Shown: piece by piece, positions 1-64,000 of the stretch | Layout of the letters: every line of letters begins with the position of its first letter | Numbering within the stretch: the stretch's first letter is position 1 | NCBI GenBank assembly: GCA_001515945.1 | Contig: LOER01000023.1 | Span: 1 to 64,000, forward strand | Length of the DNA stretch: 64,000 nucleotides | DNA from: Desulfitibacter sp. BRH_c19 | GTDB taxonomy: Bacteria; Bacillota; DSM-16504; Desulfitibacterales; Desulfitibacteraceae | Direction of reading: 5' to 3' | Program-made: the position numbers and the translations under genes | The notes under the pieces: model-generated | Database searches by the model: none | Told to the model about the DNA's origin: nothing | The model's input: the letters and a program-made list of their open reading frames with translations, nothing else

Positions 1-141
1 ATTATCCACCGAAGGTTAACTAAATATAATTTTTACCTATTGTTTCTAGAGGCTAGTGCGCCAAAATATAGGCATGCTTATAGAATTGATAAAATCAAGG
101 TATTGAGTATACATATTTCATTTCCAGGTCTTATTGCCATC

Positions 142-2484
142 CTATTTAATAACTGTCTCCACTTTATTTATTTTCTTCCCAGTAGAGTAAATGGTGATGG
201 CTCCGTGTAGATCATTTCTGTAAACAGGAATACCCACATCTTCAAAATACTCCAGGACATTCTTCCCAGGATGTCCAAAGGAATTGTTTTCTCCAACCTG
301 GATTACAACTATTTCTGGATCTACTTTTGCTAGATATTCTGTATTAAAAGAATATGAACTTCCGTGATGAGGAAATTTTAAGACATGGGACTGAGTGGTA
401 TAGGGCAGCATGTGATTAATAGTCTCCATCTCGATGTCTCCTGTAAATAGAAGTGATACATCATTATATATTAGCTCTGCAACAATGGAATTGTTGTTGG
501 CACCAAGAGAAGCTGGATAATCTCCAGATGGATGTAATATGTTTAGTTGTATATCTGAATCTAAGCCTATGGATTGACCTCCATTGCTGTAGGAATAGTT
601 AAGTCCTCTTTTTTCAATAATGTCCAAAAAGCCTTCGTATTCCTCTTCAAAGCCTGCAGGTATTAGTGTTAAATCAACAGGGTACTGCTTTAATACTGGA
701 TTTAAGCCTGCCAGATGATCATCATCTGGATGGGTATTAATTACTACATCCACTTTTTTCACTCCAAGATGTTTTAAAAATGGAATAAGGACTAAATCCC
801 CATAGTTATGACTACCTGAAACCCCTCCTCCATCTATTAATATCACCCTGTTATTAGGTGTTTTTATATAAATACAGTCTCCTTGTCCCACATCTAAAAA
901 GACAACTTCTAAATATGATGGTGCAAATACCTGGAAGCTTAGTGATATAAAGATAATTGCTAGGAAAGTTGCTAATATAGGCTTGTACTTTTTTATAACA
1001 AAAAATCTCAGATGGGGGTTATAGCGATGATGGTAGGCTATAAAAGCTATAATAAAAGCAAAATAAAACAAGACTACGGTCACTATCTTCGGTGTTGCAA
1101 TGATAAAGCCTTCTCCAAATAGGGGAAGTTTATTAAATAACTGCATCAAATACTGTGAGTAGAAAATTAGGCCTCCAACTGATGTTATAAGGAATTGGGA
1201 GATTAAGCTTGATATAAAATCTAAAATCAGGGCGACAAAGCCAATAATCACAACTCCCCCTGCCATTAACCCTGCTGGCAAAGCTAGTATTATTCCTAAG
1301 GGCGTAAGTATGTTAAAGTAGTAGGCAGTTAGGGGAAGCGTACCTAGCCATGCTGCTAGTGGCACAGCTATTAGATCTCTACCTAAATATTTATTAGCTT
1401 TTAGAATTGGAGTTAGAAAAATAATGAAGGCTGTCGCTGCAAAACTAAATTGAAAGCCTGCATCAAAAATCATCAGGGGGTTTAAGAGCAGGAGAAATAA
1501 TGCTGCTAGAAAAAGAGAGTTTGCCGTTTGCACATTACTCCAGTTTTCTCTTCCCCAAAGATAAATCCCCAGCATGATGCTTGCTCTCATTACTGGCGAT
1601 GAAAAACCTGTAGCAGCACAATAGATTAATAGGCACATTAAAATAAATACATTGGCAGTATTTTTGGGCATACGAAAAATGGACGTGAGGCTGAGTAAAA
1701 GGAACATCACAAATCCAACATGCATACCTGAAACGGCGAAAATGTGCATGACCCCTAACCCTTGGTACATATTCCTGTTTTCCGGTGTTAGTCCACTTTT
1801 GTCTCCTAAAATAACTGCCCTGAATATTCCTTCTTCATTTTGACTTAAGGTATATGAAAGCTCAGTTATCCTATCCCGCATATTAAAACCAGTTGATAAT
1901 AAGAGATTTCCTGGTTTTTCTCCCACCTTAAAAGCCTGACCTTCGGGGATATTGATAACGGTATATACGCCTCTTCTTGCTAAGTATTTTTGATAATCAA
2001 AGCCCCCAGGATTCCTTCTTAAAGAAGGTTCTTTTAATACTCCTGATGCTCTTACAACTGTTCCATAGGAATAATTATGGGTAGGATTGTAAATAGTTAG
2101 CTGAATCTTTTCTTTGCCTTTACCTGTCAATTTTCTGTCTCCATGAAATACTACTGGATTTTCAAGCAAATATACTGTTCTATTTATATAAGAAGTATAC
2201 CTAGAAACCATTCCTTCAATTTCTACAAAGGTACCAGTCTGCTCTTTTAAGGGTGAATTAAAATTAACTTTTTGAGCGGAAACTAGTGACCCAAGAAGAA
2301 AAAAGATAACCAAAACAACTCCTACCTGTTTCTTGAAATTATAGGCTACAGGAATAAGCAGGGCAATGGAAACTATTGTTAGGAAGGCTAGATGTAAATG
2401 ATATCCTGAAGAAGCAATATTAACCCCTGCCATTATTCCAAAGATATATGAAATTAATATGGATAAAACTAGTCCAAAACTCAT
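142..2484 (-). CDS. comEC: ComEC/Rec2 DNA-uptake channel protein
   Basis: A 780-residue polytopic membrane protein expected to carry transforming single-stranded DNA across the cytoplasmic membrane. The order is: N-terminal membrane helices, a soluble OB-fold-like segment (about residues 70-200), the ComEC membrane domain with many helices (about 220-500), and a C-terminal metallo-beta-lactamase-like domain from about 525. In the last domain I see DVGQGDCIYIK, LIDGGG, the metal-binding THPDDDHLAG and FPHHGSS. The length matches full-length Firmicutes ComEC. The ATG is preceded by GAGG at good spacing. It stands alone, about 10.5 kb from comEA and separated from it by formate dehydrogenase genes, so it probably has its own promoter. 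The family call is secure; whether the cell is naturally competent is not shown. Confidence 0.95.
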   Translation of the reverse strand: MSFGLVLSILISYIFGIMAGVNIASSGYHLHLAFLTIVSIALLIPVAYNFKKQVGVVLVIFFLLGSLVSAQKVNFNSPLKEQTGTFVEIEGMVSRYTSYINRTVYLLENPVVFHGDRKLTGKGKEKIQLTIYNPTHNYSYGTVVRASGVLKEPSLRRNPGGFDYQKYLARRGVYTVINIPEGQAFKVGEKPGNLLLSTGFNMRDRITELSYTLSQNEEGIFRAVILGDKSGLTPENRNMYQGLGVMHIFAVSGMHVGFVMFLLLSLTSIFRMPKNTANVFILMCLLIYCAATGFSSPVMRASIMLGIYLWGRENWSNVQTANSLFLAALFLLLLNPLMIFDAGFQFSFAATAFIIFLTPILKANKYLGRDLIAVPLAAWLGTLPLTAYYFNILTPLGIILALPAGLMAGGVVIIGFVALILDFISSLISQFLITSVGGLIFYSQYLMQLFNKLPLFGEGFIIATPKIVTVVLFYFAFIIAFIAYHHRYNPHLRFFVIKKYKPILATFLAIIFISLSFQVFAPSYLEVVFLDVGQGDCIYIKTPNNRVILIDGGGVSGSHNYGDLVLIPFLKHLGVKKVDVVINTHPDDDHLAGLNPVLKQYPVDLTLIPAGFEEEYEGFLDIIEKRGLNYSYSNGGQSIGLDSDIQLNILHPSGDYPASLGANNNSIVAELIYNDVSLLFTGDIEMETINHMLPYTTQSHVLKFPHHGSSYSFNTEYLAKVDPEIVVIQVGENNSFGHPGKNVLEYFEDVGIPVYRNDLHGAITIYSTGKKINKVETVIK

Positions 2485-2810
2485 ATAAAACCTCAGTTTG
2501 TAGGCATAACATAATCTACTTGCTTCCTGTTAGGCAATTCGACACATACCACTATTTTTCCTTTTAATCCAAAAAATTCTATATGGGTTAAGACCCCACT
2601 TCTCTTAAGGAAAGGGGAATGGGAAGCCATCACTAATTAAGTATATTTTTTGCCTTCTAATATATAAGAATTGATCAGGATAGCATTTTAATTTCTAAAA
2701 AAAGAGGAAAAGCCTTAACAATGTCTAATAGATATGAATTGTGCTTATTTAAGAAATATAAGATTTTCTGCCAACATAATCTAATAACTTAAATGGAGGA
2801 ACAAGCAATT
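2485..2810. other. Divergent intergenic region, no gene seen
   Basis: This gap separates comEC (leftward) from the AEC permease (rightward). I see only very short reading frames without ribosome sites. It should carry both promoters, but no clear -35/-10 pair stands out. Confidence 0.4.
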
Positions 2811-3725
2811 ATGGATCTATCATTTTCATTGAATTTAATGGGTAATCTGAGTGTTATGCTTGCTATGATACTCCTTGGATACCTGGCTAAACCCAAGAAG
2901 GAAAGCTTACAAGATATTGCAAAGTTAGTTATAGATTATGGAATACCTGCTCTAATCTTTTCTGCTTTTGTCTTAGAGTTTAGTAGTGATATGCTGTTAT
3001 CTATGTCAACAGTTTTCACTTTTGCTACAGTAACTGCCATAGTCGGTTATGGAGTCAGTTATCTGGTAATTAAGGTAAATAAAATTGACAAAGGACAGAA
3101 ACCAGAGTTTTTGCTGGCAGCTGTGTATGGGAACACAGGATTTATAGGAATTCCTGTGTGCTATGCTGTTTTTGGGAGCGAAGGAGCTCTGCTAGCAGCA
3201 GTATTTGATTTTGGAATGACATTTCTCGTTTTTAGTCTTGGAATATTTGTATTATTAGGAAAGCAGCGCAGTAGTGTAAATAGGGTTTTAAAAAATCTGT
3301 TAAATCCACCGGTTCTTGCATTTCTAGTGGGGCTTATCTTCTCCACAGCAAATATACCCATTCCATCCTTAGTGATGTCAGGAGTTGATATGCTTGGTGC
3401 ATTAGCTCCCCCATTGGCAATGATATATATAGGAGGAATGCTTTCCCAAATGCAAAAAATTCAATGGCGAACTAAAACCATGTCCAGTTTAATTATAACA
3501 CGATTAATCTTGATACCCTTAGTAACTGTTATATGTATAAAATTATTTGGAATTACCGGTTTGGTTGCAGGAGTTATACTATTAGAAACGTCTACCCCAA
3601 CTATGGTAGCAGCTCCTTTACTATACCAAAAATATGTGGGCAACCCCAGTTTTTCAGCTTCTGCAGTATTTATTACTACCTTGTTATGTATTGTTACTAT
3701 ACCAATTATAATGCTTCTTCTATAG
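2811..3725 (+). CDS. AEC-family auxin efflux carrier-like permease
   Basis: About 304 residues with roughly ten hydrophobic segments, matching the Membrane transport protein/AEC family (auxin efflux carrier-like), whose bacterial members export organic acids such as malate. Recognisable segments are the N-terminal LGYLAKPKK, a central YGNTGFIGIPV motif typical of the family, and a C-terminal half repeating the same layout. An in-frame ATG lies 18 bases upstream (2793), but a GGAGGA site lies between the two ATGs, so the ATG at 2811 is the better start. It is the only plus-strand gene in the first 44 kb. The substrate cannot be told from sequence. A link to formate or other carboxylates would only be a guess from position. 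Confidence 0.85.
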   Translation: MDLSFSLNLMGNLSVMLAMILLGYLAKPKKESLQDIAKLVIDYGIPALIFSAFVLEFSSDMLLSMSTVFTFATVTAIVGYGVSYLVIKVNKIDKGQKPEFLLAAVYGNTGFIGIPVCYAVFGSEGALLAAVFDFGMTFLVFSLGIFVLLGKQRSSVNRVLKNLLNPPVLAFLVGLIFSTANIPIPSLVMSGVDMLGALAPPLAMIYIGGMLSQMQKIQWRTKTMSSLIITRLILIPLVTVICIKLFGITGLVAGVILLETSTPTMVAAPLLYQKYVGNPSFSASAVFITTLLCIVTIPIIMLLL

Positions 3726-3770
3726 TGATATAAAGCATTATAAGTACAGGTATGTGATCTGTTTAAAACA

Positions 3771-3822
3771 AAAAGGTTTCTAAGACCAGGTGAAATTTTT
3801 CATCTGCATCTTAGAAACCTTT
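3771..3822 (-). terminator. Intrinsic terminator of the formate dehydrogenase operon
   Basis: A perfect 14-base-pair stem (AAAGGTTTCTAAGA with its complement) is followed on the minus strand by TTTTTGTTTT. It lies between two convergent genes. The U-run is good only on the minus strand, so it mainly ends the fdh operon and may also stop the permease transcript. Confidence 0.8.
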
Positions 3823-3894
3823 AATTATAGATGTGGTTGCTTAGTCTCCATTGGAAAACAACGGGGAAAAAATGACAAGCGAAACGTCCCTTTG

Positions 3895-4671
3895 TCACCT
3901 TTGGAAGCCTTCTTTTTGGGCAAGGTAGTCTAGATATGAGGTTTCGGCATCTTCTATGAGAATATTATCTTTTAGTAAGCTGCCACTTCTTTCATCATAA
4001 GTCTTAATATAACCATTACATGTTAGGCAGAAATTAACCTTATATCCGTTAAATTTCTTCTCTTCCTCAATTTTAAAGTACCCTAATTTTTCAGGGTCTT
4101 TTTCAAGACAAAATGGACAAGCTATCCTGTTAAATGGCCATTGAGTTTCACAAAGGGGACATAAAAGATACCTTTTGCCATTTTCTTTTCCAGATAAACG
4201 TGCAAAGACTGCATTATGACCACAGACAGGACAATGACCTGATTTCCACTCATGTATATCATTATTCTTTGTGACTTGTTTTCCATAAACTTTCAAAAAA
4301 GGCTTTAAGCTATAAATTAACACAGTTTTTGCATAAGACGGATTTGTAAATTGCTCTAATTCAAAGGACCCATTTTTAATGGTTATTTGAGAAAAAATTC
4401 TTTGTAACCTGCTGTCTTCACCCTCTTCTTCTGCAGAAGCTATTTCTTCTAACTCCCCTAGGGTTTTAATCTCTTCTTCCATATATTCCTTTAATAAGCT
4501 TATTACTTCTTTTAAGACTTTTCGATAACCTTCAATGTCAATGCCTGGTGGAAAGATATCTGTAACTTGGTTGGGTATATATGTCTTTTCTACATTTTGA
4601 TCTATTTGTATTAGCTTCTCAAACATTTTAATTTTCCATTGTGGTATTTGTCTTTCTATTTTTTGCTCCAT
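3895..4671 (-). CDS. fdhE: FdhE formate dehydrogenase accessory protein
   Basis: A 258-residue cytoplasmic zinc/iron-binding protein of the FdhE family. These proteins act after translation on exported respiratory formate dehydrogenases, binding the Tat-bearing catalytic subunit. The C-terminal half carries four CxxC pairs (CPVCGHNAVF, CPLCETQWPF, CPFCLEKD, CLTCNGYIKTY), the rubredoxin-like metal-binding part of the family. The N-terminal half is helical and charged. It is the last gene of the operon fdhA-fdhB-nrfD-like-fdhE and ends before a strong terminator. The length is slightly below the E. coli protein. Family and role are well supported by both motifs and context. Confidence 0.9.
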   Translation of the reverse strand: MEQKIERQIPQWKIKMFEKLIQIDQNVEKTYIPNQVTDIFPPGIDIEGYRKVLKEVISLLKEYMEEEIKTLGELEEIASAEEEGEDSRLQRIFSQITIKNGSFELEQFTNPSYAKTVLIYSLKPFLKVYGKQVTKNNDIHEWKSGHCPVCGHNAVFARLSGKENGKRYLLCPLCETQWPFNRIACPFCLEKDPEKLGYFKIEEEKKFNGYKVNFCLTCNGYIKTYDERSGSLLKDNILIEDAETSYLDYLAQKEGFQR

Positions 4672-4751
4672 CTAGTTCCCACCTTTTGTAAGAAAATTAT
4701 AGAATTTTAGGTGGAGCTTATAAGCTCCACCTAAATCTTCAATATATTTTT

Positions 4752-5975
4752 TTATTTAGACAATGATTGTTGTTTTGAATCCATATCTAGTACATATTCT
4801 GGTGCTAACCCCTTCTGCTGATTCTCCACAAAGGGGTTATTCTCTGCTTCTGGTTCAAACACTTCAAAATTCTCTACTATAAATAGATAAGCAAGACAGC
4901 CCATGGAAATAATTCCGAAGCTAACTGCAAATTCTGTTATAGCAGGAATATAACCCATAGGAGCCGCTTGATATAAACCTGTGAAGAGTATATTTAATCT
5001 ATTCACAACAACACCTGCTACAACTAATGATGCTGACCAGGAAATAGCTCTTTGGCTAGCATTTTTAGATGTAAACATTACAATCAAGATTGGAATAATA
5101 AACAGAGACATCTCAATCAAGAACATATTGCTAGGAAGTGTACCTTCAAACATTGTTCCAATATGCCCCCTTGCCTGAAGATCCCAAAGCTTTAATCCAA
5201 CATAGAGGGTTAGCAATATTGCAATACCTTTTGATAGTTTTGCTAGTACATGTTTTTCAAATTCCATCTTGTAAGCACTTGATGCAAGAGAAGCCTCAAT
5301 TGTAACCATGGCAGGCCCTACAATTACTGCAGAAAATAGGAATAACCATGGCAATAAACTTGTATACCATAATGGGTGTAATTTTTCCGGCATTATCACG
5401 AACAAAGCTCCTAAGGAGGATTGATGCATCGATGACAGAACTATACCAGCAATTACTGCAGGAATGGCTATCTTTGTAGTGACCTGGTATACCTTCTTCC
5501 ACTTAAACCTTTTGGATATGACAGGAAGAAACTCCACCAAGAGGACAACGTTGTATACCATAACACAAGTAAAAACTTCAAATAAAACAGATGTATAACC
5601 CCAAGAGAAAAGTGGTCTCCACCAGTTATACCACAAACCAACGTCCATGCCCAAACCGACTACCACTAGTAAATATCCAATCCAGGCTGTTAAAATAGCT
5701 GGTTTAGAAAGGGATTTAAAGTCTTTGAGATTAAAGATGTAATAGAGAGCCGCTGTGGTAAAACCACCTGCTGCCAATGCCACCCCTAACATAACATCTA
5801 CGCCAATCCATAAACCAAAGGGCCAAGAATCGTTTAGATTTGTTACTGATCCCAAACCAAATACTAATCTGTACAACATGGTGCTTGCTCCAAAGGAAGC
5901 TACAAGCAAAAGCACTATTCTTAAAAATGTTATTCTAAATGAAAAGGATCCTATTTTTATAGTTTTATAGCCCAC
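4752..5975 (-). CDS. NrfD/PsrC-type membrane subunit of formate dehydrogenase
   Basis: A 407-residue integral membrane protein with about ten hydrophobic helices of the NrfD/polysulfide-reductase family. It should anchor the iron-sulfur and catalytic subunits and pass electrons to the quinone pool, replacing the cytochrome b (FdnI) anchor of E. coli FDH-N. It is rich in conserved Trp/Gly loops such as WPFGLWIGVDVMLG and YNWWRPLFSWGYTSVLFE. Translation starts at a GTG only two bases after the stop of the ferredoxin-type gene, with AGGTGA in front, so the two are translationally coupled. No heme ligand pattern of FdnI is evident. The exact electron acceptor is inferred. Confidence 0.88.
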   Translation of the reverse strand: MGYKTIKIGSFSFRITFLRIVLLLVASFGASTMLYRLVFGLGSVTNLNDSWPFGLWIGVDVMLGVALAAGGFTTAALYYIFNLKDFKSLSKPAILTAWIGYLLVVVGLGMDVGLWYNWWRPLFSWGYTSVLFEVFTCVMVYNVVLLVEFLPVISKRFKWKKVYQVTTKIAIPAVIAGIVLSSMHQSSLGALFVIMPEKLHPLWYTSLLPWLFLFSAVIVGPAMVTIEASLASSAYKMEFEKHVLAKLSKGIAILLTLYVGLKLWDLQARGHIGTMFEGTLPSNMFLIEMSLFIIPILIVMFTSKNASQRAISWSASLVVAGVVVNRLNILFTGLYQAAPMGYIPAITEFAVSFGIISMGCLAYLFIVENFEVFEPEAENNPFVENQQKGLAPEYVLDMDSKQQSLSK

Positions 5976-5977
5976 AG

Positions 5978-6775
5978 CTATTCACCTACCTTTTCAATTT
6001 TATCTTGTTCAGCTTTTAAAACCTGCTCCTTACGGTGCGTAAGCATGTAAATAGCTGTCATAGAAGCACCAACACCTACCGCCAAAGCTGGTACTTTCTT
6101 AAGTGCTTTCCATGTAAGCTTTGGATATGGTTCATAAGATATTTTTGTAGAAAAACCTAAGTTCTCAAAAGGTACATCTGAAAGATAAAGTACACTTGTA
6201 CCCCCTGCCTCATGCTCTCCATATATATGGTCAATATATTTTCCAGGATTAGTAGATATCCTCTTTCTTGCAAGTGCCAACATTTCCTCCCTGTCCCCAA
6301 ATTCGATAGCGCTAGGACATGAGGTAGCACAGGCTGGTTTTCTGCCTTCTTCTAACAAGTCAATACAAAGCCTACATTTTTTAACAGCTGGAAAAACTTT
6401 ATCCCACTCATATTTAGGTATCCACCATGGACACGCTAACATGCAGTAACGACATCCAACACAGTTCTTTTTGTTATATACAACAGCACCTGATTCACTT
6501 TTTGTTATAGCTTTAGCAAAGCATGCAGAAACACATGCTGGATCTATACAGTGCATACACATCCTCTTAACAAATCTCCAGGCTGGCTTTCCATGCTGCT
6601 CAGTTTCTATAAAATCTACCATAGTAAATGTCTGAGCTGCAGTTGCAGGAGGATTTGTTATGGAATTTGAAAAGCTGGTTTTCTCCGTATCTAGATTATT
6701 CCAGGATTTACATGATACCTGACACGATCTACATCCAATACATCTAGTAATATCTATTAACATGGCTTTAGACAA
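5978..6775 (-). CDS. Four-cluster 4Fe-4S ferredoxin-type subunit of formate dehydrogenase
   Basis: About 265 residues, the FdnH/FdoH-like electron-transfer subunit. Four cysteine clusters are visible in order: CIGCRSCQVSC, CMHCIDPACVSAC, CVGCRYCMLAC and CRLCIDLLEEGRKPACATSC, enough for four 4Fe-4S centres. A C-terminal hydrophobic helix (VPALAVGVGASMTAIYML) resembles the single membrane anchor of FdnH. It has no signal peptide, so it is probably exported together with the Tat-bearing catalytic subunit. I prefer a TTG start at 6775 because GGGGGTG precedes it at good spacing; a TTG at 6790 lacks a ribosome site. It lies directly after fdhA and is coupled to the NrfD-type gene. Confidence 0.9.
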   Translation of the reverse strand: MSKAMLIDITRCIGCRSCQVSCKSWNNLDTEKTSFSNSITNPPATAAQTFTMVDFIETEQHGKPAWRFVKRMCMHCIDPACVSACFAKAITKSESGAVVYNKKNCVGCRYCMLACPWWIPKYEWDKVFPAVKKCRLCIDLLEEGRKPACATSCPSAIEFGDREEMLALARKRISTNPGKYIDHIYGEHEAGGTSVLYLSDVPFENLGFSTKISYEPYPKLTWKALKKVPALAVGVGASMTAIYMLTHRKEQVLKAEQDKIEKVGE

Positions 6776-6794
6776 TCTAATCACCCCCAACTAT

Positions 6795-9700
6795 TTATAT
6801 TTTTCGAATATTACACATAAATGCTTTGCTCTCAGGTATAGATGAGTTTGCATCACCCACATTAGGAACAAGAGTATTTGCAGAAGCTCCTGTGGAAAGT
6901 CCCTTAAATCCCCAGTGCCAGGGCATACAAACAAGATGATGCACGTTACCCCTTATGTATAAAGGTTTGTTACGGGATGTTACCATAGCCCTGACCTTTA
7001 TTTGTCCTCTGGGAGAGCTAATTAGAATCATTTCACCAGGTTCAATTCTATATTCGGCGGCAAGCTCTCTAGATATTTCTGCATACATTTCTGGCATTAA
7101 CTCAACCAAAGATGGTAGGTTCCGTGTCATTACACCACTTTGATAATGCTCAGTTACACGCATTGTAGAAGCAATTATAGGATAATTAGGATCACCCTTT
7201 TCAACTAGCTTACTATGGTCATGTTTCCATATGTTTGCAACAGGCATGAACTCTCTTTTGCTAAAGGCGTTTTTAACTGGGCTTTCAACAGGTTCATAAT
7301 GCTCTGGGAAAGGACCATCTAAAGGGGAATCTGAAAACAGTCTGCCCACTCCCTCAACCGTCATAATGAATGGGCTACTTCCAGATACTTCTGGTTCTAT
7401 AGTTGCGTTAAAATCTGGAACATCTAGATTTGTCCACTTTCCTCCACTATAGCTAAATATGGGCTTTTCATTATTCCATGGCTTACCATTAATATCTGCT
7501 GAGCATCTATTGTATAATATTCTCCTGTTAAGTGGCCACGCATACGAATAATTAAGGAATACTCCTAAATCTCCAGGATCATCTAGTTCACGTTTTTTGC
7601 ATGCCGGGTTTTCTGGATCAGCAAAATAACCTGCATAAATCCAGTTTCCACAGGCAGTACTTCCATCATCCTTAAGAACGCCAAAAGAAGTAATCCCCTG
7701 ACCACTAGCCACATCATATCCATTAACCTCTAGTGCTATCTTTTTAACATCAGGTTTTTTCTCAAAGCTTCCACCGTAATCCCAATTCATCTTCAGAATT
7801 GGATCTGGATAAGCTCCTCCTTGTGACTTATATAAATCCCGAACTTCATTAAATATTCTATCTACAATCCATAGGTCGCTTTTACACTCACCTATTGGTT
7901 CAATTGCTTTGTAACGCCACTGTATCCATCTGCCACTATTTGTAACTGATCCTTCTTTCTCGTATACACTAGCAGCAGGTAGCATAAATACCTCTGTATC
8001 CACTTCCTCTGGGTTAACATCTGGAGCTTTCCAGAATGCACCAGTTTCAGTCTCGAAGAGGTCTATTGCTACCATCCAGTCTAATTTTTTTAATGCCTCT
8101 ACAGTATAGCTAGTATTAGGTCCTCCAACTACTGGATTTTGACCCCAGATCATCATTCCATTAATAGTTCCCTCATGGGTATCCTTTATTATACTTTGAT
8201 GGGAATGATCATTTGCGTCACACTTAGGAAAATAGTCGTATCCAAAATTATTTTGCGGTGTAGCATTTTCCCCATAAAATGCCTTTAATAAACTCACAAA
8301 GAATTTTGGTTTGTTTACCCAGTATCCACCAGGTGGAGTTTCCTTTTGAATGTAATCTGCTAAATTTGGATGAGCAAAATCCTTTGGAACAGCTAGATAG
8401 CCCGGAATTATGTGATATAGCATTGCCATATCAGTAGAGCCTTGCACATTACACTCACCACGTTGCGCATTTACTCCACCTCCAGCTATCCCCATATTAC
8501 CGAGGATTAACTGCAACATAGCAAGTATCCTGACATTCTGGGTTCCAACAGAATGCTGGGTAATGCCCATTGCATAAATAACGTTACCAGCTCTACCGGC
8601 AATACCAGTAGAGGTATATGTTCTTGCTACTGTCTCATATGTCTGCCTATCACAGCCAGTTACCTGGCAAACAGTTTCAATGTCATAGCGTTCTACATGC
8701 TTCTTTAAAAGCTGAAAGACACATCTAGAATTGGTCAAGGTTATATCCTTTATAGGTTTTCCTTCTTCATCTAATTGGTATTTCCAAGTTCCTTTGTCAT
8801 AAACTTCCTTGCCATCTTTTTCCTGCAGCCCAGAAAATTCGCCATCATTAAAAATAAAGTCTTCTCTCACCAAGTATGATGCATTTGTGTAGTTAATCAC
8901 ATAATCGTGATGATAACTACCATGGTCAAGTGCATATTTAATAATCCCATTTATAAATGCAATATCAGTACCTGGACGAATATGGGCAACCATATCAGCA
9001 GAAGCACATGTTCTACTATATCTAGGGTCAACAACAATAACCTTTGCCCCTCTTTGTTCCTTAGCTCTGTGAATCCACTTCATTGCGAGTGGATGATTTT
9101 CTGCTGGATTAGCACCAATTATTAAAAACACATCCGAATTCTTGTAGTCTATCCAATGGTTAGTCATGGCCCCACGCCCAAATGATGCTGCCAGACCGGC
9201 AACAGTAGGACTGTGTCAGAGACGAGCATGGTGATCAATACTTACTAAGCCTAAACCCCTAACGAATTTGTGGAAGAGATAATTTTCTTCATTTTCTAGA
9301 GCTGCTGATCCAAAGTTTGCCATTGCAAAGGTTCTATTTACAGTAACACCTTGTGCATTTTTTTGCTCAAATGTTGCATCTCTTGTATCCTTGATTCTTC
9401 TAGCAATCTCTTTTAGCGCCCACTGCCAATCTTTTTCTTCCCATTCCGTACTTTTAGGAGCTCTGTACAATACTTTTTTAAGCCTGAGCTTGTTTTCAAC
9501 CCTTTTACCTTTCTCCATAATATGGGTAAAATCACCAATTGAAGCACCCTTTGAACACAAAGCACCTTCATTGATTGGGTTATCAGGATCTCCTTCAACA
9601 TAAATGACCTTGTTGTCTTCTGCATAAACTAGGATGCCACAACCTACCCCACAATAAGGGCATATAGTCATTTTTTCAGTACCATACTTGATCTTTAGTT

Positions 9701-9824
9701 CCCCAGCTAAAGCTTTGGAAGGGCCCCCAAGTAATTCCATTCCTGAAACTGTAGTGCCAAATGCAGTAGCACCACCCAAGCCTTTTAAAAAGCCCCGTCG
9801 TGAAATTAGTTTATTAATACTCAC
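6795..9824 (-). CDS. fdhA: Selenocysteine-containing, Tat-exported formate dehydrogenase alpha subunit
   Basis: Catalytic molybdo- or tungstopterin subunit oxidising formate to CO2 outside the membrane. Reading through one in-frame TGA (9216-9218) as selenocysteine gives 1009 residues with Sec at 203. The 202 residues before it hold a twin-arginine signal (SRRGFLKG, about residues 8-15) and the N-terminal 4Fe-4S motif CPYCGVGCGILVY. The Sec context ARL-U-HSPTVAGLAASFGRGAM matches the conserved FDH active site, and GAMTNHW continues on the other side. Downstream are the pterin-binding domains (GANPAENHP, GNMGIAGGGVNAQRGECNVQG) and a C-terminal molydopterin-dinucleotide domain. The start is GTG with AAAGGAGG seven bases upstream. 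It heads the operon with the ferredoxin, NrfD-type and FdhE genes. Gene callers will split it in two unless Sec is allowed. Confidence 0.95.
9183..9218 (-). promoter_or_regulatory. SECIS element and UGA selenocysteine codon of fdhA
   Basis: The UGA at 9216-9218 is followed by a small hairpin with the apical loop GGUCU closed by a GCC/GGC stem, with an unpaired U on the 5' side. This is the same loop and bulge arrangement as the E. coli fdhF SECIS bound by SelB. It lies entirely inside the coding sequence, as is normal for bacteria. Confidence 0.88.
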
Positions 9825-9871
9825 AAAACAACCTCCTTTGTCTTAAATCGATCTCTCTCTATATATTAATT

Positions 9872-9903
9872 TTCACTATTTAAAATATTAGTAAAATAGT
9901 GAA
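9872..9903. repeat. Perfect 10-bp inverted repeat upstream of fdhA
   Basis: Arms TTCACTATTT (9872-9881) and AAATAGTGAA (9894-9903) are perfect complements separated by 12 bases, 48-79 bases before the fdhA start codon. It could be an operator or a weak attenuator hairpin. No U-run follows, so a terminator is unlikely. Confidence 0.55.
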
Positions 9904-9950
9904 TTATTGCTATGAGTAAAACGTACTATAGCTTCTGTATTTTTTTATAG

Positions 9951-10014
9951 GTTTAATTGTATTTATTTATGGGTACGATTGTACCTATTTTGTATGTTTA
10001 ATTGTACTTATTTA
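9951..10014. promoter_or_regulatory. Iterated ATTGTA sites with central palindrome upstream of fdhA
   Basis: Three related units occur at 22-23 bp spacing: GTTTAATTGTATTTATTTA (9951), GGTACGATTGTACC (9972) and GTTTAATTGTACTTATTTA (9996). The middle one is a perfect palindrome with GGTAC/GTACC arms. The array lies 127-190 bases upstream of fdhA and 215-278 bases beyond the kinase stop. The two-turn helical spacing suggests a cooperative regulator-binding array. No known regulator site is recognised. Confidence 0.5.
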
Positions 10015-10070
10015 CAAAAGTATTATGTTTTCAAATAGTTTTAATAAGTATTCGTTATAGCTATAGGTGT

Positions 10071-10103
10071 AAAAAAAGACAAGCTATTCTTTATGCTTGT
10101 CTT
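10071..10103 (-). terminator. Intrinsic terminator after the hybrid sensor kinase
   Basis: The hairpin AAGACAAGC with GCTTGTCTT is followed by seven U residues on the minus strand, about 125 bases after the kinase stop codon. It separates the comEA-kinase transcript from the fdh operon. Confidence 0.85.
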
Positions 10104-10228
10104 GGTGTCAATAAAACAAATATTAGTCTTTCATTTTCCCTGAATATTATCCTAATACTACATTTACTTGATATTTCCTTCTCATATGCTAAAAAGTTTA
10201 AAATATTACTATAAATAACATATAAGTA

Positions 10229-13027
10229 CTATTCTCTATCATCAAGTATTTTCTTTATTAAAGAATACAAGGCATCTGATTTTACAGGCTTAGATAGATA
10301 ATAGTCCATCCCTGCTCTAAAACATTCCTGCTCGGCTCCCTTAATGGCATGAGCAGTCATGGCAATGATAGGAACATGCCCACCTTCCCTTTTTTCTTTA
10401 TTTCTAATGAGTGCTGTAGCTTCAAATCCATCCATTTCTGGCATTTGGACATCCATTAAAATAAGATCAAAATTGTAATTATCAAATGCTTCTACTGCTT
10501 CCTTCCCATTTTCTACAGCAACTGCATCCCAACCCTTCATTTCAAATTGGGTTAAAACTAATTCTCTGTTTAGTTCATTATCTTCCGCAATTAAGGCTTT
10601 AAATCCACCACTATTTTTGGTCTTTGTTTTGTTATGATTCCTAAGATTAGCTATCCCATTGGAAGTAATATCAATTTCATCATTATTGTTATCAACAAAA
10701 AGGATATCTGGTACCATCATTGTAACAGTAAATGAAAATGTGGTTCCCGTGCCAGGTTCACTAGTATAAGAGATGCTCCCACCCATCATTTCAACAAGTC
10801 TTTTTGAAATCACCAGGCCCAAGCCAGTTCCACCAAACCTTCTTGTAGAAGAACCATCAACTTGGCTAAAGCTTTTGAAAAGAAGATCTCCTTTATCCTC
10901 TGGAATCCCTATGCCTGTATCTTTAATCTCATATTTTATCTTAATCAAATTATTAACAAGTTCTTCCATAGTAACCTTTATATAAATGCCACCCTCTTCT
11001 GTAAACTTAAGTGCATTGTCAATAAGATTATTTAATACTTGCTGTAATCGTACTGGGTCGCCTGATATAATGTGCGGTATTTTTGGATGAATATAGTAAT
11101 CTATCTTTAAACCTTTGGCCTCGGCTTTAAACACAAAAACTTCAATAGTTTGTTTAGTGATTGCTTTAATATCAAAATCTATCTTCTCCAGGTCAAGCTT
11201 TCCTGCTTCAATCTTTGAAAAATCTAGAATATCATTTACTATCCTCAAAAGAGAACCTGAGGCGGTTTTCACCATTGATAGGTACTCTCTTTGAGTATCT
11301 TTTAGATCAGTATCTAAAACCAAATCTGTCATGCCCATAATAGCATTCATAGGGGTACGAATTTCATGACTCATATTAGCAAGGAATTCGCCCTTTGCAC
11401 GATTTGCTGCTTCTGCTGTTTCCTTTGCTTGTTTTAACTCCTTTTCAACTACCTTCCTTTCGCTTATATCACGGATAATTTTCATACGTATATGTTCATC
11501 TCTATAAACCATACCTTGTGAACTTATTTCCACGGGAAACGAGCTGCCATCTTTACGACAATGAAATCTTTCCATAAGTACCCCTTCTTCAGAGACCTTA
11601 AGTATCTGTGATCTAACAAGCTTTACCTTATCACAACGCAAATCCTTAATATTTAATTCCAGCAACTCTTCATATTCATATTCATAAGCTCTAACAGCTG
11701 CTCTATTTGCATCAATTATTTTACCATCAGCACCAATGAATAGGATTATATCTCTAGCATGTTTAGATAAAAGCTGATACCTTTTTAAGACTTCTTCAGC
11801 TTGCTTACGATCTGTAATATCTTCTTTAACTGCAATATAGTGGGATATTTCTCCTTGAGAACTTATTATAGAAGAAATGGATGCTTGTTCCCAGTATAAT
11901 TGCCCATTCTTTTTCTTATTAAGAAACTCGCCTCTCCATTCCTTACCAGAGCTTATTGTTTCCCATAGCTCATCATAGGTCTTTCTATCTGTTCTACCTG
12001 ACTTAAGGAGATTTGGTTTCTTTCCCATGACTTCCTCTCTTAGATACCCAGTAATCTCCGTAAACTTTGAATTAACATATTCAATATAACCTTCATTATC
12101 TGTTATCACCGCTACACTTGGGCTATGTTCTACGGCTTTATACAGTTTTTTAGCCTGTACTTCTGCTTCTTTATGCTGAACAATCTCCTTTGTTAATTTA
12201 GCATTTGTTTCTTCTAAATCATCCTTTGTCTGTTTTAATTGGAAGAACAACGAATTATATGGTTTTTTTAGATTGGTTTCTACAATGGCTTTATATATTA
12301 AATAAAAAGCGACCACCTTAAATACATGACCTATAACATTTGATAATCCATATACATCTACATAAAAAGTAAAGGCAAGTTCAGATCCAATTGTAAAAAG
12401 TATTGCAGTTATTAGGAGCATACAGACTCTATCATGAAAATGCTTTCTATACCGATACAGTAAATATACAGCAACCAGCAATATAATTGAAATTACATAC
12501 TCACTACTAACCTTAAACAATGTAAGCCCTTGACCAGGGATAAAGCAATCGGGAAAATAATCCCAATAAAAGATGCCAGCAAAAAGGAATGCTGCCACCA
12601 AACTATGCCCAAGAGAAATTACAGCTGGTTTAAGCTCTTTAAAGAGAAATCCAGTTGCAATAAATAAGGAGATACTTTGAACATACCTTGCAATAATCCA
12701 TAGTTGAGTTGCTAAATTGGATGTATCCCCTGGGAAAACTCCCATTCCTTGATATGCAAGGGTATGTAATAGATCATACAATCCTACAAAGCCAAAGGAA
12801 ATCCCTATAAATATAAAATAGCAATTTTTAGTGATACTGTAAGTATTTATTGCTATGATAAATATTGAAAAGGCCACAAGTATTGAAAATAGTTCAATGA
12901 TTGTATGAAAAAAGAGAAAATTTAAAGACATAAATATAAAAGAAGTAACTGCAAGTAAAAGACTCATCAGTACAACCTTTCTATAATCAACGGAAGTTAC
13001 ATTTTGCTTGCCCTGTAAGTTGCTCAT
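10229..13027 (-). CDS. MASE3-PAS-PAS hybrid sensor histidine kinase with receiver domain
   Basis: A 932-residue membrane kinase. Residues 1-245 form seven or eight membrane helices resembling the MASE3 sensor domain (HTLAYQGMGVFPG, NLATQLWIIARY). A coiled linker follows, then PAS domains at about 295-410 and 415-530. The HisKA domain has the phospho-acceptor His554 in SHEIRTPMNAIMG, followed by a HATPase domain with N-, G1- and G2-box motifs (NNLIDNALKF, DTGIGIP, GGTGLGL), and a receiver domain with Asp859 (ILMDVQMPEMDG). There is no DNA-binding output in the protein. It starts 15 bases after the comEA stop, with AAAGGATC in front, so it is probably co-transcribed with comEA. It reads toward, but is terminated before, the fdh operon; regulation of fdh by it is only an inference. 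Confidence 0.9.
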   Translation of the reverse strand: MSNLQGKQNVTSVDYRKVVLMSLLLAVTSFIFMSLNFLFFHTIIELFSILVAFSIFIIAINTYSITKNCYFIFIGISFGFVGLYDLLHTLAYQGMGVFPGDTSNLATQLWIIARYVQSISLFIATGFLFKELKPAVISLGHSLVAAFLFAGIFYWDYFPDCFIPGQGLTLFKVSSEYVISIILLVAVYLLYRYRKHFHDRVCMLLITAILFTIGSELAFTFYVDVYGLSNVIGHVFKVVAFYLIYKAIVETNLKKPYNSLFFQLKQTKDDLEETNAKLTKEIVQHKEAEVQAKKLYKAVEHSPSVAVITDNEGYIEYVNSKFTEITGYLREEVMGKKPNLLKSGRTDRKTYDELWETISSGKEWRGEFLNKKKNGQLYWEQASISSIISSQGEISHYIAVKEDITDRKQAEEVLKRYQLLSKHARDIILFIGADGKIIDANRAAVRAYEYEYEELLELNIKDLRCDKVKLVRSQILKVSEEGVLMERFHCRKDGSSFPVEISSQGMVYRDEHIRMKIIRDISERKVVEKELKQAKETAEAANRAKGEFLANMSHEIRTPMNAIMGMTDLVLDTDLKDTQREYLSMVKTASGSLLRIVNDILDFSKIEAGKLDLEKIDFDIKAITKQTIEVFVFKAEAKGLKIDYYIHPKIPHIISGDPVRLQQVLNNLIDNALKFTEEGGIYIKVTMEELVNNLIKIKYEIKDTGIGIPEDKGDLLFKSFSQVDGSSTRRFGGTGLGLVISKRLVEMMGGSISYTSEPGTGTTFSFTVTMMVPDILFVDNNNDEIDITSNGIANLRNHNKTKTKNSGGFKALIAEDNELNRELVLTQFEMKGWDAVAVENGKEAVEAFDNYNFDLILMDVQMPEMDGFEATALIRNKEKREGGHVPIIAMTAHAIKGAEQECFRAGMDYYLSKPVKSDALYSLIKKILDDRE

Positions 13028-13042
13028 ATTATGATCCTTTCA

Positions 13043-13618
13043 TTAATACGTAGTTATAGCACTTTCTATCGCAGAAAATTTTTTATCTCCTATACCAGTT
13101 ACTAGCTTTATTTCTTCTATGGTAGTAAAACCTCCATTTTGCTCTCTATATTCTATAATTCTTTGGGCAAGAGCAGGTCCAATCCCAGACAGGCTCTCTA
13201 ACTCCTCCTGCCCAGCTGTATTAATATTTATGAATATATTGCCTTGTTTGTCTCCTTCGCTATTAATCTGAGTTTCTGGAGTATTCTTTACAATTGACGA
13301 AATATGGATTTTTTGTCCATCTTTTAGGACTTCTGCAAGGTTTAATGAATTTAAATCTGCATCAGGTAAAGGTACAGCTTTTTTGACTGCATCATCAATT
13401 CTTTTATCTTTATTAAATTCATAGATACCTGGGTTCACAACTTGCCCTGAAACATGGACGACTACAAAGTCCTTAATTTCATCTGTCTTGAGTACATTTC
13501 CTTCGGTAAGCGTAATAGGATCTCTTTTCTCGTTAATTTTTGCATAATATGCACCAGAACTGAATATTATAGCAGTAACTATAATAAGTAAAATTATATG
13601 TGACTTTTGAAAATTCAT
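13043..13618 (-). CDS. comEA: ComEA competence DNA receptor
   Basis: A 191-residue membrane-anchored double-stranded-DNA-binding protein. It has one N-terminal membrane helix (about residues 8-25), an SLBB domain (VHVSGQVVNPGIYEF, about 53-110) and a C-terminal helix-hairpin-helix pair (INTAGQEELESLSGIGPALAQ and KLVTGIGDKKF) that binds DNA. The length is usual for Firmicutes. It sits downstream of leuS as in many Clostridia, but comEC does not follow; instead a large sensor kinase begins 15 bases later. That displaced order is odd. The family call is secure. Confidence 0.93.
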   Translation of the reverse strand: MNFQKSHIILLIIVTAIIFSSGAYYAKINEKRDPITLTEGNVLKTDEIKDFVVVHVSGQVVNPGIYEFNKDKRIDDAVKKAVPLPDADLNSLNLAEVLKDGQKIHISSIVKNTPETQINSEGDKQGNIFININTAGQEELESLSGIGPALAQRIIEYREQNGGFTTIEEIKLVTGIGDKKFSAIESAITTY

Positions 13619-13753
13619 ATCCTCACCTCAAATTTACTTGATCCCCTTTGAGGCAGAATACTACATTTACTTCTCTATTTCCTGCTTTTTATCAATAAAA
13701 TAAGCTAACAATCCATCTAGTTCAGAATTCCGAGTCAAAAAGTAATCTTTGTA

Positions 13754-13784
13754 CAAAAAAAGCAGACGCAATGTCTGACTTTTT
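13754..13784 (-). terminator. Intrinsic terminator after leuS
   Basis: Directly after the leuS stop, AAAAAGTCAGAC pairs with GTCTGCTTTTT around a five-base loop and ends in a run of seven U on the minus strand. Confidence 0.88.
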
Positions 13785-13785
13785 G

Positions 13786-16269
13786 TTATTTAACCACTAT
13801 ATTCACTAGTTTTTCCTTTATATATATAAACTTAACTATATTTTTTCCATCCAGATACTTGCTCACCTTACCCTCTTTAGTAACCTTTGTTTTTACTTCT
13901 TCCTCACTTATCCCTACAGGAAGTGTGAGCTTGCCACGCACTTTACCATTTATTTGTATTGCTATTGTTATTTCATCCTGAAACAACGCATCAGCCTCAT
14001 AAGCAGGCCATTTCTGGGTATGAACACTTCCCTGATTACCCAAAACCTGCCATAGCTCTTCAGTAATATGCGGCGCAAAGGGTGCAAGTACAAGAGTCAA
14101 CTTGTCTAGCGAATCTTTGACCAATGGCAAATTTTGTTCTGTAAATTCAACATTATCTTTGTAGTGATAAAGAGAATTTACCAACTCCATAATTGAACTT
14201 ATTGCTGTGTTAAAGTTAAATCTTTCTGTGATATCATCAGTAACTTTTTTAACAGAGGCGTTTAATGCAAAGTATAAATCTTTGTCTGCCTTGTTATTAA
14301 TTTTCGCAGAACCTATTACATTATCTAAATGATTGTTATAGGCATATACTAATCTCCAGACCCTATTTAGAAAGCGGAAACATCCTTCTACCCCCTGATC
14401 ACTCCATTCTAAATCCCTTTCAGGTGGTGCAGCAAATAGTATAAATAGCCTTGCTGTATCAGCACCATATTTAGAAATTATCTCCTCAGGGCTAACAACA
14501 TTACCCTTGGATTTGGACATTTTGCCTCCATCCTTTAATACCATCCCTTGGGTAAGGAGGTTTTGGAAGGGCTCCTCAACTGATACTAAATCTAAGTCAT
14601 AAACAACTTTTGTAAAAAAGCGTGCATACATTAGATGCAAAATAGCGTGTTCTACACCACCAATATATTGATCAACATTCATCCAATAGTCAACCTTTTC
14701 TCTTTCAAAGGCATACTCATCTGATTTAGGGCTTGCATAACGTAAAAAGTACCAAGATGAACAAACAAAAGTGTCCATTGTATCCGTTTCTCGTCTAGCC
14801 TCTGATCCACATGTCGGGCAGGTTGTTTTCCAAAAGGATGGATCTTTTAAAGGTGATTCTCCAGAAGGTTTGAACTCAACCTGTTCTGGCAAAATAACAG
14901 GTAGTTGATCATCCGGAATTGGAACTACACCACATTTATCACAATAGACTATAGGTATGGCAGCACCCCAGTACCTTTGTCTGGAGATTAGCCAATCTCG
15001 AAGCCGATAGTTAACTTGCTTCTTGCCCTTGTCAGCTTCTTCAAGATAAGCAGATACCTTGGCAATACCATCTTCCACACTTAACCCATTATAATCTCCT
15101 GAATTAACCAGACTTCCAGGACCTACGTAGGCCTCAGTCATAGTTTCTCCCTTTAAATTTTCATCTTCTGGGCTAATAACCACCTGAATAGGCAAGTCAT
15201 ATTTTCTTGCAAACTCAAAGTCCCTATGATCATGAGCGGGTACGGCCATGATAGCACCTGTACCATAACCCATAAGTACATAGTTGGCTATCCAAATGGG
15301 TATTTTCTCCCCATTCATTGGATTAATTGCAAAAGAACCTGTAAAGACTCCTTCCTTTTCGCCTTCGTCTGATGTTCTATCTTCAGCTTCAACCTTTGAA
15401 ACCTTTTTTACAAATTCTTTTACTTCTTGCTCTTTCTCGGAGCCCTGTATTAGTTCTTCAACCAATGGATGTTCTGGGGCAAGTACCATATAAGTAGCGC
15501 CAAATAAAGTATCTGGTCTTGTAGTAAACACTTTTAGTTCGTGCCCTTTTTCTGTAGCAAACTTTACTTCTGCACCTTCACTTCGACCTATCCAATTTCT
15601 CTGCATTATTTTAACCTTTTCAGGCCACCCAGGAAGCTTATCTAAGTCTTCTAAAAGTCTATCAGCATAGTCTGTGATTTTAAAGAACCACTGATCTAAA
15701 TTTTTCTTGATTACTTGTGTGCCACAACGTTCACAACCCTCATCTACAACCTGCTCATTAGCCAGAACTGTGTTACAACTTGGACACCAGTTTACCTGAG
15801 CATACTTTTTATATGCTAGTCCATTATGGAAAAGCTGTAAAAATAACCACTGAGTCCATTTATAATAATCCTTATGACAAGTAGCTATTTCTCTATCCCA
15901 ATCATAGCTTATTCCCATTAACTTTAGCTGGATCTTCATATTTTCAATATTTTCCCACGTCCACTTAGCAGGAGGTATCCCGTGCTTAATAGCAGCATTT
16001 TCAGCTGGCAAGCCAAAGGAATCCCAGCCCATAGGATGAAGTACATTAAATCCCTGCATACTCTTAAATCGTGCAACTACATCCCCAATGGAGTAATTTC
16101 TTACATGTCCCATATGTAAATTACCTGAAGGGTAAGGAAACATCTCCAGAACATAATATTTTTCTCTAGACTTGTCCTCATCAACTTGATATATTTTTGA
16201 ATTGTCCCATTTTTGCTGCCACTTAGGTTCCAGATCATTAAAATAGTATTTTTCTTGCATTTGCTTCAC
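13786..16269 (-). CDS. leuS: Leucyl-tRNA synthetase
   Basis: An 827-residue class I synthetase charging tRNA-Leu. The HIGH-type motif is [15 protein letters not shown] near residue 45, the zinc-binding cysteines ([19 protein letters not shown]) precede the CP1 editing domain with its [12 protein letters not shown] motif, and KMSKSKGN is the catalytic loop near residue 580. The C-terminal anticodon-binding and LeuRS-specific domains are present, so the gene looks full length. It is flanked by terminators on both sides, so it is transcribed on its own. I find no T-box leader in the 150 bases before the start, unlike valS. Confidence 0.97.
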
Positions 16270-16298
16270 CCCTTATACGCTTTATTTCCTATTAATTT

Positions 16299-16347
16299 GG
16301 GGACATTCCTCGGCCACAGAGCATACCCTCATAAGAGGTGTGTCCCC
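16299..16347. repeat. GGGGACA...TGTCCCC palindromic element in the leuS leader
   Basis: Seven-base perfect arms GGGGACA (16299-16305) and TGTCCCC (16341-16347) enclose a GC-richer centre with CCTC/GAGG. Elements with GGGGAC...GTCCCC ends recur as REP-like repeats in several Clostridia, but only one copy is seen here. Confidence 0.45.
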
Positions 16348-16360
16348 TTTCCTTAACAAA

Positions 16361-16383
16361 GAAAAATCCCTATTACAAGGGAA
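16361..16383 (-). terminator. Intrinsic terminator between rsfS and leuS
   Basis: TCCCTTGTAATAGGGA followed by TTTTTC on the minus strand forms a short stem with a U-run 40 bases after rsfS. It could equally act as an attenuator in the leuS leader. Confidence 0.65.
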
Positions 16384-16424
16384 ACAGTCGTAATATTACT
16401 AGTAAAATTATAGATTACATATAT

Positions 16425-16787
16425 TTAAAAGTCAATTAGCTCAGTTTCTACTTCTATTTTAGTGGCATCACCCCATAAAGTTTCTAGGTCATAAAACCTT
16501 CTCATATCTTCCTGGAATATATGTATTACCACACTACCATAATCTAATAATATCCAAGTAGCCTCTCTTAAGCCCTCTCTTGATAAAACCTTTAAATCTC
16601 TATCTTTCATTTCATGTTCAATGTTACCTGCAATAGCCTGTGCTTGAGTTCTATTTGTAGCAGTACATAACACAAAATAATCTGTGATGATTGTAACATC
16701 ATCCATTTTAAGAATAACAACATCACGTGCTTTTTTATCTAGAGCAGCCTTCGCTACTACTTGTGCTAAATCTAAGATATCTGACAA
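16425..16787 (-). CDS. rsfS: Ribosome silencing factor RsfS
   Basis: A 120-residue protein of the RsfS/Iojap (DUF143) family that binds L14 on the 50S subunit and blocks joining of the 30S subunit under starvation. Family motifs include VAKAALDKKARDVVILK, DYFVLCTATN and the C-terminal SVVIHIFQEDMRRFYDLE. It lies in the classical order nadD-yqeK-rsfS-leuS with 12 bases between yqeK and it, so it belongs to that operon. Length is normal. Confidence 0.95.
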   Translation of the reverse strand: MSDILDLAQVVAKAALDKKARDVVILKMDDVTIITDYFVLCTATNRTQAQAIAGNIEHEMKDRDLKVLSREGLREATWILLDYGSVVIHIFQEDMRRFYDLETLWGDATKIEVETELIDF

Positions 16788-16799
16788 AAACTATCACTC

Positions 16800-17363
16800 C
16801 TATCTATTTAAATAATGGTTTCTCGTTTCAACTGTCAATGGATGAATTATCTCTTCTGTATCCATTAGGTACTTCAATGTGCTATTAAGACAGTATAGCA
16901 TAGCTTTATCCAAATTACTAAGAGCTAGTTCTATTAACTCATTTGAGCCATCAATATTTCTTTCTGGTTCAAGAATATCTGAAATATATACCACCATAGA
17001 AATGCTACCCATTTTAGGACTACCAAGAGTATGAAATCTAATGGCCTCTAGAATTGTTTCATCTGTGATACCAAGTTTATTCTCAGTTAGCCATGCACCC
17101 ACATAGGAATGCAATAAAATCGGAATATCTATATCCATAGGATAATGGTAAAGCTGATACTTTTTTGCAAGATAGATTAATTCTTTTTTGTCCATATCTC
17201 TTGCTATATCATGTAGCAAGCCTGCTGTATAGGCTAAATGCCAGTCCAAAGAGTTTTTTTTTGCAATATATTTAGCAAGATTTGCTACTCTGTGGCTGTG
17301 CTCTAGTCTTTTAGTAGAAAGATATTTTTTTAGAATAGCGTTAAAGTTGGCTGTTGACAGCAA
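16800..17363 (-). CDS. yqeK: YqeK HD-domain phosphohydrolase (diadenosine tetraphosphatase family)
   Basis: A 187-residue HD-superfamily hydrolase; YqeK homologues split Ap4A into two ADP symmetrically. Visible motifs are [16 protein letters not shown] (H), LLHDIARDM (HD) and [10 protein letters not shown]. The reading frame stays open upstream through nadD, but family length and a GGGAAGG site point to a TTG start at 17363, overlapping the nadD end by 23 bases. The overlap suggests translational coupling. The start is inferred; the function rests on the family. Confidence 0.88.
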
Positions 17364-18003
17364 TAATATCTTTCCCTTCCCTGTATAACTTGTTTGTATA
17401 TATATACCGTTCCACAACTTCAGGTAAAAGGTACTTAATAGGTTTACCATTAGCAACCCTTTGACGAATATCGGTAGATGAAATTGATAAAGCAGGAACT
17501 TCAAATGTTAAAAATCTATCCTTGGCAAGAGCTGATATCAGCTCTAACTTTTTATCGAGAACAGATAAATCAAAACCAGGTCTAGTTGCTGCCACAAAGG
17601 TACACATTTCAATTATATTCTCTATGTTTTTCCATGTAAGTATCTCTAGAACTGCATCTGCGCCAGTTATGAAATATATCTCCCATTCTTCCATGTATTT
17701 CTCTCTTAATTGTGAAACTGTATCTATAGCGTAAGAATAGCCTTGTCTATCTATTTCAATTCTGCTCACTTCAAAAAATGTATTGGTGGCTGCTGACAAT
17801 ACAGTCATCAAATATCTGTGTCGTGAATCAGATATTTCTTGTCCTACTTTATGGGGTGGATATCCTGATGGTACAAATATAACCTTATCAAGGCTAAATT
17901 GATCTCTGGCAGTTTCTGCAGTAACTAGATGACCATAATGTACCGGATCAAAAGTTCCTCCCATAATGCCAAGCCTTTTGACTTTTTTTGCTGACAGTAT
18001 CAT
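17341..18003 (-). CDS. nadD: Nicotinate-nucleotide adenylyltransferase
   Basis: About 220 residues, converting nicotinate mononucleotide and ATP to deamido-NAD in NAD synthesis. The nucleotidyltransferase signature [15 protein letters not shown] is near the N-terminus and the C-terminal [11 protein letters not shown] motif is present. The frame is open to 18069, but the ATG at 18003 directly before [15 protein letters not shown] fits the family better and follows GGGGGC. It overlaps yqeK at its 3' end and lies eight bases after a small ORF. Confidence 0.93.
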
Positions 18004-18010
18004 CGCCCCC

Positions 18011-18181
18011 TTAAAATGCCTCCAAGTGTTCAACAGGCACAAATCTAAGTTCATAATTTGTATCATCATAATTCTTAAGAATTGCTATTTTCATGCCTTT
18101 TCTACTCCTGGTATATGCAATAAGTTGAAACTTCAAATTTCTTCCACAGCCTTTCACTAGAACCCATTCACCTATTTGCAT
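18011..18181 (-). CDS. Small basic protein of unknown function (56 residues)
   Basis: An ATG preceded by GGAGTGATGAAGC opens a 56-residue frame: starts [15 protein letters not shown] and ends [10 protein letters not shown]. Its stop is eight bases before the nadD start, so it fits neatly in the operon, and its composition is ordinary protein-like, with charged residues alternating with hydrophobic ones, suggesting a small beta-rich fold. I do not recognise the family. It is a real-gene candidate because of the good ribosome site, tight packing and lack of any other content in the gap. Confidence 0.6.
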
Positions 18182-18241
18182 GCTTCATCACTCCTCATTT
18201 ATAGAGTATAGGCTATCATGCAAAAGGTTCCTGGTATTTTT

Positions 18242-18535
18242 TTACTCTGGAAGTTCTATAATATCCTTTTTAGATGATTTTCTATAAAGTAAAAAATTTC
18301 TACCTACAACTTGTACCAATTGAGATTTAACTTCTTCTGCAATTCTAATGGAAACATCTTTTGGTATCTCTTCACTATTTGGCAATACTCTAACTTTAAT
18401 TAGTTCCCTAGCTTCTAGCGCTTCATCTACTTGTGCCATGAGGTTTTTGTTGATTCCTCCCTTGCCAATCTGAACTATAGGTTCTAATTCATTACCAAGG
18501 GCTCTTAAAAATCTTTTTTGTTTACCACTTAACAT
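18242..18535 (-). CDS. yhbY: YhbY-type CRM-domain ribosome assembly protein
   Basis: A 97-residue single CRM (CRS1-YhbY) domain protein that associates with pre-50S ribosomes. Diagnostic segments are LSGKQKRFLRALGNELEPIVQIGK with GKGGI, and ELIKVRVLPNS. It lies 18 bases after obg and before the nadD group, the usual Firmicutes order. Confidence 0.94.
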   Translation of the reverse strand: MLSGKQKRFLRALGNELEPIVQIGKGGINKNLMAQVDEALEARELIKVRVLPNSEEIPKDVSIRIAEEVKSQLVQVVGRNFLLYRKSSKKDIIELPE

Positions 18536-18553
18536 AATTATATATTTTCACTC

Positions 18554-19819
18554 CTATTCAAGAAACTCAAATTCTAAATCTCCAATTCTTACAAGATCTC
18601 CATAGTTTATGCCCTTGTCAAGAAGTGCCTGCTCAACACCCATTGCTTTTAAAATACGTTGGAATCTTTTGGCACCCTCTTCGTTATTAAAATCTGTCAT
18701 TGCAAAGTGTTTTTCCACTTCTTTACCTTGGACAACAAACATTCCATCTTCTCTTACAATACTAAATCTTTCCTCAGGCTCCACAAAAACCTCTATTTCA
18801 TCTTCATTATATAGTGGTTCATGCTCAATTTCATCTATTAGTTGTGTTAATCTACCAACGAGTGCCTTAATGCCTGTCCTCGCAACTGCAGATATAGGAA
18901 ATATTTCATATTCTTCTCCAATTTCCTTATTTAGTACTGCTAAATTCTCTTCTGCACCAGGAACATCCATTTTATTTGCAGCTATAATTTGTTTTTTATT
19001 TGCAAGCTTTGGATTGTATAAGAAAAGCTCTTTATTTATAGAATTAAAAACATCTAATATACTTTTATTTTCACCTAGAGTCATATCCAACACATGAACA
19101 AATATCCTAGTTCTTTCAATATGTCTCAGAAATTCATGACCTAATCCAGCTCCCTGATGAGCTCCTTCTATCAAACCCGGAATGTCAGCTACAACAAAAC
19201 TATTCCCTTCTTCTACTGAAACAACTCCTAGGTTGGGCTTAAGAGTTGTGAAAGGATAATCTGCTATTTTGGGCTTGGCTGCCGATATTACAGATATTAA
19301 AGTTGATTTACCTGCATTAGGTAAACCTATTAGGCCAACATCTGCTAACAGTTTAAGCTCTAGAGACAATGTAACTTCCTCACCCGGCTCTCCCTTTTCT
19401 GCAACTGAAGGCACTCTATTTTTTGCACTGGTAAACCGTGCATTTCCTCTGCCTCCTCTACCACCTTTTGCAATAACGACACTCTGATTTTCCTCTGTTA
19501 TATCAGCTATCAAACCACCTGTATCAAAATTCTTGATTATGGTTCCTAGTGGCACTTTAATAATAGAGTCCTCGGCGTTCTTACCATGCATATTTTTACT
19601 TTGCCCATGTTCACCCCTTTTTGCTTTCACATGGGGTTTATACTTAAAATCAACAAGGGTTCGTAAACCCTTATCTCCAACTAAAATAACACTTCCACCA
19701 CCGCCACCATCTCCACCACTAGGCCCACCTTCTGCCACATACTTCTCTCTTCTAAAAGCTACTATCCCATTACCACCGTCTCCGGCCTTGACATATATTT
19801 TTGCCTTATCATAAAACAT
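18554..19819 (-). CDS. obg: GTPase Obg/CgtA
   Basis: A 421-residue essential GTPase for 50S maturation and, in Bacillus, sporulation signalling. Order: glycine-rich Obg fold (GDGGNGIVAFRREKY, GGPSGGDGGGGGSV, residues 1-155), G domain with GLPNAGKSTL, DIPGLIEGA and NKMD, then the Firmicutes OCT domain at the C-terminus. The ATG at 19819 (MFYDKAKIYVKAGDGGNG) fits the family; a TTG 15 bases upstream is less likely. A Spo0B-like gene precedes it, as spo0B precedes obg in Bacillus. Confidence 0.95.
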   Translation of the reverse strand: MFYDKAKIYVKAGDGGNGIVAFRREKYVAEGGPSGGDGGGGGSVILVGDKGLRTLVDFKYKPHVKAKRGEHGQSKNMHGKNAEDSIIKVPLGTIIKNFDTGGLIADITEENQSVVIAKGGRGGRGNARFTSAKNRVPSVAEKGEPGEEVTLSLELKLLADVGLIGLPNAGKSTLISVISAAKPKIADYPFTTLKPNLGVVSVEEGNSFVVADIPGLIEGAHQGAGLGHEFLRHIERTRIFVHVLDMTLGENKSILDVFNSINKELFLYNPKLANKKQIIAANKMDVPGAEENLAVLNKEIGEEYEIFPISAVARTGIKALVGRLTQLIDEIEHEPLYNEDEIEVFVEPEERFSIVREDGMFVVQGKEVEKHFAMTDFNNEEGAKRFQRILKAMGVEQALLDKGINYGDLVRIGDLEFEFLE

Positions 19820-19854
19820 AAAGTAACACCACAATCCTATCTTCGTATTTTTCT

Positions 19855-20412
19855 CTACCCTCTATCTATAATATTTCTTATTATCAAGTTTTCATCCGAG
19901 CATACTACCTCATATCCAATTTTAAAGGAAAAACTATTTAATTCATTTAGTTCTTCCTTTGATATGTAATTAAAAAATCCAGTTCCTGAATATCTAAAAC
20001 TACAGTCAGTATCCACTTTGAATTGTATATGCCTTTCTTCTACTGGTTGTTTTAACTGGGCTACCAGCAGTTCATCCCAGGTTTTTTCTAAAAGGTCTAT
20101 TAAAAGATCTTCTTCAATGTCAATACCCTTTAGATTACTTTTACACTCTATAGCTAATGGAATACCTAATCTAAAGGCCTTATCAATTTGTGACATTAAT
20201 GATATTAGCAGTCTAGGATGAACTATTCTCAATAAGCTTCCTTTAAGATTTAATTCATTCATAGCATTTTTTATGTGTTTTTGAGCTTCGGTTCCTTTGT
20301 TTAACTGTATATACCCAAGGACAATTTGTAGATAGTTTACCACATCATGTTTCTGTAACCTAAGCAATCTAATGGCTTCTTCTATGTAAGTATCATCTTT
20401 CAAGAATATCAC
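19855..20412 (-). CDS. Spo0B-like phosphotransferase-domain protein
   Basis: About 185 residues. The N-terminal helical hairpin RLLRLQKHDVVNYLQIVLGYIQL closely resembles the SPOB_a helical domain of Spo0B and of citrate-type sensor kinases, with His22 in the phosphorylated position of RHDxxN. The remaining 120 residues would be a degenerate HATPase-like fold without ATP-binding boxes, as in Spo0B. It sits between rpmA and obg, exactly where spo0B lies in Bacillus. The start may be GTG at 20412 or TTG at 20403, which has the better-spaced GGAGTG. A role in sporulation phosphorelay is an inference; many Clostridia lack Spo0B. Confidence 0.75.
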   Translation of the reverse strand: MIFLKDDTYIEEAIRLLRLQKHDVVNYLQIVLGYIQLNKGTEAQKHIKNAMNELNLKGSLLRIVHPRLLISLMSQIDKAFRLGIPLAIECKSNLKGIDIEEDLLIDLLEKTWDELLVAQLKQPVEERHIQFKVDTDCSFRYSGTGFFNYISKEELNELNSFSFKIGYEVVCSDENLIIRNIIDRG

Positions 20413-20551
20413 TCCAATTATAGACTATATGTAGTAAATTCTTCATTTACTAAGAATTTCCTTCAAAATTCAACTAGCCTAAAATAAACTGGCGGAAGCC
20501 TTAGTTGTGCCAAAGTCCTCGCATTGATAAAAACTATATTCTCCCATAGTA

Positions 20552-20584
20552 CAAAAAGGCCCCTGAAAACAATCCAGGGACCTA
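20552..20584 (-). terminator. Intrinsic terminator after rpmA
   Basis: AGGTCCCTGG pairs with CAGGGGCCT on the minus strand and is followed by TTTTTGT, eight bases past the rpmA stop. It separates the L21-Prp-L27 operon from the Spo0B-obg group. Confidence 0.85.
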
Positions 20585-20591
20585 AATAAAC

Positions 20592-20873
20592 TTATACAGC
20601 GTGAATACTTACCTGTTTTTTATCCTTACCTTTTCTCTCATATCTTACAACACCATCAGATAAGGCAAATAAAGTATCATCTCTTCCTATTCCAACATTA
20701 CTTCCTGGATGGATTTTAGTTCCTCTTTGCCTTACCAGGATATTTCCTGCTAAAACTACCTGTCCATCATGTCTTTTAACACCTAGTCGTTTAGATTCAC
20801 TATCACGACCGTTTTTAGAACTACCAACACCTTTTTTCTGTGCAAATAATTGAAGATTCATTTTCAGCATCAT
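20592..20873 (-). CDS. rpmA: 50S ribosomal protein L27 with cleavable N-terminal extension
   Basis: A 93-residue L27. The N-terminus carries the Firmicutes extension ending in LQLFA just before [14 protein letters not shown], the motif cut by the Prp protease to expose the mature end that reaches the peptidyl-transferase centre. The rest ([28 protein letters not shown]) is typical L27. A second Met (NLQLF context) makes the exact start uncertain by a few codons. It directly follows prp. Confidence 0.96.
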
Positions 20874-21212
20874 TTACACCTCCTTAAGAATTCTAACATG
20901 TGATGCATAACTTTCTTCAATGGATTGTATCCCAAGATACATTGTGGTTAATAAAATTTGAGCAGCTTTGTTCTCATCTGAAGTCAATTTGTTTTGCAAT
21001 TTACAATCCAAATAACCATCCTTTATTGAGTAGTTAAAGCTACTTTCGCATAAATACTTACCTAATCCAATAATCGTAGTTTGTGCTAGTACTGAAACTG
21101 CTGAACAAACTATATCTTGCCCCTTCTGTGAAAAGTGGGCATGACCTTCAATTTGAAAACCAACAATTTCTTTATTATCTTTATCTTTAAAAATAATTTT
21201 AACTATTACCAT
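20874..21212 (-). CDS. prp: Ribosomal-processing cysteine protease Prp
   Basis: A 112-residue protease that removes the N-terminal extension of L27. The catalytic pair is His24 (GHAHFS) and Cys36 (GQDIVCSAVS), both in family motifs. It lies between rplU and rpmA with four bases to rplU and none to rpmA, the standard order in Firmicutes, so enzyme and substrate are made together. Confidence 0.94.
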   Translation of the reverse strand: MVIVKIIFKDKDNKEIVGFQIEGHAHFSQKGQDIVCSAVSVLAQTTIIGLGKYLCESSFNYSIKDGYLDCKLQNKLTSDENKAAQILLTTMYLGIQSIEESYASHVRILKEV

Positions 21213-21216
21213 AACA

Positions 21217-21528
21217 TTAAGCTTCTATCTTTTCAACCTTTAACAAAGTATATGGTTGACGGTGCCCTTGCTTTCTCCTATAGTTCTTTTTAGGCTTATA
21301 CTTAAACACAAGGATTTTCTTAGCCTTGTCATGCTTAAGTACAGAGCATACAACTTTTGCTCCTTCAACCCTTGGAGTTCCAAACTTAAAATTGTCACCA
21401 TCCACAACAGCTAAAACATCTGAAATATCCAATGTGCTACCTTCTTCGGACTTTAAAAGTTCAACCCTAAAAAGTTCTCCTTCTTGTACCTTGTACTGCT
21501 TTCCACCACTTTCAACAATTGCATACAT
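21217..21528 (-). CDS. rplU: 50S ribosomal protein L21
   Basis: A 103-residue L21, which binds 23S rRNA domain II. Typical segments are [18 protein letters not shown] at the start and [24 protein letters not shown]-like basic residues near the end (here 80-98). GAGGAGG precedes the ATG. It is the first gene of its operon, behind a near-perfect promoter and a 125-base leader. Confidence 0.97.
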
Positions 21529-21660
21529 TATTATTTTCCTCCTCGTAAAGACTCGCTAGAAAAGGTGAGAACACAGAAATCATATTAATGAATTCCGGAT
21601 TACTTTTATAACCTTTTTTATGCGGTTTTGAACGGCAAAACTTTATTCTAACAATCATGA
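21529..21660 (-). promoter_or_regulatory. rplU leader region
   Basis: About 125 bases lie between the promoter at 21661-21689 and the rplU start. A small stem GTTTT/AAAAC is visible near the 5' end. L21 leaders with autogenous control exist in Firmicutes, but I cannot match this one to a known class. Confidence 0.35.
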
Positions 21661-21689
21661 ATTATATCATAGCATTCAATAAATGTCAA
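21661..21689 (-). promoter_or_regulatory. Sigma-A promoter of the rplU-prp-rpmA operon
   Basis: TTGACA (21684-21689) and TATAAT (21661-21666) are perfect consensus boxes separated by 17 bases. They lie immediately beyond the rng stop codon and read into the ribosomal protein operon. Confidence 0.88.
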
Positions 21690-21691
21690 AG

Positions 21692-23362
21692 TTAAATGAG
21701 CTCTCCTCTAGCATATGTTCTGTATGCTTTATTTATCTTTACTGACACTTCTTTACCAACAAAAGAAGACCCATTAATTATACTTAGAACATAGCCATTA
21801 ATACGTGCTATCCCATCTTTTCCATCACCACTTTGGGGTTCTTCTACTAATACTTTTATAATATCACCTTCCTTAACTGGCAGGTAGGCCTCCATTTCTT
21901 TATCCGATATACTCCGTACTTCCACATGTTCCAAATGGAAGCTCTCTTCTCCTTTTACTACAATAGTTTTTCCAGTAGATTCCTCTAATTTTTTAAGGGA
22001 AACACCATTACTACCAATTATTTGAGAGGCTAGTAAAGGATTAGCCATTATTAATAGAGCAGACTGCAATGTTCTTTCTGCCATGCTTCTAACCTTCTTC
22101 TTAGTCCTTAACGCTATAGTCTCAACGGAAAGAAGCTTACCCTTTCCTTCACAATACGGACAGTCATTTAACATGAGACTTTCTAAGCCCATCCTGGCTT
22201 TCTTCCTAGTCATTTCCACAAGCCCTAAGGTGGTAATTCCCATAATATTTGTCTTGGTTTTATCGTTTTTGAGTTCTTTTTCTAGAGCTTCCAAGACAAG
22301 CTGTTGATGCTCAGCCTTTTCCATATCAATAAAATCAATAATGATAATTCCACCAATATTCCTAAGCCTTAGTTGTCTGGCAATTTCAGCAGTTGCTTGT
22401 AAATTTGTATTAAGCACAGTAGCCTGAAGATTATCCTTGCCAATATATTTGCCTGTATTAATATCAATTGCTGTTAAAGCTTCAGTTTGATCTATAACAA
22501 TATAAGCTCCTGATTTAAGCCAAACCCTTTTGTTTAATGCTTCGTCTAATTGAGTAAGGATAGAATACCTTTCTAAAACATCTCCTTGTTCATAAACAAT
22601 TTTATACCTATATTGACAATCAAGTAGTGTCATTGCCTCAAGTATCTGATCTTTAACTTCAATAGAATTGACAATGATCCTTGTTACTTTTTCATCAAGG
22701 AGATCTCTAACCATTCTCTGAGTCAGACCTAAATCCTTATAGATAACTCTAGGCCCTGATGTTTTACTTAATCTCTTCTCTATTTTCTTCCAGATGCCTG
22801 TCAGGTTCTGCAGATCCATCTCTAGCTCGCTTTCCCCTGCGCCTTCAGCAACGGTACGAACTATTATACCCATATCTTCCGGCTTAATCTCATGGGAAAT
22901 CTTTTTAAGTCTTTCTCTTTCCTCTTCATTTTCAATTCTTCTTGACACACCCACATAATCCACATAAGGCATTAAAACTGTATATCTACCGGGTATAGTT
23001 ATATTACTCGTAACCCTAGCTCCTTTAGAACCTACAGGTTCCTTTGAAACCTGAACTAGTACTTGCTGCCCTTCCTTTAATAAATCACAAATACTTATCT
23101 GTGGTCCTTTAAAGGTTTCATCTATCATATTTTTAGATGGTGTAGCGTCCTCCACAAACAAAAAGGCATTTCTTTCCAAGCCTATATCAACAAAAGCAGC
23201 CTGCATACCCGGAAGTACATTTTTTACAATTCCTAGGTAGATGTTCCCCACGATACGTTTATTAAATTCTCTTTCTACATATACTTCCATCAGCGTCCCG
23301 TTTTCAACAACGGTTACTAAAATCTGTTCCTCTTGAACGTCTACTAGTAAATCCTTTTGCAA
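21692..23362 (-). CDS. rng: Ribonuclease E/G
   Basis: A 556-residue single-strand endoribonuclease of the RNase E/G family, acting in rRNA processing and mRNA decay. Order: an S1-like RNA-binding segment (about residues 35-125: GNIYLGIVKNVLPGMQAAFVD), the RNase H-like core, the catalytic region with ALTAIDINTGKYIGK and GGIIIIDFIDM carrying the metal-binding Asp residues, and the zinc-link motif CPYCEG near residue 408. It ends shortly after this, like RNase G. It heads a block with two radical-SAM-linked genes and precedes rplU, a common clostridial order. Confidence 0.94.
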   Translation of the reverse strand: MQKDLLVDVQEEQILVTVVENGTLMEVYVEREFNKRIVGNIYLGIVKNVLPGMQAAFVDIGLERNAFLFVEDATPSKNMIDETFKGPQISICDLLKEGQQVLVQVSKEPVGSKGARVTSNITIPGRYTVLMPYVDYVGVSRRIENEEERERLKKISHEIKPEDMGIIVRTVAEGAGESELEMDLQNLTGIWKKIEKRLSKTSGPRVIYKDLGLTQRMVRDLLDEKVTRIIVNSIEVKDQILEAMTLLDCQYRYKIVYEQGDVLERYSILTQLDEALNKRVWLKSGAYIVIDQTEALTAIDINTGKYIGKDNLQATVLNTNLQATAEIARQLRLRNIGGIIIIDFIDMEKAEHQQLVLEALEKELKNDKTKTNIMGITTLGLVEMTRKKARMGLESLMLNDCPYCEGKGKLLSVETIALRTKKKVRSMAERTLQSALLIMANPLLASQIIGSNGVSLKKLEESTGKTIVVKGEESFHLEHVEVRSISDKEMEAYLPVKEGDIIKVLVEEPQSGDGKDGIARINGYVLSIINGSSFVGKEVSVKINKAYRTYARGELI

Positions 23363-23368
23363 ATGACT

Positions 23369-24067
23369 TCACCCTTCCAATATGTCCATTGGAGTACATA
23401 AAGCATCATCTTTCAAAGCATACAGGGCTTCCCTTATAAAGTTGGGTCTGCCTTTTACCTTAAAATTCCCAAATGATATAAAAGCATCGTATACTTCCCC
23501 AGCTCTTACATTTCCTTTGCTTCCTGTTACTACAATAAATTTGAAAAACAAATTCATATCTTTAATTTCAGCGTCTACATAAAAAATTCCTTCTTTTATA
23601 TTAATTTCCTTTACCTTATCCTTGGTTTTCCTAGTAACTATCATCTCTTCCTGGTCAAGAAATCTTTTTACTACTTCATTTAATACCTCTTCTTTTATAT
23701 CTTCTTCCAACAGACATATTGCCCTGTATTTAGCTCTTTCTACTATAGCTGTCAATGATTCAACCTTGATCTTGATCTCTTTAACATCTAGTATCTCAAG
23801 ACTATTAATCAGGTTTTTATTAACTTCAATTTTGAAATCCTCTATATCCATTTCAGTAGAAAGTTCAATATCTAGATATTCACCTTCACTTGCTATCCCT
23901 ACAGAAAGAGCTGAAGCATAGCTTATTTTTGGATGTGGATTGAAGCCTTCGGAAAAGGCCAATGGAATCCTTGCTCTACGAAAAGCCCTTTCCATAGCTT
24001 TCATTAACTCCAGATGAGATAAAAAACGAGAACTTCCCATTTTTGCATATTTAACCCGTAGTTTCAT
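23369..24067 (-). CDS. Radical-SAM-linked DUF2344 protein
   Basis: A 232-residue protein of the DUF2344/TIGR03936 family. The N-terminus LRVKYAKMGSSRFLSHLELM followed by RRARIPLAFSEGFNPHPKISY is the family hallmark. It always travels with a TIGR03960 radical SAM protein, and here it overlaps that gene by 17 bases and is followed six bases later by rng. Its function is not established; a role in tRNA or rRNA modification is often suggested because of the gene neighbours. Confidence 0.88.
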   Translation of the reverse strand: MKLRVKYAKMGSSRFLSHLELMKAMERAFRRARIPLAFSEGFNPHPKISYASALSVGIASEGEYLDIELSTEMDIEDFKIEVNKNLINSLEILDVKEIKIKVESLTAIVERAKYRAICLLEEDIKEEVLNEVVKRFLDQEEMIVTRKTKDKVKEINIKEGIFYVDAEIKDMNLFFKFIVVTGSKGNVRAGEVYDAFISFGNFKVKGRPNFIREALYALKDDALCTPMDILEG

Positions 24068-25922
24068 TTTGCTTCCCCTTTATATCAAGATTAACATCAA
24101 ATCTAGAACATACTCCACAACCGCTGCATGGTTCAAGACGACAATCATAACTCCTAGCCTCAACCATTGCCTTCTCATACTCTTTATAAAGAAAACTTTT
24201 TGTAACTCCAACATCAATCAAATCCCATGGGAAAACTTCATTCTTATCTCTTTTCCTATATGCATAAAAGGTAGGGTCCAGATTATTTTCATCAAATGCT
24301 TCTAACCACTTCTCATATTTAAAAAATTCATCCCAACTATCAAATTTACAACCCTTTTCCCAAGCTCGTTTCAGGACTTTGCCTAATCTTCTATCTCCCC
24401 TTGAAACAACCGCCTCTAGTAAGCTTATCTGAGGACTGTGGTAGCTATATGATATCTTTTTATCTTTTAATAAATCTCTCAAATATTTCTGCTTCTGTTT
24501 TAAAACTTCTATTGTATCCTGAGGTTCCCACTGAAATGGAGTATGAGGTTTTGGAACAAAGGAAGAAACACTTACTGATATTTTCAATGTTCCCTTAGAG
24601 TTTTGTCTTTTCATAACATTCTTGCCAATGGTTAGCACTTTATGTGCCAACGCTGCTATGCCCTTTAAATCATCCTCTGTTTCTGTAGGCAACCCTATCA
24701 TAAAATATAGTTTAATAGCATTCCAGCCTTCTTGAAAGGCTCCAGTAACAGATCTCTCCAAATCCTCTTCTGTAACACCCTTGTTAATAACATCTCTTAA
24801 TCTCTGAGTCCCTGCCTCAGGCGCAAAGGTTAGACCTGTTTTTCGAACCTTTTGTATTTCCTTGGCAAGGTTTACTGAAAAGGCATCGACTCTTAAAGAG
24901 GGCAATGAGAGACTAACCCTATCAGATTCATGTTTATCAAGTAAACCCCTGGTAACCTGTTCGATGCATGAATAATCAGCAGAGCTTAAAGAAGTAAGAG
25001 ATATTTCCTCATAGCCTGTGTTCTCAAGAGAAAGCTGAGCTTGTTTCTGAAGAGTTTCAGGTGATTTTTCTCTTACTGGCCTATATAAGATGCCCGCCTG
25101 ACAAAATCTACATCCCCGAGTACAACCCCTTGCAACTTCTAGCATAACCCTATCATGTACAGCCTCAACAAAAGGTACAATAGGTTTAACGGGGAAATAC
25201 GCTTTATCAAAATCTTGTACTATTCTTCTTCTAACACCTTTATCATTTTCTGGATGGATTATAGTTTCTACAGTACCTTCCTCGTTATATTCAAAATCAT
25301 ATAAACGAGGAACATACACTCCGGAAATGCTGCTTATTTCTTTAAGAAATTCATCCTTTTTTAGAGAACCTTGTAGGTATTTATCTCTAACCTGGCCAAG
25401 AACCTCCAGTAATAATTCTTCTGAATCCCCCAACAAAAAGAAGTCTATAAAATCAGCCAATGGCTCTGGATTAAAAGCACATGGACCTCCTGCAATAACG
25501 AGGGGATAACTTTCATCCCTATCCCTTTGTAAAAGAGGTATCCCACCTAAATCAAGCATATTTAGAATGTTAGTATAGCTCATTTCATATTGCAATGTAA
25601 AACCTAAAACATCAAATTCTTTGAGCGGTTTTGTAGATTCCAGGCTAAATAGAGGTAAATCTCTTTTTCGTAACTCACCTTCCATGTCAACCCAAGGTGC
25701 AAAACATCTTTCCATTAAAAATTCCTCTGTTTCGTTTACCAGACCATAAAGTATTCTTAATCCCAGATGGGACATTGCTATTTCATAAACATCTGGAAAG
25801 CAAAAAGCCATTTTAACGGATACTTTATCCCAATCCTTATGTACAGAATTAAACTCATTGCCCAAATATCGAGCAGGTTTTTCTACTTCACCCAATACTT
25901 CAGATTCTAAAATATTCTTCAT
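24051..25922 (-). CDS. TIGR03960-type B12-binding/radical SAM protein
   Basis: A 623-residue radical SAM enzyme. The first 220 residues resemble a B12-binding-like domain (LGLRILYGLVNE, VIAGGPCAFNPEP), then the SAM cluster motif CTRGCRFCQAG (near residue 275) and a TIM-barrel core, ending with a cysteine motif CRLEPCSGCGVCSR that may bind another cluster. The family is unnamed but conserved in Clostridia next to DUF2344 and RNase G. The overlap with the DUF2344 gene indicates translational coupling. The reaction is unknown. Confidence 0.9.
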   Translation of the reverse strand: MKNILESEVLGEVEKPARYLGNEFNSVHKDWDKVSVKMAFCFPDVYEIAMSHLGLRILYGLVNETEEFLMERCFAPWVDMEGELRKRDLPLFSLESTKPLKEFDVLGFTLQYEMSYTNILNMLDLGGIPLLQRDRDESYPLVIAGGPCAFNPEPLADFIDFFLLGDSEELLLEVLGQVRDKYLQGSLKKDEFLKEISSISGVYVPRLYDFEYNEEGTVETIIHPENDKGVRRRIVQDFDKAYFPVKPIVPFVEAVHDRVMLEVARGCTRGCRFCQAGILYRPVREKSPETLQKQAQLSLENTGYEEISLTSLSSADYSCIEQVTRGLLDKHESDRVSLSLPSLRVDAFSVNLAKEIQKVRKTGLTFAPEAGTQRLRDVINKGVTEEDLERSVTGAFQEGWNAIKLYFMIGLPTETEDDLKGIAALAHKVLTIGKNVMKRQNSKGTLKISVSVSSFVPKPHTPFQWEPQDTIEVLKQKQKYLRDLLKDKKISYSYHSPQISLLEAVVSRGDRRLGKVLKRAWEKGCKFDSWDEFFKYEKWLEAFDENNLDPTFYAYRKRDKNEVFPWDLIDVGVTKSFLYKEYEKAMVEARSYDCRLEPCSGCGVCSRFDVNLDIKGKQNETTG

Positions 25923-25949
25923 GAAGATAACCCTCCTACCTTGTTGAGA

Positions 25950-25972
25950 TCAGAAGACAGAATACAGAATTC
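25950..25972. repeat. Dispersed 23-bp repeat, copy A
   Basis: A 23-base stretch beginning TCAGAAGACAGAATAC is repeated exactly at 43727-43749. The following 60 bases hold related CAGAAGA/TCTGACTCC words in both orientations. This is a low-complexity intergenic repeat of the kind scattered in clostridial genomes. Confidence 0.75.
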
Positions 25973-26126
25973 AGAAGATGGGGTCAAGCTCTTATTCTGA
26001 CTCCTGGATACTGACTACTATATTCTAGCTAACTTGACAGTCATGTATAGTATTATATTATTCTACAAAAAATAACCCCTTAGCAAGTCTACTAAAAGGC
26101 TATTCGTCACACTATCCTTATTTCCT

Positions 26127-26987
26127 TTAAATTCTTCCAATAGATATATCATCACCCTTTTTAAAATATTCCTCAATTAGTCTTTCTTCTGAGATTGTGC
26201 TTACTATTTCCCCTGCTTGGTTAAATACAAAAAAGAGATGATAGTTATTTGGGACAAGATGAGGTAATACCTCCTTGAGGGGTGTATTTTCTCTTACATA
26301 ATACGTCTTTAATTGTTGTATGTTTTCTTTTAAGATAATTTCTTTCTTATTAAGTAAATATCTAATGAAATGAAAAGATGCTGTTTTGTCCTGCTCACGC
26401 GCTGCATAAAATAAAAAACCAGCCATTGTAACTGCATTTAAATCCCATAGTCTCAAATATAATCCACTAACTGATATTAAAAGCAAAAGAACAGCAAGCA
26501 GCTTTCCCTGTTGAGCAGCTTTTTTAGTAGCATCAAAGATTCCTACTTTCTTGGAATACCAAGCTCTAAATATTCTCCCCCCATCTAGGGGTAATACTGG
26601 TATGAGATTAAACAATCCCATTATAATATTTAGTCTTATAAAAAATTGCAGCCAGTACTCTGAATTTAGATAATACTGGGCTGCCAAAGCTAAGCCTGCC
26701 ATAAAAAAGTTACTCAATGGACCAACTAAAGCTATTCTAACCTCTTCATTGGAATCAACTTCCAAAAAATCCAGTTTTGCAACTCCCCCAAATGGAAAAA
26801 GTTTTATCTCCTCAATGTTTACCTTATATCCCCTAGCAAGCATAGTGTGTGCTAATTCGTGGATGAAGACTACTAAAAATATGATAAGTGCTTGGGGAAG
26901 TACATTTGCAAAGCCATAGAAAACCATCATAAGTAAGAATAACTTATCTACTTTGACATCAATCTCATGATATTTAAATAGTCTCAC
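26127..26987 (-). CDS. spoIVFB: SpoIVFB-like site-2 intramembrane metalloprotease
   Basis: A 286-residue M50 family protease. The zinc-binding HELAH in VVFIHELAHTMLARGY and the second motif NLIPVLPLDGGRIFRAW are both present within membrane helices. A C-terminal CBS-like regulatory segment follows (about 225-280). In Bacillus it cleaves pro-sigma-K in the mother cell. It is the second gene after a LytM-domain partner, separated by 12 bases, as in the spoIVFA-spoIVFB pair. GTG start with GGAG upstream. Confidence 0.9.
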   Translation of the reverse strand: MRLFKYHEIDVKVDKLFLLMMVFYGFANVLPQALIIFLVVFIHELAHTMLARGYKVNIEEIKLFPFGGVAKLDFLEVDSNEEVRIALVGPLSNFFMAGLALAAQYYLNSEYWLQFFIRLNIIMGLFNLIPVLPLDGGRIFRAWYSKKVGIFDATKKAAQQGKLLAVLLLLISVSGLYLRLWDLNAVTMAGFLFYAAREQDKTASFHFIRYLLNKKEIILKENIQQLKTYYVRENTPLKEVLPHLVPNNYHLFFVFNQAGEIVSTISEERLIEEYFKKGDDISIGRI

Positions 26988-26999
26988 TTATAAACGCTC

Positions 27000-27677
27000 C
27001 TAAGGTGCTTCATTTAAAAAGTTTAGATATTGAAATGGATCTACTGGTTGATCCCCTTCCTTTATCTCAAAATGAAGCTGACCTTTGTCTGAGACACTAA
27101 TTCCTGCTTTAGCAATTATCTGCCCTTGGGTAATTACGTCTCCTTCTTGTACAAGTACTTCACTACAATTAGCATAAACTGTGATAAGCCCACTCCTATG
27201 CTCTAACTCTACAAACCTTCCCAACGCATCATTTATATCGACATTAATAACTTGGCCATCGAGTGCTGATCTAACGGGCGTCCCTACATCGGTCTCTATA
27301 TCTATCCCTGAATGGAATAGCTTCTGGGGGTTTCCTGAAATTTCAATCCATCCAAATTCTCTGATAACTGTTCCTGAAACAGGTAGTGTTAAATAGAGGT
27401 CATCATCCTTGGGGGCTACTACTTCAAATGCACCCTTATCTATGCTATCCATCCATAAACCTGTTGCTACCATTGTTTCAATGGCTGGTCCCCAATCACT
27501 ATCATAGGATGTCAAGTAATGGGAAGCCTGCATATGAAATTTTCGGGAAAAAACTCCGTCAAAACTCAAAATTCCTATACAAATAGCTAGTATTGCTGTA
27601 GCGGCTAATAGTTGTCTTACAATTGCTCTTGCAAAAATTCCAGGAGTATCACTCCTATTCATACCCCAATTATCCAT
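27000..27677 (-). CDS. spoIVFA: SpoIVFA-like membrane protein with inactive LytM/M23 domain
   Basis: About 225 residues: an N-terminal membrane helix (residues 20-40) and a C-terminal M23/LytM fold (about 100-220). HSGIDIETDVGTPV retains the first metal-site motif, and LHFEI the last, but the conserved catalytic His of the YxH motif is replaced by Asn (TVYANCS). This fits a non-enzymatic LytM domain as in SpoIVFA, which holds and restrains SpoIVFB until signalled from the forespore. I prefer the ATG at 27677 with GGAGGG ten bases upstream; a TTG six bases earlier is possible. Confidence 0.78.
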   Translation of the reverse strand: MDNWGMNRSDTPGIFARAIVRQLLAATAILAICIGILSFDGVFSRKFHMQASHYLTSYDSDWGPAIETMVATGLWMDSIDKGAFEVVAPKDDDLYLTLPVSGTVIREFGWIEISGNPQKLFHSGIDIETDVGTPVRSALDGQVINVDINDALGRFVELEHRSGLITVYANCSEVLVQEGDVITQGQIIAKAGISVSDKGQLHFEIKEGDQPVDPFQYLNFLNEAP

Positions 27678-27753
27678 TGGCAATGTTCCCTCCTCGGACA
27701 GGCAAGTTCACTAGTAAATATATTCATATTTTCAAGGAATATGCTTGCGCAGA

Positions 27754-27790
27754 ATAAAAAAAATGCAATCTTTTAAACGATTGCATTCCT
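27754..27790 (-). terminator. Intrinsic terminator after rodA
   Basis: AATGCAATCGTTTAAAAGATTGCATT is a tight hairpin followed by a run of eight U on the minus strand. It divides the min-rodA transcript from the spoIVFA-spoIVFB pair. Confidence 0.88.
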
Positions 27791-27812
27791 AAAATCTCTT
27801 TCAAGACCACTT

Positions 27813-28958
27813 TTAAAATATGATCTTTTTACGCCGTATGTTCACATTCAGAACAATTCCCAGCCCTATTAGATTTGCAAGCATGGAACTTCCTCCATAA
27901 CTAAAAAGTGGCAAAGGTAAACCTGTTATGGGCATAATTCCTATTGCCATACCCACATTTACGAAAACATGAAAAACTAGCATGGATGTGATTCCTGCAA
28001 CCATTAATACTCCAAACATATCCTTGGCATTGGCCATAATATCAATGCTCCTATATACTAGGAAAAAGTACAATGCAAGTATTATCACCGCACCAATAAA
28101 ACCAAGTTCCTCTCCAACAACAGAGAAAATAAAATCTGTATGATGTTCTGGAAGAAAGTTTAACTGTACCTGGGACCCCTGGAATAAACCTTTACCTGTC
28201 AAGCCCCCAGATCCAACAGCCACTTGGGATTGGATTAGCTGGTAGCCTGCTCCCCTGCCTCCCATTCCATCTTCGTAGGGATTTAGAAATACCACCAGAC
28301 GCATCAACTGGTAATCTTTTAAAGGTACCCAAGTTCCCCATTTTAAGTTAGAATATATAAGCCCTATGCCTCCTAGTAGACCGGTTGATATCAGTCCAAC
28401 TAAAAGTTTTGGGTTTGCACCAGCTATGAACATCATCCCAATGAATATAGCAACGAAAACTAAAGACGTTCCTAAATCCGGCTGCATTAATACCAATAAC
28501 ATGGGTATTGCAACAAAGACCAAGCATGGAATAAGTTGCTTAAGTGTTTCAAGTTTACCTTGTCTCTTAGCAAGAAAATCTGCAAAGGTAATTATAACTA
28601 GTATCTTAGCAAATTCTGATGCTTGAAATGCAAATGGTCCCATTGTAATCCACCTTTGAGCACCTTTTGCACTATGACCTAAAGGACTAAGCACTAAAAG
28701 CAAGATTATAATATTAAGCGCATATAAATACTTTGAGTACTTTTGAAACTGCTTATAATCAAATGATAATATAAACGTTATTGCTACAAGTCCAATAGCA
28801 ATAAATATTAATTGTCTTTTTACAAAAAAGAACGGATTGCTAGTATTGATAGCTGAAGCACTAGGCATTACTGTAATACTTAGTCCCAATATTCCTATTA
28901 GGGCTAAAACAAACATATAATCAATATTTTTAAGCATCTTTTTTTCTGGTAAATTCAT
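27813..28958 (-). CDS. rodA: RodA-type peptidoglycan glycosyltransferase (SEDS family)
   Basis: A 381-residue membrane protein with about ten helices of the FtsW/RodA/SpoVE family, polymerising lipid II for cell elongation together with a class B PBP. Signature stretches are FQASEFAKILVIITFADFLAKR, GLFQGSQVQLNFLPEHHTDFIFSVVGEELGF (split here: GLFQGSQ...HHTDFIF) and LPLFSYGGSS near the end. It follows minE behind a terminator and belongs to the mre-mrdA-min-rodA shape locus. Confidence 0.93.
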   Translation of the reverse strand: MNLPEKKMLKNIDYMFVLALIGILGLSITVMPSASAINTSNPFFFVKRQLIFIAIGLVAITFILSFDYKQFQKYSKYLYALNIIILLLVLSPLGHSAKGAQRWITMGPFAFQASEFAKILVIITFADFLAKRQGKLETLKQLIPCLVFVAIPMLLVLMQPDLGTSLVFVAIFIGMMFIAGANPKLLVGLISTGLLGGIGLIYSNLKWGTWVPLKDYQLMRLVVFLNPYEDGMGGRGAGYQLIQSQVAVGSGGLTGKGLFQGSQVQLNFLPEHHTDFIFSVVGEELGFIGAVIILALYFFLVYRSIDIMANAKDMFGVLMVAGITSMLVFHVFVNVGMAIGIMPITGLPLPLFSYGGSSMLANLIGLGIVLNVNIRRKKIIF

Positions 28959-29023
28959 ATCTTATTCCCCCATGCTTGTAATTATAACACATGGATAGGA
29001 CTTTTTAGTAATAGAAAAACTGG

Positions 29024-29053
29024 AATAAAAAATCCCCGTCAATGACAGGGATA
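29024..29053 (-). terminator. Intrinsic terminator after minE
   Basis: TCCCTGTCATTGACGGGGA followed by TTTTTTA on the minus strand, twelve bases past the minE stop. It may reduce read-through into rodA. Confidence 0.78.
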
Positions 29054-29065
29054 GATTAATAAAAT

Positions 29066-29335
29066 TTACATTTGTCTAACTTTTAAAATAGGAATATTTG
29101 CAATGAGAGCTACGGAATCATCTTCATTACTAAGGCTTACATCAAGATTATTTTCGTCAATTTCCATGTATTTGGAAATGCAAGCAATTAAATCACCCTT
29201 TAATGCCTCTATGACGTGCGGTGGAATGCTCGTCCTATCATGGAGTAACACCAAGCGCAACCTTTCTTTAGCAATTGTTTTACTTGTGGGAGAACCAATC
29301 CCTAATATACGTTGTAATAACTGTAGCATAGCCAA
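29066..29335 (-). CDS. minE: Cell division topological specificity factor MinE
   Basis: An 89-residue MinE that drives MinCD oscillation by stimulating MinD ATPase. The anti-MinCD segment SKTIAKERLRLVLLHDRTSI and the topological domain (LKGDLIACISKYMEID) are both recognisable. It lies 21 bases after minD. Presence of MinE rather than DivIVA alone suggests an oscillating Min system, as in other Clostridia. Confidence 0.94.
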   Translation of the reverse strand: MAMLQLLQRILGIGSPTSKTIAKERLRLVLLHDRTSIPPHVIEALKGDLIACISKYMEIDENNLDVSLSNEDDSVALIANIPILKVRQM

Positions 29336-29356
29336 CGCCCCCTTTTACGTGTTGTA

Positions 29357-30148
29357 TTAAAATCCAATTAGTTTACGAAGTTTCTTCATAATCCCTACAT
29401 TTGTATCTAACTTCATCAAGGGAACATTCTCACCAGTTATTCTTAATGATACATTTCTATAAGCTTGTCCGGCTATTGAATCCTTATCTAGAACAGCAGG
29501 TTCTCCTTTATTAGTTGAAACAACTATAAAGTCATCTTCTGGTACAACACCTAGCAATTCAATTGCTAATATTTCAATCATGTCATCAATATCCATCATA
29601 TCACCCATTTTTACCATGTGAGGGCGAATCCGATTAATAATTAATTTAGGACTTCTTAGATCATTTGCCTCTAACAAACCTACTATTCTATCAGCATCCC
29701 TTACAGCAGATACTTCAGGAGTTGTAACGACAATTGCCCTATCTGCACCTGCAATGGCATTTTTGAAGCCACCTTCAATTCCAGCTGGACAGTCAATTAA
29801 AACATAGTCATATTCTTCCTTGAGTGCCTTACATAATACTACCATTTGCTCTTGTGTTACTGAAGTTTTGTCCCTGGTTTGGGAAGCTGGTAGTAAGAAT
29901 AATTCCTCAAAACGTTTATCCTTAATCATAGCTTGTTTTAATCTGCAGTTCTCATGTACAACATCAACAATGTCGTATACAATTCTGTTTTCCAAACCCA
30001 TCACAACATCAAGGTTACGCAATCCGATATCTGTATCAACCATTACAACTTTATAACCAAGTGAAGCTAGACCTGTCCCAATGTTGGCTGTTGTAGTAGT
30101 TTTGCCCACTCCTCCTTTGCCAGATGTAATTACTATAACTTCTCCCAT
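29357..30148 (-). CDS. minD: Septum site-determining ATPase MinD
   Basis: A 263-residue ParA-family ATPase. The deviant Walker A GKGGVGKTTTTAN is at residues 10-22, the Walker B-like region is YVLIDCPAGIEGG, and the C-terminal amphipathic helix (GIMKKLRKLIGF) would bind the membrane. It is followed by minE and preceded by a short minC. Length is normal. Confidence 0.96.
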   Translation of the reverse strand: MGEVIVITSGKGGVGKTTTTANIGTGLASLGYKVVMVDTDIGLRNLDVVMGLENRIVYDIVDVVHENCRLKQAMIKDKRFEELFLLPASQTRDKTSVTQEQMVVLCKALKEEYDYVLIDCPAGIEGGFKNAIAGADRAIVVTTPEVSAVRDADRIVGLLEANDLRSPKLIINRIRPHMVKMGDMMDIDDMIEILAIELLGVVPEDDFIVVSTNKGEPAVLDKDSIAGQAYRNVSLRITGENVPLMKLDTNVGIMKKLRKLIGF

Positions 30149-30178
30149 AATATTTCCCCCTTAAGATAGTAGATTCAG

Positions 30179-30616
30179 TTAACAAAAATTCAGGTAACGC
30201 TCACCCATTGACTGCAATTTTTCTATAACTACTACTCCATTTTTTATCCTGGCAACCTCAGGTTGCTGTGGTTGCCATGTTTCCCCGTCAGGTGCCCGGG
30301 TAATATGATTGGCTATCCTTAGTTGGGTAGGTTCCAATCTAAAAGCTGCTACTACTGTTGATTGGTTTCCAAGAGCACCAGCATGGGCAATTCCCCTCAG
30401 GCATCCTAGGACCATAATGTTTCCTCCGGCAATAATTTCGGCTCCAGGGTTTACATCGCCTAATATCACAATGTGACCTGAATAATGCACGGTCTGCCCG
30501 GAACGAATAGTTCTCTGCACCAGGATTGTCTCGTTGTCAGGAATTTTACAATTACAAGTTGCTTCGACCAGTTCTGTCATCCCCTGTTTTACATAATTTA
30601 CTTTTCTGTCTGACAT
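30179..30616 (-). CDS. minC: Short MinC, C-terminal domain only
   Basis: A 145-residue protein starting at ATG 30616 (GGTGA at good spacing). Residues about 40-140 match MinC_C: SGQTVHYSGHIVILGDVNPGAEIIAGGNIMVLG then GIAHAGALGN, the right-handed beta-helix that dimerises and binds MinD. The usual N-terminal MinC_N domain of about 100 residues, which inhibits FtsZ, is missing; upstream DNA is a repeat and terminator, with no space or frame for it. The frame is open 39 bases further up but this part reads from the repeat. The protein may position something else, or a separate partner may supply FtsZ inhibition. Confidence 0.82.
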   Translation of the reverse strand: MSDRKVNYVKQGMTELVEATCNCKIPDNETILVQRTIRSGQTVHYSGHIVILGDVNPGAEIIAGGNIMVLGCLRGIAHAGALGNQSTVVAAFRLEPTQLRIANHITRAPDGETWQPQQPEVARIKNGVVVIEKLQSMGERYLNFC

Positions 30617-30751
30617 AAAATTCACCAGCTTCCCCAACAAGAGGCAAGAATGCAAGATGTAAGAGGCAGGATTAATGCTCTCTTATTGCTTCATGCTTCT
30701 TGAATGGACTAAGTTAACTTTCTACGAATAAACACCAATTCCTGCAAGACA

Positions 30752-30784
30752 AGAAAAAAACAAGGACAAAAATTCCTTGTTTTT
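30752..30784 (-). terminator. Intrinsic terminator after mrdA
   Basis: AACAAGGAATTTTTGTCCTTGTT followed by a U-run on the minus strand, 35 bases beyond the mrdA stop. Confidence 0.85.
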
Positions 30785-30818
30785 ACATCAATTTATGACA
30801 TCAGGAAAAACAAACAGC

Positions 30819-32888
30819 CTATTCTGTCGAATTCATTAGTATTTCTTCCTCATCTAAAACTGTTTTATTTAAACCAAAATACTCTTCAAATATAGCTTTT
30901 GCAACTACACCAGCACTACCTCCACCAGTTTTGCCATACTCAATTACGCCAGCAAAGGCTATTTGGGGATCCTCTACCGGAGCAAAAGCAACAAATACAC
31001 CATGGAAATCTTTACTCTTGTCATCCCCTACGAGTCCTGTCTGGGCAGTTCCAGTTTTAGCAGCTACCCCGACTTCAGGTGGAAATTCGCTAAATAAATA
31101 GTATGATGTTCCGCCAGGGCTAGTAACATCATGCATTCCTTTGGTAACTTGTTTCAATGTTTCTGGAGAAACGTCCACTACCCCAGCTATCTCTGGAAGA
31201 TAATCCATTACAACTTCACCCTGCGGAGAGGTTATCTTATCTATAAGATATGGAACATACCTAGTTCCACCATTTGCAATAGTAGCAGTATAATTTGCAA
31301 GCTGTAAGATTGTATAATTATTTGATCCCTGTCCAATTGATGTATTATAAGTATCGTATGGATGCCAGTTGGTTTCAAAGTTATAATCAATTTTGTATTG
31401 TGCCTCTAGATTAGCAAGTTCTCCATCCTTTTGTCTATCTAATTCTTGAAACTCCTCAAATGTGTGAGCCTCTCCCCTTAAGGTTTGGTATTTTTTTTCA
31501 ATATTATCTCTTCTAGTTTCGTATTTTCTTTTTACTAAAATATCACTTAAAGTCCTCTTCCATTCAGGTGTTGGTAAATTTCCAACCTCCTCACCGAGGA
31601 TATCTGGAGAACCAGTTTTAGTTCCCAAACCAAATTGCTGGCCAACGTCTACAATATTATCAATGCCAGTTAAATACGCAGCGTTTTGCACATAGGTATT
31701 ACAGGAAACTGCCAGTGCCCTATGAAAATTAACCACCCCATGAACATCGTGACATTTTATATAAGGTGGTCGCCAATAGGCACCAGTACATATAACAGTA
31801 TCAGTTAGGTTAACAGATTTATTTTCATAGGCTGCCATTAATGTGATCATTTTAAAAGTAGAACCAGGAGGATAAGTGCCACGAACTGCTCTATTGAATT
31901 CTGGCTTTAAAACTGGGTCATTATAATAATCTTTTTTTTCCGTAAAAGTACCATCAACAAAGTCATTGGGATTCATGTCTGGTTTGCTAGAAATTGCGAG
32001 AATAGCACCGGTTTTTACATCTATTACAACAGCCCCTCCAGCACCACCCTTGGGATTTTCATCTTGTACTCTTTCAATTACCTCATCCATAGAATTTTCC
32101 ATTACTCTTTGTAGCTCAGAATCAATTGTAAGAAGCACGTTGTTTCCCGGGGTTGATGGAATACTAACTAGCTCTCTTATGGGCCTAGCACTAGCATTTA
32201 CCTCCACTTGATGGACTCCTTTTTTCCCTCTTAAACCTGCATTTACACCATCTATTTCTCTTATTTCTGCAACCTTTTCTATTCCGGTCTTGCCGATCTT
32301 ATCATTTAGCCCATATTGATGCTCTGTGAATGTCTCTAGTTCTCTTTCGCTGATTTGTCCCACGTAACCTAAAATATGCCCTGCTAAACTACCATATGGA
32401 TAGAACCTTTGGGGTACTTCTTCTATTACGACCCCTGGTAAATCACTCCTTCTTTCTTCTAAACGAGAAATAATCTCAATCCCTTCCTCATCCCATGGTA
32501 ACGTAACTATTTGTACAGGTTCAAATTTTCTAGTATTCTCGCCCAATTTTTCATGGATGATATCTGCATTAATCTCTACATCGTCTAATATCTCAACTAA
32601 ATTATCTATTACCTCTTGCAACGTATTTGCATCGGCCAGATAGGAAATGGAAATATTAAACGCAGGCATACTTGTAGCGAGGACTTTACCATCAGCACTA
32701 ACTGCATCCCCCCGTCTTGCTTCCTTGGAAATAATTCTAATACGATTTTCTTCGGATTGAGTCTTAAATTCATGAGCATTAACAACCTGCAATTGAAATA
32801 GTCTTCCAACCAGAACAAGAAATATCAAAGCGGTTATATATAAAAAAATAGTTAGTTTTTTTTGTAGTATTTTACGAGAAAGGGTCAT
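30819..32888 (-). CDS. mrdA: Penicillin-binding protein 2 (class B transpeptidase)
   Basis: A 689-residue class B PBP for lateral-wall synthesis, the transpeptidase partner of RodA. It has one N-terminal membrane helix, a pedestal domain (about 45-240) and a transpeptidase domain with SxxK in PPGSTFKMITL, SxN in VSCNTYVQNA and KTGT in VAAKTGTAQTG. An insertion of about 60 charged residues (around 450-510) with heptad-like character is present in the transpeptidase domain, as in some Clostridia. It follows mreD by six bases in the mreBCD-mrdA operon. Confidence 0.94.
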   Translation of the reverse strand: MTLSRKILQKKLTIFLYITALIFLVLVGRLFQLQVVNAHEFKTQSEENRIRIISKEARRGDAVSADGKVLATSMPAFNISISYLADANTLQEVIDNLVEILDDVEINADIIHEKLGENTRKFEPVQIVTLPWDEEGIEIISRLEERRSDLPGVVIEEVPQRFYPYGSLAGHILGYVGQISERELETFTEHQYGLNDKIGKTGIEKVAEIREIDGVNAGLRGKKGVHQVEVNASARPIRELVSIPSTPGNNVLLTIDSELQRVMENSMDEVIERVQDENPKGGAGGAVVIDVKTGAILAISSKPDMNPNDFVDGTFTEKKDYYNDPVLKPEFNRAVRGTYPPGSTFKMITLMAAYENKSVNLTDTVICTGAYWRPPYIKCHDVHGVVNFHRALAVSCNTYVQNAAYLTGIDNIVDVGQQFGLGTKTGSPDILGEEVGNLPTPEWKRTLSDILVKRKYETRRDNIEKKYQTLRGEAHTFEEFQELDRQKDGELANLEAQYKIDYNFETNWHPYDTYNTSIGQGSNNYTILQLANYTATIANGGTRYVPYLIDKITSPQGEVVMDYLPEIAGVVDVSPETLKQVTKGMHDVTSPGGTSYYLFSEFPPEVGVAAKTGTAQTGLVGDDKSKDFHGVFVAFAPVEDPQIAFAGVIEYGKTGGGSAGVVAKAIFEEYFGLNKTVLDEEEILMNSTE

Positions 32889-32894
32889 TTGTCC

Positions 32895-33398
32895 CTACCT
32901 CCTCAATTTTTTAACAAACCGCTCCATGCTAATTTTGTAATACCTGCCATATAAAAAAGGTGCTAAACAAGCATTATAAATTGATTGCAGTATTACTACT
33001 CTCAAATAGGCATTATACTCAAAAAATGAATACATACCAACAATAAATCCTATTAAATAGCTTATAGCGCCAAACACAAATGTTCCAACTAACAAAACTA
33101 TTACTGGCACTAAAATATGGTCCTTAAACAGCTTTGGTTCTAAAAAACCGATAAGTAAACCCATTAAACCCTTAGTAATAGCGTTAAAACCTATGAATCT
33201 TCCTACAAGTAAATCTTCTACTAAACCATAAACAAAACCCAAAACTCCTGCTTTTTTCCCATAAAGTAGTCCATACAAGACTACAATAATCAACAGCAGA
33301 TCAGGCTTTACACCGGCTACTGCTAAATAATTAAATGCTGTTGCCTGTAGAACCAAACTGGAAACCAGCAAAAAACCCATCAAAAACCAGTGCTTCAC
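32895..33398 (-). CDS. mreD: Rod shape-determining membrane protein MreD
   Basis: A 167-residue protein with five or six membrane helices, of the MreD family, linking MreB/MreC to the wall-synthesis machine. It overlaps the mreC stop by one base and is followed by mrdA. Sequence conservation in this family is low; motif GFVYGLVEDLLVG and the operon position make the call firm. Confidence 0.9.
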   Translation of the reverse strand: MKHWFLMGFLLVSSLVLQATAFNYLAVAGVKPDLLLIIVVLYGLLYGKKAGVLGFVYGLVEDLLVGRFIGFNAITKGLMGLLIGFLEPKLFKDHILVPVIVLLVGTFVFGAISYLIGFIVGMYSFFEYNAYLRVVILQSIYNACLAPFLYGRYYKISMERFVKKLRR

Positions 33399-34270
33399 TA
33401 CTCTTCACCCTCTCCCAATTCAAGTTCTTCTGGGAGTTCTTTAACTTGCATAACAACCATTACTTCCTCTAATTTTCCAAATTCCACATATGGAATTATC
33501 ATTGCTTGTTTTACAAGGCCATTAGGAGCCATTACTACTTCTGTAACATAACCTATTTTTAAGCCTTTTGGAAAAATCTCTCCTAAGCCTGAGGTTATTA
33601 AAATATCCCCCACATCAATTGGTGCATCATGACTTATATGGATCATCTGTAGAGGATACTCTTCTGTAGTTGTAGCCTCAACTACACCAAGCGTTCTATT
33701 TTGCTGTACCATTGCCCCTACAGCACTATCTCTATCTAGCAAGAGCATTATTTCAGCAGTATTTCTTGAAGTAGCTACAACTCTGCCAACTAATCCTTGG
33801 TGATTAATTACAGGCATATTCATCCTTATGCCATGATTTTCACCTTTATTTACTACTATTGTATCAAACCAGTTTCCTAAATTTCTACCGATAACCTTCG
33901 CCGCAAGGAGTTCCAGTTGATCTTCATTAGAATCTCTGAGCCCAAGCAGCTGGTTCAGCCTCTTGTTTTCTAGACGATACTCTTCCATTGTGCTATTTTG
34001 CAAGACTAAGCCTCTTACTTGTTCTTTTAAGTCGTTGTTTTCTTCTAAAAGCTCATTATACAAAGTTATACTGTTCCCTATATTTACTACTGTTCTTGAA
34101 ACTTGCATAACCCCGCTATACAGCGGGGCTATAGTATCACGTATAATAATTTCCAGTTGGGACAACTGTGTTCTGTTAGTTGTTGAAGTAAATCTAATAC
34201 CAGCTAAAAGTATAATTACTATCAAAACACTCACAATTATACTTTTTTTTCTGGAAATCTTGCGTGCCAT
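33398..34270 (-). CDS. mreC: Rod shape-determining protein MreC
   Basis: A 290-residue bitopic protein: one membrane helix (12-30), a coiled coil (about 60-110, ELLEENNDLKEQVRGLV) and a beta-barrel domain with the family motifs AKVIGRNLGNWFDTIVVNKG, GLVGRVV and LITSGLGEIFPKGLKIGYV. It lies between mreB (18 bases) and mreD (1-base overlap). Confidence 0.95.
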   Translation of the reverse strand: MARKISRKKSIIVSVLIVIILLAGIRFTSTTNRTQLSQLEIIIRDTIAPLYSGVMQVSRTVVNIGNSITLYNELLEENNDLKEQVRGLVLQNSTMEEYRLENKRLNQLLGLRDSNEDQLELLAAKVIGRNLGNWFDTIVVNKGENHGIRMNMPVINHQGLVGRVVATSRNTAEIMLLLDRDSAVGAMVQQNRTLGVVEATTTEEYPLQMIHISHDAPIDVGDILITSGLGEIFPKGLKIGYVTEVVMAPNGLVKQAMIIPYVEFGKLEEVMVVMQVKELPEELELGEGEE

Positions 34271-34288
34271 TTATATACACCTACATCT

Positions 34289-35335
34289 CTAACCCAATTT
34301 TCTATTGGGTATTAATACCCTCTTAAGCATTTCGATATTTTCTAAAACACTTCCTGTTCCATTGGCAACAGCTAATAATGGATCCTCTGCTATATGAACA
34401 GGTATACCTGTTTCATGGCTAATAAGTGTATCTAAACCCCAAAGCAACGAACCGCCTCCTGCCATTACAATTCCCCTATCCATGATGTCTGACGCAAGTT
34501 CTGGAGGAGTTTTTTCTAAACAAACTTTAATTGCCTCTATGATAGCCGTTACTGGTTCATTTAAAGCCTCTTTAATCTCTTTTGAAGTAATTTCAATAGT
34601 TTTTGGTAAACCAGCAACTAAGTCCCTACCCCTTACGGGAACTACTACTTTAGCCTTTTCATCACCATTACCTACAGGGAAATAAGCTGCTCCAATTTGG
34701 ATTTTTAACTCTTCTGCTGTTCTTTCACCAATCATAAGATTATATTTTCTTTTAATATGTTGAACTATTGCTTCATCCATTTCATCTCCACCTATACGGA
34801 TTGATCTGGATGTTACTATTCCACCCAATGATATAATTGCTACTTCTGTAGTACCTCCACCAATATCTACAACCATGTTTCCAGTAGGTTCATGTACTGG
34901 TAAGCCAGCCCCAATAGCAGCAGCCATTGGCTCCTCTATTAGATAAACCTCCTTGGCTCCTGCTTGCATGGCAGCTTCTCTTACTGCTCTTTCTTCAACA
35001 GCTGTAATACCTGAAGGGATACAAACAACTACCCTAGGTCTAACTATTGTACTTTTGTTTTTTCGATTCAATGCCTTGTTAATAAAGTAGCGCAACATGG
35101 CTGATGTTATATCAAAATCAGCTATTACTCCATCCTTCATTGGTCTAATGGCAATTATATTGCCCGGAGTTCTACCAATCATTTTTTTTGCTTCTTCACC
35201 AACTGCTAAAACTGCCCCATTTTCTCTCTGAATAGCAACAACAGAAGGTTCAGTACATATAATTCCCTTTCCACGTAAGTGAACCAAAGTATTAGCCGTT
35301 CCTAAGTCAATTCCTAAGTCTTTTGCAAAAAACAT
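34289..35335 (-). CDS. mreB: Actin-like cell-shape protein MreB
   Basis: A 348-residue bacterial actin. The nucleotide-binding motifs are [29 protein letters not shown] and [12 protein letters not shown]. It is the first gene of mreBCD-mrdA-minCDE-rodA and has its own promoter. Its high similarity to family core segments such as [14 protein letters not shown] leaves no doubt. Confidence 0.97.
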
Positions 35336-35384
35336 TTATGTTACTCCTCTCCAAGTTAGCTCTCTAATTTGTTACCTACATATA

Positions 35385-35414
35385 ATTATATTATAGCATT
35401 GAAACTGCTATCAA
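35385..35414 (-). promoter_or_regulatory. Probable sigma-A promoter of mreB
   Basis: TTGATA (35409-35414) and TATAAT (35385-35390) with an 18-base spacer, about 50 bases before the mreB start. Confidence 0.65.
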
Positions 35415-35430
35415 GGGGAAAGATTTGGGA

Positions 35431-36123
35431 CTACCCAATTACACAAAGCTCTTTTAAGCTTTTATATCTACCTTCCCCAATAATAATATGATCAAGAACT
35501 TCTATTCCCAATATTTCCCCAGCTTTTACAAGCCTGTTGGTTACCTGTATATCTTCTTTACTTGGTTCAGGATCACCACTAGGATGGTTATGAATTAATA
35601 TTACAGAAGCCGCACTTTTTTCAACAGCTCTTTTAAAAACCTCTCTTGGGTGTACAATTGAACTATTTAGACTTCCTATTGACACTTCTTCTATTCCAAT
35701 AACATGGTTTTTTGTACTTAAGGTAATAACCTTAAAATGTTCTTTGTCCAAAAACTGCATTTCCATTACAAGATCAACCACATCTAATGGGCTAGTTATT
35801 TTCGGTTTAACTACGCCTACTTCCTTATATATCCTATGTCCTAGTTCAATTGCTGCTTTTATTTGTGCAACTTTTGCTAGTCCAACTCCTTGAAAGCTAC
35901 TAAGTTCTTCTACTGAAATATTTGCTAGACCCTTTAGACCATTACAATGATGTAATATTTTATTAGCAATGTCAATAGCAGTTTCTTTCCTATTGCCTAT
36001 CCTCAATAAAATTGCCAGAAGCTCCCCCGAGCTTAAAGCTGCAGGTCCCTTTTGTAGCAAACGTTCTCTAGGTCGAATATCCTCCGGCATTTCTTTTACC
36101 GTCAAACGATATTCCTCACTCAC
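35431..36123 (-). CDS. radC: RadC-like JAB-domain protein
   Basis: A 230-residue protein with an N-terminal helix-hairpin-helix UPF0758 domain (LLAILLRIGNRKETAIDIA, SFQGVGLAKVAQIKAA) and a C-terminal JAB/MPN domain with the metal motif HNHPSGDPEPSKED. Despite the historical name its role in DNA repair is unproven. It starts at GTG with GGGGGT nine bases upstream. It lies next to the mreBCD block as in many Firmicutes, with the structured intergenic RNA candidate directly upstream. Confidence 0.92.
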   Translation of the reverse strand: MSEEYRLTVKEMPEDIRPRERLLQKGPAALSSGELLAILLRIGNRKETAIDIANKILHHCNGLKGLANISVEELSSFQGVGLAKVAQIKAAIELGHRIYKEVGVVKPKITSPLDVVDLVMEMQFLDKEHFKVITLSTKNHVIGIEEVSIGSLNSSIVHPREVFKRAVEKSAASVILIHNHPSGDPEPSKEDIQVTNRLVKAGEILGIEVLDHIIIGEGRYKSLKELCVIG

Positions 36124-36174
36124 TAAATATCTACCCCCAAATACTTTTTCAATAAACAGGATTCTTGACTTCAG

Positions 36175-36421
36175 GTGGAGTTTCCCACAGGATTAGTTCA
36201 ACTACAGTTCAGGAAAAAGCATCTGAACTAAGTTTCACTGAATTACTCCATCTGAAGGTTATAGAGCGAAACTTCATTTAATCAGCAGATTAAATGTTTA
36301 GCTGAGCTAATCCTTTAGGGGAAACCGTTATCCAGGGACATAGCACCGCTTATCTCCCACTTATAGAAGATGGGAGTCTTAGCGGTGATAGTCATCGGAT
36401 AAAGCATATTCCCTTTTTTTT
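36175..36421 (+). ncRNA. Candidate structured non-coding RNA between radC and maf
   Basis: About 245 bases fold into many strong helices. GTTTCCC (36180) pairs with GGGAAAC (36319), and GGATTAGTTCA (36190) with TGAGCTAATCC (36303), closing a multi-branch junction with hairpins AGTTCAG/CTGAACT (36206, 36223), AAGTTTC/GAAACTT (36230, 36268) and CATTTAATC/GATTAAATG (36275, 36288). A 3' domain pairs CACCGCT/AGCGGTG (36344, 36381) and CTCCCA/TGGGAG (36354, 36371). TTATCC/GGATAA (36328, 36397) and AGGGA/TCCCT (36334, 36410) cross, giving a possible pseudoknot, and eight T follow. The U-run favours the plus strand; alternatively the minus strand would make it the radC 5' leader. Size and complexity recall clostridial classes such as raiA RNA, but I cannot confirm that identity. 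Confidence 0.65.
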
Positions 36422-36622
36422 GAAAATCTATCGATATTTGTGTTTTTTCGACCTATAATAACAATAACATTTTAATATTATAATTTCTACTTTTATTATG
36501 GTCTTTATAATTTATCTTTAGATATTATGATAATTCATTTTGGAGCAAAATCCATATACTACTTTTATACGGAATAAGGTTATTAGTTTAAAGGGTTCGA
36601 TTTTGGAATAAATAATCCAATA

Positions 36623-36647
36623 GGAAAAGGAGTGCAAAGGCACTCCC
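36623..36647 (-). terminator. Intrinsic terminator after maf
   Basis: GGAGTGCCTTTGCACTCC followed by TTTTCC on the minus strand, about 36 bases past the maf stop. Confidence 0.8.
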
Positions 36648-36682
36648 TAAAATGTTCTTGGGTATTCTTTTTGGTACAACTC

Positions 36683-37300
36683 TTAGACTATTTTTATACC
36701 AAAATTACTAAGCATATTAGCTAACTTAAACAACGGTAAACCAACAACATTAAAATAATCTCCATCAATTCTTTTTACAAAAATTGCTCCTTTTCCCTGT
36801 ATAGCATATGAGCCCGCTTTTCCTTTCGGGGAATCAGAAGAATTGATATATCTAAGTGCTTCATCTTTATCAATGGGTCGAAATTCGACTTCGGTAACTT
36901 CGTGGTCCGATATTTCTGTTTTTGTTAGTCCATCAACAATAGCAATGCCAGAATAGACTTTGTGTTTTCTATTTTGTAAACTTAGAAGCATTGACAGAGA
37001 CTCATCCTCATCTTTCGGCTTTCCAAGGATTTTATCATCTAATACTACAATGGTATCTGCACCAACAATAAGACCTTCTTGGTACTTTATAGCAACTTCT
37101 TTCGCTTTTTTTAAGGCTAACACTTCAACTACTTTAGATGGAGGTATTCCTTCTGGAACTACCTCATCTACTTTGCTAAAATCAACAATAAAATTAATAT
37201 CCAAGATTTTGAGTAATTCTCTACGCCTTGGAGATGCTGAAGCTAGTATTATTTGAGGTTGTTTTTTAATATTAATAAGCTTTTCATCCTCTCTGATAAT
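36683..37300 (-). CDS. maf: Maf-family nucleoside triphosphate pyrophosphatase
   Basis: Maf proteins hydrolyse dTTP/UTP or modified nucleotides to the monophosphate. The signature LASASPRRRELL lies at about 37209-37246, upstream of the first in-frame TTG (37204), so the gene must start earlier. Going up, the frame meets TAG at 37301-37303 and contains no ATG, GTG or TTG between. Possible starts are ATT (37300 or 37276, the second after AGAGAGG), or an ATG in another frame (37287) joined by a -1 slip on A AAA AAC. The coordinates given cover the open frame. Other motifs: GADTIVVLDDKILGKPKD, HKVYSGIA, GKAGSYAIQGKGA. Apart from the start, the protein looks complete at about 197-205 residues. Confidence 0.8.
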   Translation of the reverse strand: MIREDEKLINIKKQPQIILASASPRRRELLKILDINFIVDFSKVDEVVPEGIPPSKVVEVLALKKAKEVAIKYQEGLIVGADTIVVLDDKILGKPKDEDESLSMLLSLQNRKHKVYSGIAIVDGLTKTEISDHEVTEVEFRPIDKDEALRYINSSDSPKGKAGSYAIQGKGAIFVKRIDGDYFNVVGLPLFKLANMLSNFGIKIV

Positions 37301-37346
37301 CTATGTCACCATCCTCCATTGATTGCAAAAAGATAGTCAAGAAGTC

Positions 37347-37374
37347 AAGAAAAAGGGGTATTCCCCTTTTTCTT
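37347..37374 (-). terminator. Intrinsic terminator after rex
   Basis: A perfect 12-base-pair palindrome AAGAAAAAGGGG/CCCCTTTTTCTT around TATT, eight bases after the rex stop. Confidence 0.88.
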
Positions 37375-37382
37375 ATACTTTA

Positions 37383-38012
37383 TCATTTTTGATTAATCAT
37401 ATTAAAAGTTAGTATTTCCAAGTTCACAGATAAATCAACATTTCTAACTATAATATCTTTTGGCACATTAAGAACCCTTGGTGCAAAGTTCAGTATTGAT
37501 GTTACATTGTTTTCTATCAGATAATTTGCCACATCCTGTGCATGTTCACTTGGTACTGTAATAATGCCCATTTTAACTTTATACTCTTTTACAATTTTGG
37601 GCAACCGATCCATGGACATAATTTCTATGTTGTTTACTTTAAATCCAACTTTTTGGGGATTATCATCAAAGATGCCTACGATATCAAAACCTCTCTCCTT
37701 AAAACCAGCATAAATACCAAGGGCTGACCCTAAGTTTCCAGCTCCTATAACGATGACCTTCCATTGCTTGTTTAGTCCCAATATTTTCAAGATGTTATAT
37801 TGCAAGTCCTTTACATTGTAACCAACACCTCTGGTTCCAAATTCCCCAAAATAAGCTAAATCTTTCCTGACCTGGGCTGGACTTACTCCAACACCTTGAG
37901 CAATATCCCCTGAGGAAATAGTAATGATCCCTTTCTTGTCAACCTGAAATAAAAATCTCGAGTAAACCGATAATCGACTAACCGTTGCTTCTGGTATTTT
38001 TAAAGCTTTCAT
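37383..38012 (-). CDS. rex: Redox-sensing transcriptional repressor Rex
   Basis: About 209 residues. The N-terminal winged helix (KIPEATVSRLSVYSRFL, SGDIAQGVGVSPAQVRKDLAYFG) binds DNA, and the Rossmann domain (VIGAGNLGSALGIYAGF, DIVGIFDDNPQKVG) senses NADH/NAD+. In Clostridia Rex controls fermentation and respiratory genes. The ATG at 38012 fits the family start; the frame is open to 38042. I did not find a convincing Rex operator next to the fdh operon in this window. Confidence 0.94.
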   Translation of the reverse strand: MKALKIPEATVSRLSVYSRFLFQVDKKGIITISSGDIAQGVGVSPAQVRKDLAYFGEFGTRGVGYNVKDLQYNILKILGLNKQWKVIVIGAGNLGSALGIYAGFKERGFDIVGIFDDNPQKVGFKVNNIEIMSMDRLPKIVKEYKVKMGIITVPSEHAQDVANYLIENNVTSILNFAPRVLNVPKDIIVRNVDLSVNLEILTFNMINQK

Positions 38013-38103
38013 TTGGCTAACGTGCCCTCCTTTAACGGTCATATTATATCCTGAACAAATCTACAACGTTATTATAACAGATTTGTGCAAAAAGGTACAA
38101 ATT

Positions 38104-39411
38104 TTATGCATTTTCCTGCAACCACTGTCTAGCTTCACTAACCATATAGAAAGATCCAGTTATAATTATCATTTCCTTTGGTAATGAGCCTACTTTGGTT
38201 AAAGCTATTTTTAGTGCATCTCCGATATTTGGTTCTAATAAAACCTCAGAACAGTACTTTTCTGCTAGAAACTTTAATTGTTCCCAGTTCCCAGCTCTAG
38301 GACTTAAAGGTTTTGTTACAACTATTCTCCTTGCTAGAGGAGCAATTATTTGTACAACCTTTTCCCTTTCTTTATCTGCCAACATACCTATTACCAAAGT
38401 CAGTTGGTAGTCAGGAAATATATTCTCTACAGCGTCTTTCAAAGTCATGATACCATCTACATTATGAGCTACATCGATTATAATTAGAGGATCTTTTTTA
38501 AATATTTCAAGACGTGCATTCCAGACAACTTTTTGCAATCCTCTAAGTAAAGTATCTTTAGTAATTTTAGCAAAGCCCATTTCTTGTAAAAGTTCGACTG
38601 CAACTAGCACCATAGCAAGATTTTTGCCCTGATGTTCTCCTAGTAAAGGCAAATTTATCTTTGGGTAATTATCTTTTATTCCAGTAACAGTAAAAACCGA
38701 ACCTTCTGGTCCTAAGGAGCTTGTTTGGTAACTAAAATCTCTTCCCAATATATATAATGGGCTTTCAAGTGAGTTACTCTTTTGTTCAATAACCTCTAAT
38801 GCCTCAACCTTGTCTACTCCAGTAATGACTGGTCTATTTTCTTTAATAATCCCAGACTTTACAGTAGCAATTTCTTTAATTGAATTTCCCAAGTAATCCA
38901 TATGATCCATTGCCACATTTGTTATAATAGACAAGAGTGGATTATTTACAACATTAGTAGAATCTATCTCTCCGCCTAAACCTACCTCTAATACTAATAA
39001 ATCTACTGCTTCTTGTTGAAAATATTTGAAAGCCATTGCAGTATTTACTTCAAATTCAGTCGGATGCTCATAGCCTTCCTGTACCATTTTTTCTAATAAG
39101 GGTTTTATAAAGGTTATTAAAGCTGTGGCATTTTCCCGACTAATCATCTCACCATTAATCCTAAACCTTTCCCTATAGGAGTGGATGTGTGGGGATGTGA
39201 ACATTCCCACATTGTAACCACTTTCAGCTAAAACTGAACTTAACATTGCAGCTGTAGATCCTTTTCCATTTGTCCCCCCTATATGAACAACCTTTAGTGT
39301 CTTTTGAGGGTTTCCAAGTAGTTCTAATAATTTTAGGATTCTGTCCAAGCCAAAATTCATGCCAAATGTAGTTAGATTTCTCAAGTAATCAAGAGCTTCC
39401 TGATAATTCAT
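38104..39411 (-). CDS. folC: Folylpolyglutamate synthase/dihydrofolate synthase
   Basis: A 435-residue Mur-ligase-like enzyme adding glutamate to folates. The ATP loop is VHIGGTNGKGSTAAML, the family motif FTSPHIHSYRERFRING follows, and LEVGLGGEIDSTNVV and DVAHNVDGI are present. It follows valS by 16 bases, the normal Firmicutes order valS-folC, so it is probably under the same T-box. Confidence 0.95.
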   Translation of the reverse strand: MNYQEALDYLRNLTTFGMNFGLDRILKLLELLGNPQKTLKVVHIGGTNGKGSTAAMLSSVLAESGYNVGMFTSPHIHSYRERFRINGEMISRENATALITFIKPLLEKMVQEGYEHPTEFEVNTAMAFKYFQQEAVDLLVLEVGLGGEIDSTNVVNNPLLSIITNVAMDHMDYLGNSIKEIATVKSGIIKENRPVITGVDKVEALEVIEQKSNSLESPLYILGRDFSYQTSSLGPEGSVFTVTGIKDNYPKINLPLLGEHQGKNLAMVLVAVELLQEMGFAKITKDTLLRGLQKVVWNARLEIFKKDPLIIIDVAHNVDGIMTLKDAVENIFPDYQLTLVIGMLADKEREKVVQIIAPLARRIVVTKPLSPRAGNWEQLKFLAEKYCSEVLLEPNIGDALKIALTKVGSLPKEMIIITGSFYMVSEARQWLQENA

Positions 39412-39427
39412 CGCGTATCATACTCTC

Positions 39428-42073
39428 CTATTCACGTTGAAATACTGACAGTCTTTCCACTAAGCTTTCATGTTTCGCAGTTAATTCTTTTTCCTTTTCT
39501 GTTTCCTTATTCACAACTTCTTTGGGTGCCTTTTTTAAGAATTCCTTGTTATTTAGTTTCGTGGTTACCCTATCTAGTTCTTTGGTAATATTAGCAATAT
39601 CTTTTTCAAGACGCTTCACTTCAACTTCTACATCTATCAGACCTTCTAATGGAACATAAACTTCTACACCATATGCCACGACAGTAGCAGCTTTTTCAGG
39701 CTTTTCTTCCAAAGTATCTTTTATGGTGATAGGAAATGCACTAGCAAGGGTTTCTATATAAGCAAGATTGTCTTTAAGAGCTTCCTTAGCTTCAAGCGAT
39801 TTTATCAAAATAATAGCCTCTGCCTTTTTGCCAGGTGGGACATTCATCTCATTTCTAATATTCCTAATCCCCCGAATTATTTCCATTAAAAGCTGCATTT
39901 TGGCTACATCAGTACTATCCTTCACATCCTTAACCTCTGGCCAAGCTGAGAGCATTATGCTTCCTTGTTTACCAGGCATATGATTCCATATCTCTTCAGT
40001 AATAAACGGCATAAATGGATGAAGCAATTGGAGTGCTCCTGTTAAAGTACTATACAAAACTTCCTGAGCCGTATTCTTGCTTTCTTCAGTAACTTTTCCA
40101 AATAATCTTGGTTTAATTAATTCTATATACCAGTCACAAAGCTCATTCCATATGAACTCATAAATGATCTTACCTGCTTCACCCAATTCATACTTCTCCA
40201 TAGATTCGGTTACTTTATTTACTACTTCCTGATAACGAGTTACTATCCACCTGTCTGCAAGAGAATAATTACTAGAATTGCTAATCTGCTCTGGATCATA
40301 ATCCTCCAGATTCATCAGGGCAAAGCGGGAGGCATTCCAAATCTTATTTGCAAAGTTTCGTGCTCCATCTAGTCTTTCAAACTGAAACCTTAAATCATTA
40401 CCTGGAGTGTTACCAGTAATAAGCATAAATCTGAGTGTGTCAGCTCCATACTTGTCTATAACCTCTATTGGATCAATACCATTACCCAAGCTTTTACTCA
40501 TTTTTCTACCTTGACCATCCAACACTAGACCATGGATAAATACATCATCAAAGGGTACACCCTCCTTAAACTCAATTCCCATAAAGAGCATTCGTGCTAC
40601 CCAAAAGAAAATAATATCTCTTCCTGTTACAAGTACACTTGTAGGATAAAATTGACTTAAGTCCTCAGTATTTTCTGGCCAACCTAGTGTAGAAAAGGGC
40701 CACAATGCAGAACTAAACCATGTATCAAGAACATCAGGATCCTGGGTAAGCTTCCCAGCACAAGCATCACATTCTTTGGGTTCACTTAGACTGCAGATTT
40801 CTTTGCCGCAGTCATCACAGTACCATACTGGAATTCTATGTCCCCACCATAACTGCCTTGATATACACCAATCTCTAATATTTTCAAGCCATCCTAGATA
40901 CACTTTTGTAAATCTCTCTGGTACAAATCGTACATCACCTTTTTTAGCTGCTTCCATTGCTGGCTCTGCTAGAGGCTTCATTTTTACAAACCATTGAGGG
41001 GATACAAGAGGTTCTATAATAGTATCACAGCGATAACATTGCCCTACTGCATGGTCATGTTCTTCAATATTTACCAAATAACCTTGGTTTGCAAGGTCTT
41101 CAATAATCTGTTTTCTACAATCATACCTATCCATTCCTTGATATGGTCCGGCTTCTCCTGTCATTGAAGCATCCTTGCCAATAACTACAACATGGGGTAG
41201 TTTATGTCTTACAGCCATTTCAAAGTCATTAGGATCATGTGCTGGAGTTATTTTGACAGCACCAGAACCAAACCCAGGATCTACATAGGTATCTGCAACA
41301 ATTGGAATCTCCTTATTAAGAATGGGCAAAATAGCAGTCTTGCCTATATATTCTTTATACCTTTCATCATCTGGATGGACTGCTATGGCAGTATCACCTA
41401 GCATTGTCTCAGGTCTTGTTGTAGCAACCACTACATGACCATTTCCATCTTTAAATGGATACCTAATATGATAGAGCTTTCCTTTTGAGTCTTTATGCTC
41501 TACTTCAATATCTGATATGGTAGTTTTGCACTTAGGACACCAGTTTACAATGTAGTTTCCTTTATATATTAAACTTTTTTCATACAACTGAACAAAAACT
41601 TCTAAGACAGCTTTTGAACACCCCTCATCCATTGTAAATCTCTCTCGTTTCCAGTCGCAGGATGCTCCCAATAACCTTAACTGTCTTGTGATGGTATTCC
41701 CATATTCGTGTTTCCAGTCCCAAACTCTCTCTAGAAATTTCTCTCTTCCTAGTTGATACTTGGTTAGACCTTCTTTAGCAAGATGCTCTTCAACTCTAGC
41801 CTGTGTTGCAATACCTGCATGATCAGTTCCCGGTACCCAGAGAGTATTGTAACCTTGCATCCTTTTAAACCGTATTAATATGTCTTGTAATGTGTTGTCT
41901 AGAGCATGTCCCAAATGCAAAGATCCTGTAACATTTGGTGGGGGCATCACAATACAATATGGATCTTTTTCTTTTTGAGGTTCTTGATGAAAGTAACCAC
42001 TTTCCTCCCAATGTTTATACCATTTTCTTTCAACCTGTTGAGGGTCGTATTTCGAATCTAAGGTTTTTTGCAT
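39428..42073 (-). CDS. valS: Valyl-tRNA synthetase
   Basis: An 881-residue class I synthetase. HIGH motif PPPNVTGSLHLGHALDNTLQD near residue 45, editing domain with TTRPETMLGDTAIAVHP, catalytic KMSKSLGNGIDP, anticodon-binding domain, and the C-terminal coiled coil (about 810-880) typical of ValRS. Full length. It lies downstream of a T-box leader whose specifier region fits valine, with an unusually long 300-base stretch between the leader terminator and the start codon. Confidence 0.97.
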   Translation of the reverse strand: MQKTLDSKYDPQQVERKWYKHWEESGYFHQEPQKEKDPYCIVMPPPNVTGSLHLGHALDNTLQDILIRFKRMQGYNTLWVPGTDHAGIATQARVEEHLAKEGLTKYQLGREKFLERVWDWKHEYGNTITRQLRLLGASCDWKRERFTMDEGCSKAVLEVFVQLYEKSLIYKGNYIVNWCPKCKTTISDIEVEHKDSKGKLYHIRYPFKDGNGHVVVATTRPETMLGDTAIAVHPDDERYKEYIGKTAILPILNKEIPIVADTYVDPGFGSGAVKITPAHDPNDFEMAVRHKLPHVVVIGKDASMTGEAGPYQGMDRYDCRKQIIEDLANQGYLVNIEEHDHAVGQCYRCDTIIEPLVSPQWFVKMKPLAEPAMEAAKKGDVRFVPERFTKVYLGWLENIRDWCISRQLWWGHRIPVWYCDDCGKEICSLSEPKECDACAGKLTQDPDVLDTWFSSALWPFSTLGWPENTEDLSQFYPTSVLVTGRDIIFFWVARMLFMGIEFKEGVPFDDVFIHGLVLDGQGRKMSKSLGNGIDPIEVIDKYGADTLRFMLITGNTPGNDLRFQFERLDGARNFANKIWNASRFALMNLEDYDPEQISNSSNYSLADRWIVTRYQEVVNKVTESMEKYELGEAGKIIYEFIWNELCDWYIELIKPRLFGKVTEESKNTAQEVLYSTLTGALQLLHPFMPFITEEIWNHMPGKQGSIMLSAWPEVKDVKDSTDVAKMQLLMEIIRGIRNIRNEMNVPPGKKAEAIILIKSLEAKEALKDNLAYIETLASAFPITIKDTLEEKPEKAATVVAYGVEVYVPLEGLIDVEVEVKRLEKDIANITKELDRVTTKLNNKEFLKKAPKEVVNKETEKEKELTAKHESLVERLSVFQRE

Positions 42074-42201
42074 TAAATTTTTCCTCCTATATTAAAAGTT
42101 ACCTCAAGTTATTACTAAACGAGGATATTCAATGTGTTAACAAAAATGTCATGTTCTTTTTCCTAAATTAAATTTCAGAAATTCTATGTGGCATTACAAC
42201 T

Positions 42202-42258
42202 AAAATCCTATGCTTTGCAAACTCGCTACGCTCAGACATGCAAATCATTACGGATTTT
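42202..42258. repeat. Nested inverted-repeat element in the valS leader
   Basis: AAAATCC (42202) pairs with GGATTTT (42252) and TTTGCA (42214) with TGCAAA (42239), around a GC-richer CTCGCTACGCTC core. It lies between the T-box terminator and valS, where no structure is required. It may be a small insertion-like repeat; no other copy is in this window. Confidence 0.5.
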
Positions 42259-42376
42259 ATCCTTCATGCCCCATGAATTACTACAAAATTTAATTGATGG
42301 GACACTCACATTGACATCCTTGTTGATTGTCATACTGCTAACTATGATCGTTTATCTTCATTTTACTTTAAACATT

Positions 42377-42655
42377 AAAAAAAGCCATCATCCTTTTTTA
42401 AGGACGAAAGCTTTCGCGGTACCACCTTAATTCCAAAATCAAACAAACACCAGTAATGAATAAAAATATTCCTTACTGATAGAAGTTCAACTTTATTGAC
42501 ACTTAACCAGTTATAACGGACTGACCCGAAAATGCTTACTAGCTTCAGCATTTAGTCTCCAGGGCGACTTCACTATAACTTACCTCATGGTCTTTCAGCC
42601 AAAGGACCAATTCTCTCTAGAGGAAGAAAATAGTTACTACTTCCTATCATCGATT
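42377..42655 (-). ncRNA. Valine-type T-box leader of valS-folC
   Basis: The T-box sequence GGTGGTACCGCG lies at 42415-42426 on the minus strand, just before a terminator with AAAGC...GCTTT and TCCTT/AAGGA stems and a U-run (42377-42414). Upstream, stem I has TAACT paired with AGTTA next to a specifier loop reading GTGAA then GTC (42566-42568), a valine codon, as expected for valS. Uncharged tRNA-Val would favour the antiterminator and increase valS-folC transcription. The specifier assignment is my reading of the fold. Confidence 0.9.
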
Positions 42656-42731
42656 TAGAAATCAGAATTCAGAAGTTAGGAGTCAGAAGAAACTATTCTG
42701 TTTCCTATATTCTGTATTTCTGTATTCTATT

Positions 42732-43721
42732 TTATTTATCATATACACAATTAAAAAAATTGTCAAGAATTGTCTCAACTACCTCGTAGGGTCCCAAGGA
42801 TTTATTATAGAGTTTGTCCAATAATTTTTCCCATTCACTATTGTTTTTAATTTCTTTAAATACAGATTCTTTTATCTTTAAGGACATTATTTCTTCAACT
42901 TCTCTACGCAAGCGCACCCTTTCTTGCTTTTGCCAAGTATTATTCTTAAATAAATGCTTCCAATGATCTTCTATACTACCACACAATTTATCAATACCCT
43001 GATTTTTGCTTGAAACAACAGGGATAACAGGAATATCCCACTCTTGCTTCGCCTTAAGGTGTAAGAAGCCTTCTACTTCTCCTTTTACCTTGGTTGCACC
43101 ATCTAAGTCAGCTTTATTTATCACAAACACATCCGCTATTTCCATTATTCCCGCTTTTAATATCTGTATAGTATCACCTGCGTTAGGAGTTAGTACTACC
43201 AAGGTTGTGTGAGCAACATTCATTACCTCAATCTCAGATTGGCCCACACCAACAGTTTCCACAATTATTATATCCTTACCAAAGGCATCCATAAGCCTTA
43301 CTGCATTTTTTGTGCCCTGGGATAACCCACCTAAACTACCCCTGCTACCCATACTTCTTATGAATACACCATCATCTAGAGAATGCTCCTGCATTCTAAT
43401 TCGGTCCCCCAAAAGTGCTCCTCCAGTAAATGGACTAGTTGGATCAATAGCTATCACTCCTACTGTTTTACCCTGTTTCCTATAATAACTTATCATGCAG
43501 TCTACCATAGAACTTTTGCCGGCTCCAGGAGAACCAGTTACCCCTATAACAAAGCCCTTCCCCGTATGGGGAAAAAGAGTGCTTAATATTTCTTCTGCTT
43601 CAGGCAACTCATTTTCGACAGCGGTTATTGCCTTTGCCAAAGCTCTAATGTTACCACTTAGCAGAGAATCTACTAAATTCACACTTCCACCACCTATGCT
43701 AAATAATTTGTGCCTATCCAT
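42732..43721 (-). CDS. meaB: MeaB/ArgK-type G-protein chaperone of B12-dependent mutases
   Basis: A 329-residue SIMIBI GTPase protecting and loading adenosylcobalamin-dependent mutases such as methylmalonyl-CoA mutase. The P-loop is GVTGSPGAGKSSMVDCMI, with VIAIDPTSPFTGGALLGDRIRM, the switch ETVGVGQSE and NKADLDGA. No mutase gene is in the window, so the partner is elsewhere. Its last codons contain a promoter-like sequence for the valS leader. Confidence 0.92.
   Translation of the reverse strand: MDRHKLFSIGGGSVNLVDSLLSGNIRALAKAITAVENELPEAEEILSTLFPHTGKGFVIGVTGSPGAGKSSMVDCMISYYRKQGKTVGVIAIDPTSPFTGGALLGDRIRMQEHSLDDGVFIRSMGSRGSLGGLSQGTKNAVRLMDAFGKDIIIVETVGVGQSEIEVMNVAHTTLVVLTPNAGDTIQILKAGIMEIADVFVINKADLDGATKVKGEVEGFLHLKAKQEWDIPVIPVVSSKNQGIDKLCGSIEDHWKHLFKNNTWQKQERVRLRREVEEIMSLKIKESVFKEIKNNSEWEKLLDKLYNKSLGPYEVVETILDNFFNCVYDK
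42738..42766 (-). promoter_or_regulatory. Promoter inside the 3' end of meaB, for the T-box-valS transcript
   Basis: TTGACA (42761-42766) and TATGAT (42738-42743) with a 17-base spacer overlap the last meaB codons and would start RNA some 70 bases before stem I. No other promoter is evident in the gap. Confidence 0.6.
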
Positions 43722-43726
43722 CTAGC

Positions 43727-43749
43727 TCAGAAGACAGAATACAGAATTC
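43727..43749. repeat. Dispersed 23-bp repeat, copy B
   Basis: Exact copy of the 23 bases at 25950-25972, in the same orientation, just upstream of meaB. Related words (CAGAATTCAGAAG, TATTCTGTATT) also occur at 42661-42730 on the other side of meaB, so the gene is flanked by members of the family. Confidence 0.75.
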
Positions 43750-43822
43750 TACTTTCACATCCATAATTTAAGTGTAGTCCTAGCCTAACTTGCTAGTCAT
43801 ATACCATTTAATTGTATCATAA

Positions 43823-44242
43823 TTATAGCTTTACTGAGTATCTCTTTTTCTGGTCTTTTTCAATCCTCTTCTCCATGATATTTAGCTTATGTATATTAGA
43901 GCCACACATTCCAGCAACTGTTCCAAAGAAAATTTTACTTATAAACTCTATAGAAATCTCTAAAGGAACAACTCCAAAAACAAAATATAATAATGTAAAT
44001 GGTAATTGATACAGTGCGCAAATGGCTATATACAAGCGCAAGTTTCTCCAATCTTTACTATAATAACCTATAATTCCTAAACCTATTAAGAGTACTACCC
44101 ATAGACTTATATTCCAGGCTGATAAGCTTATGTATGGATCCCCAAATGATATCTGAAATAATAATATAATGAACCATGTAATAAAAGTAATTGTCCACAT
44201 AAATATTAGGCTAAGCTTTGCCTTACTTCTCACTTTCATCAC
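43823..44242 (-). CDS. Small integral membrane protein of unknown function
   Basis: A 139-residue protein with four predicted membrane helices (about 12-30, 42-60, 68-92 and 100-115) and a basic, lysine/arginine-rich C-terminus (KRIEKDQKKRYSVKL). I do not recognise the family. It lies between meaB and a divergent EamA transporter, has a plausible ATG, and uses ordinary codons. Nothing in context tells its job. Confidence 0.65.
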   Translation of the reverse strand: MMKVRSKAKLSLIFMWTITFITWFIILLFQISFGDPYISLSAWNISLWVVLLIGLGIIGYYSKDWRNLRLYIAICALYQLPFTLLYFVFGVVPLEISIEFISKIFFGTVAGMCGSNIHKLNIMEKRIEKDQKKRYSVKL

Positions 44243-44369
44243 TCCCCTTTAATTGATCAACTTAATTAATCTTATGCCAAATAGTGTACTATCATAATTG
44301 TTTTTCTTGACTTTTCAACTAGATGTGTGAAAATATTAGATTCAGGCGAGTTACAAAAGGAGAGAGTAA

Positions 44370-45257
44370 ATGATAATTACTAGACAAATTAAAGCAGATT
44401 TACTTCTATTATTGGTGGCATCAATATGGGGACTAACCTTTGTAGTTATTAAAAATGCCTTGGATGATATTCAGCCCTTTACATTTAATGCTTATCGGTT
44501 TTTGATTGCGAGCATCTTTATGCTTCTTATATGCTGGTTTAATAAAAGTAAATTTGATAAAAGATTAATAAAAATTGGTAGCATCATAGGTTTTTTTCTA
44601 TTTCTAGGTTATACCTTTCAAACAGTTGGATTGCAGTATACTACTGCTTCAAATTCTGGTTTTATCACAGGCCTTGCAGTTGTCTTTGTGCCTCTATTTG
44701 CTACATTAGTTATTAAAAAACTTCCCGGAATTTATAGCATAGCTGGGGCAATCTTGGCAGCTCTGGGACTATTCTTTCTTTCCGTTGATAGCAGTTTAAC
44801 CTATAACATTGGCGATATAATCACACTTTTTTGTGCAATTTCCTATGCTATATATATACTCCTATTAAGTAAGTACTGTCTAGGGTTTGATACCATACCA
44901 TTAGTAACAATGCAGATTGTCACAGTAGCTTTTTTAAGTCTCTTATGCTCAGTCTTCTTAGAAAGCTCACTCGTTAGCATGACTTCTTCCATTGTAATAG
45001 CTTTACTTGTTTGTGCAATACCAGCTACCTGCCTGGCATTTATGATCCAAACCTGGGCACAAAAGTTCACAACACCCACACGTACTATAGTAATTATCAC
45101 TACTGAGCCAGTTTTTGCTGCTATTTTTGCATATATGTTTCTTGGAGAAATATTTACTTCCAGACATCTATTTGGTGCAGCATTAATGGTTATGGGAATT
45201 CTTCTAGTTGAGTTCAAAGGAGAAACCCAAGAAGCTGTCACTAGTTTAGATAGTTAG
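44370..45257 (+). CDS. EamA/DMT-family transporter
   Basis: A 295-residue drug/metabolite transporter with ten membrane helices formed by two EamA repeats. Family stretches are SIWGLTFVVIKNAL at the start, TASNSGFITGLAVVFVPLFA, and TEPVFAAIFAYMFLGE in the second repeat. ATG preceded by AAAGGAGAG. It is followed 25 bases later by the phosphatase gene on the same strand. The substrate is unknown. Confidence 0.88.
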   Translation: MIITRQIKADLLLLLVASIWGLTFVVIKNALDDIQPFTFNAYRFLIASIFMLLICWFNKSKFDKRLIKIGSIIGFFLFLGYTFQTVGLQYTTASNSGFITGLAVVFVPLFATLVIKKLPGIYSIAGAILAALGLFFLSVDSSLTYNIGDIITLFCAISYAIYILLLSKYCLGFDTIPLVTMQIVTVAFLSLLCSVFLESSLVSMTSSIVIALLVCAIPATCLAFMIQTWAQKFTTPTRTIVIITTEPVFAAIFAYMFLGEIFTSRHLFGAALMVMGILLVEFKGETQEAVTSLDS

Positions 45258-45282
45258 TTGCGGAAATGGAGGTCTATAATCC

Positions 45283-46440
45283 ATGCAAAAATTCTCAAAA
45301 AGATATAAAATTTTAATAGTTGATGATGATGAAATGAACCTAGGTTTATTAGAAGCTTTTTTAACAGCTACCAATGAAAATTATCAACTTATTAGTGCAG
45401 TTAACGGCTCCCAAGCTCTTGAAAAAATAGATAAATATAAACCTGATTTAGTCTTATTGGATATAATGATGCCTATAGTAAATGGATATGAAGTATGTTC
45501 CAAGATAAAGAGTAACCCGGATACTAGATTCTTACCTGTAGTGCTTATCACCGCATTAAATGACAAAGAAAACAAAATCAGGGGAATTGAAGTTGGTGCA
45601 GATGATTTTCTTACTAAGCCAGTTGATAGGATCGAGCTACTCACACGAGTTAAATCCTTGCTTTTAACAAAATCACTTCATGATGACCTTGAACATCATT
45701 ACAAACTTCTAAAAAAGGAACTTGCAATGGCCAAATATCTTCAAGAAAGCATACTTCCTCATTCTGTTCCAGACATAGACTCATTAGATATAGCAGTTTT
45801 CTACGAACCTAGTATCGAAATTGGAGGAGATTTCTATTATTTTATGGAAATAGATGATGATAATCTTGGTGTATTCCTGGCAGATATTTGTGGTCATGGA
45901 GTTTCTGCAGCGATGAAAAGCATGGTACTAAAAGATAGGTTATTTCAGAATAGGCATTTATGGAAGGATCCAAAAAAATTAATTGAAGCTTTAAACTATG
46001 GACTTATAGACTTCTTTTCTTTAACAGATAGTGATAGCTTTATCACAGCTCTTTACCTGATTATTAATACAAAAGATTGGGAGTTAAAACTTGTTAATGG
46101 TGGACATCCTGAACCATTACTTCAGTACGATAATGAAAGTCGTGTATTAAATGAGACCACAACCTTACCAGTTGGTGTTTTTGAAGACATTAAATACGAA
46201 GAGTTTAGTGTTTCTCTTCCTGTTGGTGGTAAAGTATCTTTGTTCACAGATGGATTTTTTGAAATACAAATCTCAAAGGACCAACAGCTTTCCATTACAA
46301 ATTTCTATGATAAATTAGATCAATTAAAAGACTTAAATGCAAATGACACAATCAATGCCATTATTAAATATATAGAAAAAGTTAGTGAAGAAGATCCAAC
46401 TGATGACAGAAATCTAATTGTCATAAAAAGAAAAGAATGA
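45283..46440 (+). CDS. Response regulator with PP2C (RsbU/SpoIIE-type) phosphatase output
   Basis: A 385-residue protein: receiver domain (residues 8-125, phospho-acceptor Asp60 in LVLLDIMMP, conserved Lys in FLTKPVD), a helical linker, and a PP2C domain (about 190-385) with GGDFYYF, ADICGHGVSAAM and the closing DDRN. Such proteins dephosphorylate anti-sigma-factor antagonists in partner-switching systems. No anti-sigma or antagonist genes are nearby, so the target is unknown. It is preceded by GGAGG and the EamA gene. Confidence 0.9.
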   Translation: MQKFSKRYKILIVDDDEMNLGLLEAFLTATNENYQLISAVNGSQALEKIDKYKPDLVLLDIMMPIVNGYEVCSKIKSNPDTRFLPVVLITALNDKENKIRGIEVGADDFLTKPVDRIELLTRVKSLLLTKSLHDDLEHHYKLLKKELAMAKYLQESILPHSVPDIDSLDIAVFYEPSIEIGGDFYYFMEIDDDNLGVFLADICGHGVSAAMKSMVLKDRLFQNRHLWKDPKKLIEALNYGLIDFFSLTDSDSFITALYLIINTKDWELKLVNGGHPEPLLQYDNESRVLNETTTLPVGVFEDIKYEEFSVSLPVGGKVSLFTDGFFEIQISKDQQLSITNFYDKLDQLKDLNANDTINAIIKYIEKVSEEDPTDDRNLIVIKRKE

Positions 46441-46443
46441 TAA

Positions 46444-46473
46444 CAAAAAACTCCGTAGATTTCACGGAGTTTT
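46444..46473. terminator. Bidirectional terminator between phosphatase and ysxC
   Basis: AAAACTCCGTAGATTTCACGGAGTTTT is a near-symmetric hairpin with A and T runs on the two sides, between convergent genes only 36 bases apart. Confidence 0.88.
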
Positions 46474-46476
46474 ATA

Positions 46477-47061
46477 TTAGTCAATATGATCCATAATAAT
46501 CTTCCACACATCTTCCTTACCCTCTCTATTCATTGCTGAAAATGTAATAATCTTAGTATCAGATGCCAGTAAGAGTTTTTTCTTGATATCACTTAGATGC
46601 TTAGAGTATTTCCCCCTAGAAATCTTATCAGCTTTTGTAGCAACCAATAAATTTGGTATTCCGAATCTTTGTAACCACAAATGCATTTGGACATCAAGAT
46701 CTGTAGGTTCGTGCCTAATGTCTATGAGCTGAATTACTAATCTTAGGTCTTCTCTTTCTTTGAGATATTCCTCAATAAAACCAGCCCATTGTTCTTTCAT
46801 ACCACCAGATACAGCTGCATATCCATATCCTGGTAAGTCCACCATATGGATTTCTTCATTTACATCAAAGAAATTAATTAAACGTGTCTTACCTGGTCTT
46901 TGACTAGTTTTTACAAGTCCTCTTCTGTTAACGAGGGTATTAATAAGTGAAGATTTGCCTACATTTGACCTTCCTACAAAAGCAATTTCCGGTTTTCCTC
47001 CCACAGGATATTGATCTTTTTTTACAGCACTTGTTATAAAAGTGGCACTTTTAACCTTCAT
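46477..47061 (-). CDS. ysxC: Ribosome biogenesis GTPase YsxC/EngB
   Basis: A 194-residue GTPase required for 50S assembly. Motifs: [21 protein letters not shown] (P-loop), [10 protein letters not shown] (switch II), TKADK. The ATG at 47061 ([19 protein letters not shown]) matches the family start and overlaps the lon stop by 11 bases, with AGAGGGAG in front. lon-ysxC is the standard Firmicutes order. Confidence 0.94.
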
Positions 47062-49405
47062 TTTCTCCCTCTTTAGGTACCTTATCCAAAAGAGCAAAAG
47101 CTAATACTTCATCCATATGTTCTACAAGATGAAAATCCATCTTTCTCTTAACTGATTGAGGTACATCTTCGAGACTTTTTTCATTTTCTTTAGGTAGTAT
47201 TACTTTTCGAATCCCTGCTCTGTGGGCAGCAATAACCTTTTCTTTTAGACCACCTATAGGAAGTACTCTTCCCCTAAGGGTTATTTCACCTGTCATTGCT
47301 AAATCCTTAAGAACAGGCTTGTTTGTATATGTAGATGCCATAGCAGTAGCTATTGTAATGCCTGCTGACGGACCATCCTTAGGAATTGCTCCTTCAGGAA
47401 CATGGATATGGATATCATGATCTTCAAAGGTTTTTGAGTCAATTCCCAGATTGTCAGCTCTAGACTTAATATAACTAAAGGCAGCATATGCAGACTCTTT
47501 CATAACATCCCCAAGCTGACCAGTCAACGTCAGTTTGCCCTTTCCCTTATAAAGGGTTGTCTCCACAAATAGAACATCTCCACCTACCTCAGTCCAAGCT
47601 AGACCGGTAGATACTCCTACTTCACTTTCTTTTTCCGCAATTCCATATCTATATCGAGGAATGCCAAGATATTTTTCTATATTTTGAGCAGTTATTTTAA
47701 GGCTTTTTTCTTTCTTAGCAACAATATCTCTAGCTGTTTTACGACATATTGTGGCCAATTCCCTTTCTAGGTTCCTGACTCCTGCTTCTCTTGTATACTC
47801 TCTTATTACTCTTCTGAGACCATTTTCTGAAATGTCCAATTGCTTTTCCGTTAAGCCATGTTCTTTCAATTGCTTAGGTAACAAGTGGATACTTGCGATT
47901 TTATGCTTTTCTTCTTCTGTGTAACCAGAAAGATAGATTATTTCCATTCTATCAAGCAATGGTCTAGGTATATTATATTGAATATTGGCTGTTGTAATAA
48001 ACATTGTCTTAGACAAGTCATAAGCTGCTTCTATGTAATGGTCACTAAAAGTACTATTTTGTTCAGGATCTAGTACCTCTAAAAGGGCTGCAGATGGATC
48101 TCCTCTAAAATCCATACTCATCTTGTCTATCTCATCTAATAAAAATACAGGGTTTTTAGTACCCGCTTGTTTCATTCCTTGAATTATCCTACCTGGCATT
48201 GCACCTACATAGGTTCTACGATGGCCACGAATTTCCGCTTCATCCCTTACTCCTCCCAAGGACATCCTAACAAAGTTTCGCTGTAATGCCCTAGCAACTG
48301 ATTTTGCCAATGACGTCTTTCCTACTCCTGGAGGACCAACAAAGCAGATAATGGGACCCTTCATTTTTTTTGCTAACTGTCTAATTGCTAAATACTCTAT
48401 GATTCTATCTTTAACCTTATCAAGAGCATAATGATCTTCATCTAATATTGTCTGTGCCATATTGATATCTAGCCTATCTTTAGTCTGTTTATGCCATGGA
48501 ACTGACAGTATCCAGTCAAGATAATTTCTTACTACAGTTGCCTCTGCGACCATTGGAGGCATTTTTTCCAGGCGGTCTAATTCCTTTAAGGCTTTTTCTT
48601 TTGCTTCCTTGGGCATACGTGCCTTTTCTATCTTTTCTTTTAACTCTTCAGTTTCTGCCTTTAGGTCATCCTTTTCCCCAAGCTCTTTTTGTATTGCTTT
48701 CATTTGTTCCCTTAAATAATACTCTTTTTGGGTCTTTTCCATTTGCTTCCTGACCCGCATATTAATTTTTCTCTCAAGTTCAAGGATTTCCATTTCTTTG
48801 GCTATTATCTCACAAAGAAACTCTAACCTTTTAATGATATCAATTTTTTCTAAAACCTGTTGCTTATCGTGAGGTTTTAAGGTTAGATGAGCTGAAACTA
48901 CATCAGCTAGTCTGTCAGGTTCATCGACAGTAACAACTGACACTACTGCTTCTGGTGGTATTTTTTTGCTAACCTTTACATAGTTTTCAAATTTATCTAC
49001 TAAGGTTCTCATTAAAGCTTCTATCTCAGAACTAATTATGATTTCTTCGGAAAACTCTTCTGCGTCAGCTCTTAGATATGATTGATCATCTAAGAAATTA
49101 ACGATTTTCGCCCTTACTTTTCCTTCTACCAATACTCTAATTGTTCCACCCGGTAGTTTTAATAGCTGCTTAATTTCAGCAATTGTCCCGGTATGATAAA
49201 TTTCTTCAATTGCAGGTTCGTCAGTTTGGGCATCCTTTTGCATCACTAATAAGATTTCTCTATTTGTAAGCATCGCTTCATCAATTGCACTAATTGACTT
49301 TTCTCTGCCGACATCCAGATGTATAACCATATATGGAAATACTAAAACACCTCTTAATGGAAGTACTGGAATACCCTTTCTTAAATTAGATGCTTTAATT
49401 GTCAC
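47051..49405 (-). CDS. lon: ATP-dependent protease Lon
   Basis: A 784-residue Lon. Order: N-terminal substrate domain ([21 protein letters not shown]), coiled region, AAA+ domain ([18 protein letters not shown]; Walker [11 protein letters not shown]) and protease domain with catalytic Ser in [13 protein letters not shown] and Lys in the following helix. The GTG start at 49405 follows GGAGG and gives the usual N-terminus; the frame is open to 49594 but that part lacks homology. It lies after lonB. Confidence 0.96.
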
Positions 49406-49542
49406 GTAAACACCTCCTGGTGAGTTCGAGTGGTATTCTAAGGCAAAAAACTTAGCCATGTCAGGAAATAGTCTTAGTGATATTCTACATGATAATACTA
49501 TTTCCTGCAAAGGTTTCCTTTGTTGGGTTATTAATCCACAGT

Positions 49543-51246
49543 TTAAATCTGCGAAGCTGTAAGTACTTCTACATTTGACAAAACACCTTGACAACTTTCA
49601 ATATTTTCTTGGAGAATCGCTATTGATAATACTTCTTCAAGAGTTTCTACAGGTTTTACCTCTATATCATCAAGAAGGCTAAACATTTCTTGCCAGTTAT
49701 CTTTTGGTATAATGACTGTTTTAGCACCTCCATGGCGCGCAGCTTCAACCTTGGCTACTATGCCACCGACAGGCTTTACAAATCCCCTTATAGACACTTC
49801 ACCTGTCATTGCAACTTTGTTATCCACAACAATCTCCTTGATAGCTGAGTAAACTGCTGTTGCAATTGTTACACCAGCTGATGGTCCATCTATTGGGACA
49901 CCTCCAGGAAAATTTACATGTATATTATAGTTGTATGGATCTAAATTAAAGTTTCTTTTGAGAACTGTTAAAACATTTTCTACAGAATCTTTCGCCATAC
50001 TCTTTCTGCGAAGTCGTTTTCCATCCTGAGATCCCATTTCCTCCTCTTCAACTACTCCTGTAACAACAACTTTACCCTGACCCTTTTCTGCCTTTAAGAC
50101 ACTTACCTCAAGTTCTAGCAACATTCCAACGCTTGGACCACAAACTGCCAAACCATTGACAAGCCCAATCTGGGGACTGGAATGAATTTTTTTTTCAGGT
50201 CTAGGAGAATACTGACCACTATTAACTACCCATTCCACATCTGAACATAAGATGTTTTTTCTACCCTCTCCTAGGGCCAGGCCTGCTGCTATTTGGATAA
50301 TATTTACGGCATCTCGTCCATTTGTGCCATATCTAGCAACCACCTTTACTGCACTCTGTTCTATTTCAAAACCAATTTTTTTTGCGCCATTCCATGCTAT
50401 TTCTTCAATTTCACAGCTGAGCAATGGCCTGAAAAACACCTCCATACATCTAGATCTAATTGCCGGGGGAATTTCATTTGGTAGACGTGTGGTAGCGCCC
50501 ACCATGCGAAAATCTGCTGGTAGACCATTTTGAAATATATCATGGATATGACTTGGGATACTATTATCTTCAGAGCTATAGTATGCACTTTCTAAAATAA
50601 CTCTCCTATCTTCTAACACCTTCAGTAGCTTGTTTATCTGAATAGAGTGCAATTCTCCTATTTCATCAATAAAAAGCATTCCTCCATGTGCCTTAGTTAC
50701 TGCTCCTTGTTTAGGCTGAGGAATCCCTGCCATACCCATAGCACCTGCTCCCTGATATATTGGGTCATGGACTGAACCTATCAGGGGATCTGCTATTCCT
50801 CTTTCGTCAAACCTAGCAGTAGCCCCATCAATCTCTATAAACTTTGCCTCACTTTTAAAAGGTGAATCAGGAGATTTTTTTGCCTCTTCTAGTACTAGCC
50901 TAGCAGCAGCAGTTTTACCAATTCCAGGAGGCCCATAGATAATTACGTGTTGTGGATTGGGTCCACAAAGAGCCGCTTTTAGAGCCTTTAAACCTTCCTC
51001 CTGTCCTATAATTTCGGTAAAACAGGTGGGGCGAGTTTTTTCAGATAGAGGGAGACTTAAGGTAACTCTGCGCATTTTTTGAAGCTTTTCTAACTCTTTC
51101 TTTGATTCTTTTTCAACTGCTACTTTATTACCCTGCTGATTTTTTAGTAGATTCCAAAAATATAGTCCTATAACAATAGCAAAAAATATTTGAACAAAAC
51201 CTAATACACTTCCCAGTCCAGCACCATATGAATACATCTTTAACAA
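49543..51246 (-). CDS. lonB: LonB, membrane-anchored sporulation-type Lon protease
   Basis: A 567-residue Lon-like protease with an N-terminal membrane helix (about 10-33) and no Lon substrate domain. AAA+ motifs are [20 protein letters not shown] and [16 protein letters not shown]; the protease domain has [13 protein letters not shown]. In Bacillus LonB is made in the forespore. TTG at 51246 or ATG at 51237 are both possible starts; GGAG is placed better for the TTG. It lies between clpX and lon, a conserved order in sporeformers. Confidence 0.92.
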
Positions 51247-51353
51247 TCCAACTCCTTTTCCCAGCTAAAACTTAAAGTCCTTTGCTTAAATATTATTGCC
51301 AACAGGATTATTTTTATCCGAATATATCCCCTGGAAAAGGAATTTACTAAAAA

Positions 51354-51383
51354 TAAAAAAGGCTCTCAGTTGAGAGAGCCTTT
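51354..51383 (-). terminator. Intrinsic terminator after clpX
   Basis: AAAGGCTCTCTCAACTGAGAGCC then a U-run on the minus strand, seven bases past the clpX stop. Confidence 0.88.
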
Positions 51384-51389
51384 AGATAT

Positions 51390-52637
51390 CTATGCAGTTT
51401 CTTCCTTTTTATCTAGTGTTAGTATTGGGGTTTTTTTACCCTCAACAACCGCTTTAGTAACAGCACAATGTTTAATATCCTTTTTGGAAGGAATATCATA
51501 CATAACATCTAACATAATATTTTCCAATATGGCTTTTAAACCCCTAGCTCCTGTTTCTCTTTTAATAGCTTCCTTTGCAATAGCTTCTAAAGCCTCTTTT
51601 TCGAATTCCAAATCCACAGTATCCATTTCAAATAGCTTCTGGTACTGTTTAACTAGTGCATTTCTAGGTTCGGTCAGAATTTTCACAAGAGCACCTTCAT
51701 CTAAGGCTTCAAGGGTAACTATAACCGGTAATCTACCAACAAACTCCGGTATTAGACCAAATTTTAATAGATCAGTTGGTAAAATATTGTTTAAGACTTC
51801 TCCAATATTCTTATCTTTCTTGCCTTTGACTTCAGAGCCAAAGCCAATTCCTTTTTTACCAATTCTATTACCTATGATTTTATCCACTCCATCAAAAGCC
51901 CCACCACAAATAAAGAGAATATTGGTTGTGTCTAACTGAATAAACTCTTGATGAGGATGTTTTCGGCCACCTTGCGGTGGTACACTTGCAACAGTACCCT
52001 CCAAAATCTTTAGTAATGCTTGCTGTACCCCTTCACCAGAAACATCTCTTGTTATTGATGGGTTTTCAGATTTCCGTGCTATTTTATCTATTTCATCAAT
52101 ATACACGATTCCTTTTTCAGCTTTTTCAACATCATAATCTGCAGCCTGTATCAGCTTTAACAAGATGTTTTCTACATCTTCTCCAACATAACCTGCTTCG
52201 GTTAATGACGTTGCATCTGCAATAGCAAATGGTACATTTAATATTTTAGCTAATGTTTGAGCTAAAAGAGTTTTCCCACTACCAGTAGGGCCTAGCATTA
52301 CTATATTACTCTTTTGCAGCTCAACATCATCAACTTTCATACCCATATTAATTCTTTTATAGTGATTATATACAGCTACAGCCAAGGACTTTTTAGCTTT
52401 TTCTTGACCTATTACATATTGGTCAAGAATTTCCCTGATTTCTTGTGGCTTTGGAACATCGCCCATTTCTATACCTAGTTCTTCACTAAGCTCTTCTTCA
52501 ATTATTTCGTTACACAGTTCGATACATTCATCACAAATATATACTCCAGGTCCAGCTACAAGCTTTTTAACCTGATCCTGTAGTTTACCACAAAAAGAAC
52601 ACTTCAACTGCCCTTTGTCATCGGTGTACTTATACAT
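51390..52637 (-). CDS. clpX: ClpX unfoldase
   Basis: A 415-residue AAA+ unfoldase feeding ClpP. The N-terminal zinc finger is [13 protein letters not shown] with CDECIELC, the Walker A is [15 protein letters not shown], Walker [11 protein letters not shown], and a ClpP-binding loop (IGFGSEV) follows. It starts 43 bases after the clpP stop. Normal length. Confidence 0.97.
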
Positions 52638-52680
52638 TATTTCACCTCACCAACTTTTTAGTACGCCTTGTAAGAGCTAA

Positions 52681-53283
52681 CTATTTCTTACTGCTTAATT
52701 CTCTAGTTGTCATTACCTTATCAATTATACCATAATTTTTAGCTTCTTCTGCTGTTAGGAAATAATCTCTATCTGTATCTTTTTCAATTTGTTCTAATGA
52801 TTTTTTTGTGATATCAGCTAAAATTTTATTTAATCTTTCCTTAATGCGAATAATTCTTTTAGCATGTATTTCAATATCAATCGCTTGACCCTGGGTTCCA
52901 CCTAAAGGTTGGTGAATCATTATTTCACTATTTGGTAAAGCAAATCTCTTTCCTTTTGAACCTGCTGCGAGCAAGAATGCTCCCATACTAGCTGCTAATC
53001 CTACACAAATAGTTTGAACATCTGGTTTAATATATGTCATTGTATCAAAGATTGCCATTCCAGAAGTTATAGATCCACCTGGGCTGTTAATGTATAAATG
53101 TATATCTTTATCAGGATCATCTGCTTCTAGAAATAACAACTGAGCAATGACAAGGTTAGCTACATGATCATTTATTTCACTGCCTAAAAAGATAATTCTA
53201 TCTTTGAGCAACCTGGAATATATGTCATAAGCTCTTTCTCCCCTATTTGTGTGTTCAACTACCATTGGTACAAGCACAGACAT
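52681..53283 (-). CDS. clpP: ClpP protease catalytic subunit
   Basis: A 200-residue serine protease subunit forming a 14-mer barrel. The catalytic triad is Ser99 ([11 protein letters not shown]), His124 (MIHQPLGG) and Asp173 (DTDRDYF). It lies between tig and clpX, the conserved order tig-clpP-clpX. Confidence 0.97.
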
Positions 53284-53349
53284 AAATATACACCAACTTT
53301 CCTCTTATTTGTATTCGTATTATACTGCTTGATTTTGGTTACTCATTTT

Positions 53350-54687
53350 TTATAAATTTTCTTCTTTATTTTCACTTACAGTTTCTTCAGCCTTGGGTTC
53401 TACTATTTTAGCACTTTCAACCAGTAAATTGACTGCTTTATCAATCATCAAACTATCTTTAAAAGAATCAAGTCTACCTTGACTTTGTAGGAAAAGTTTA
53501 ATTTGCTCAGCAGGCTGCTTATTCTGTTCTGCAACTTTTTCAATTTCTTTATCTAGCTCTTCATCAGTAACTTCAATATTCTCGGTTTTAGCAATAGCTT
53601 CTAATATAAGATCTATTTTAACACTATTTGAAGCGTTCTCTTCATACTGTTCCCTCATTTGTTCCATACTACTATTAGTAAACTTTAGATAGTTTTCCAA
53701 AGTTAGACCCTGCTGCTGAATTCGAAATTCCATCTCTTTAATTAAATCATCAATTTTTCGTTCAATTAAAACATTAGGCACTTCCACTTGGCAACCTTCC
53801 GCCACTTTATCTAATACTTTATTTCTAATTTGTTGCTCATTTTCCTGCTCAGCTGCCTTTTTTAACTTATTCTCCACATCCTGCTTTAATTCCTCTAAGG
53901 TTTCAAATTCACTTATATCTTTTGCAAATTCATCATCAATCGACATTAACTTCTTTACTTTGACTTCATTCATTTTTACTTTAAAAGTAGTCTCTTTTCC
54001 TTTTAATGTTTCATTGCCATAATCTTCTGGGAAAGTTATAGTAATATCCTTTTCTTCACCAGGTTTCATGCCAACCAATTGTTCTTCGAAACCAGGAATG
54101 AACGTTTTAGATCCAATTACTAGGCTGTAATTTTCACCTTTACCACCTTCAAAAGCTTCTCCATCTAAGAAACCTTCAAAATCCATAATTGCAGTATCTC
54201 CCTCTTCTAATGCTTTATCAGGAACTGCCTCAATTTGAGCATGTCTCTGCTGCATTGTTCCAAGGTAGTTTTCTATTTCTTTTTCCGTAACTTCTGCATC
54301 CTTATGCTTTACTTCAACACCTTTATAGTTCCCTAACTCTACATCAGGTTTTACAGGAATCTCAGCTGTAAATATTAAAGGCTTTCCTTCCTCAAATTGT
54401 ACTAAATCTATGTTTGGTTGGTCAATTGGCTCAATTTTTTCCTGTTCAAGTGCTTTTATGTATGTATCTGGTAAAATATCATCAACAGCTTCAGCGCTAA
54501 TTGCTTCGCTACCTACAAATTTCTGAAGTACAGTTTTGGGTACTTTTCCCTTTCTAAAACCAGGTATGTTTACCTTACTCGCTAATTTTTTTGCAGCCTT
54601 ATTTACTGCACCTTGAAATACTGAAGATTCTAATTCTACTTCTAGTGTGATTTTACCGTTTACTTTTTCTTTAATACTAGTTTTCAT
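53350..54687 (-). CDS. tig: Trigger factor
   Basis: A 445-residue ribosome-bound chaperone with prolyl isomerase activity. The ribosome-binding loop GFRKGKVPKTVL is near residue 45, the FKBP-like PPIase domain (about 160-245) contains FEGFLDGEAFEGGKGENYSLVIGS, and a helical C-domain follows. It ends with an acidic tail. First gene of tig-clpP-clpX. Confidence 0.96.
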   Translation of the reverse strand: MKTSIKEKVNGKITLEVELESSVFQGAVNKAAKKLASKVNIPGFRKGKVPKTVLQKFVGSEAISAEAVDDILPDTYIKALEQEKIEPIDQPNIDLVQFEEGKPLIFTAEIPVKPDVELGNYKGVEVKHKDAEVTEKEIENYLGTMQQRHAQIEAVPDKALEEGDTAIMDFEGFLDGEAFEGGKGENYSLVIGSKTFIPGFEEQLVGMKPGEEKDITITFPEDYGNETLKGKETTFKVKMNEVKVKKLMSIDDEFAKDISEFETLEELKQDVENKLKKAAEQENEQQIRNKVLDKVAEGCQVEVPNVLIERKIDDLIKEMEFRIQQQGLTLENYLKFTNSSMEQMREQYEENASNSVKIDLILEAIAKTENIEVTDEELDKEIEKVAEQNKQPAEQIKLFLQSQGRLDSFKDSLMIDKAVNLLVESAKIVEPKAEETVSENKEENL

Positions 54688-54835
54688 TATGATCCCCCTT
54701 AAATTCTATTCCTTTAATTTATTTAAAATTGTCACATTCAGGTAAATATATAACAAATGAACTAGAATAAGTATATTATAAACAACTGCTATAAATCTAA
54801 ACATATTAAGCCTAAATAGCCTTAAATATACTAAC

Positions 54836-54867
54836 ACCTCGGCTTGGATAATACCACAAACCGAGGT
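54836..54867 (-). terminator. Hairpin downstream of tRNA-Gly(GCC)
   Basis: ACCTCGG and CCGAGGT close a stem with further pairing inside, thirteen bases after the tRNA 3' end. It lacks a good U-run, so it may be a processing signal or a poor terminator. Confidence 0.45.
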
Positions 54868-54879
54868 AATAGTCTAGTT

Positions 54880-54954
<75 letters not shown>

Positions 54955-54987
54955 AAATTTTTAATAGTCTAGATTATTCACCTAGAA

Positions 54988-55016
54988 ATATTAGCACTAA
55001 CTATTTACTTTGTCAA
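54988..55016 (-). promoter_or_regulatory. Promoter of tRNA-Gly(GCC)
   Basis: TTGACA (55011-55016) and TAATAT (54988-54993) with a 17-base spacer. The -35 box overlaps the last codons of the decayed FapA-like gene. Confidence 0.75.
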
Positions 55017-55790
55017 GTGATAAATATGGTAATCTTTAAGCATAGCATCTTTTAAAAAACTCATTTTAATTTTTCTTTCGGCTCCCAAATATATCTTCAC
55101 TTGTTTCATATTCTCTTCAAAAATATAGGACTGGTTATCTAGTTGAACAAAAGTTTCGGGATGAACCCTATTTAAAGTAACAACGGCTTTGTCAGAAGTT
55201 TTTATTTTGACTTACCGACAGATATACCTGTTGAACCTAACTTCATCCACGCAAATATCTCCATTAGCGAGCATCTCGCCACCTCTAAAAGCTCCTTTAA
55301 CCCTAATCTCCTTCCCTGCACTCAAGGAACATTGATAGCACCCCTGGCCAACTACAGCAATATTACAACTGGTTTCAAGGACACTACTTTGCGCATAAGA
55401 ACAAAAGATATCACAAGCTTCCTCGGGTATTCCTTCCAAAAATTTAGTTAGATTTTTTATCTTTTCAAGTATGCTGCAAGCCTCATCAAATAATGATAAA
55501 TTCTTTCTCAAACTACAAGCAATTAAATGTTCAATATTTAACACCAACTCTTTAATTACTGATGGAAAAGGAATATCCTCTTTCTCTATAACAGAAATAA
55601 TCCAATAATCAGCTTTTCGAGTTGTCCCTTAGTATAATCAATTAAATACATTGTAATTCCATTAAAGTGTTCTTCACCGAGTTTATTCCCATGCTGTGAC
55701 TATTCTCTGATTCTTATTGCTTCCTTTATAACCCACACTAATATTTCATCGAATTCATTTAACAGACGGCCAATCTTCTTACCTAGCAGT
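55005..55790 (-). pseudogene. Decayed FapA-like (DUF342) gene
   Basis: The longest intact piece (55212-55547) encodes VVGQGCYQCSLSAGKEIRVKGAFRGGEMLANGDICVDEV, the beta-helix repeat of DUF342/FapA proteins (described here in part: residues about 67-105). After a TAA at 55212 the same frame continues for 68 more residues (TLNRVHPETFVQLDNQSYIF...) like the normal FapA tail. Upstream, coding continues in frame for about 25 residues, then shifts frame near 55600 and meets a TAG near 55703, with readable protein such as HFNGITMYLIDYTKGQLEK. At least two stops and one frameshift are needed to read it, and the large N-terminal part is absent. It is therefore a pseudogene remnant. Confidence 0.7.
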
Positions 55791-55833
55791 CTGGCTCATA
55801 ACATTAATGTGTCCTTATCATCTGGTGGGCAAT

Positions 55834-55859
55834 AAAAAAAGCACTCCAAGAGTGCCTTT
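55834..55859 (-). terminator. Intrinsic terminator after spoVS
   Basis: GGCACTCTTGGAGTGC then TTTTTTTATTG on the minus strand, about 25 bases beyond the spoVS stop. Confidence 0.87.
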
Positions 55860-55883
55860 AATTTTTGAAACAATAAATAAATG

Positions 55884-56147
55884 TTATTTACGAGGACCTA
55901 CAATGAGTTTTATTGCTGTTCTTTCTTCTCCATCAATTTGAACATCAATAAAGGCGGGAATGCAAACAAGATCAATACCACTAGGAGCCACGAACCCTCT
56001 GGCAATAGCCACCGCTTTAATTGCCTGATTAAGAGCTCCTGCTCCAATTGTCTGCATTTCAGCTTTCCCCTTTTCTCTTATAACTCCTGCTAGAGCTCCT
56101 GCTACCGAATTAGGATTAGATTTTGCTGAAACTTTTAATATTTCCAT
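55884..56147 (-). CDS. spoVS: Stage V sporulation protein S
   Basis: An 87-residue Alba-like protein highly conserved in sporeformers, needed for septation and coat assembly. The start MEILKVSAKSNPNSVAGALAGVI and the end IDGEERTAIKLIVGP are near-identical to known SpoVS proteins. AAAGGGGGAAC precedes the ATG. A sigma-H-like and a sigma-A-like promoter lie upstream. Confidence 0.96.
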   Translation of the reverse strand: MEILKVSAKSNPNSVAGALAGVIREKGKAEMQTIGAGALNQAIKAVAIARGFVAPSGIDLVCIPAFIDVQIDGEERTAIKLIVGPRK

Positions 56148-56474
56148 TAATTATAGTTCCCCCTTTACCACTCTTTAATTGTTCGGTTTAGTGCTTCTTT
56201 CTCTACTAGCTTCTTGAATTGCATCTATTGCAAAGTTTACATACAGAATATTTAGTAATTATAACATCTGTAAGTTTTATTCTCCATAAATAGCCATAAA
56301 CCTTTATTGATTTTTAACTTTCATTTTTGCCAAAAGCATAAGACCCATAAACTACCAATTAACCTTAATACTTTAGATTTTTAAGGCATATTTAAATTTG
56401 AATACAGAGACCAAGGCTAGATATTAAAGAGATCCTTTTGAAAGAAATCTAAAGTAGGTCATTTCTTAAACTGG
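56148..56474. other. spoVS upstream region
   Basis: No gene is seen. It holds the spoVS promoter candidates: the sigma-H-like site at 56279-56305 and an extended -10 box TGTTATAAT near 56258. The right part follows the stop codon of the c-di-GMP gene without a clear terminator. Confidence 0.5.
56279..56305 (-). promoter_or_regulatory. Sigma-H-like promoter of spoVS
   Basis: AAAGGTTTA, 11 bases, then GGAGAAT matches the sigma-H consensus RNAGGAWWW-N11-RNNGAAT with one mismatch, 132 bases upstream of spoVS. spoVS is sigma-H controlled in Bacillus, which supports the reading. Confidence 0.5.
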
Positions 56475-59201
56475 CTAAGATAAAATATTCTTCTGTGTGA
56501 AATAGTTTTTGTTACCTGACATCATATCTATAAAGATGTCTACAATCTCAGGATCAAACTTTACTCCAGTATATTTCTTGATTTCCTGTAAGGCTTCTTC
56601 TTTACTCAAGGCATTTTTATTCAAATTATTTGTCATTGCATCATAGCTCTCTGCTACTGCTATAACTCTTGCTAATTTGGGAATTTCTTCTCCTTTCAGC
56701 TTTTTAGGGTATCCAGAACCATCCCATTTTTCATGATGGTTAAAAACTCCTTCTGCTAAATCTAATGTATCATCAAATAAATTTAAAATCCTATAGCCTA
56801 CGACGGGGTGCTGCTGCATCTCTTTTTTCTCCTGCTCAGTCAACGTATCATTTTTATTAAGAGTATCTTTGTCTAATACTATCTTACCTATATCATGAAA
56901 AAATCCAGCCTCCTTTAATTTTCTTACTTCTGTTTGCGATAATTTCATTGCCTGGCCAATATTTTGGCATATTTCACTTACGGTTATGGAGTGTTCTTTT
57001 TCTCGAGGGCTTTTGTCGTGTAGTGTTTCGATAATTGTCTGTACCATATCGGAATTAATGGTTTTTCGATTAAGCGTTTTCTCTTTATACATTTTATCTT
57101 CAGCATTTTTCATCGTTCTCTCTATATCTTGATCTGCATTTGTTTTAGTATCATACCCCATCGACATGCTACACTTTATAGCAACAATTTGTTCTTTAGA
57201 TAGTTCTTTTTTTACCCTGTTGATAATTTTGTCTGCAACACTTGCCTCTGTGTTAGGCAAAAGAATTGCGAATTCATCTCCACCCACACGAGCAACAATG
57301 TCTTCTTCCCTGCAAATATTTTTCAATATTTCTGATGATTTTTTTAAAAGAGCATCACCTGCAACGTGACCAAAGATATCATTTGTCAGCTTCAACCCAT
57401 TGACATCCCCAAAAATGATTGATATGGGGAGATTTTTTTTGATGTCTATCCTTTTCTGCTCATCTTCAAAGAACATTCTATTATATAGGCCAGTCAAAGA
57501 ATCATGATAACTTAAATGCTTGATATGTTCCTCATTTTTTTTGCGTTCGGTATTATCCATAAAAGTAATAACTGCACCAATAATCTCTCCATCTTTATAC
57601 TGGGGATAGGAATAGTATTCTACATCAACGCTTGTGCCGTCTGCCCTCCAAAACACTTCATCATCTACATGAGTACCCTTTCCTGTGATGAATGCTTTAA
57701 AAATTTTGCATTCTTCGATAGACATCGATGTCCCATCTTTATGGCTATGATGAATTTGTAAATGCATATTCTTGCCAGTCAGCTCATCTTGATGTTTATA
57801 TCCTAATATTTCTAAAACACTAGCATTGCAAAATGTGCAATTTCCATTATTATCAATCCCGTATATTGCTTCTACGGTGGAATCCAAAATGAGGTGCAGC
57901 TGGTCCTTGCTTTCCTTCAATTCATTATTGGTTTCTGCTAGCTCTACCGTCCTCTCTTTCACCTTTTTCTCAAGGTTATTGACAAGCATATATATTGTAT
58001 CTGCCATTTTGTTGAAAGATTCCGATATCATTCCAATCTCATCATTTCTGGTAATGGTTGCCCTTTGGGATAAATCACCTTGAGAAAACTTTTCAGTAGT
58101 GCGTATCAAGCTGTCTATAGGTTTTAAGAATCTATTTGTAAGCATCAAATAAATTCCTATTGATAGCATAAGAGCTAATATTGTCAGCAGTAATGTCAAT
58201 TTCATATTTTCAATAATGCCTGCCATAAACAGACTTTCAGGTATTGCTGTAATAACCAGCCAGTCCAATCCTTCATTATAATACTCCGTTATCTTAATAT
58301 ACAGTCTATCGTTTTCATTCTTTATTCGAAAATTACTTTCTTCAGTACTTTTATAATCTTCATGAGCCTGGATTACTGCTTGATTATCTATTTCATTAAT
58401 CGTCAACCTTTTTATACTACCATCTTCTAGGGTTTTAAAATTCTCCATATCAAGCGAGTTAGCAATCAATTCTCCGGAATCTCTTTCTACAATCACAGCA
58501 AAGGCATTTTTATCTTTTACAATTCCTTCCAAATAGTTGTCTATTTTTGAAAGGGTGATATGGGTCCCCAATACACCTTGAAGGTCGTCAAGATTATTGT
58601 AAATCGGGTAAGCTGCCGATACAGTCAAATCATCCATGACAAAATGTTTATATATCGGTGAAAATACCGGCTTTTGTGTTTCTTTTGCCGCCTTATACCA
58701 ATCTCTAGTTCGCGGATCAAATTTTCCAGCTTCCACCACAAGTTCTCCCGCAGTCATATCTTCAGTTAAGGAATAGTACCAAGAATGGCCATCAGTATCT
58801 CTATTATTTCTCATAATTTCTATATCATAGTTTTCGTTTCTTCGAGCACCATAATATTCCCCGTTTTCAGTACCATAGCTAAAACTGTAAACATCATCAC
58901 TATGTGCTCTCAAAACCCCTACAAAAAAGCTCTCACGTTCACCCTCATTATGTATATTCACAATGTCATTTTCTAACAGCACTTGATTTGCTTCATTGAC
59001 ATGCAACGGAACGGCTACGAATACATCAACTTGATGGAATATTTCGGAGTTCATGTCTTCTGCCATTTTTGTTATGGATTCATCTGCCGAAGACAACCAG
59101 TTTGAAAATATAATATAGCCTATCACGCTAACTGTTGCTAACATGAGTATTATGAATACAATGATTATGCTGTTCCTAATCGAAATGCTTTTATTATCCA
59201 T
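56475..59201 (-). CDS. dCache-HAMP-PAS-GGDEF-HD-GYP c-di-GMP sensor protein
   Basis: About 908 residues. A membrane helix (10-33), an extracellular dCache-like sensor (about 40-325; FDPRTRDWYKAA is a typical Cache motif), a second helix, HAMP (about 350-405), PAS (about 430-555), GGDEF with intact RVGGDEFAILL, and HD-GYP with HDIGKIV, HHEKWDGSGYP and GEEIP. It thus carries both the making and breaking activities for c-di-GMP, controlled by an external ligand. I prefer the ATG at 59201 over a GTG at 59219. No c-di-GMP riboswitch is seen in its leader. Confidence 0.9.
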   Translation of the reverse strand: MDNKSISIRNSIIIVFIILMLATVSVIGYIIFSNWLSSADESITKMAEDMNSEIFHQVDVFVAVPLHVNEANQVLLENDIVNIHNEGERESFFVGVLRAHSDDVYSFSYGTENGEYYGARRNENYDIEIMRNNRDTDGHSWYYSLTEDMTAGELVVEAGKFDPRTRDWYKAAKETQKPVFSPIYKHFVMDDLTVSAAYPIYNNLDDLQGVLGTHITLSKIDNYLEGIVKDKNAFAVIVERDSGELIANSLDMENFKTLEDGSIKRLTINEIDNQAVIQAHEDYKSTEESNFRIKNENDRLYIKITEYYNEGLDWLVITAIPESLFMAGIIENMKLTLLLTILALMLSIGIYLMLTNRFLKPIDSLIRTTEKFSQGDLSQRATITRNDEIGMISESFNKMADTIYMLVNNLEKKVKERTVELAETNNELKESKDQLHLILDSTVEAIYGIDNNGNCTFCNASVLEILGYKHQDELTGKNMHLQIHHSHKDGTSMSIEECKIFKAFITGKGTHVDDEVFWRADGTSVDVEYYSYPQYKDGEIIGAVITFMDNTERKKNEEHIKHLSYHDSLTGLYNRMFFEDEQKRIDIKKNLPISIIFGDVNGLKLTNDIFGHVAGDALLKKSSEILKNICREEDIVARVGGDEFAILLPNTEASVADKIINRVKKELSKEQIVAIKCSMSMGYDTKTNADQDIERTMKNAEDKMYKEKTLNRKTINSDMVQTIIETLHDKSPREKEHSITVSEICQNIGQAMKLSQTEVRKLKEAGFFHDIGKIVLDKDTLNKNDTLTEQEKKEMQQHPVVGYRILNLFDDTLDLAEGVFNHHEKWDGSGYPKKLKGEEIPKLARVIAVAESYDAMTNNLNKNALSKEEALQEIKKYTGVKFDPEIVDIFIDMMSGNKNYFTQKNILS

Positions 59202-59674
59202 TATTCCATCTTCTTTCACCGCTTATTTTCGGCGTATTTTTTAAGAAATTTAAACCTTCCTTCTTAGGAGGCATAATCTACAATAAGCAAATCAAATAGT
59301 TTTGCAAATATGCTATTAGCTGTCTAATGCATATTCATGTACAATTTACCATATTTCGACATTAATCGTCAATTATTTATAATAGCAAATGAAAGTGCCG
59401 ATAATAAATGCATTAGCACTTAAATCGGCACTATTGGTTATTATTTACTGGCTTTCCAGTTTAGGAGGTTGATCGCCTTCAGTTGTTCTATTTTATATAC
59501 TAACACCTTGGTATCTTCTTGTATTGGTATCTTAGTAGAGTACATAGCAGTTGATGTGTAAGCACTATAAAAAGCATAAATAGAAGTTCCTTCTCTTTTT
59601 TGTTATAATGTTCGTGTATCAATGTATGCAGGGCTAGTGAGTAAATATTAGAATTTGAGGAGGCCTACAAAAAT
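59202..59674. other. Divergent intergenic region with hairpin and promoter
   Basis: A 9-bp inverted repeat AGTGCCGAT (59394-59402)/ATCGGCACT (59424-59432) lies in the middle. The rightward promoter is listed separately. No gene is seen. Confidence 0.5.
59601..59609 (+). promoter_or_regulatory. Extended -10 promoter for the small membrane protein
   Basis: TGTTATAAT is a perfect extended -10 box (TGnTATAAT), with no good -35, about 65 bases before the gene at 59675. Confidence 0.55.
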
Positions 59675-60004
59675 ATGCTTTATACTGTACTGTTTATAGT
59701 AGTAGCCATCATCTTAATTTTCCTGATTCCCTCAATTATGTTGAAGTTCGCTATTTCGGCCGTGATTAAAGAATTTCGTGAGCAAAATGCTGTTTCACCT
59801 GAAAATGCGAAATACAATATTGAACTAGGGATTAAGCCGCAAACTGTTGTTGATCGCCTCGTCAAGAACCGCGATTATAAGCCTCAAGCGCTGGAAAGGC
59901 TAATACAAGCAGAGATTGTGCAAGTGACAGAAGACGGCAGATTTTATCTTCGTGAAGATAAACTAGAATCTACCCAGTGGGCAAAAAATCAAAATAATAT
60001 ATAA
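59675..60004 (+). CDS. Small bitopic membrane protein of unknown function
   Basis: A 109-residue protein: one N-terminal membrane helix (about 3-27), then a soluble part with AVSPENAKYNIELGIKPQTVVDRLVKNRDYKPQALERLIQAEIVQVTEDGRFYLREDKL, which looks like a small winged-helix-type domain (described here for residues 40-97). GAGGAGG lies 11 bases before the ATG. I do not recognise the family. Its base composition is slightly GC-richer than its neighbours, hinting at a different origin. It is flanked by two c-di-GMP genes in opposite directions. Confidence 0.7.
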   Translation: MLYTVLFIVVAIILIFLIPSIMLKFAISAVIKEFREQNAVSPENAKYNIELGIKPQTVVDRLVKNRDYKPQALERLIQAEIVQVTEDGRFYLREDKLESTQWAKNQNNI

Positions 60005-60022
60005 ACACATCATTTACTTACG

Positions 60023-61714
60023 TTAAAATTTACCATTAACGTTAAATAGCTTTAATTTTTCAATAAGTTCTTCACCTGGGATAGGTTTGCTAAATACATA
60101 CCCCTGAATAACATTACAATTGATCTTTGAAAGAATATCTACAGCTTCTTGATACTCTACTCCTTCAGCTACAACTTTGTAACCTAATACAGTAGCCATG
60201 CTAATCATAGATTCTACTATTTTCTCTTCTCTCCAATTTAGATGTATATTTTCAATGAAACTCCTATCAATCTTAATTGTAGTAGCCGGAATATGTTTTA
60301 AATATCTCAATGAAGTGTCTCCAGTACCAAAATCATCTATGGCTATTTCAAAGCCACTTTGAGCAAGTTCATTTAATATTCTATAACTACTTCCTGTTTC
60401 TTCTATCAATTCTCTTTCTGTAATTTCCAATTCAATTCTTTCAGGTTTAATATCAAAAGCCTTTAATTGCTCTAACATGAAAGCAGTAAATTGCGGATCT
60501 TTTAAATTTCTTGATGAAATATTTATTGCAATTTTGACCTCTAATCCCTCTTTATCACACAAAACAATTTGTTCTAGGGCATTAGTAAACACCCACTTAG
60601 TAATTGAATGAATCAAAGCTGTTTGTTCTGCTTCAGCAATAAAATTGTTAGGACCAATAATCCCTTTTTCTGGATGATACCAGCGTAATAATGCTTCAAG
60701 ACCTATAATTTTCTTTTCACATATATCATATTTGGGCTGATAGTATAACTTGAACTGATTATCTCTAATTGCTTTTGGTATATCGCCAAGCAACTCCAAT
60801 TTGCTGTTTTTTGTCCAATCAGTTTCACCGTCATATTCTGCATACTGCAAATAGTCTTTTTTTGCTCTATATAAAGCTATACCAGCTAACTTTAATAAGG
60901 TTTTTGAATCTGTTCCATCTTCAGGGCAGGATGCAATTCCAATTCTAATGTCTGCATATATTGGAACCCCATCGACATGTACGGAGTCACTTTGAAAACC
61001 ATTTAGAATTGTAGTCAGATTATCTTGATTGTTTTTCAAATTTGTATTCTTTTCTGTAAATACCGCTAATCTATTGGGTAATATCTGATAAACTAAAATT
61101 TCTTCATCTAGCAGTTCTTTAATTTGGTTGATAAATATCTGGATAAGGTCATCAGAGGCTTCAGGTCCAAATGTATAATAAATCTCTATGTAATTTTCTA
61201 TATTTATCAGTAGCAAACTGAATCCATTAATTTCTTCCTGATTAATCTTAACAATAGCATTGTCTAGGCCAAGTTCTAAACAGCTTTGATTTGGGAGATT
61301 AGTATGTTGATCATGATATCTATTATGTTTAATCTTTTTAATTGCATTTAGAAAACTCTGAGCAAATATACCTATAAACATACCAACAAAAGCAAAAAAA
61401 AATGCCCGGAACAACCAGTTAATTAATTCTTGTTTTTCTCCTGTGACTATATCAATAGGCATATAGGGACCTAGGGCAATACCTGCAACTAATCCTGTTA
61501 TGATTCCACCTTTAACTCCAAAAAACATAGCCCCTAGTACAATAGGGAAATACATAACATGTGAATATACATATTTTATTCCACCTGTAAAATAAACTAA
61601 CAGGCCACTCAAAATAATTAAAAGAAAAGTTAAGATAATGGTTACCATCTTTTGGGGCTTACTAGGGTCAATCCAATGGTCTACTAATGAGGTTAAACAT
61701 CCATTTTTAATCAT
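60023..61714 (-). CDS. Membrane EAL-domain c-di-GMP phosphodiesterase with degenerate GGDEF
   Basis: A 563-residue protein. Residues 15-125 form four or five membrane helices resembling a small sensor of the LytS/5TM type (VKGGIITGLVAGIALG). The following GGDEF-like domain (about 135-290) lacks the GGDEF signature (PNRLAVF at its place), so it should be catalytically dead. The EAL domain (about 305-555) is intact: GLEALLRW, EITERELI, IDDFGTG, IKIDRSFIE and VAEGVE. It should hydrolyse c-di-GMP. It is preceded by a leader with a short ORF and hairpin. Confidence 0.9.
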   Translation of the reverse strand: MIKNGCLTSLVDHWIDPSKPQKMVTIILTFLLIILSGLLVYFTGGIKYVYSHVMYFPIVLGAMFFGVKGGIITGLVAGIALGPYMPIDIVTGEKQELINWLFRAFFFAFVGMFIGIFAQSFLNAIKKIKHNRYHDQHTNLPNQSCLELGLDNAIVKINQEEINGFSLLLINIENYIEIYYTFGPEASDDLIQIFINQIKELLDEEILVYQILPNRLAVFTEKNTNLKNNQDNLTTILNGFQSDSVHVDGVPIYADIRIGIASCPEDGTDSKTLLKLAGIALYRAKKDYLQYAEYDGETDWTKNSKLELLGDIPKAIRDNQFKLYYQPKYDICEKKIIGLEALLRWYHPEKGIIGPNNFIAEAEQTALIHSITKWVFTNALEQIVLCDKEGLEVKIAINISSRNLKDPQFTAFMLEQLKAFDIKPERIELEITERELIEETGSSYRILNELAQSGFEIAIDDFGTGDTSLRYLKHIPATTIKIDRSFIENIHLNWREEKIVESMISMATVLGYKVVAEGVEYQEAVDILSKINCNVIQGYVFSKPIPGEELIEKLKLFNVNGKF

Positions 61715-61805
61715 ATCTATCGTCCCTTTCTGCTTTCATATACTGTAGCTTAACTGGTTTCATTGCTTCATTGTGGAAGAAATTAAAGATAGTTGTTATA
61801 AAGTT

Positions 61806-61824
61806 AGAGTGCTGACAGCACTCT
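61806..61824 (-). promoter_or_regulatory. Hairpin in the EAL-gene leader
   Basis: AGAGTGCT, three bases, then AGCACTCT form a perfect eight-base stem that begins in the stop codon of the short upstream ORF. There is only a weak U-tract after it, so an RNA switch or stability element is as likely as a terminator. Confidence 0.5.
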
Positions 61825-61865
61825 TATATAAAGGGTCTTTGTTCCTCTTCGACAATTTCCATCAT
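61824..61865 (-). CDS. Possible 13-residue leader peptide upstream of the EAL gene
   Basis: ATGATG with a strong AAGGAGGAAT ribosome site opens a frame MMEIVEEEQRPFI that ends exactly where the hairpin begins. The arrangement of strong site, short acidic peptide and hairpin at the stop resembles translation-sensing leaders. No amino acid is enriched enough to name a signal. The peptide is only a candidate. Confidence 0.4.
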   Translation of the reverse strand: MMEIVEEEQRPFI

Positions 61866-61993
61866 ATTCCTCCTTATTTTCCCAATTTTAACTATTTCTT
61901 AAGTTCAGCTCTTCTGATGAAGAAATAAGATGAAACATATATAAGGAAAATCAGACACCTTCATAGTAGGCAAAACCCACAAATCACAGAATC

Positions 61994-62018
61994 AAAAAAA
62001 CACTCAATCTCTTGAGTG
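61994..62018 (-). terminator. Terminator of the tRNA cluster
   Basis: CACTCAAGAGATTGAGTG followed by TTTTTTT on the minus strand, 18 bases past the last tRNA. Confidence 0.9.
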
Positions 62019-62035
62019 CCTTTGGTTTTTGGGTT

Positions 62036-62120
62036 TGGTGCGGGAAACAGGACTTGAACCTGCACATCGTGAGACACTAGATCCTAAGTCTAGCGCGTCT
62101 GCCAATTCCGCCATTCCCGC
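62036..62120 (-). tRNA. tRNA-Leu, anticodon TAG
   Basis: An 85-base class II tRNA with the long variable arm, anticodon loop ACTTAGGAT, acceptor GCGGGAA/TTCCCGC and encoded CCA. Last of six genes in the cluster. Confidence 0.97.
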
Positions 62121-62142
62121 ACATTTTAAATTAAATTTTTAA

Positions 62143-62218
62143 TGGTGAGCCATCCGCGACTCGAACGCGGGACACCCTGATTAAAAGTCAGGTGCTCTAC
62201 CGACTGAGCTAATGGCTC
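62143..62218 (-). tRNA. tRNA-Lys, anticodon TTT
   Basis: Complete cloverleaf with anticodon loop CTTTTAA, GAGCCAT acceptor and encoded CCA. Confidence 0.97.
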
Positions 62219-62225
62219 ATGTAAA

Positions 62226-62300
62226 TGGCTGGGGCGGCAGGATTTGAACCTACGAGTGTCGATTCCAAAGACCGATGCCTTACCGCTTGGCTACGCCCCA
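62226..62300 (-). tRNA. tRNA-Gln, anticodon TTG
   Basis: Cloverleaf with TGGGGCG acceptor, anticodon loop CTTTGGA and CCA, followed seven bases later by tRNA-Lys. Confidence 0.97.
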
Positions 62301-62328
62301 TCGTCTATAACATGATTTTACTTTATTA

Positions 62329-62406
62329 TGGGGTGGATGATGGGACTTGAACCCACGGCCCCCAGAGCCACAATCTGGTGCTCTAACCACCTGAGCTACA
62401 CCCACC
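62329..62406 (-). tRNA. tRNA-His, anticodon GTG
   Basis: Cloverleaf with the His-specific extra G at the 5' end paired to C73, anticodon loop TTGTGGC and encoded CCA. Confidence 0.97.
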
Positions 62407-62434
62407 ACAGTGTTGGATTTCACAAAAATACATA

Positions 62435-62511
<77 letters not shown>

Positions 62512-62525
62512 TCAATGACTTTTTT

Positions 62526-62599
62526 TGGAGCGGGTGATGGGGATCGAACCCACACAACCGGCTTGGAAGGCCGGAACTCTACCATTGAGCTACACCCGC
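62526..62599 (-). tRNA. tRNA-Gly, anticodon TCC
   Basis: Cloverleaf with GCGGGTG acceptor, anticodon loop CTTCCAA and encoded CCA. It is the first tRNA after the promoter. Confidence 0.97.
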
Positions 62600-62630
62600 A
62601 AACAGCGTCGCCGCGCGACTGACAAAGTTT

Positions 62631-62659
62631 ATTATACCCCAAATACAAACTCATGTCAA
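62631..62659 (-). promoter_or_regulatory. Consensus sigma-A promoter of the tRNA cluster
   Basis: Perfect TTGACA (62654-62659), 17-base spacer and perfect TATAAT (62631-62636), about 30 bases upstream of the first tRNA. Confidence 0.92.
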
Positions 62660-62746
62660 AGGTTTTTTATAGGTATTTATTACCTTTTTGTCTTTCTTCG
62701 TCTTCAACGGAGGTTATTATAACACGAAATCCAACCAGGTTCAAGA

Positions 62747-63361
62747 CTATTTCTGCAAGATATCCGCAAGTATTTTAACTGCTTTTTTGAATGCTTCTGA
62801 CCTGTGACTAATTGTATTTTTAATATCTGGTTCTAACTGCGCTAATGTCTTTTTGTATTCAGGCAGATAAAAGAGTGGATCATATCCAAAGCCATGTTCT
62901 CCCTTTAAATCATCAATAATTATACCTTCACAGGTACCATCTGTTTCAAAAAACACTTCATCAGGTGTCATGATGCATATGGAACATCTAAAGCGTGCCA
63001 ATCTCTTTTCATAAGGTACATCTTTTAATAATGAAAGAAGCTTTTCATTGTTTTTATTATCGTCCTTTGGTTCACCAGCAAAACGTGCAGAATGAATACC
63101 TGGAGCTCCTCCGAGATAATCCACCTCAAGACCAGAATCATCCGCTAAAGTAATCAACTTAGTATGTAATGAGACAGCCTTTGCTTTGATGAAGGCATTT
63201 TCTCGAAACGTTTTGCCATCCTCTATAATCTCAGGGACATTAGCAATGTCCACTAGTGATTTCATATCAATATTAAGAGAGTTATAATTAAGCATGGCTA
63301 TAAATTCTTTTATTTTACCTTTATTTTGAGTAGCTAATACTATCTTAATACGTTCAACCAT
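62747..63361 (-). CDS. rdgB: XTP/dITP diphosphatase (RdgB/HAM1 family)
   Basis: A 204-residue house-cleaning enzyme removing dITP and XTP. Motifs: LATQNKGKIKEF at the start, LADDSGLEVDYLGGAPGIHSARFAG (active-site region) and FGYDPLF near the end, followed by SHRSEAFKKA. Its ATG overlaps the rph stop (TAATG), so the two are coupled, the usual rph-rdgB pair. Confidence 0.95.
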   Translation of the reverse strand: MVERIKIVLATQNKGKIKEFIAMLNYNSLNIDMKSLVDIANVPEIIEDGKTFRENAFIKAKAVSLHTKLITLADDSGLEVDYLGGAPGIHSARFAGEPKDDNKNNEKLLSLLKDVPYEKRLARFRCSICIMTPDEVFFETDGTCEGIIIDDLKGEHGFGYDPLFYLPEYKKTLAQLEPDIKNTISHRSEAFKKAVKILADILQK

Positions 63362-64000
63362 TAAGCTTCATCCTTACCATTAGTTTGCCAAATGCCTACC
63401 TGACTTGCTAATGACCCTAAAACATCTTTTTGGATCATCACTAGATCCTGAATGCCCTTTTCTGCTGCACTTAAAAGGCTATCCATCTCTTGTTTTGTAA
63501 ATGGATACTCCTCAGCTGTGCCCTGTATTTCAACTATTCGCCCATCACCAGTCATAACAACATTCATATCCACCTGTGCGTTGGAATCCTCCCCAAAATT
63601 TAAATCTAATAAAATTTCATCATTTACCTTACCCACACTAATAGCCGCCAGGTAGTCTATTACTGGCATTTTTTCTAATGCTCCTTTTTTTATGAGGCTA
63701 TGTAATGCATCGATTAAAGCTACAAAACTACCAGTAATACTTGCTGTACGAGTCCCACCATCTGCCTGGATTACATCACAGTCAAGCCATAATGTTCTTT
63801 CTCCAAGTCCTTTTAGATCAACAATAGAACGCATAGCTCTTCCTATTAACCTTTGGATTTCCATGGTTCTACCTCCAACCTTACCCCTGGCAGCCTCTCT
63901 GATTGTTCTAACTGATGTTGCCCTTGGTAGCATTGAGTACTCAGCGGAAATCCAACCTTTATTTGCTCCCTTTAAAAAATGAGGAACTCTTTCTTCTACT
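63361..64000 (-). CDS. rph: Ribonuclease PH, N-terminus beyond the window
   Basis: The visible 213 residues contain [51 protein letters not shown] and the C-terminal phosphorolytic core. The normal first 35-40 residues lie past position 64000, so the gene is cut by the window edge, not truncated. RNase PH trims tRNA 3' ends by phosphorolysis, which fits the nearby tRNA genes, although all of these already encode CCA. Confidence 0.95.

Follow-up and report, generated by a model that had tools for sequence, protein, structure and literature searches.

The window analyzed here is a 64,000-nucleotide stretch of Desulfitibacter sp. BRH_c19 (contig LOER01000023.1, positions 1 to 64,000). On its minus strand lies fdhA (6795..9824), predicted to encode a selenocysteine (Sec) formate dehydrogenase alpha subunit of 1009 aa. 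The gene starts at a GTG codon (9822-9824), with a ribosome-binding sequence, AAAGGAGG, read directly from the sequence 5' of it (9832..9839). Downstream on the same strand are genes for a 4Fe-4S ferredoxin-like electron-transfer subunit resembling HmcB, HybA and FdhB (270 aa, 5978..6790), an NrfD-family membrane subunit resembling HybB and HmcC (407 aa, 4752..5975), and an FdhE-like formate dehydrogenase accessory protein (258 aa, 3895..4671). Mechanical ORF calling splits fdhA into two ORFs, 9216-9824 (202 aa; these positions include the stop) and 6795-9167 (790 aa). The initial annotation had placed the apparent genes at 9219-9824, which is the first ORF minus its stop, and below 9168, and had proposed that the pair is a single Sec-containing catalytic subunit. 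Both ORFs share one minus-strand frame, which from the GTG at 9824 up to its terminal stop is interrupted once, by a UGA at 9216-9218; this UGA would encode Sec 203 in the context ARLUHSPTVAG.

Read with Sec at this codon, the fdhA product matches the formate dehydrogenase-N alpha model TIGR01553 at 1202.5 bits (cut-off 814.2) over model positions 2-1009 of 1009, and aligns over its full length with the structures of solved Sec formate dehydrogenases (E ~1e-287 for 9qm0, 6sdr and others; 2.3e-266 for 1kqf). U203 lies within ARL-U-HSPTVAGLAASFGRGAMTNHW, which aligns with the matching active-site stretch of 9qm0, and U203 and H204 align with the counterpart residue and His of that chain; U203 would be the metal-ligating residue. 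These alignments confirm the earlier claim that active-site residues flank the UGA and, together with the single frame and the full-length FDH-N-type match, bear out the reading of the apparent gene pair as one subunit. Pfam domains detected in the product are Molybdop_Fe4S4, Molybdopterin and the dinucleotide-binding Molydop_binding. Close to the N terminus is a twin-Arg motif, SRRGFLKGL, which presumably represents a Tat signal.

Conservation of the UGA was measured in 55 relatives from a scan of genome contigs, all of which could be placed at the UGA site. The site codon is TGA in 54 and TGT (Cys) in the remaining one (L040). A survey of 398 genomes of the phylum at a threshold of E <= 1e-150 gave matches in 96, with exactly one internal TGA in most full-length ones. 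No match at this threshold was found in the two other genomes of the genus, which carry more distant formate dehydrogenase-like genes, some likewise with one TGA. Two more formate dehydrogenase-like genes of the BRH_c19 genome itself, C34:53255-53986 and C4:132625-133335, have a UGA at the corresponding site. In a second comparison set, the distinct sequences numbered 27 with Sec and 12 with Cys. Retention of the in-frame UGA or its replacement by Cys among homologues is the criterion used for bacterial selenoproteins, and by this pattern of codons fdhA would be classed as one.

These data bear on whether fdhA is instead two separate neighboring genes, with the UGA a true stop and the downstream ORF beginning at its own ATG (9167). 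Such a pair does occur in the window. Among the UGA read-through candidates with more than 60 residues on either side, of which there are three per strand with the formate dehydrogenase included, the UGA at 23369-23371 (minus strand) lies between the coding sequences of a DUF2344 protein and of RNase G, which share a frame. That candidate was rejected and its UGA taken as a true stop, as the flanks are complete proteins of different families (DUF2344/TIGR03936 and RNase G); no SECIS match was found near it. Some in-frame UGAs of this genome are thus not read through. At fdhA, however, a single family model, TIGR01553, covers both halves across the UGA, and HSPTVAGLAASFGRGA, which directly follows the UGA and lies upstream of the ATG, aligns with the active-site segment in enzymes of known structure. 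In relatives, either the UGA is present as well or the gene is uninterrupted and encodes Cys, and the open-frame Cys homologues (L040; L110, L117, L127-L138) contradict a two-gene arrangement, which we consider highly improbable. Elsewhere in the window, a T-box leader was detected at 42397-42659 (minus strand, 118.9 bits) upstream of the minus-strand ORF 39428-42073.

Reading of the UGA as Sec calls for a SECIS element, and a SECIS region running from the UGA in the 3' direction (9165..9218, minus strand) was identified by folding and by Rfam SECIS_3. Its apical hairpin (9186..9204, minus strand) has 7 bp including one U-G and the loop GGUCU at 9193-9197; it lies 18 nt past the UGA and has a predicted folding energy of -18 kcal/mol. 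In PMC13188914, the bSECIS model is given an apical loop of 3-9 nt with G within the first two positions, an upper stem of 4-16 bp, a distance of 16-37 nt from the UGA and an MFE of at most -7.5 kcal/mol, and the fdhA hairpin falls within each of these bounds. The folding energy of the element is unremarkable (z -0.46, with 64 of 200 shuffles equal or better), so energy was not used as evidence and the case for the hairpin rests on comparison. Rfam SECIS_3 (RF01989) aligns along the entire element with 48.3 bits (E 3.2e-10), a score that does not reach the gathering score of 63. As this match may in part mirror protein conservation, the RNA was tested against a null that preserves codons.

When pairing was scored in a single register across 52 distinct sequences, there was no excess over this null (0.510 observed for the apical 4 bp versus 0.518 for codon shuffles), and the upper helix paired better when slid by +1. 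A two-register test was devised after this result; the lack of a single-register excess is explained by a stem register that differs between sequences. The test used 57 distinct sequences, being the UGA rows of the relatives minus the window's own copy (L018). With either register allowed, all four apical pairs are Watson-Crick in 50 of the 57, as compared to 12.2 ± 2.9 (maximum 22) in 2000 within-column synonymous-codon shuffles, which do not keep the relatedness of the sequences. Where Ala follows Leu, the stem closes around 5 nt and is fully paired in 20/21 sequences in register 0 and in 0/21 in register 1; where Gly follows Leu, it closes around 6 nt, with 30/36 fully paired in register 1 and 0/36 in register 0. 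In the Ala group, the loop-closing pair occurs as C-G, U-A and A-U and the fourth pair as U-A, G-C, C-G and A-U, with the changes compensating at synonymous sites. Seven sequences are not fully paired: two contain a single G-U wobble, and the other five are TVQGLG genes with GGUUU, for which pairing in a third register, as read by eye, is possible. The lower stem predicted by energy is not conserved, being paired, for instance, in 4/52 sequences at one position and 13/52 at another.

In the second set, the hairpin is fully paired in 27/27 distinct Sec sequences versus 1/12 distinct Cys sequences, the Cys genes being on average more distant, and GGUCU is present in 26/27 versus 2/12. This set overlaps the first in some genomes, as L116 and L045, and likewise L120 and L050, start at near-identical contig positions. 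The sole Cys gene of the 12 with a complete hairpin and GGUCU loop (L110, the same gene as L137) looks like a remnant SECIS, as expected after a recent Sec-to-Cys exchange; remnants of this kind in Cys-containing FdhA homologues are described in PMC1794560. The comparison supports a hairpin that Sec genes maintain at the RNA level and that has for the most part degenerated in Cys genes. The SECIS with GGUCU loop proposed by the initial annotation therefore stands as a conserved RNA hairpin, but the element reaches to about 9165-9169, beyond the boundary of 9183 given there. From these sequence patterns we lean towards a model in which the formate dehydrogenase SECIS consists of a near-constant GGUCU over a stem with at least two registers, giving a 5-nt or 6-nt loop, that are tied to the Ala or Gly codon after Leu, so that protein and RNA would have switched together. 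The Ala/Gly-linked register change would be a mildly new detail; GGUCU does not appear among the literature matches listed. A two-register stem may be the reason for the sub-threshold Rfam score of the fdhA element, and its description could aid the refinement of SECIS models.

The components required for Sec decoding were sought in the genome assembly (3.85 Mb in 48 contigs, estimated to be 100% complete). One convincing copy of selC was found at 76 bits, called by ARAGORN as tRNA-SeC with anticodon tca (UCA), along with selB (386.5 bits, cut-off 242.25) and selA (594.9 bits, cut-off 267.9). The three are clustered in the order selA-selB-selC on a single strand, with selC directly adjoining selB. 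A second tRNA(Sec) match above the cut-off (C37:21404-21489, 47.3 bits) was rejected, as it is really a tRNA-Ser with anticodon tga. Two selD genes score 375.6 and 370.3 bits against a cut-off of 125, and both contain an in-frame UGA, in the contexts AGUAAK and SGUACK (L014 and L015; contigs C10 and C34); the ORF after the L014 selD starts with what we take to be TusA/SirA-like sequence. The initial annotation had predicted selA, selB, selC and selD elsewhere in the genome and had named the absence of selC and selB as grounds for rejecting a Sec enzyme; all four are present. This evidence also speaks to the UGA being a former sense codon, changed in a pseudogene or by sequencing error. Just one interrupting codon would suffice for that explanation, which is nevertheless very unlikely given that 54/55 relatives from other genomes have the same UGA, that UGA and hairpin are conserved across genera, that the hairpin 3' of the UGA covaries, and that the genome holds a complete Sec machinery.

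The gene adjoining one selD encodes a SLAC1-family membrane protein (L139:6515-7681, minus strand, corresponding to C34:193017-194180; PF03595, 36.4 bits) with an in-frame UGA at codon 323. This UGA is common to 12 of 13 other homologues in the 398 phylum genomes, in the context MVU[AG]xVGSQVLG[VI]YV, and the DNA after it is near-constant. We rejected this gene as an undescribed selenoprotein and claim no novelty for it, since it is already named in NCBIfam as selenoprotein TsoY (NF047643, 555.6 bits over a cut-off of 250). A term search within PMC13188914 found neither SLAC1 nor TehA, and SLAC1 was also absent from the selenoprotein literature matches listed. Two further genes lie near selD and tsoY. 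One (L139:8877-9764, plus strand) encodes a LysR regulator similar to the LysR of selenium metabolism (NF040786; 229.8 bits against a cut-off of 250), and the other (L139:6150-6380, minus strand) encodes a small protein of the DsrE family.

The genes downstream of fdhA were assigned by family models. The 4Fe-4S subunit matches NF045715 at 279.9 bits and TIGR01582 at 157.7 bits (cut-off 334.7), both below their cut-offs, and Fer4_11 at 76.8 bits. The NrfD-family subunit scores 60.3 bits with PF03916, over the threshold of 25.8, and 284.4 bits with NF008133, under the cut-off of 450, while the FdhE-like protein scores 61.2 bits with TIGR01562, under the cut-off of 187.65, and 43.6 bits with PF24859 (FdhE_central), over 27. 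Judged as a three-subunit FDH-N the locus is incomplete, as FDH-beta falls under its cut-off and an NrfD-family protein stands where a cytochrome b gamma subunit is expected. Since the contigs of many relatives end early, gene-order counts are lower bounds: FdhA > FeS > NrfD > FdhE was seen in at least 2 of 55 relatives (L026 and L037), FdhA > FeS > NrfD in at least 1 of 55 (L074), and FdhE > FdhA > FeS with no NrfD relative detected in at least 31 of 55. The NrfD-type anchor suggests quinone reduction; NrfD together with selenocysteine was absent among the literature matches listed.

Taken together, the data indicate that these genes form an operon encoding an exported formate dehydrogenase that is anchored in the membrane, depends on molybdenum or tungsten and has a Sec catalytic subunit, a reading to which we assign a probability of about 98%. 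The original proposal of a Sec formate dehydrogenase, made from the UGA and SECIS, is now backed by the reading frame, by the family to which the protein belongs, by conservation of both the UGA and the hairpin, and by the sel genes. From the families involved we infer Sec insertion, metal ligation, export and the electron route of the complex as follows. SelB carrying Sec-tRNA(Sec), the latter made by SelA and SelD, would bind the GGUCU hairpin at the UGA at 9216-9218, so that Sec is put in and translation does not terminate. Sec203 would then serve as a ligand to the metal in the pterin cofactor, and FdhA, matured with the help of FdhE, would be exported via the Tat route. Formate would be oxidized by FdhA on the outer side of the membrane, with electrons predicted to pass via the 4Fe-4S subunit and then the NrfD-type membrane protein into the quinone pool.

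The membrane partner of E. coli FDH-N is a cytochrome b subunit. The BRH_c19 locus differs from that system in its NrfD-family membrane partner and in a 4Fe-4S subunit that scores below the FDH-beta cut-off. Its catalytic subunit is like FDH-N/FdnG and the Desulfovibrio-type FdhA (TIGR01553; PDB 1kqf, 6sdr, 1h0h) in aligning over the full length, in having Sec in the same stretch, and in sharing the Fe4S4 and molybdopterin domains. The fdhA element has the UGA, the 18-nt spacing and the GGUCU loop in common with Rfam SECIS_3/SECIS_2 and bSECIS, but in contrast to SECIS_3 its lower stem is not conserved in relatives, and its score is under the gathering score. FdhA is one of the bacterial selenoproteins with the widest distribution, occurring in 67 of the 75 organisms that use Sec in PMC1794560. 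The fdhA gene described here is an ordinary addition to a bacterial selenoprotein family that ranks among the best known, although automatic annotation that halts at the UGA would yield a broken formate dehydrogenase. The Cys-containing FdhA homologues with remnant SECIS elements described in PMC1794560 belong to this family as well, and the gene in the window differs from them in having the UGA.
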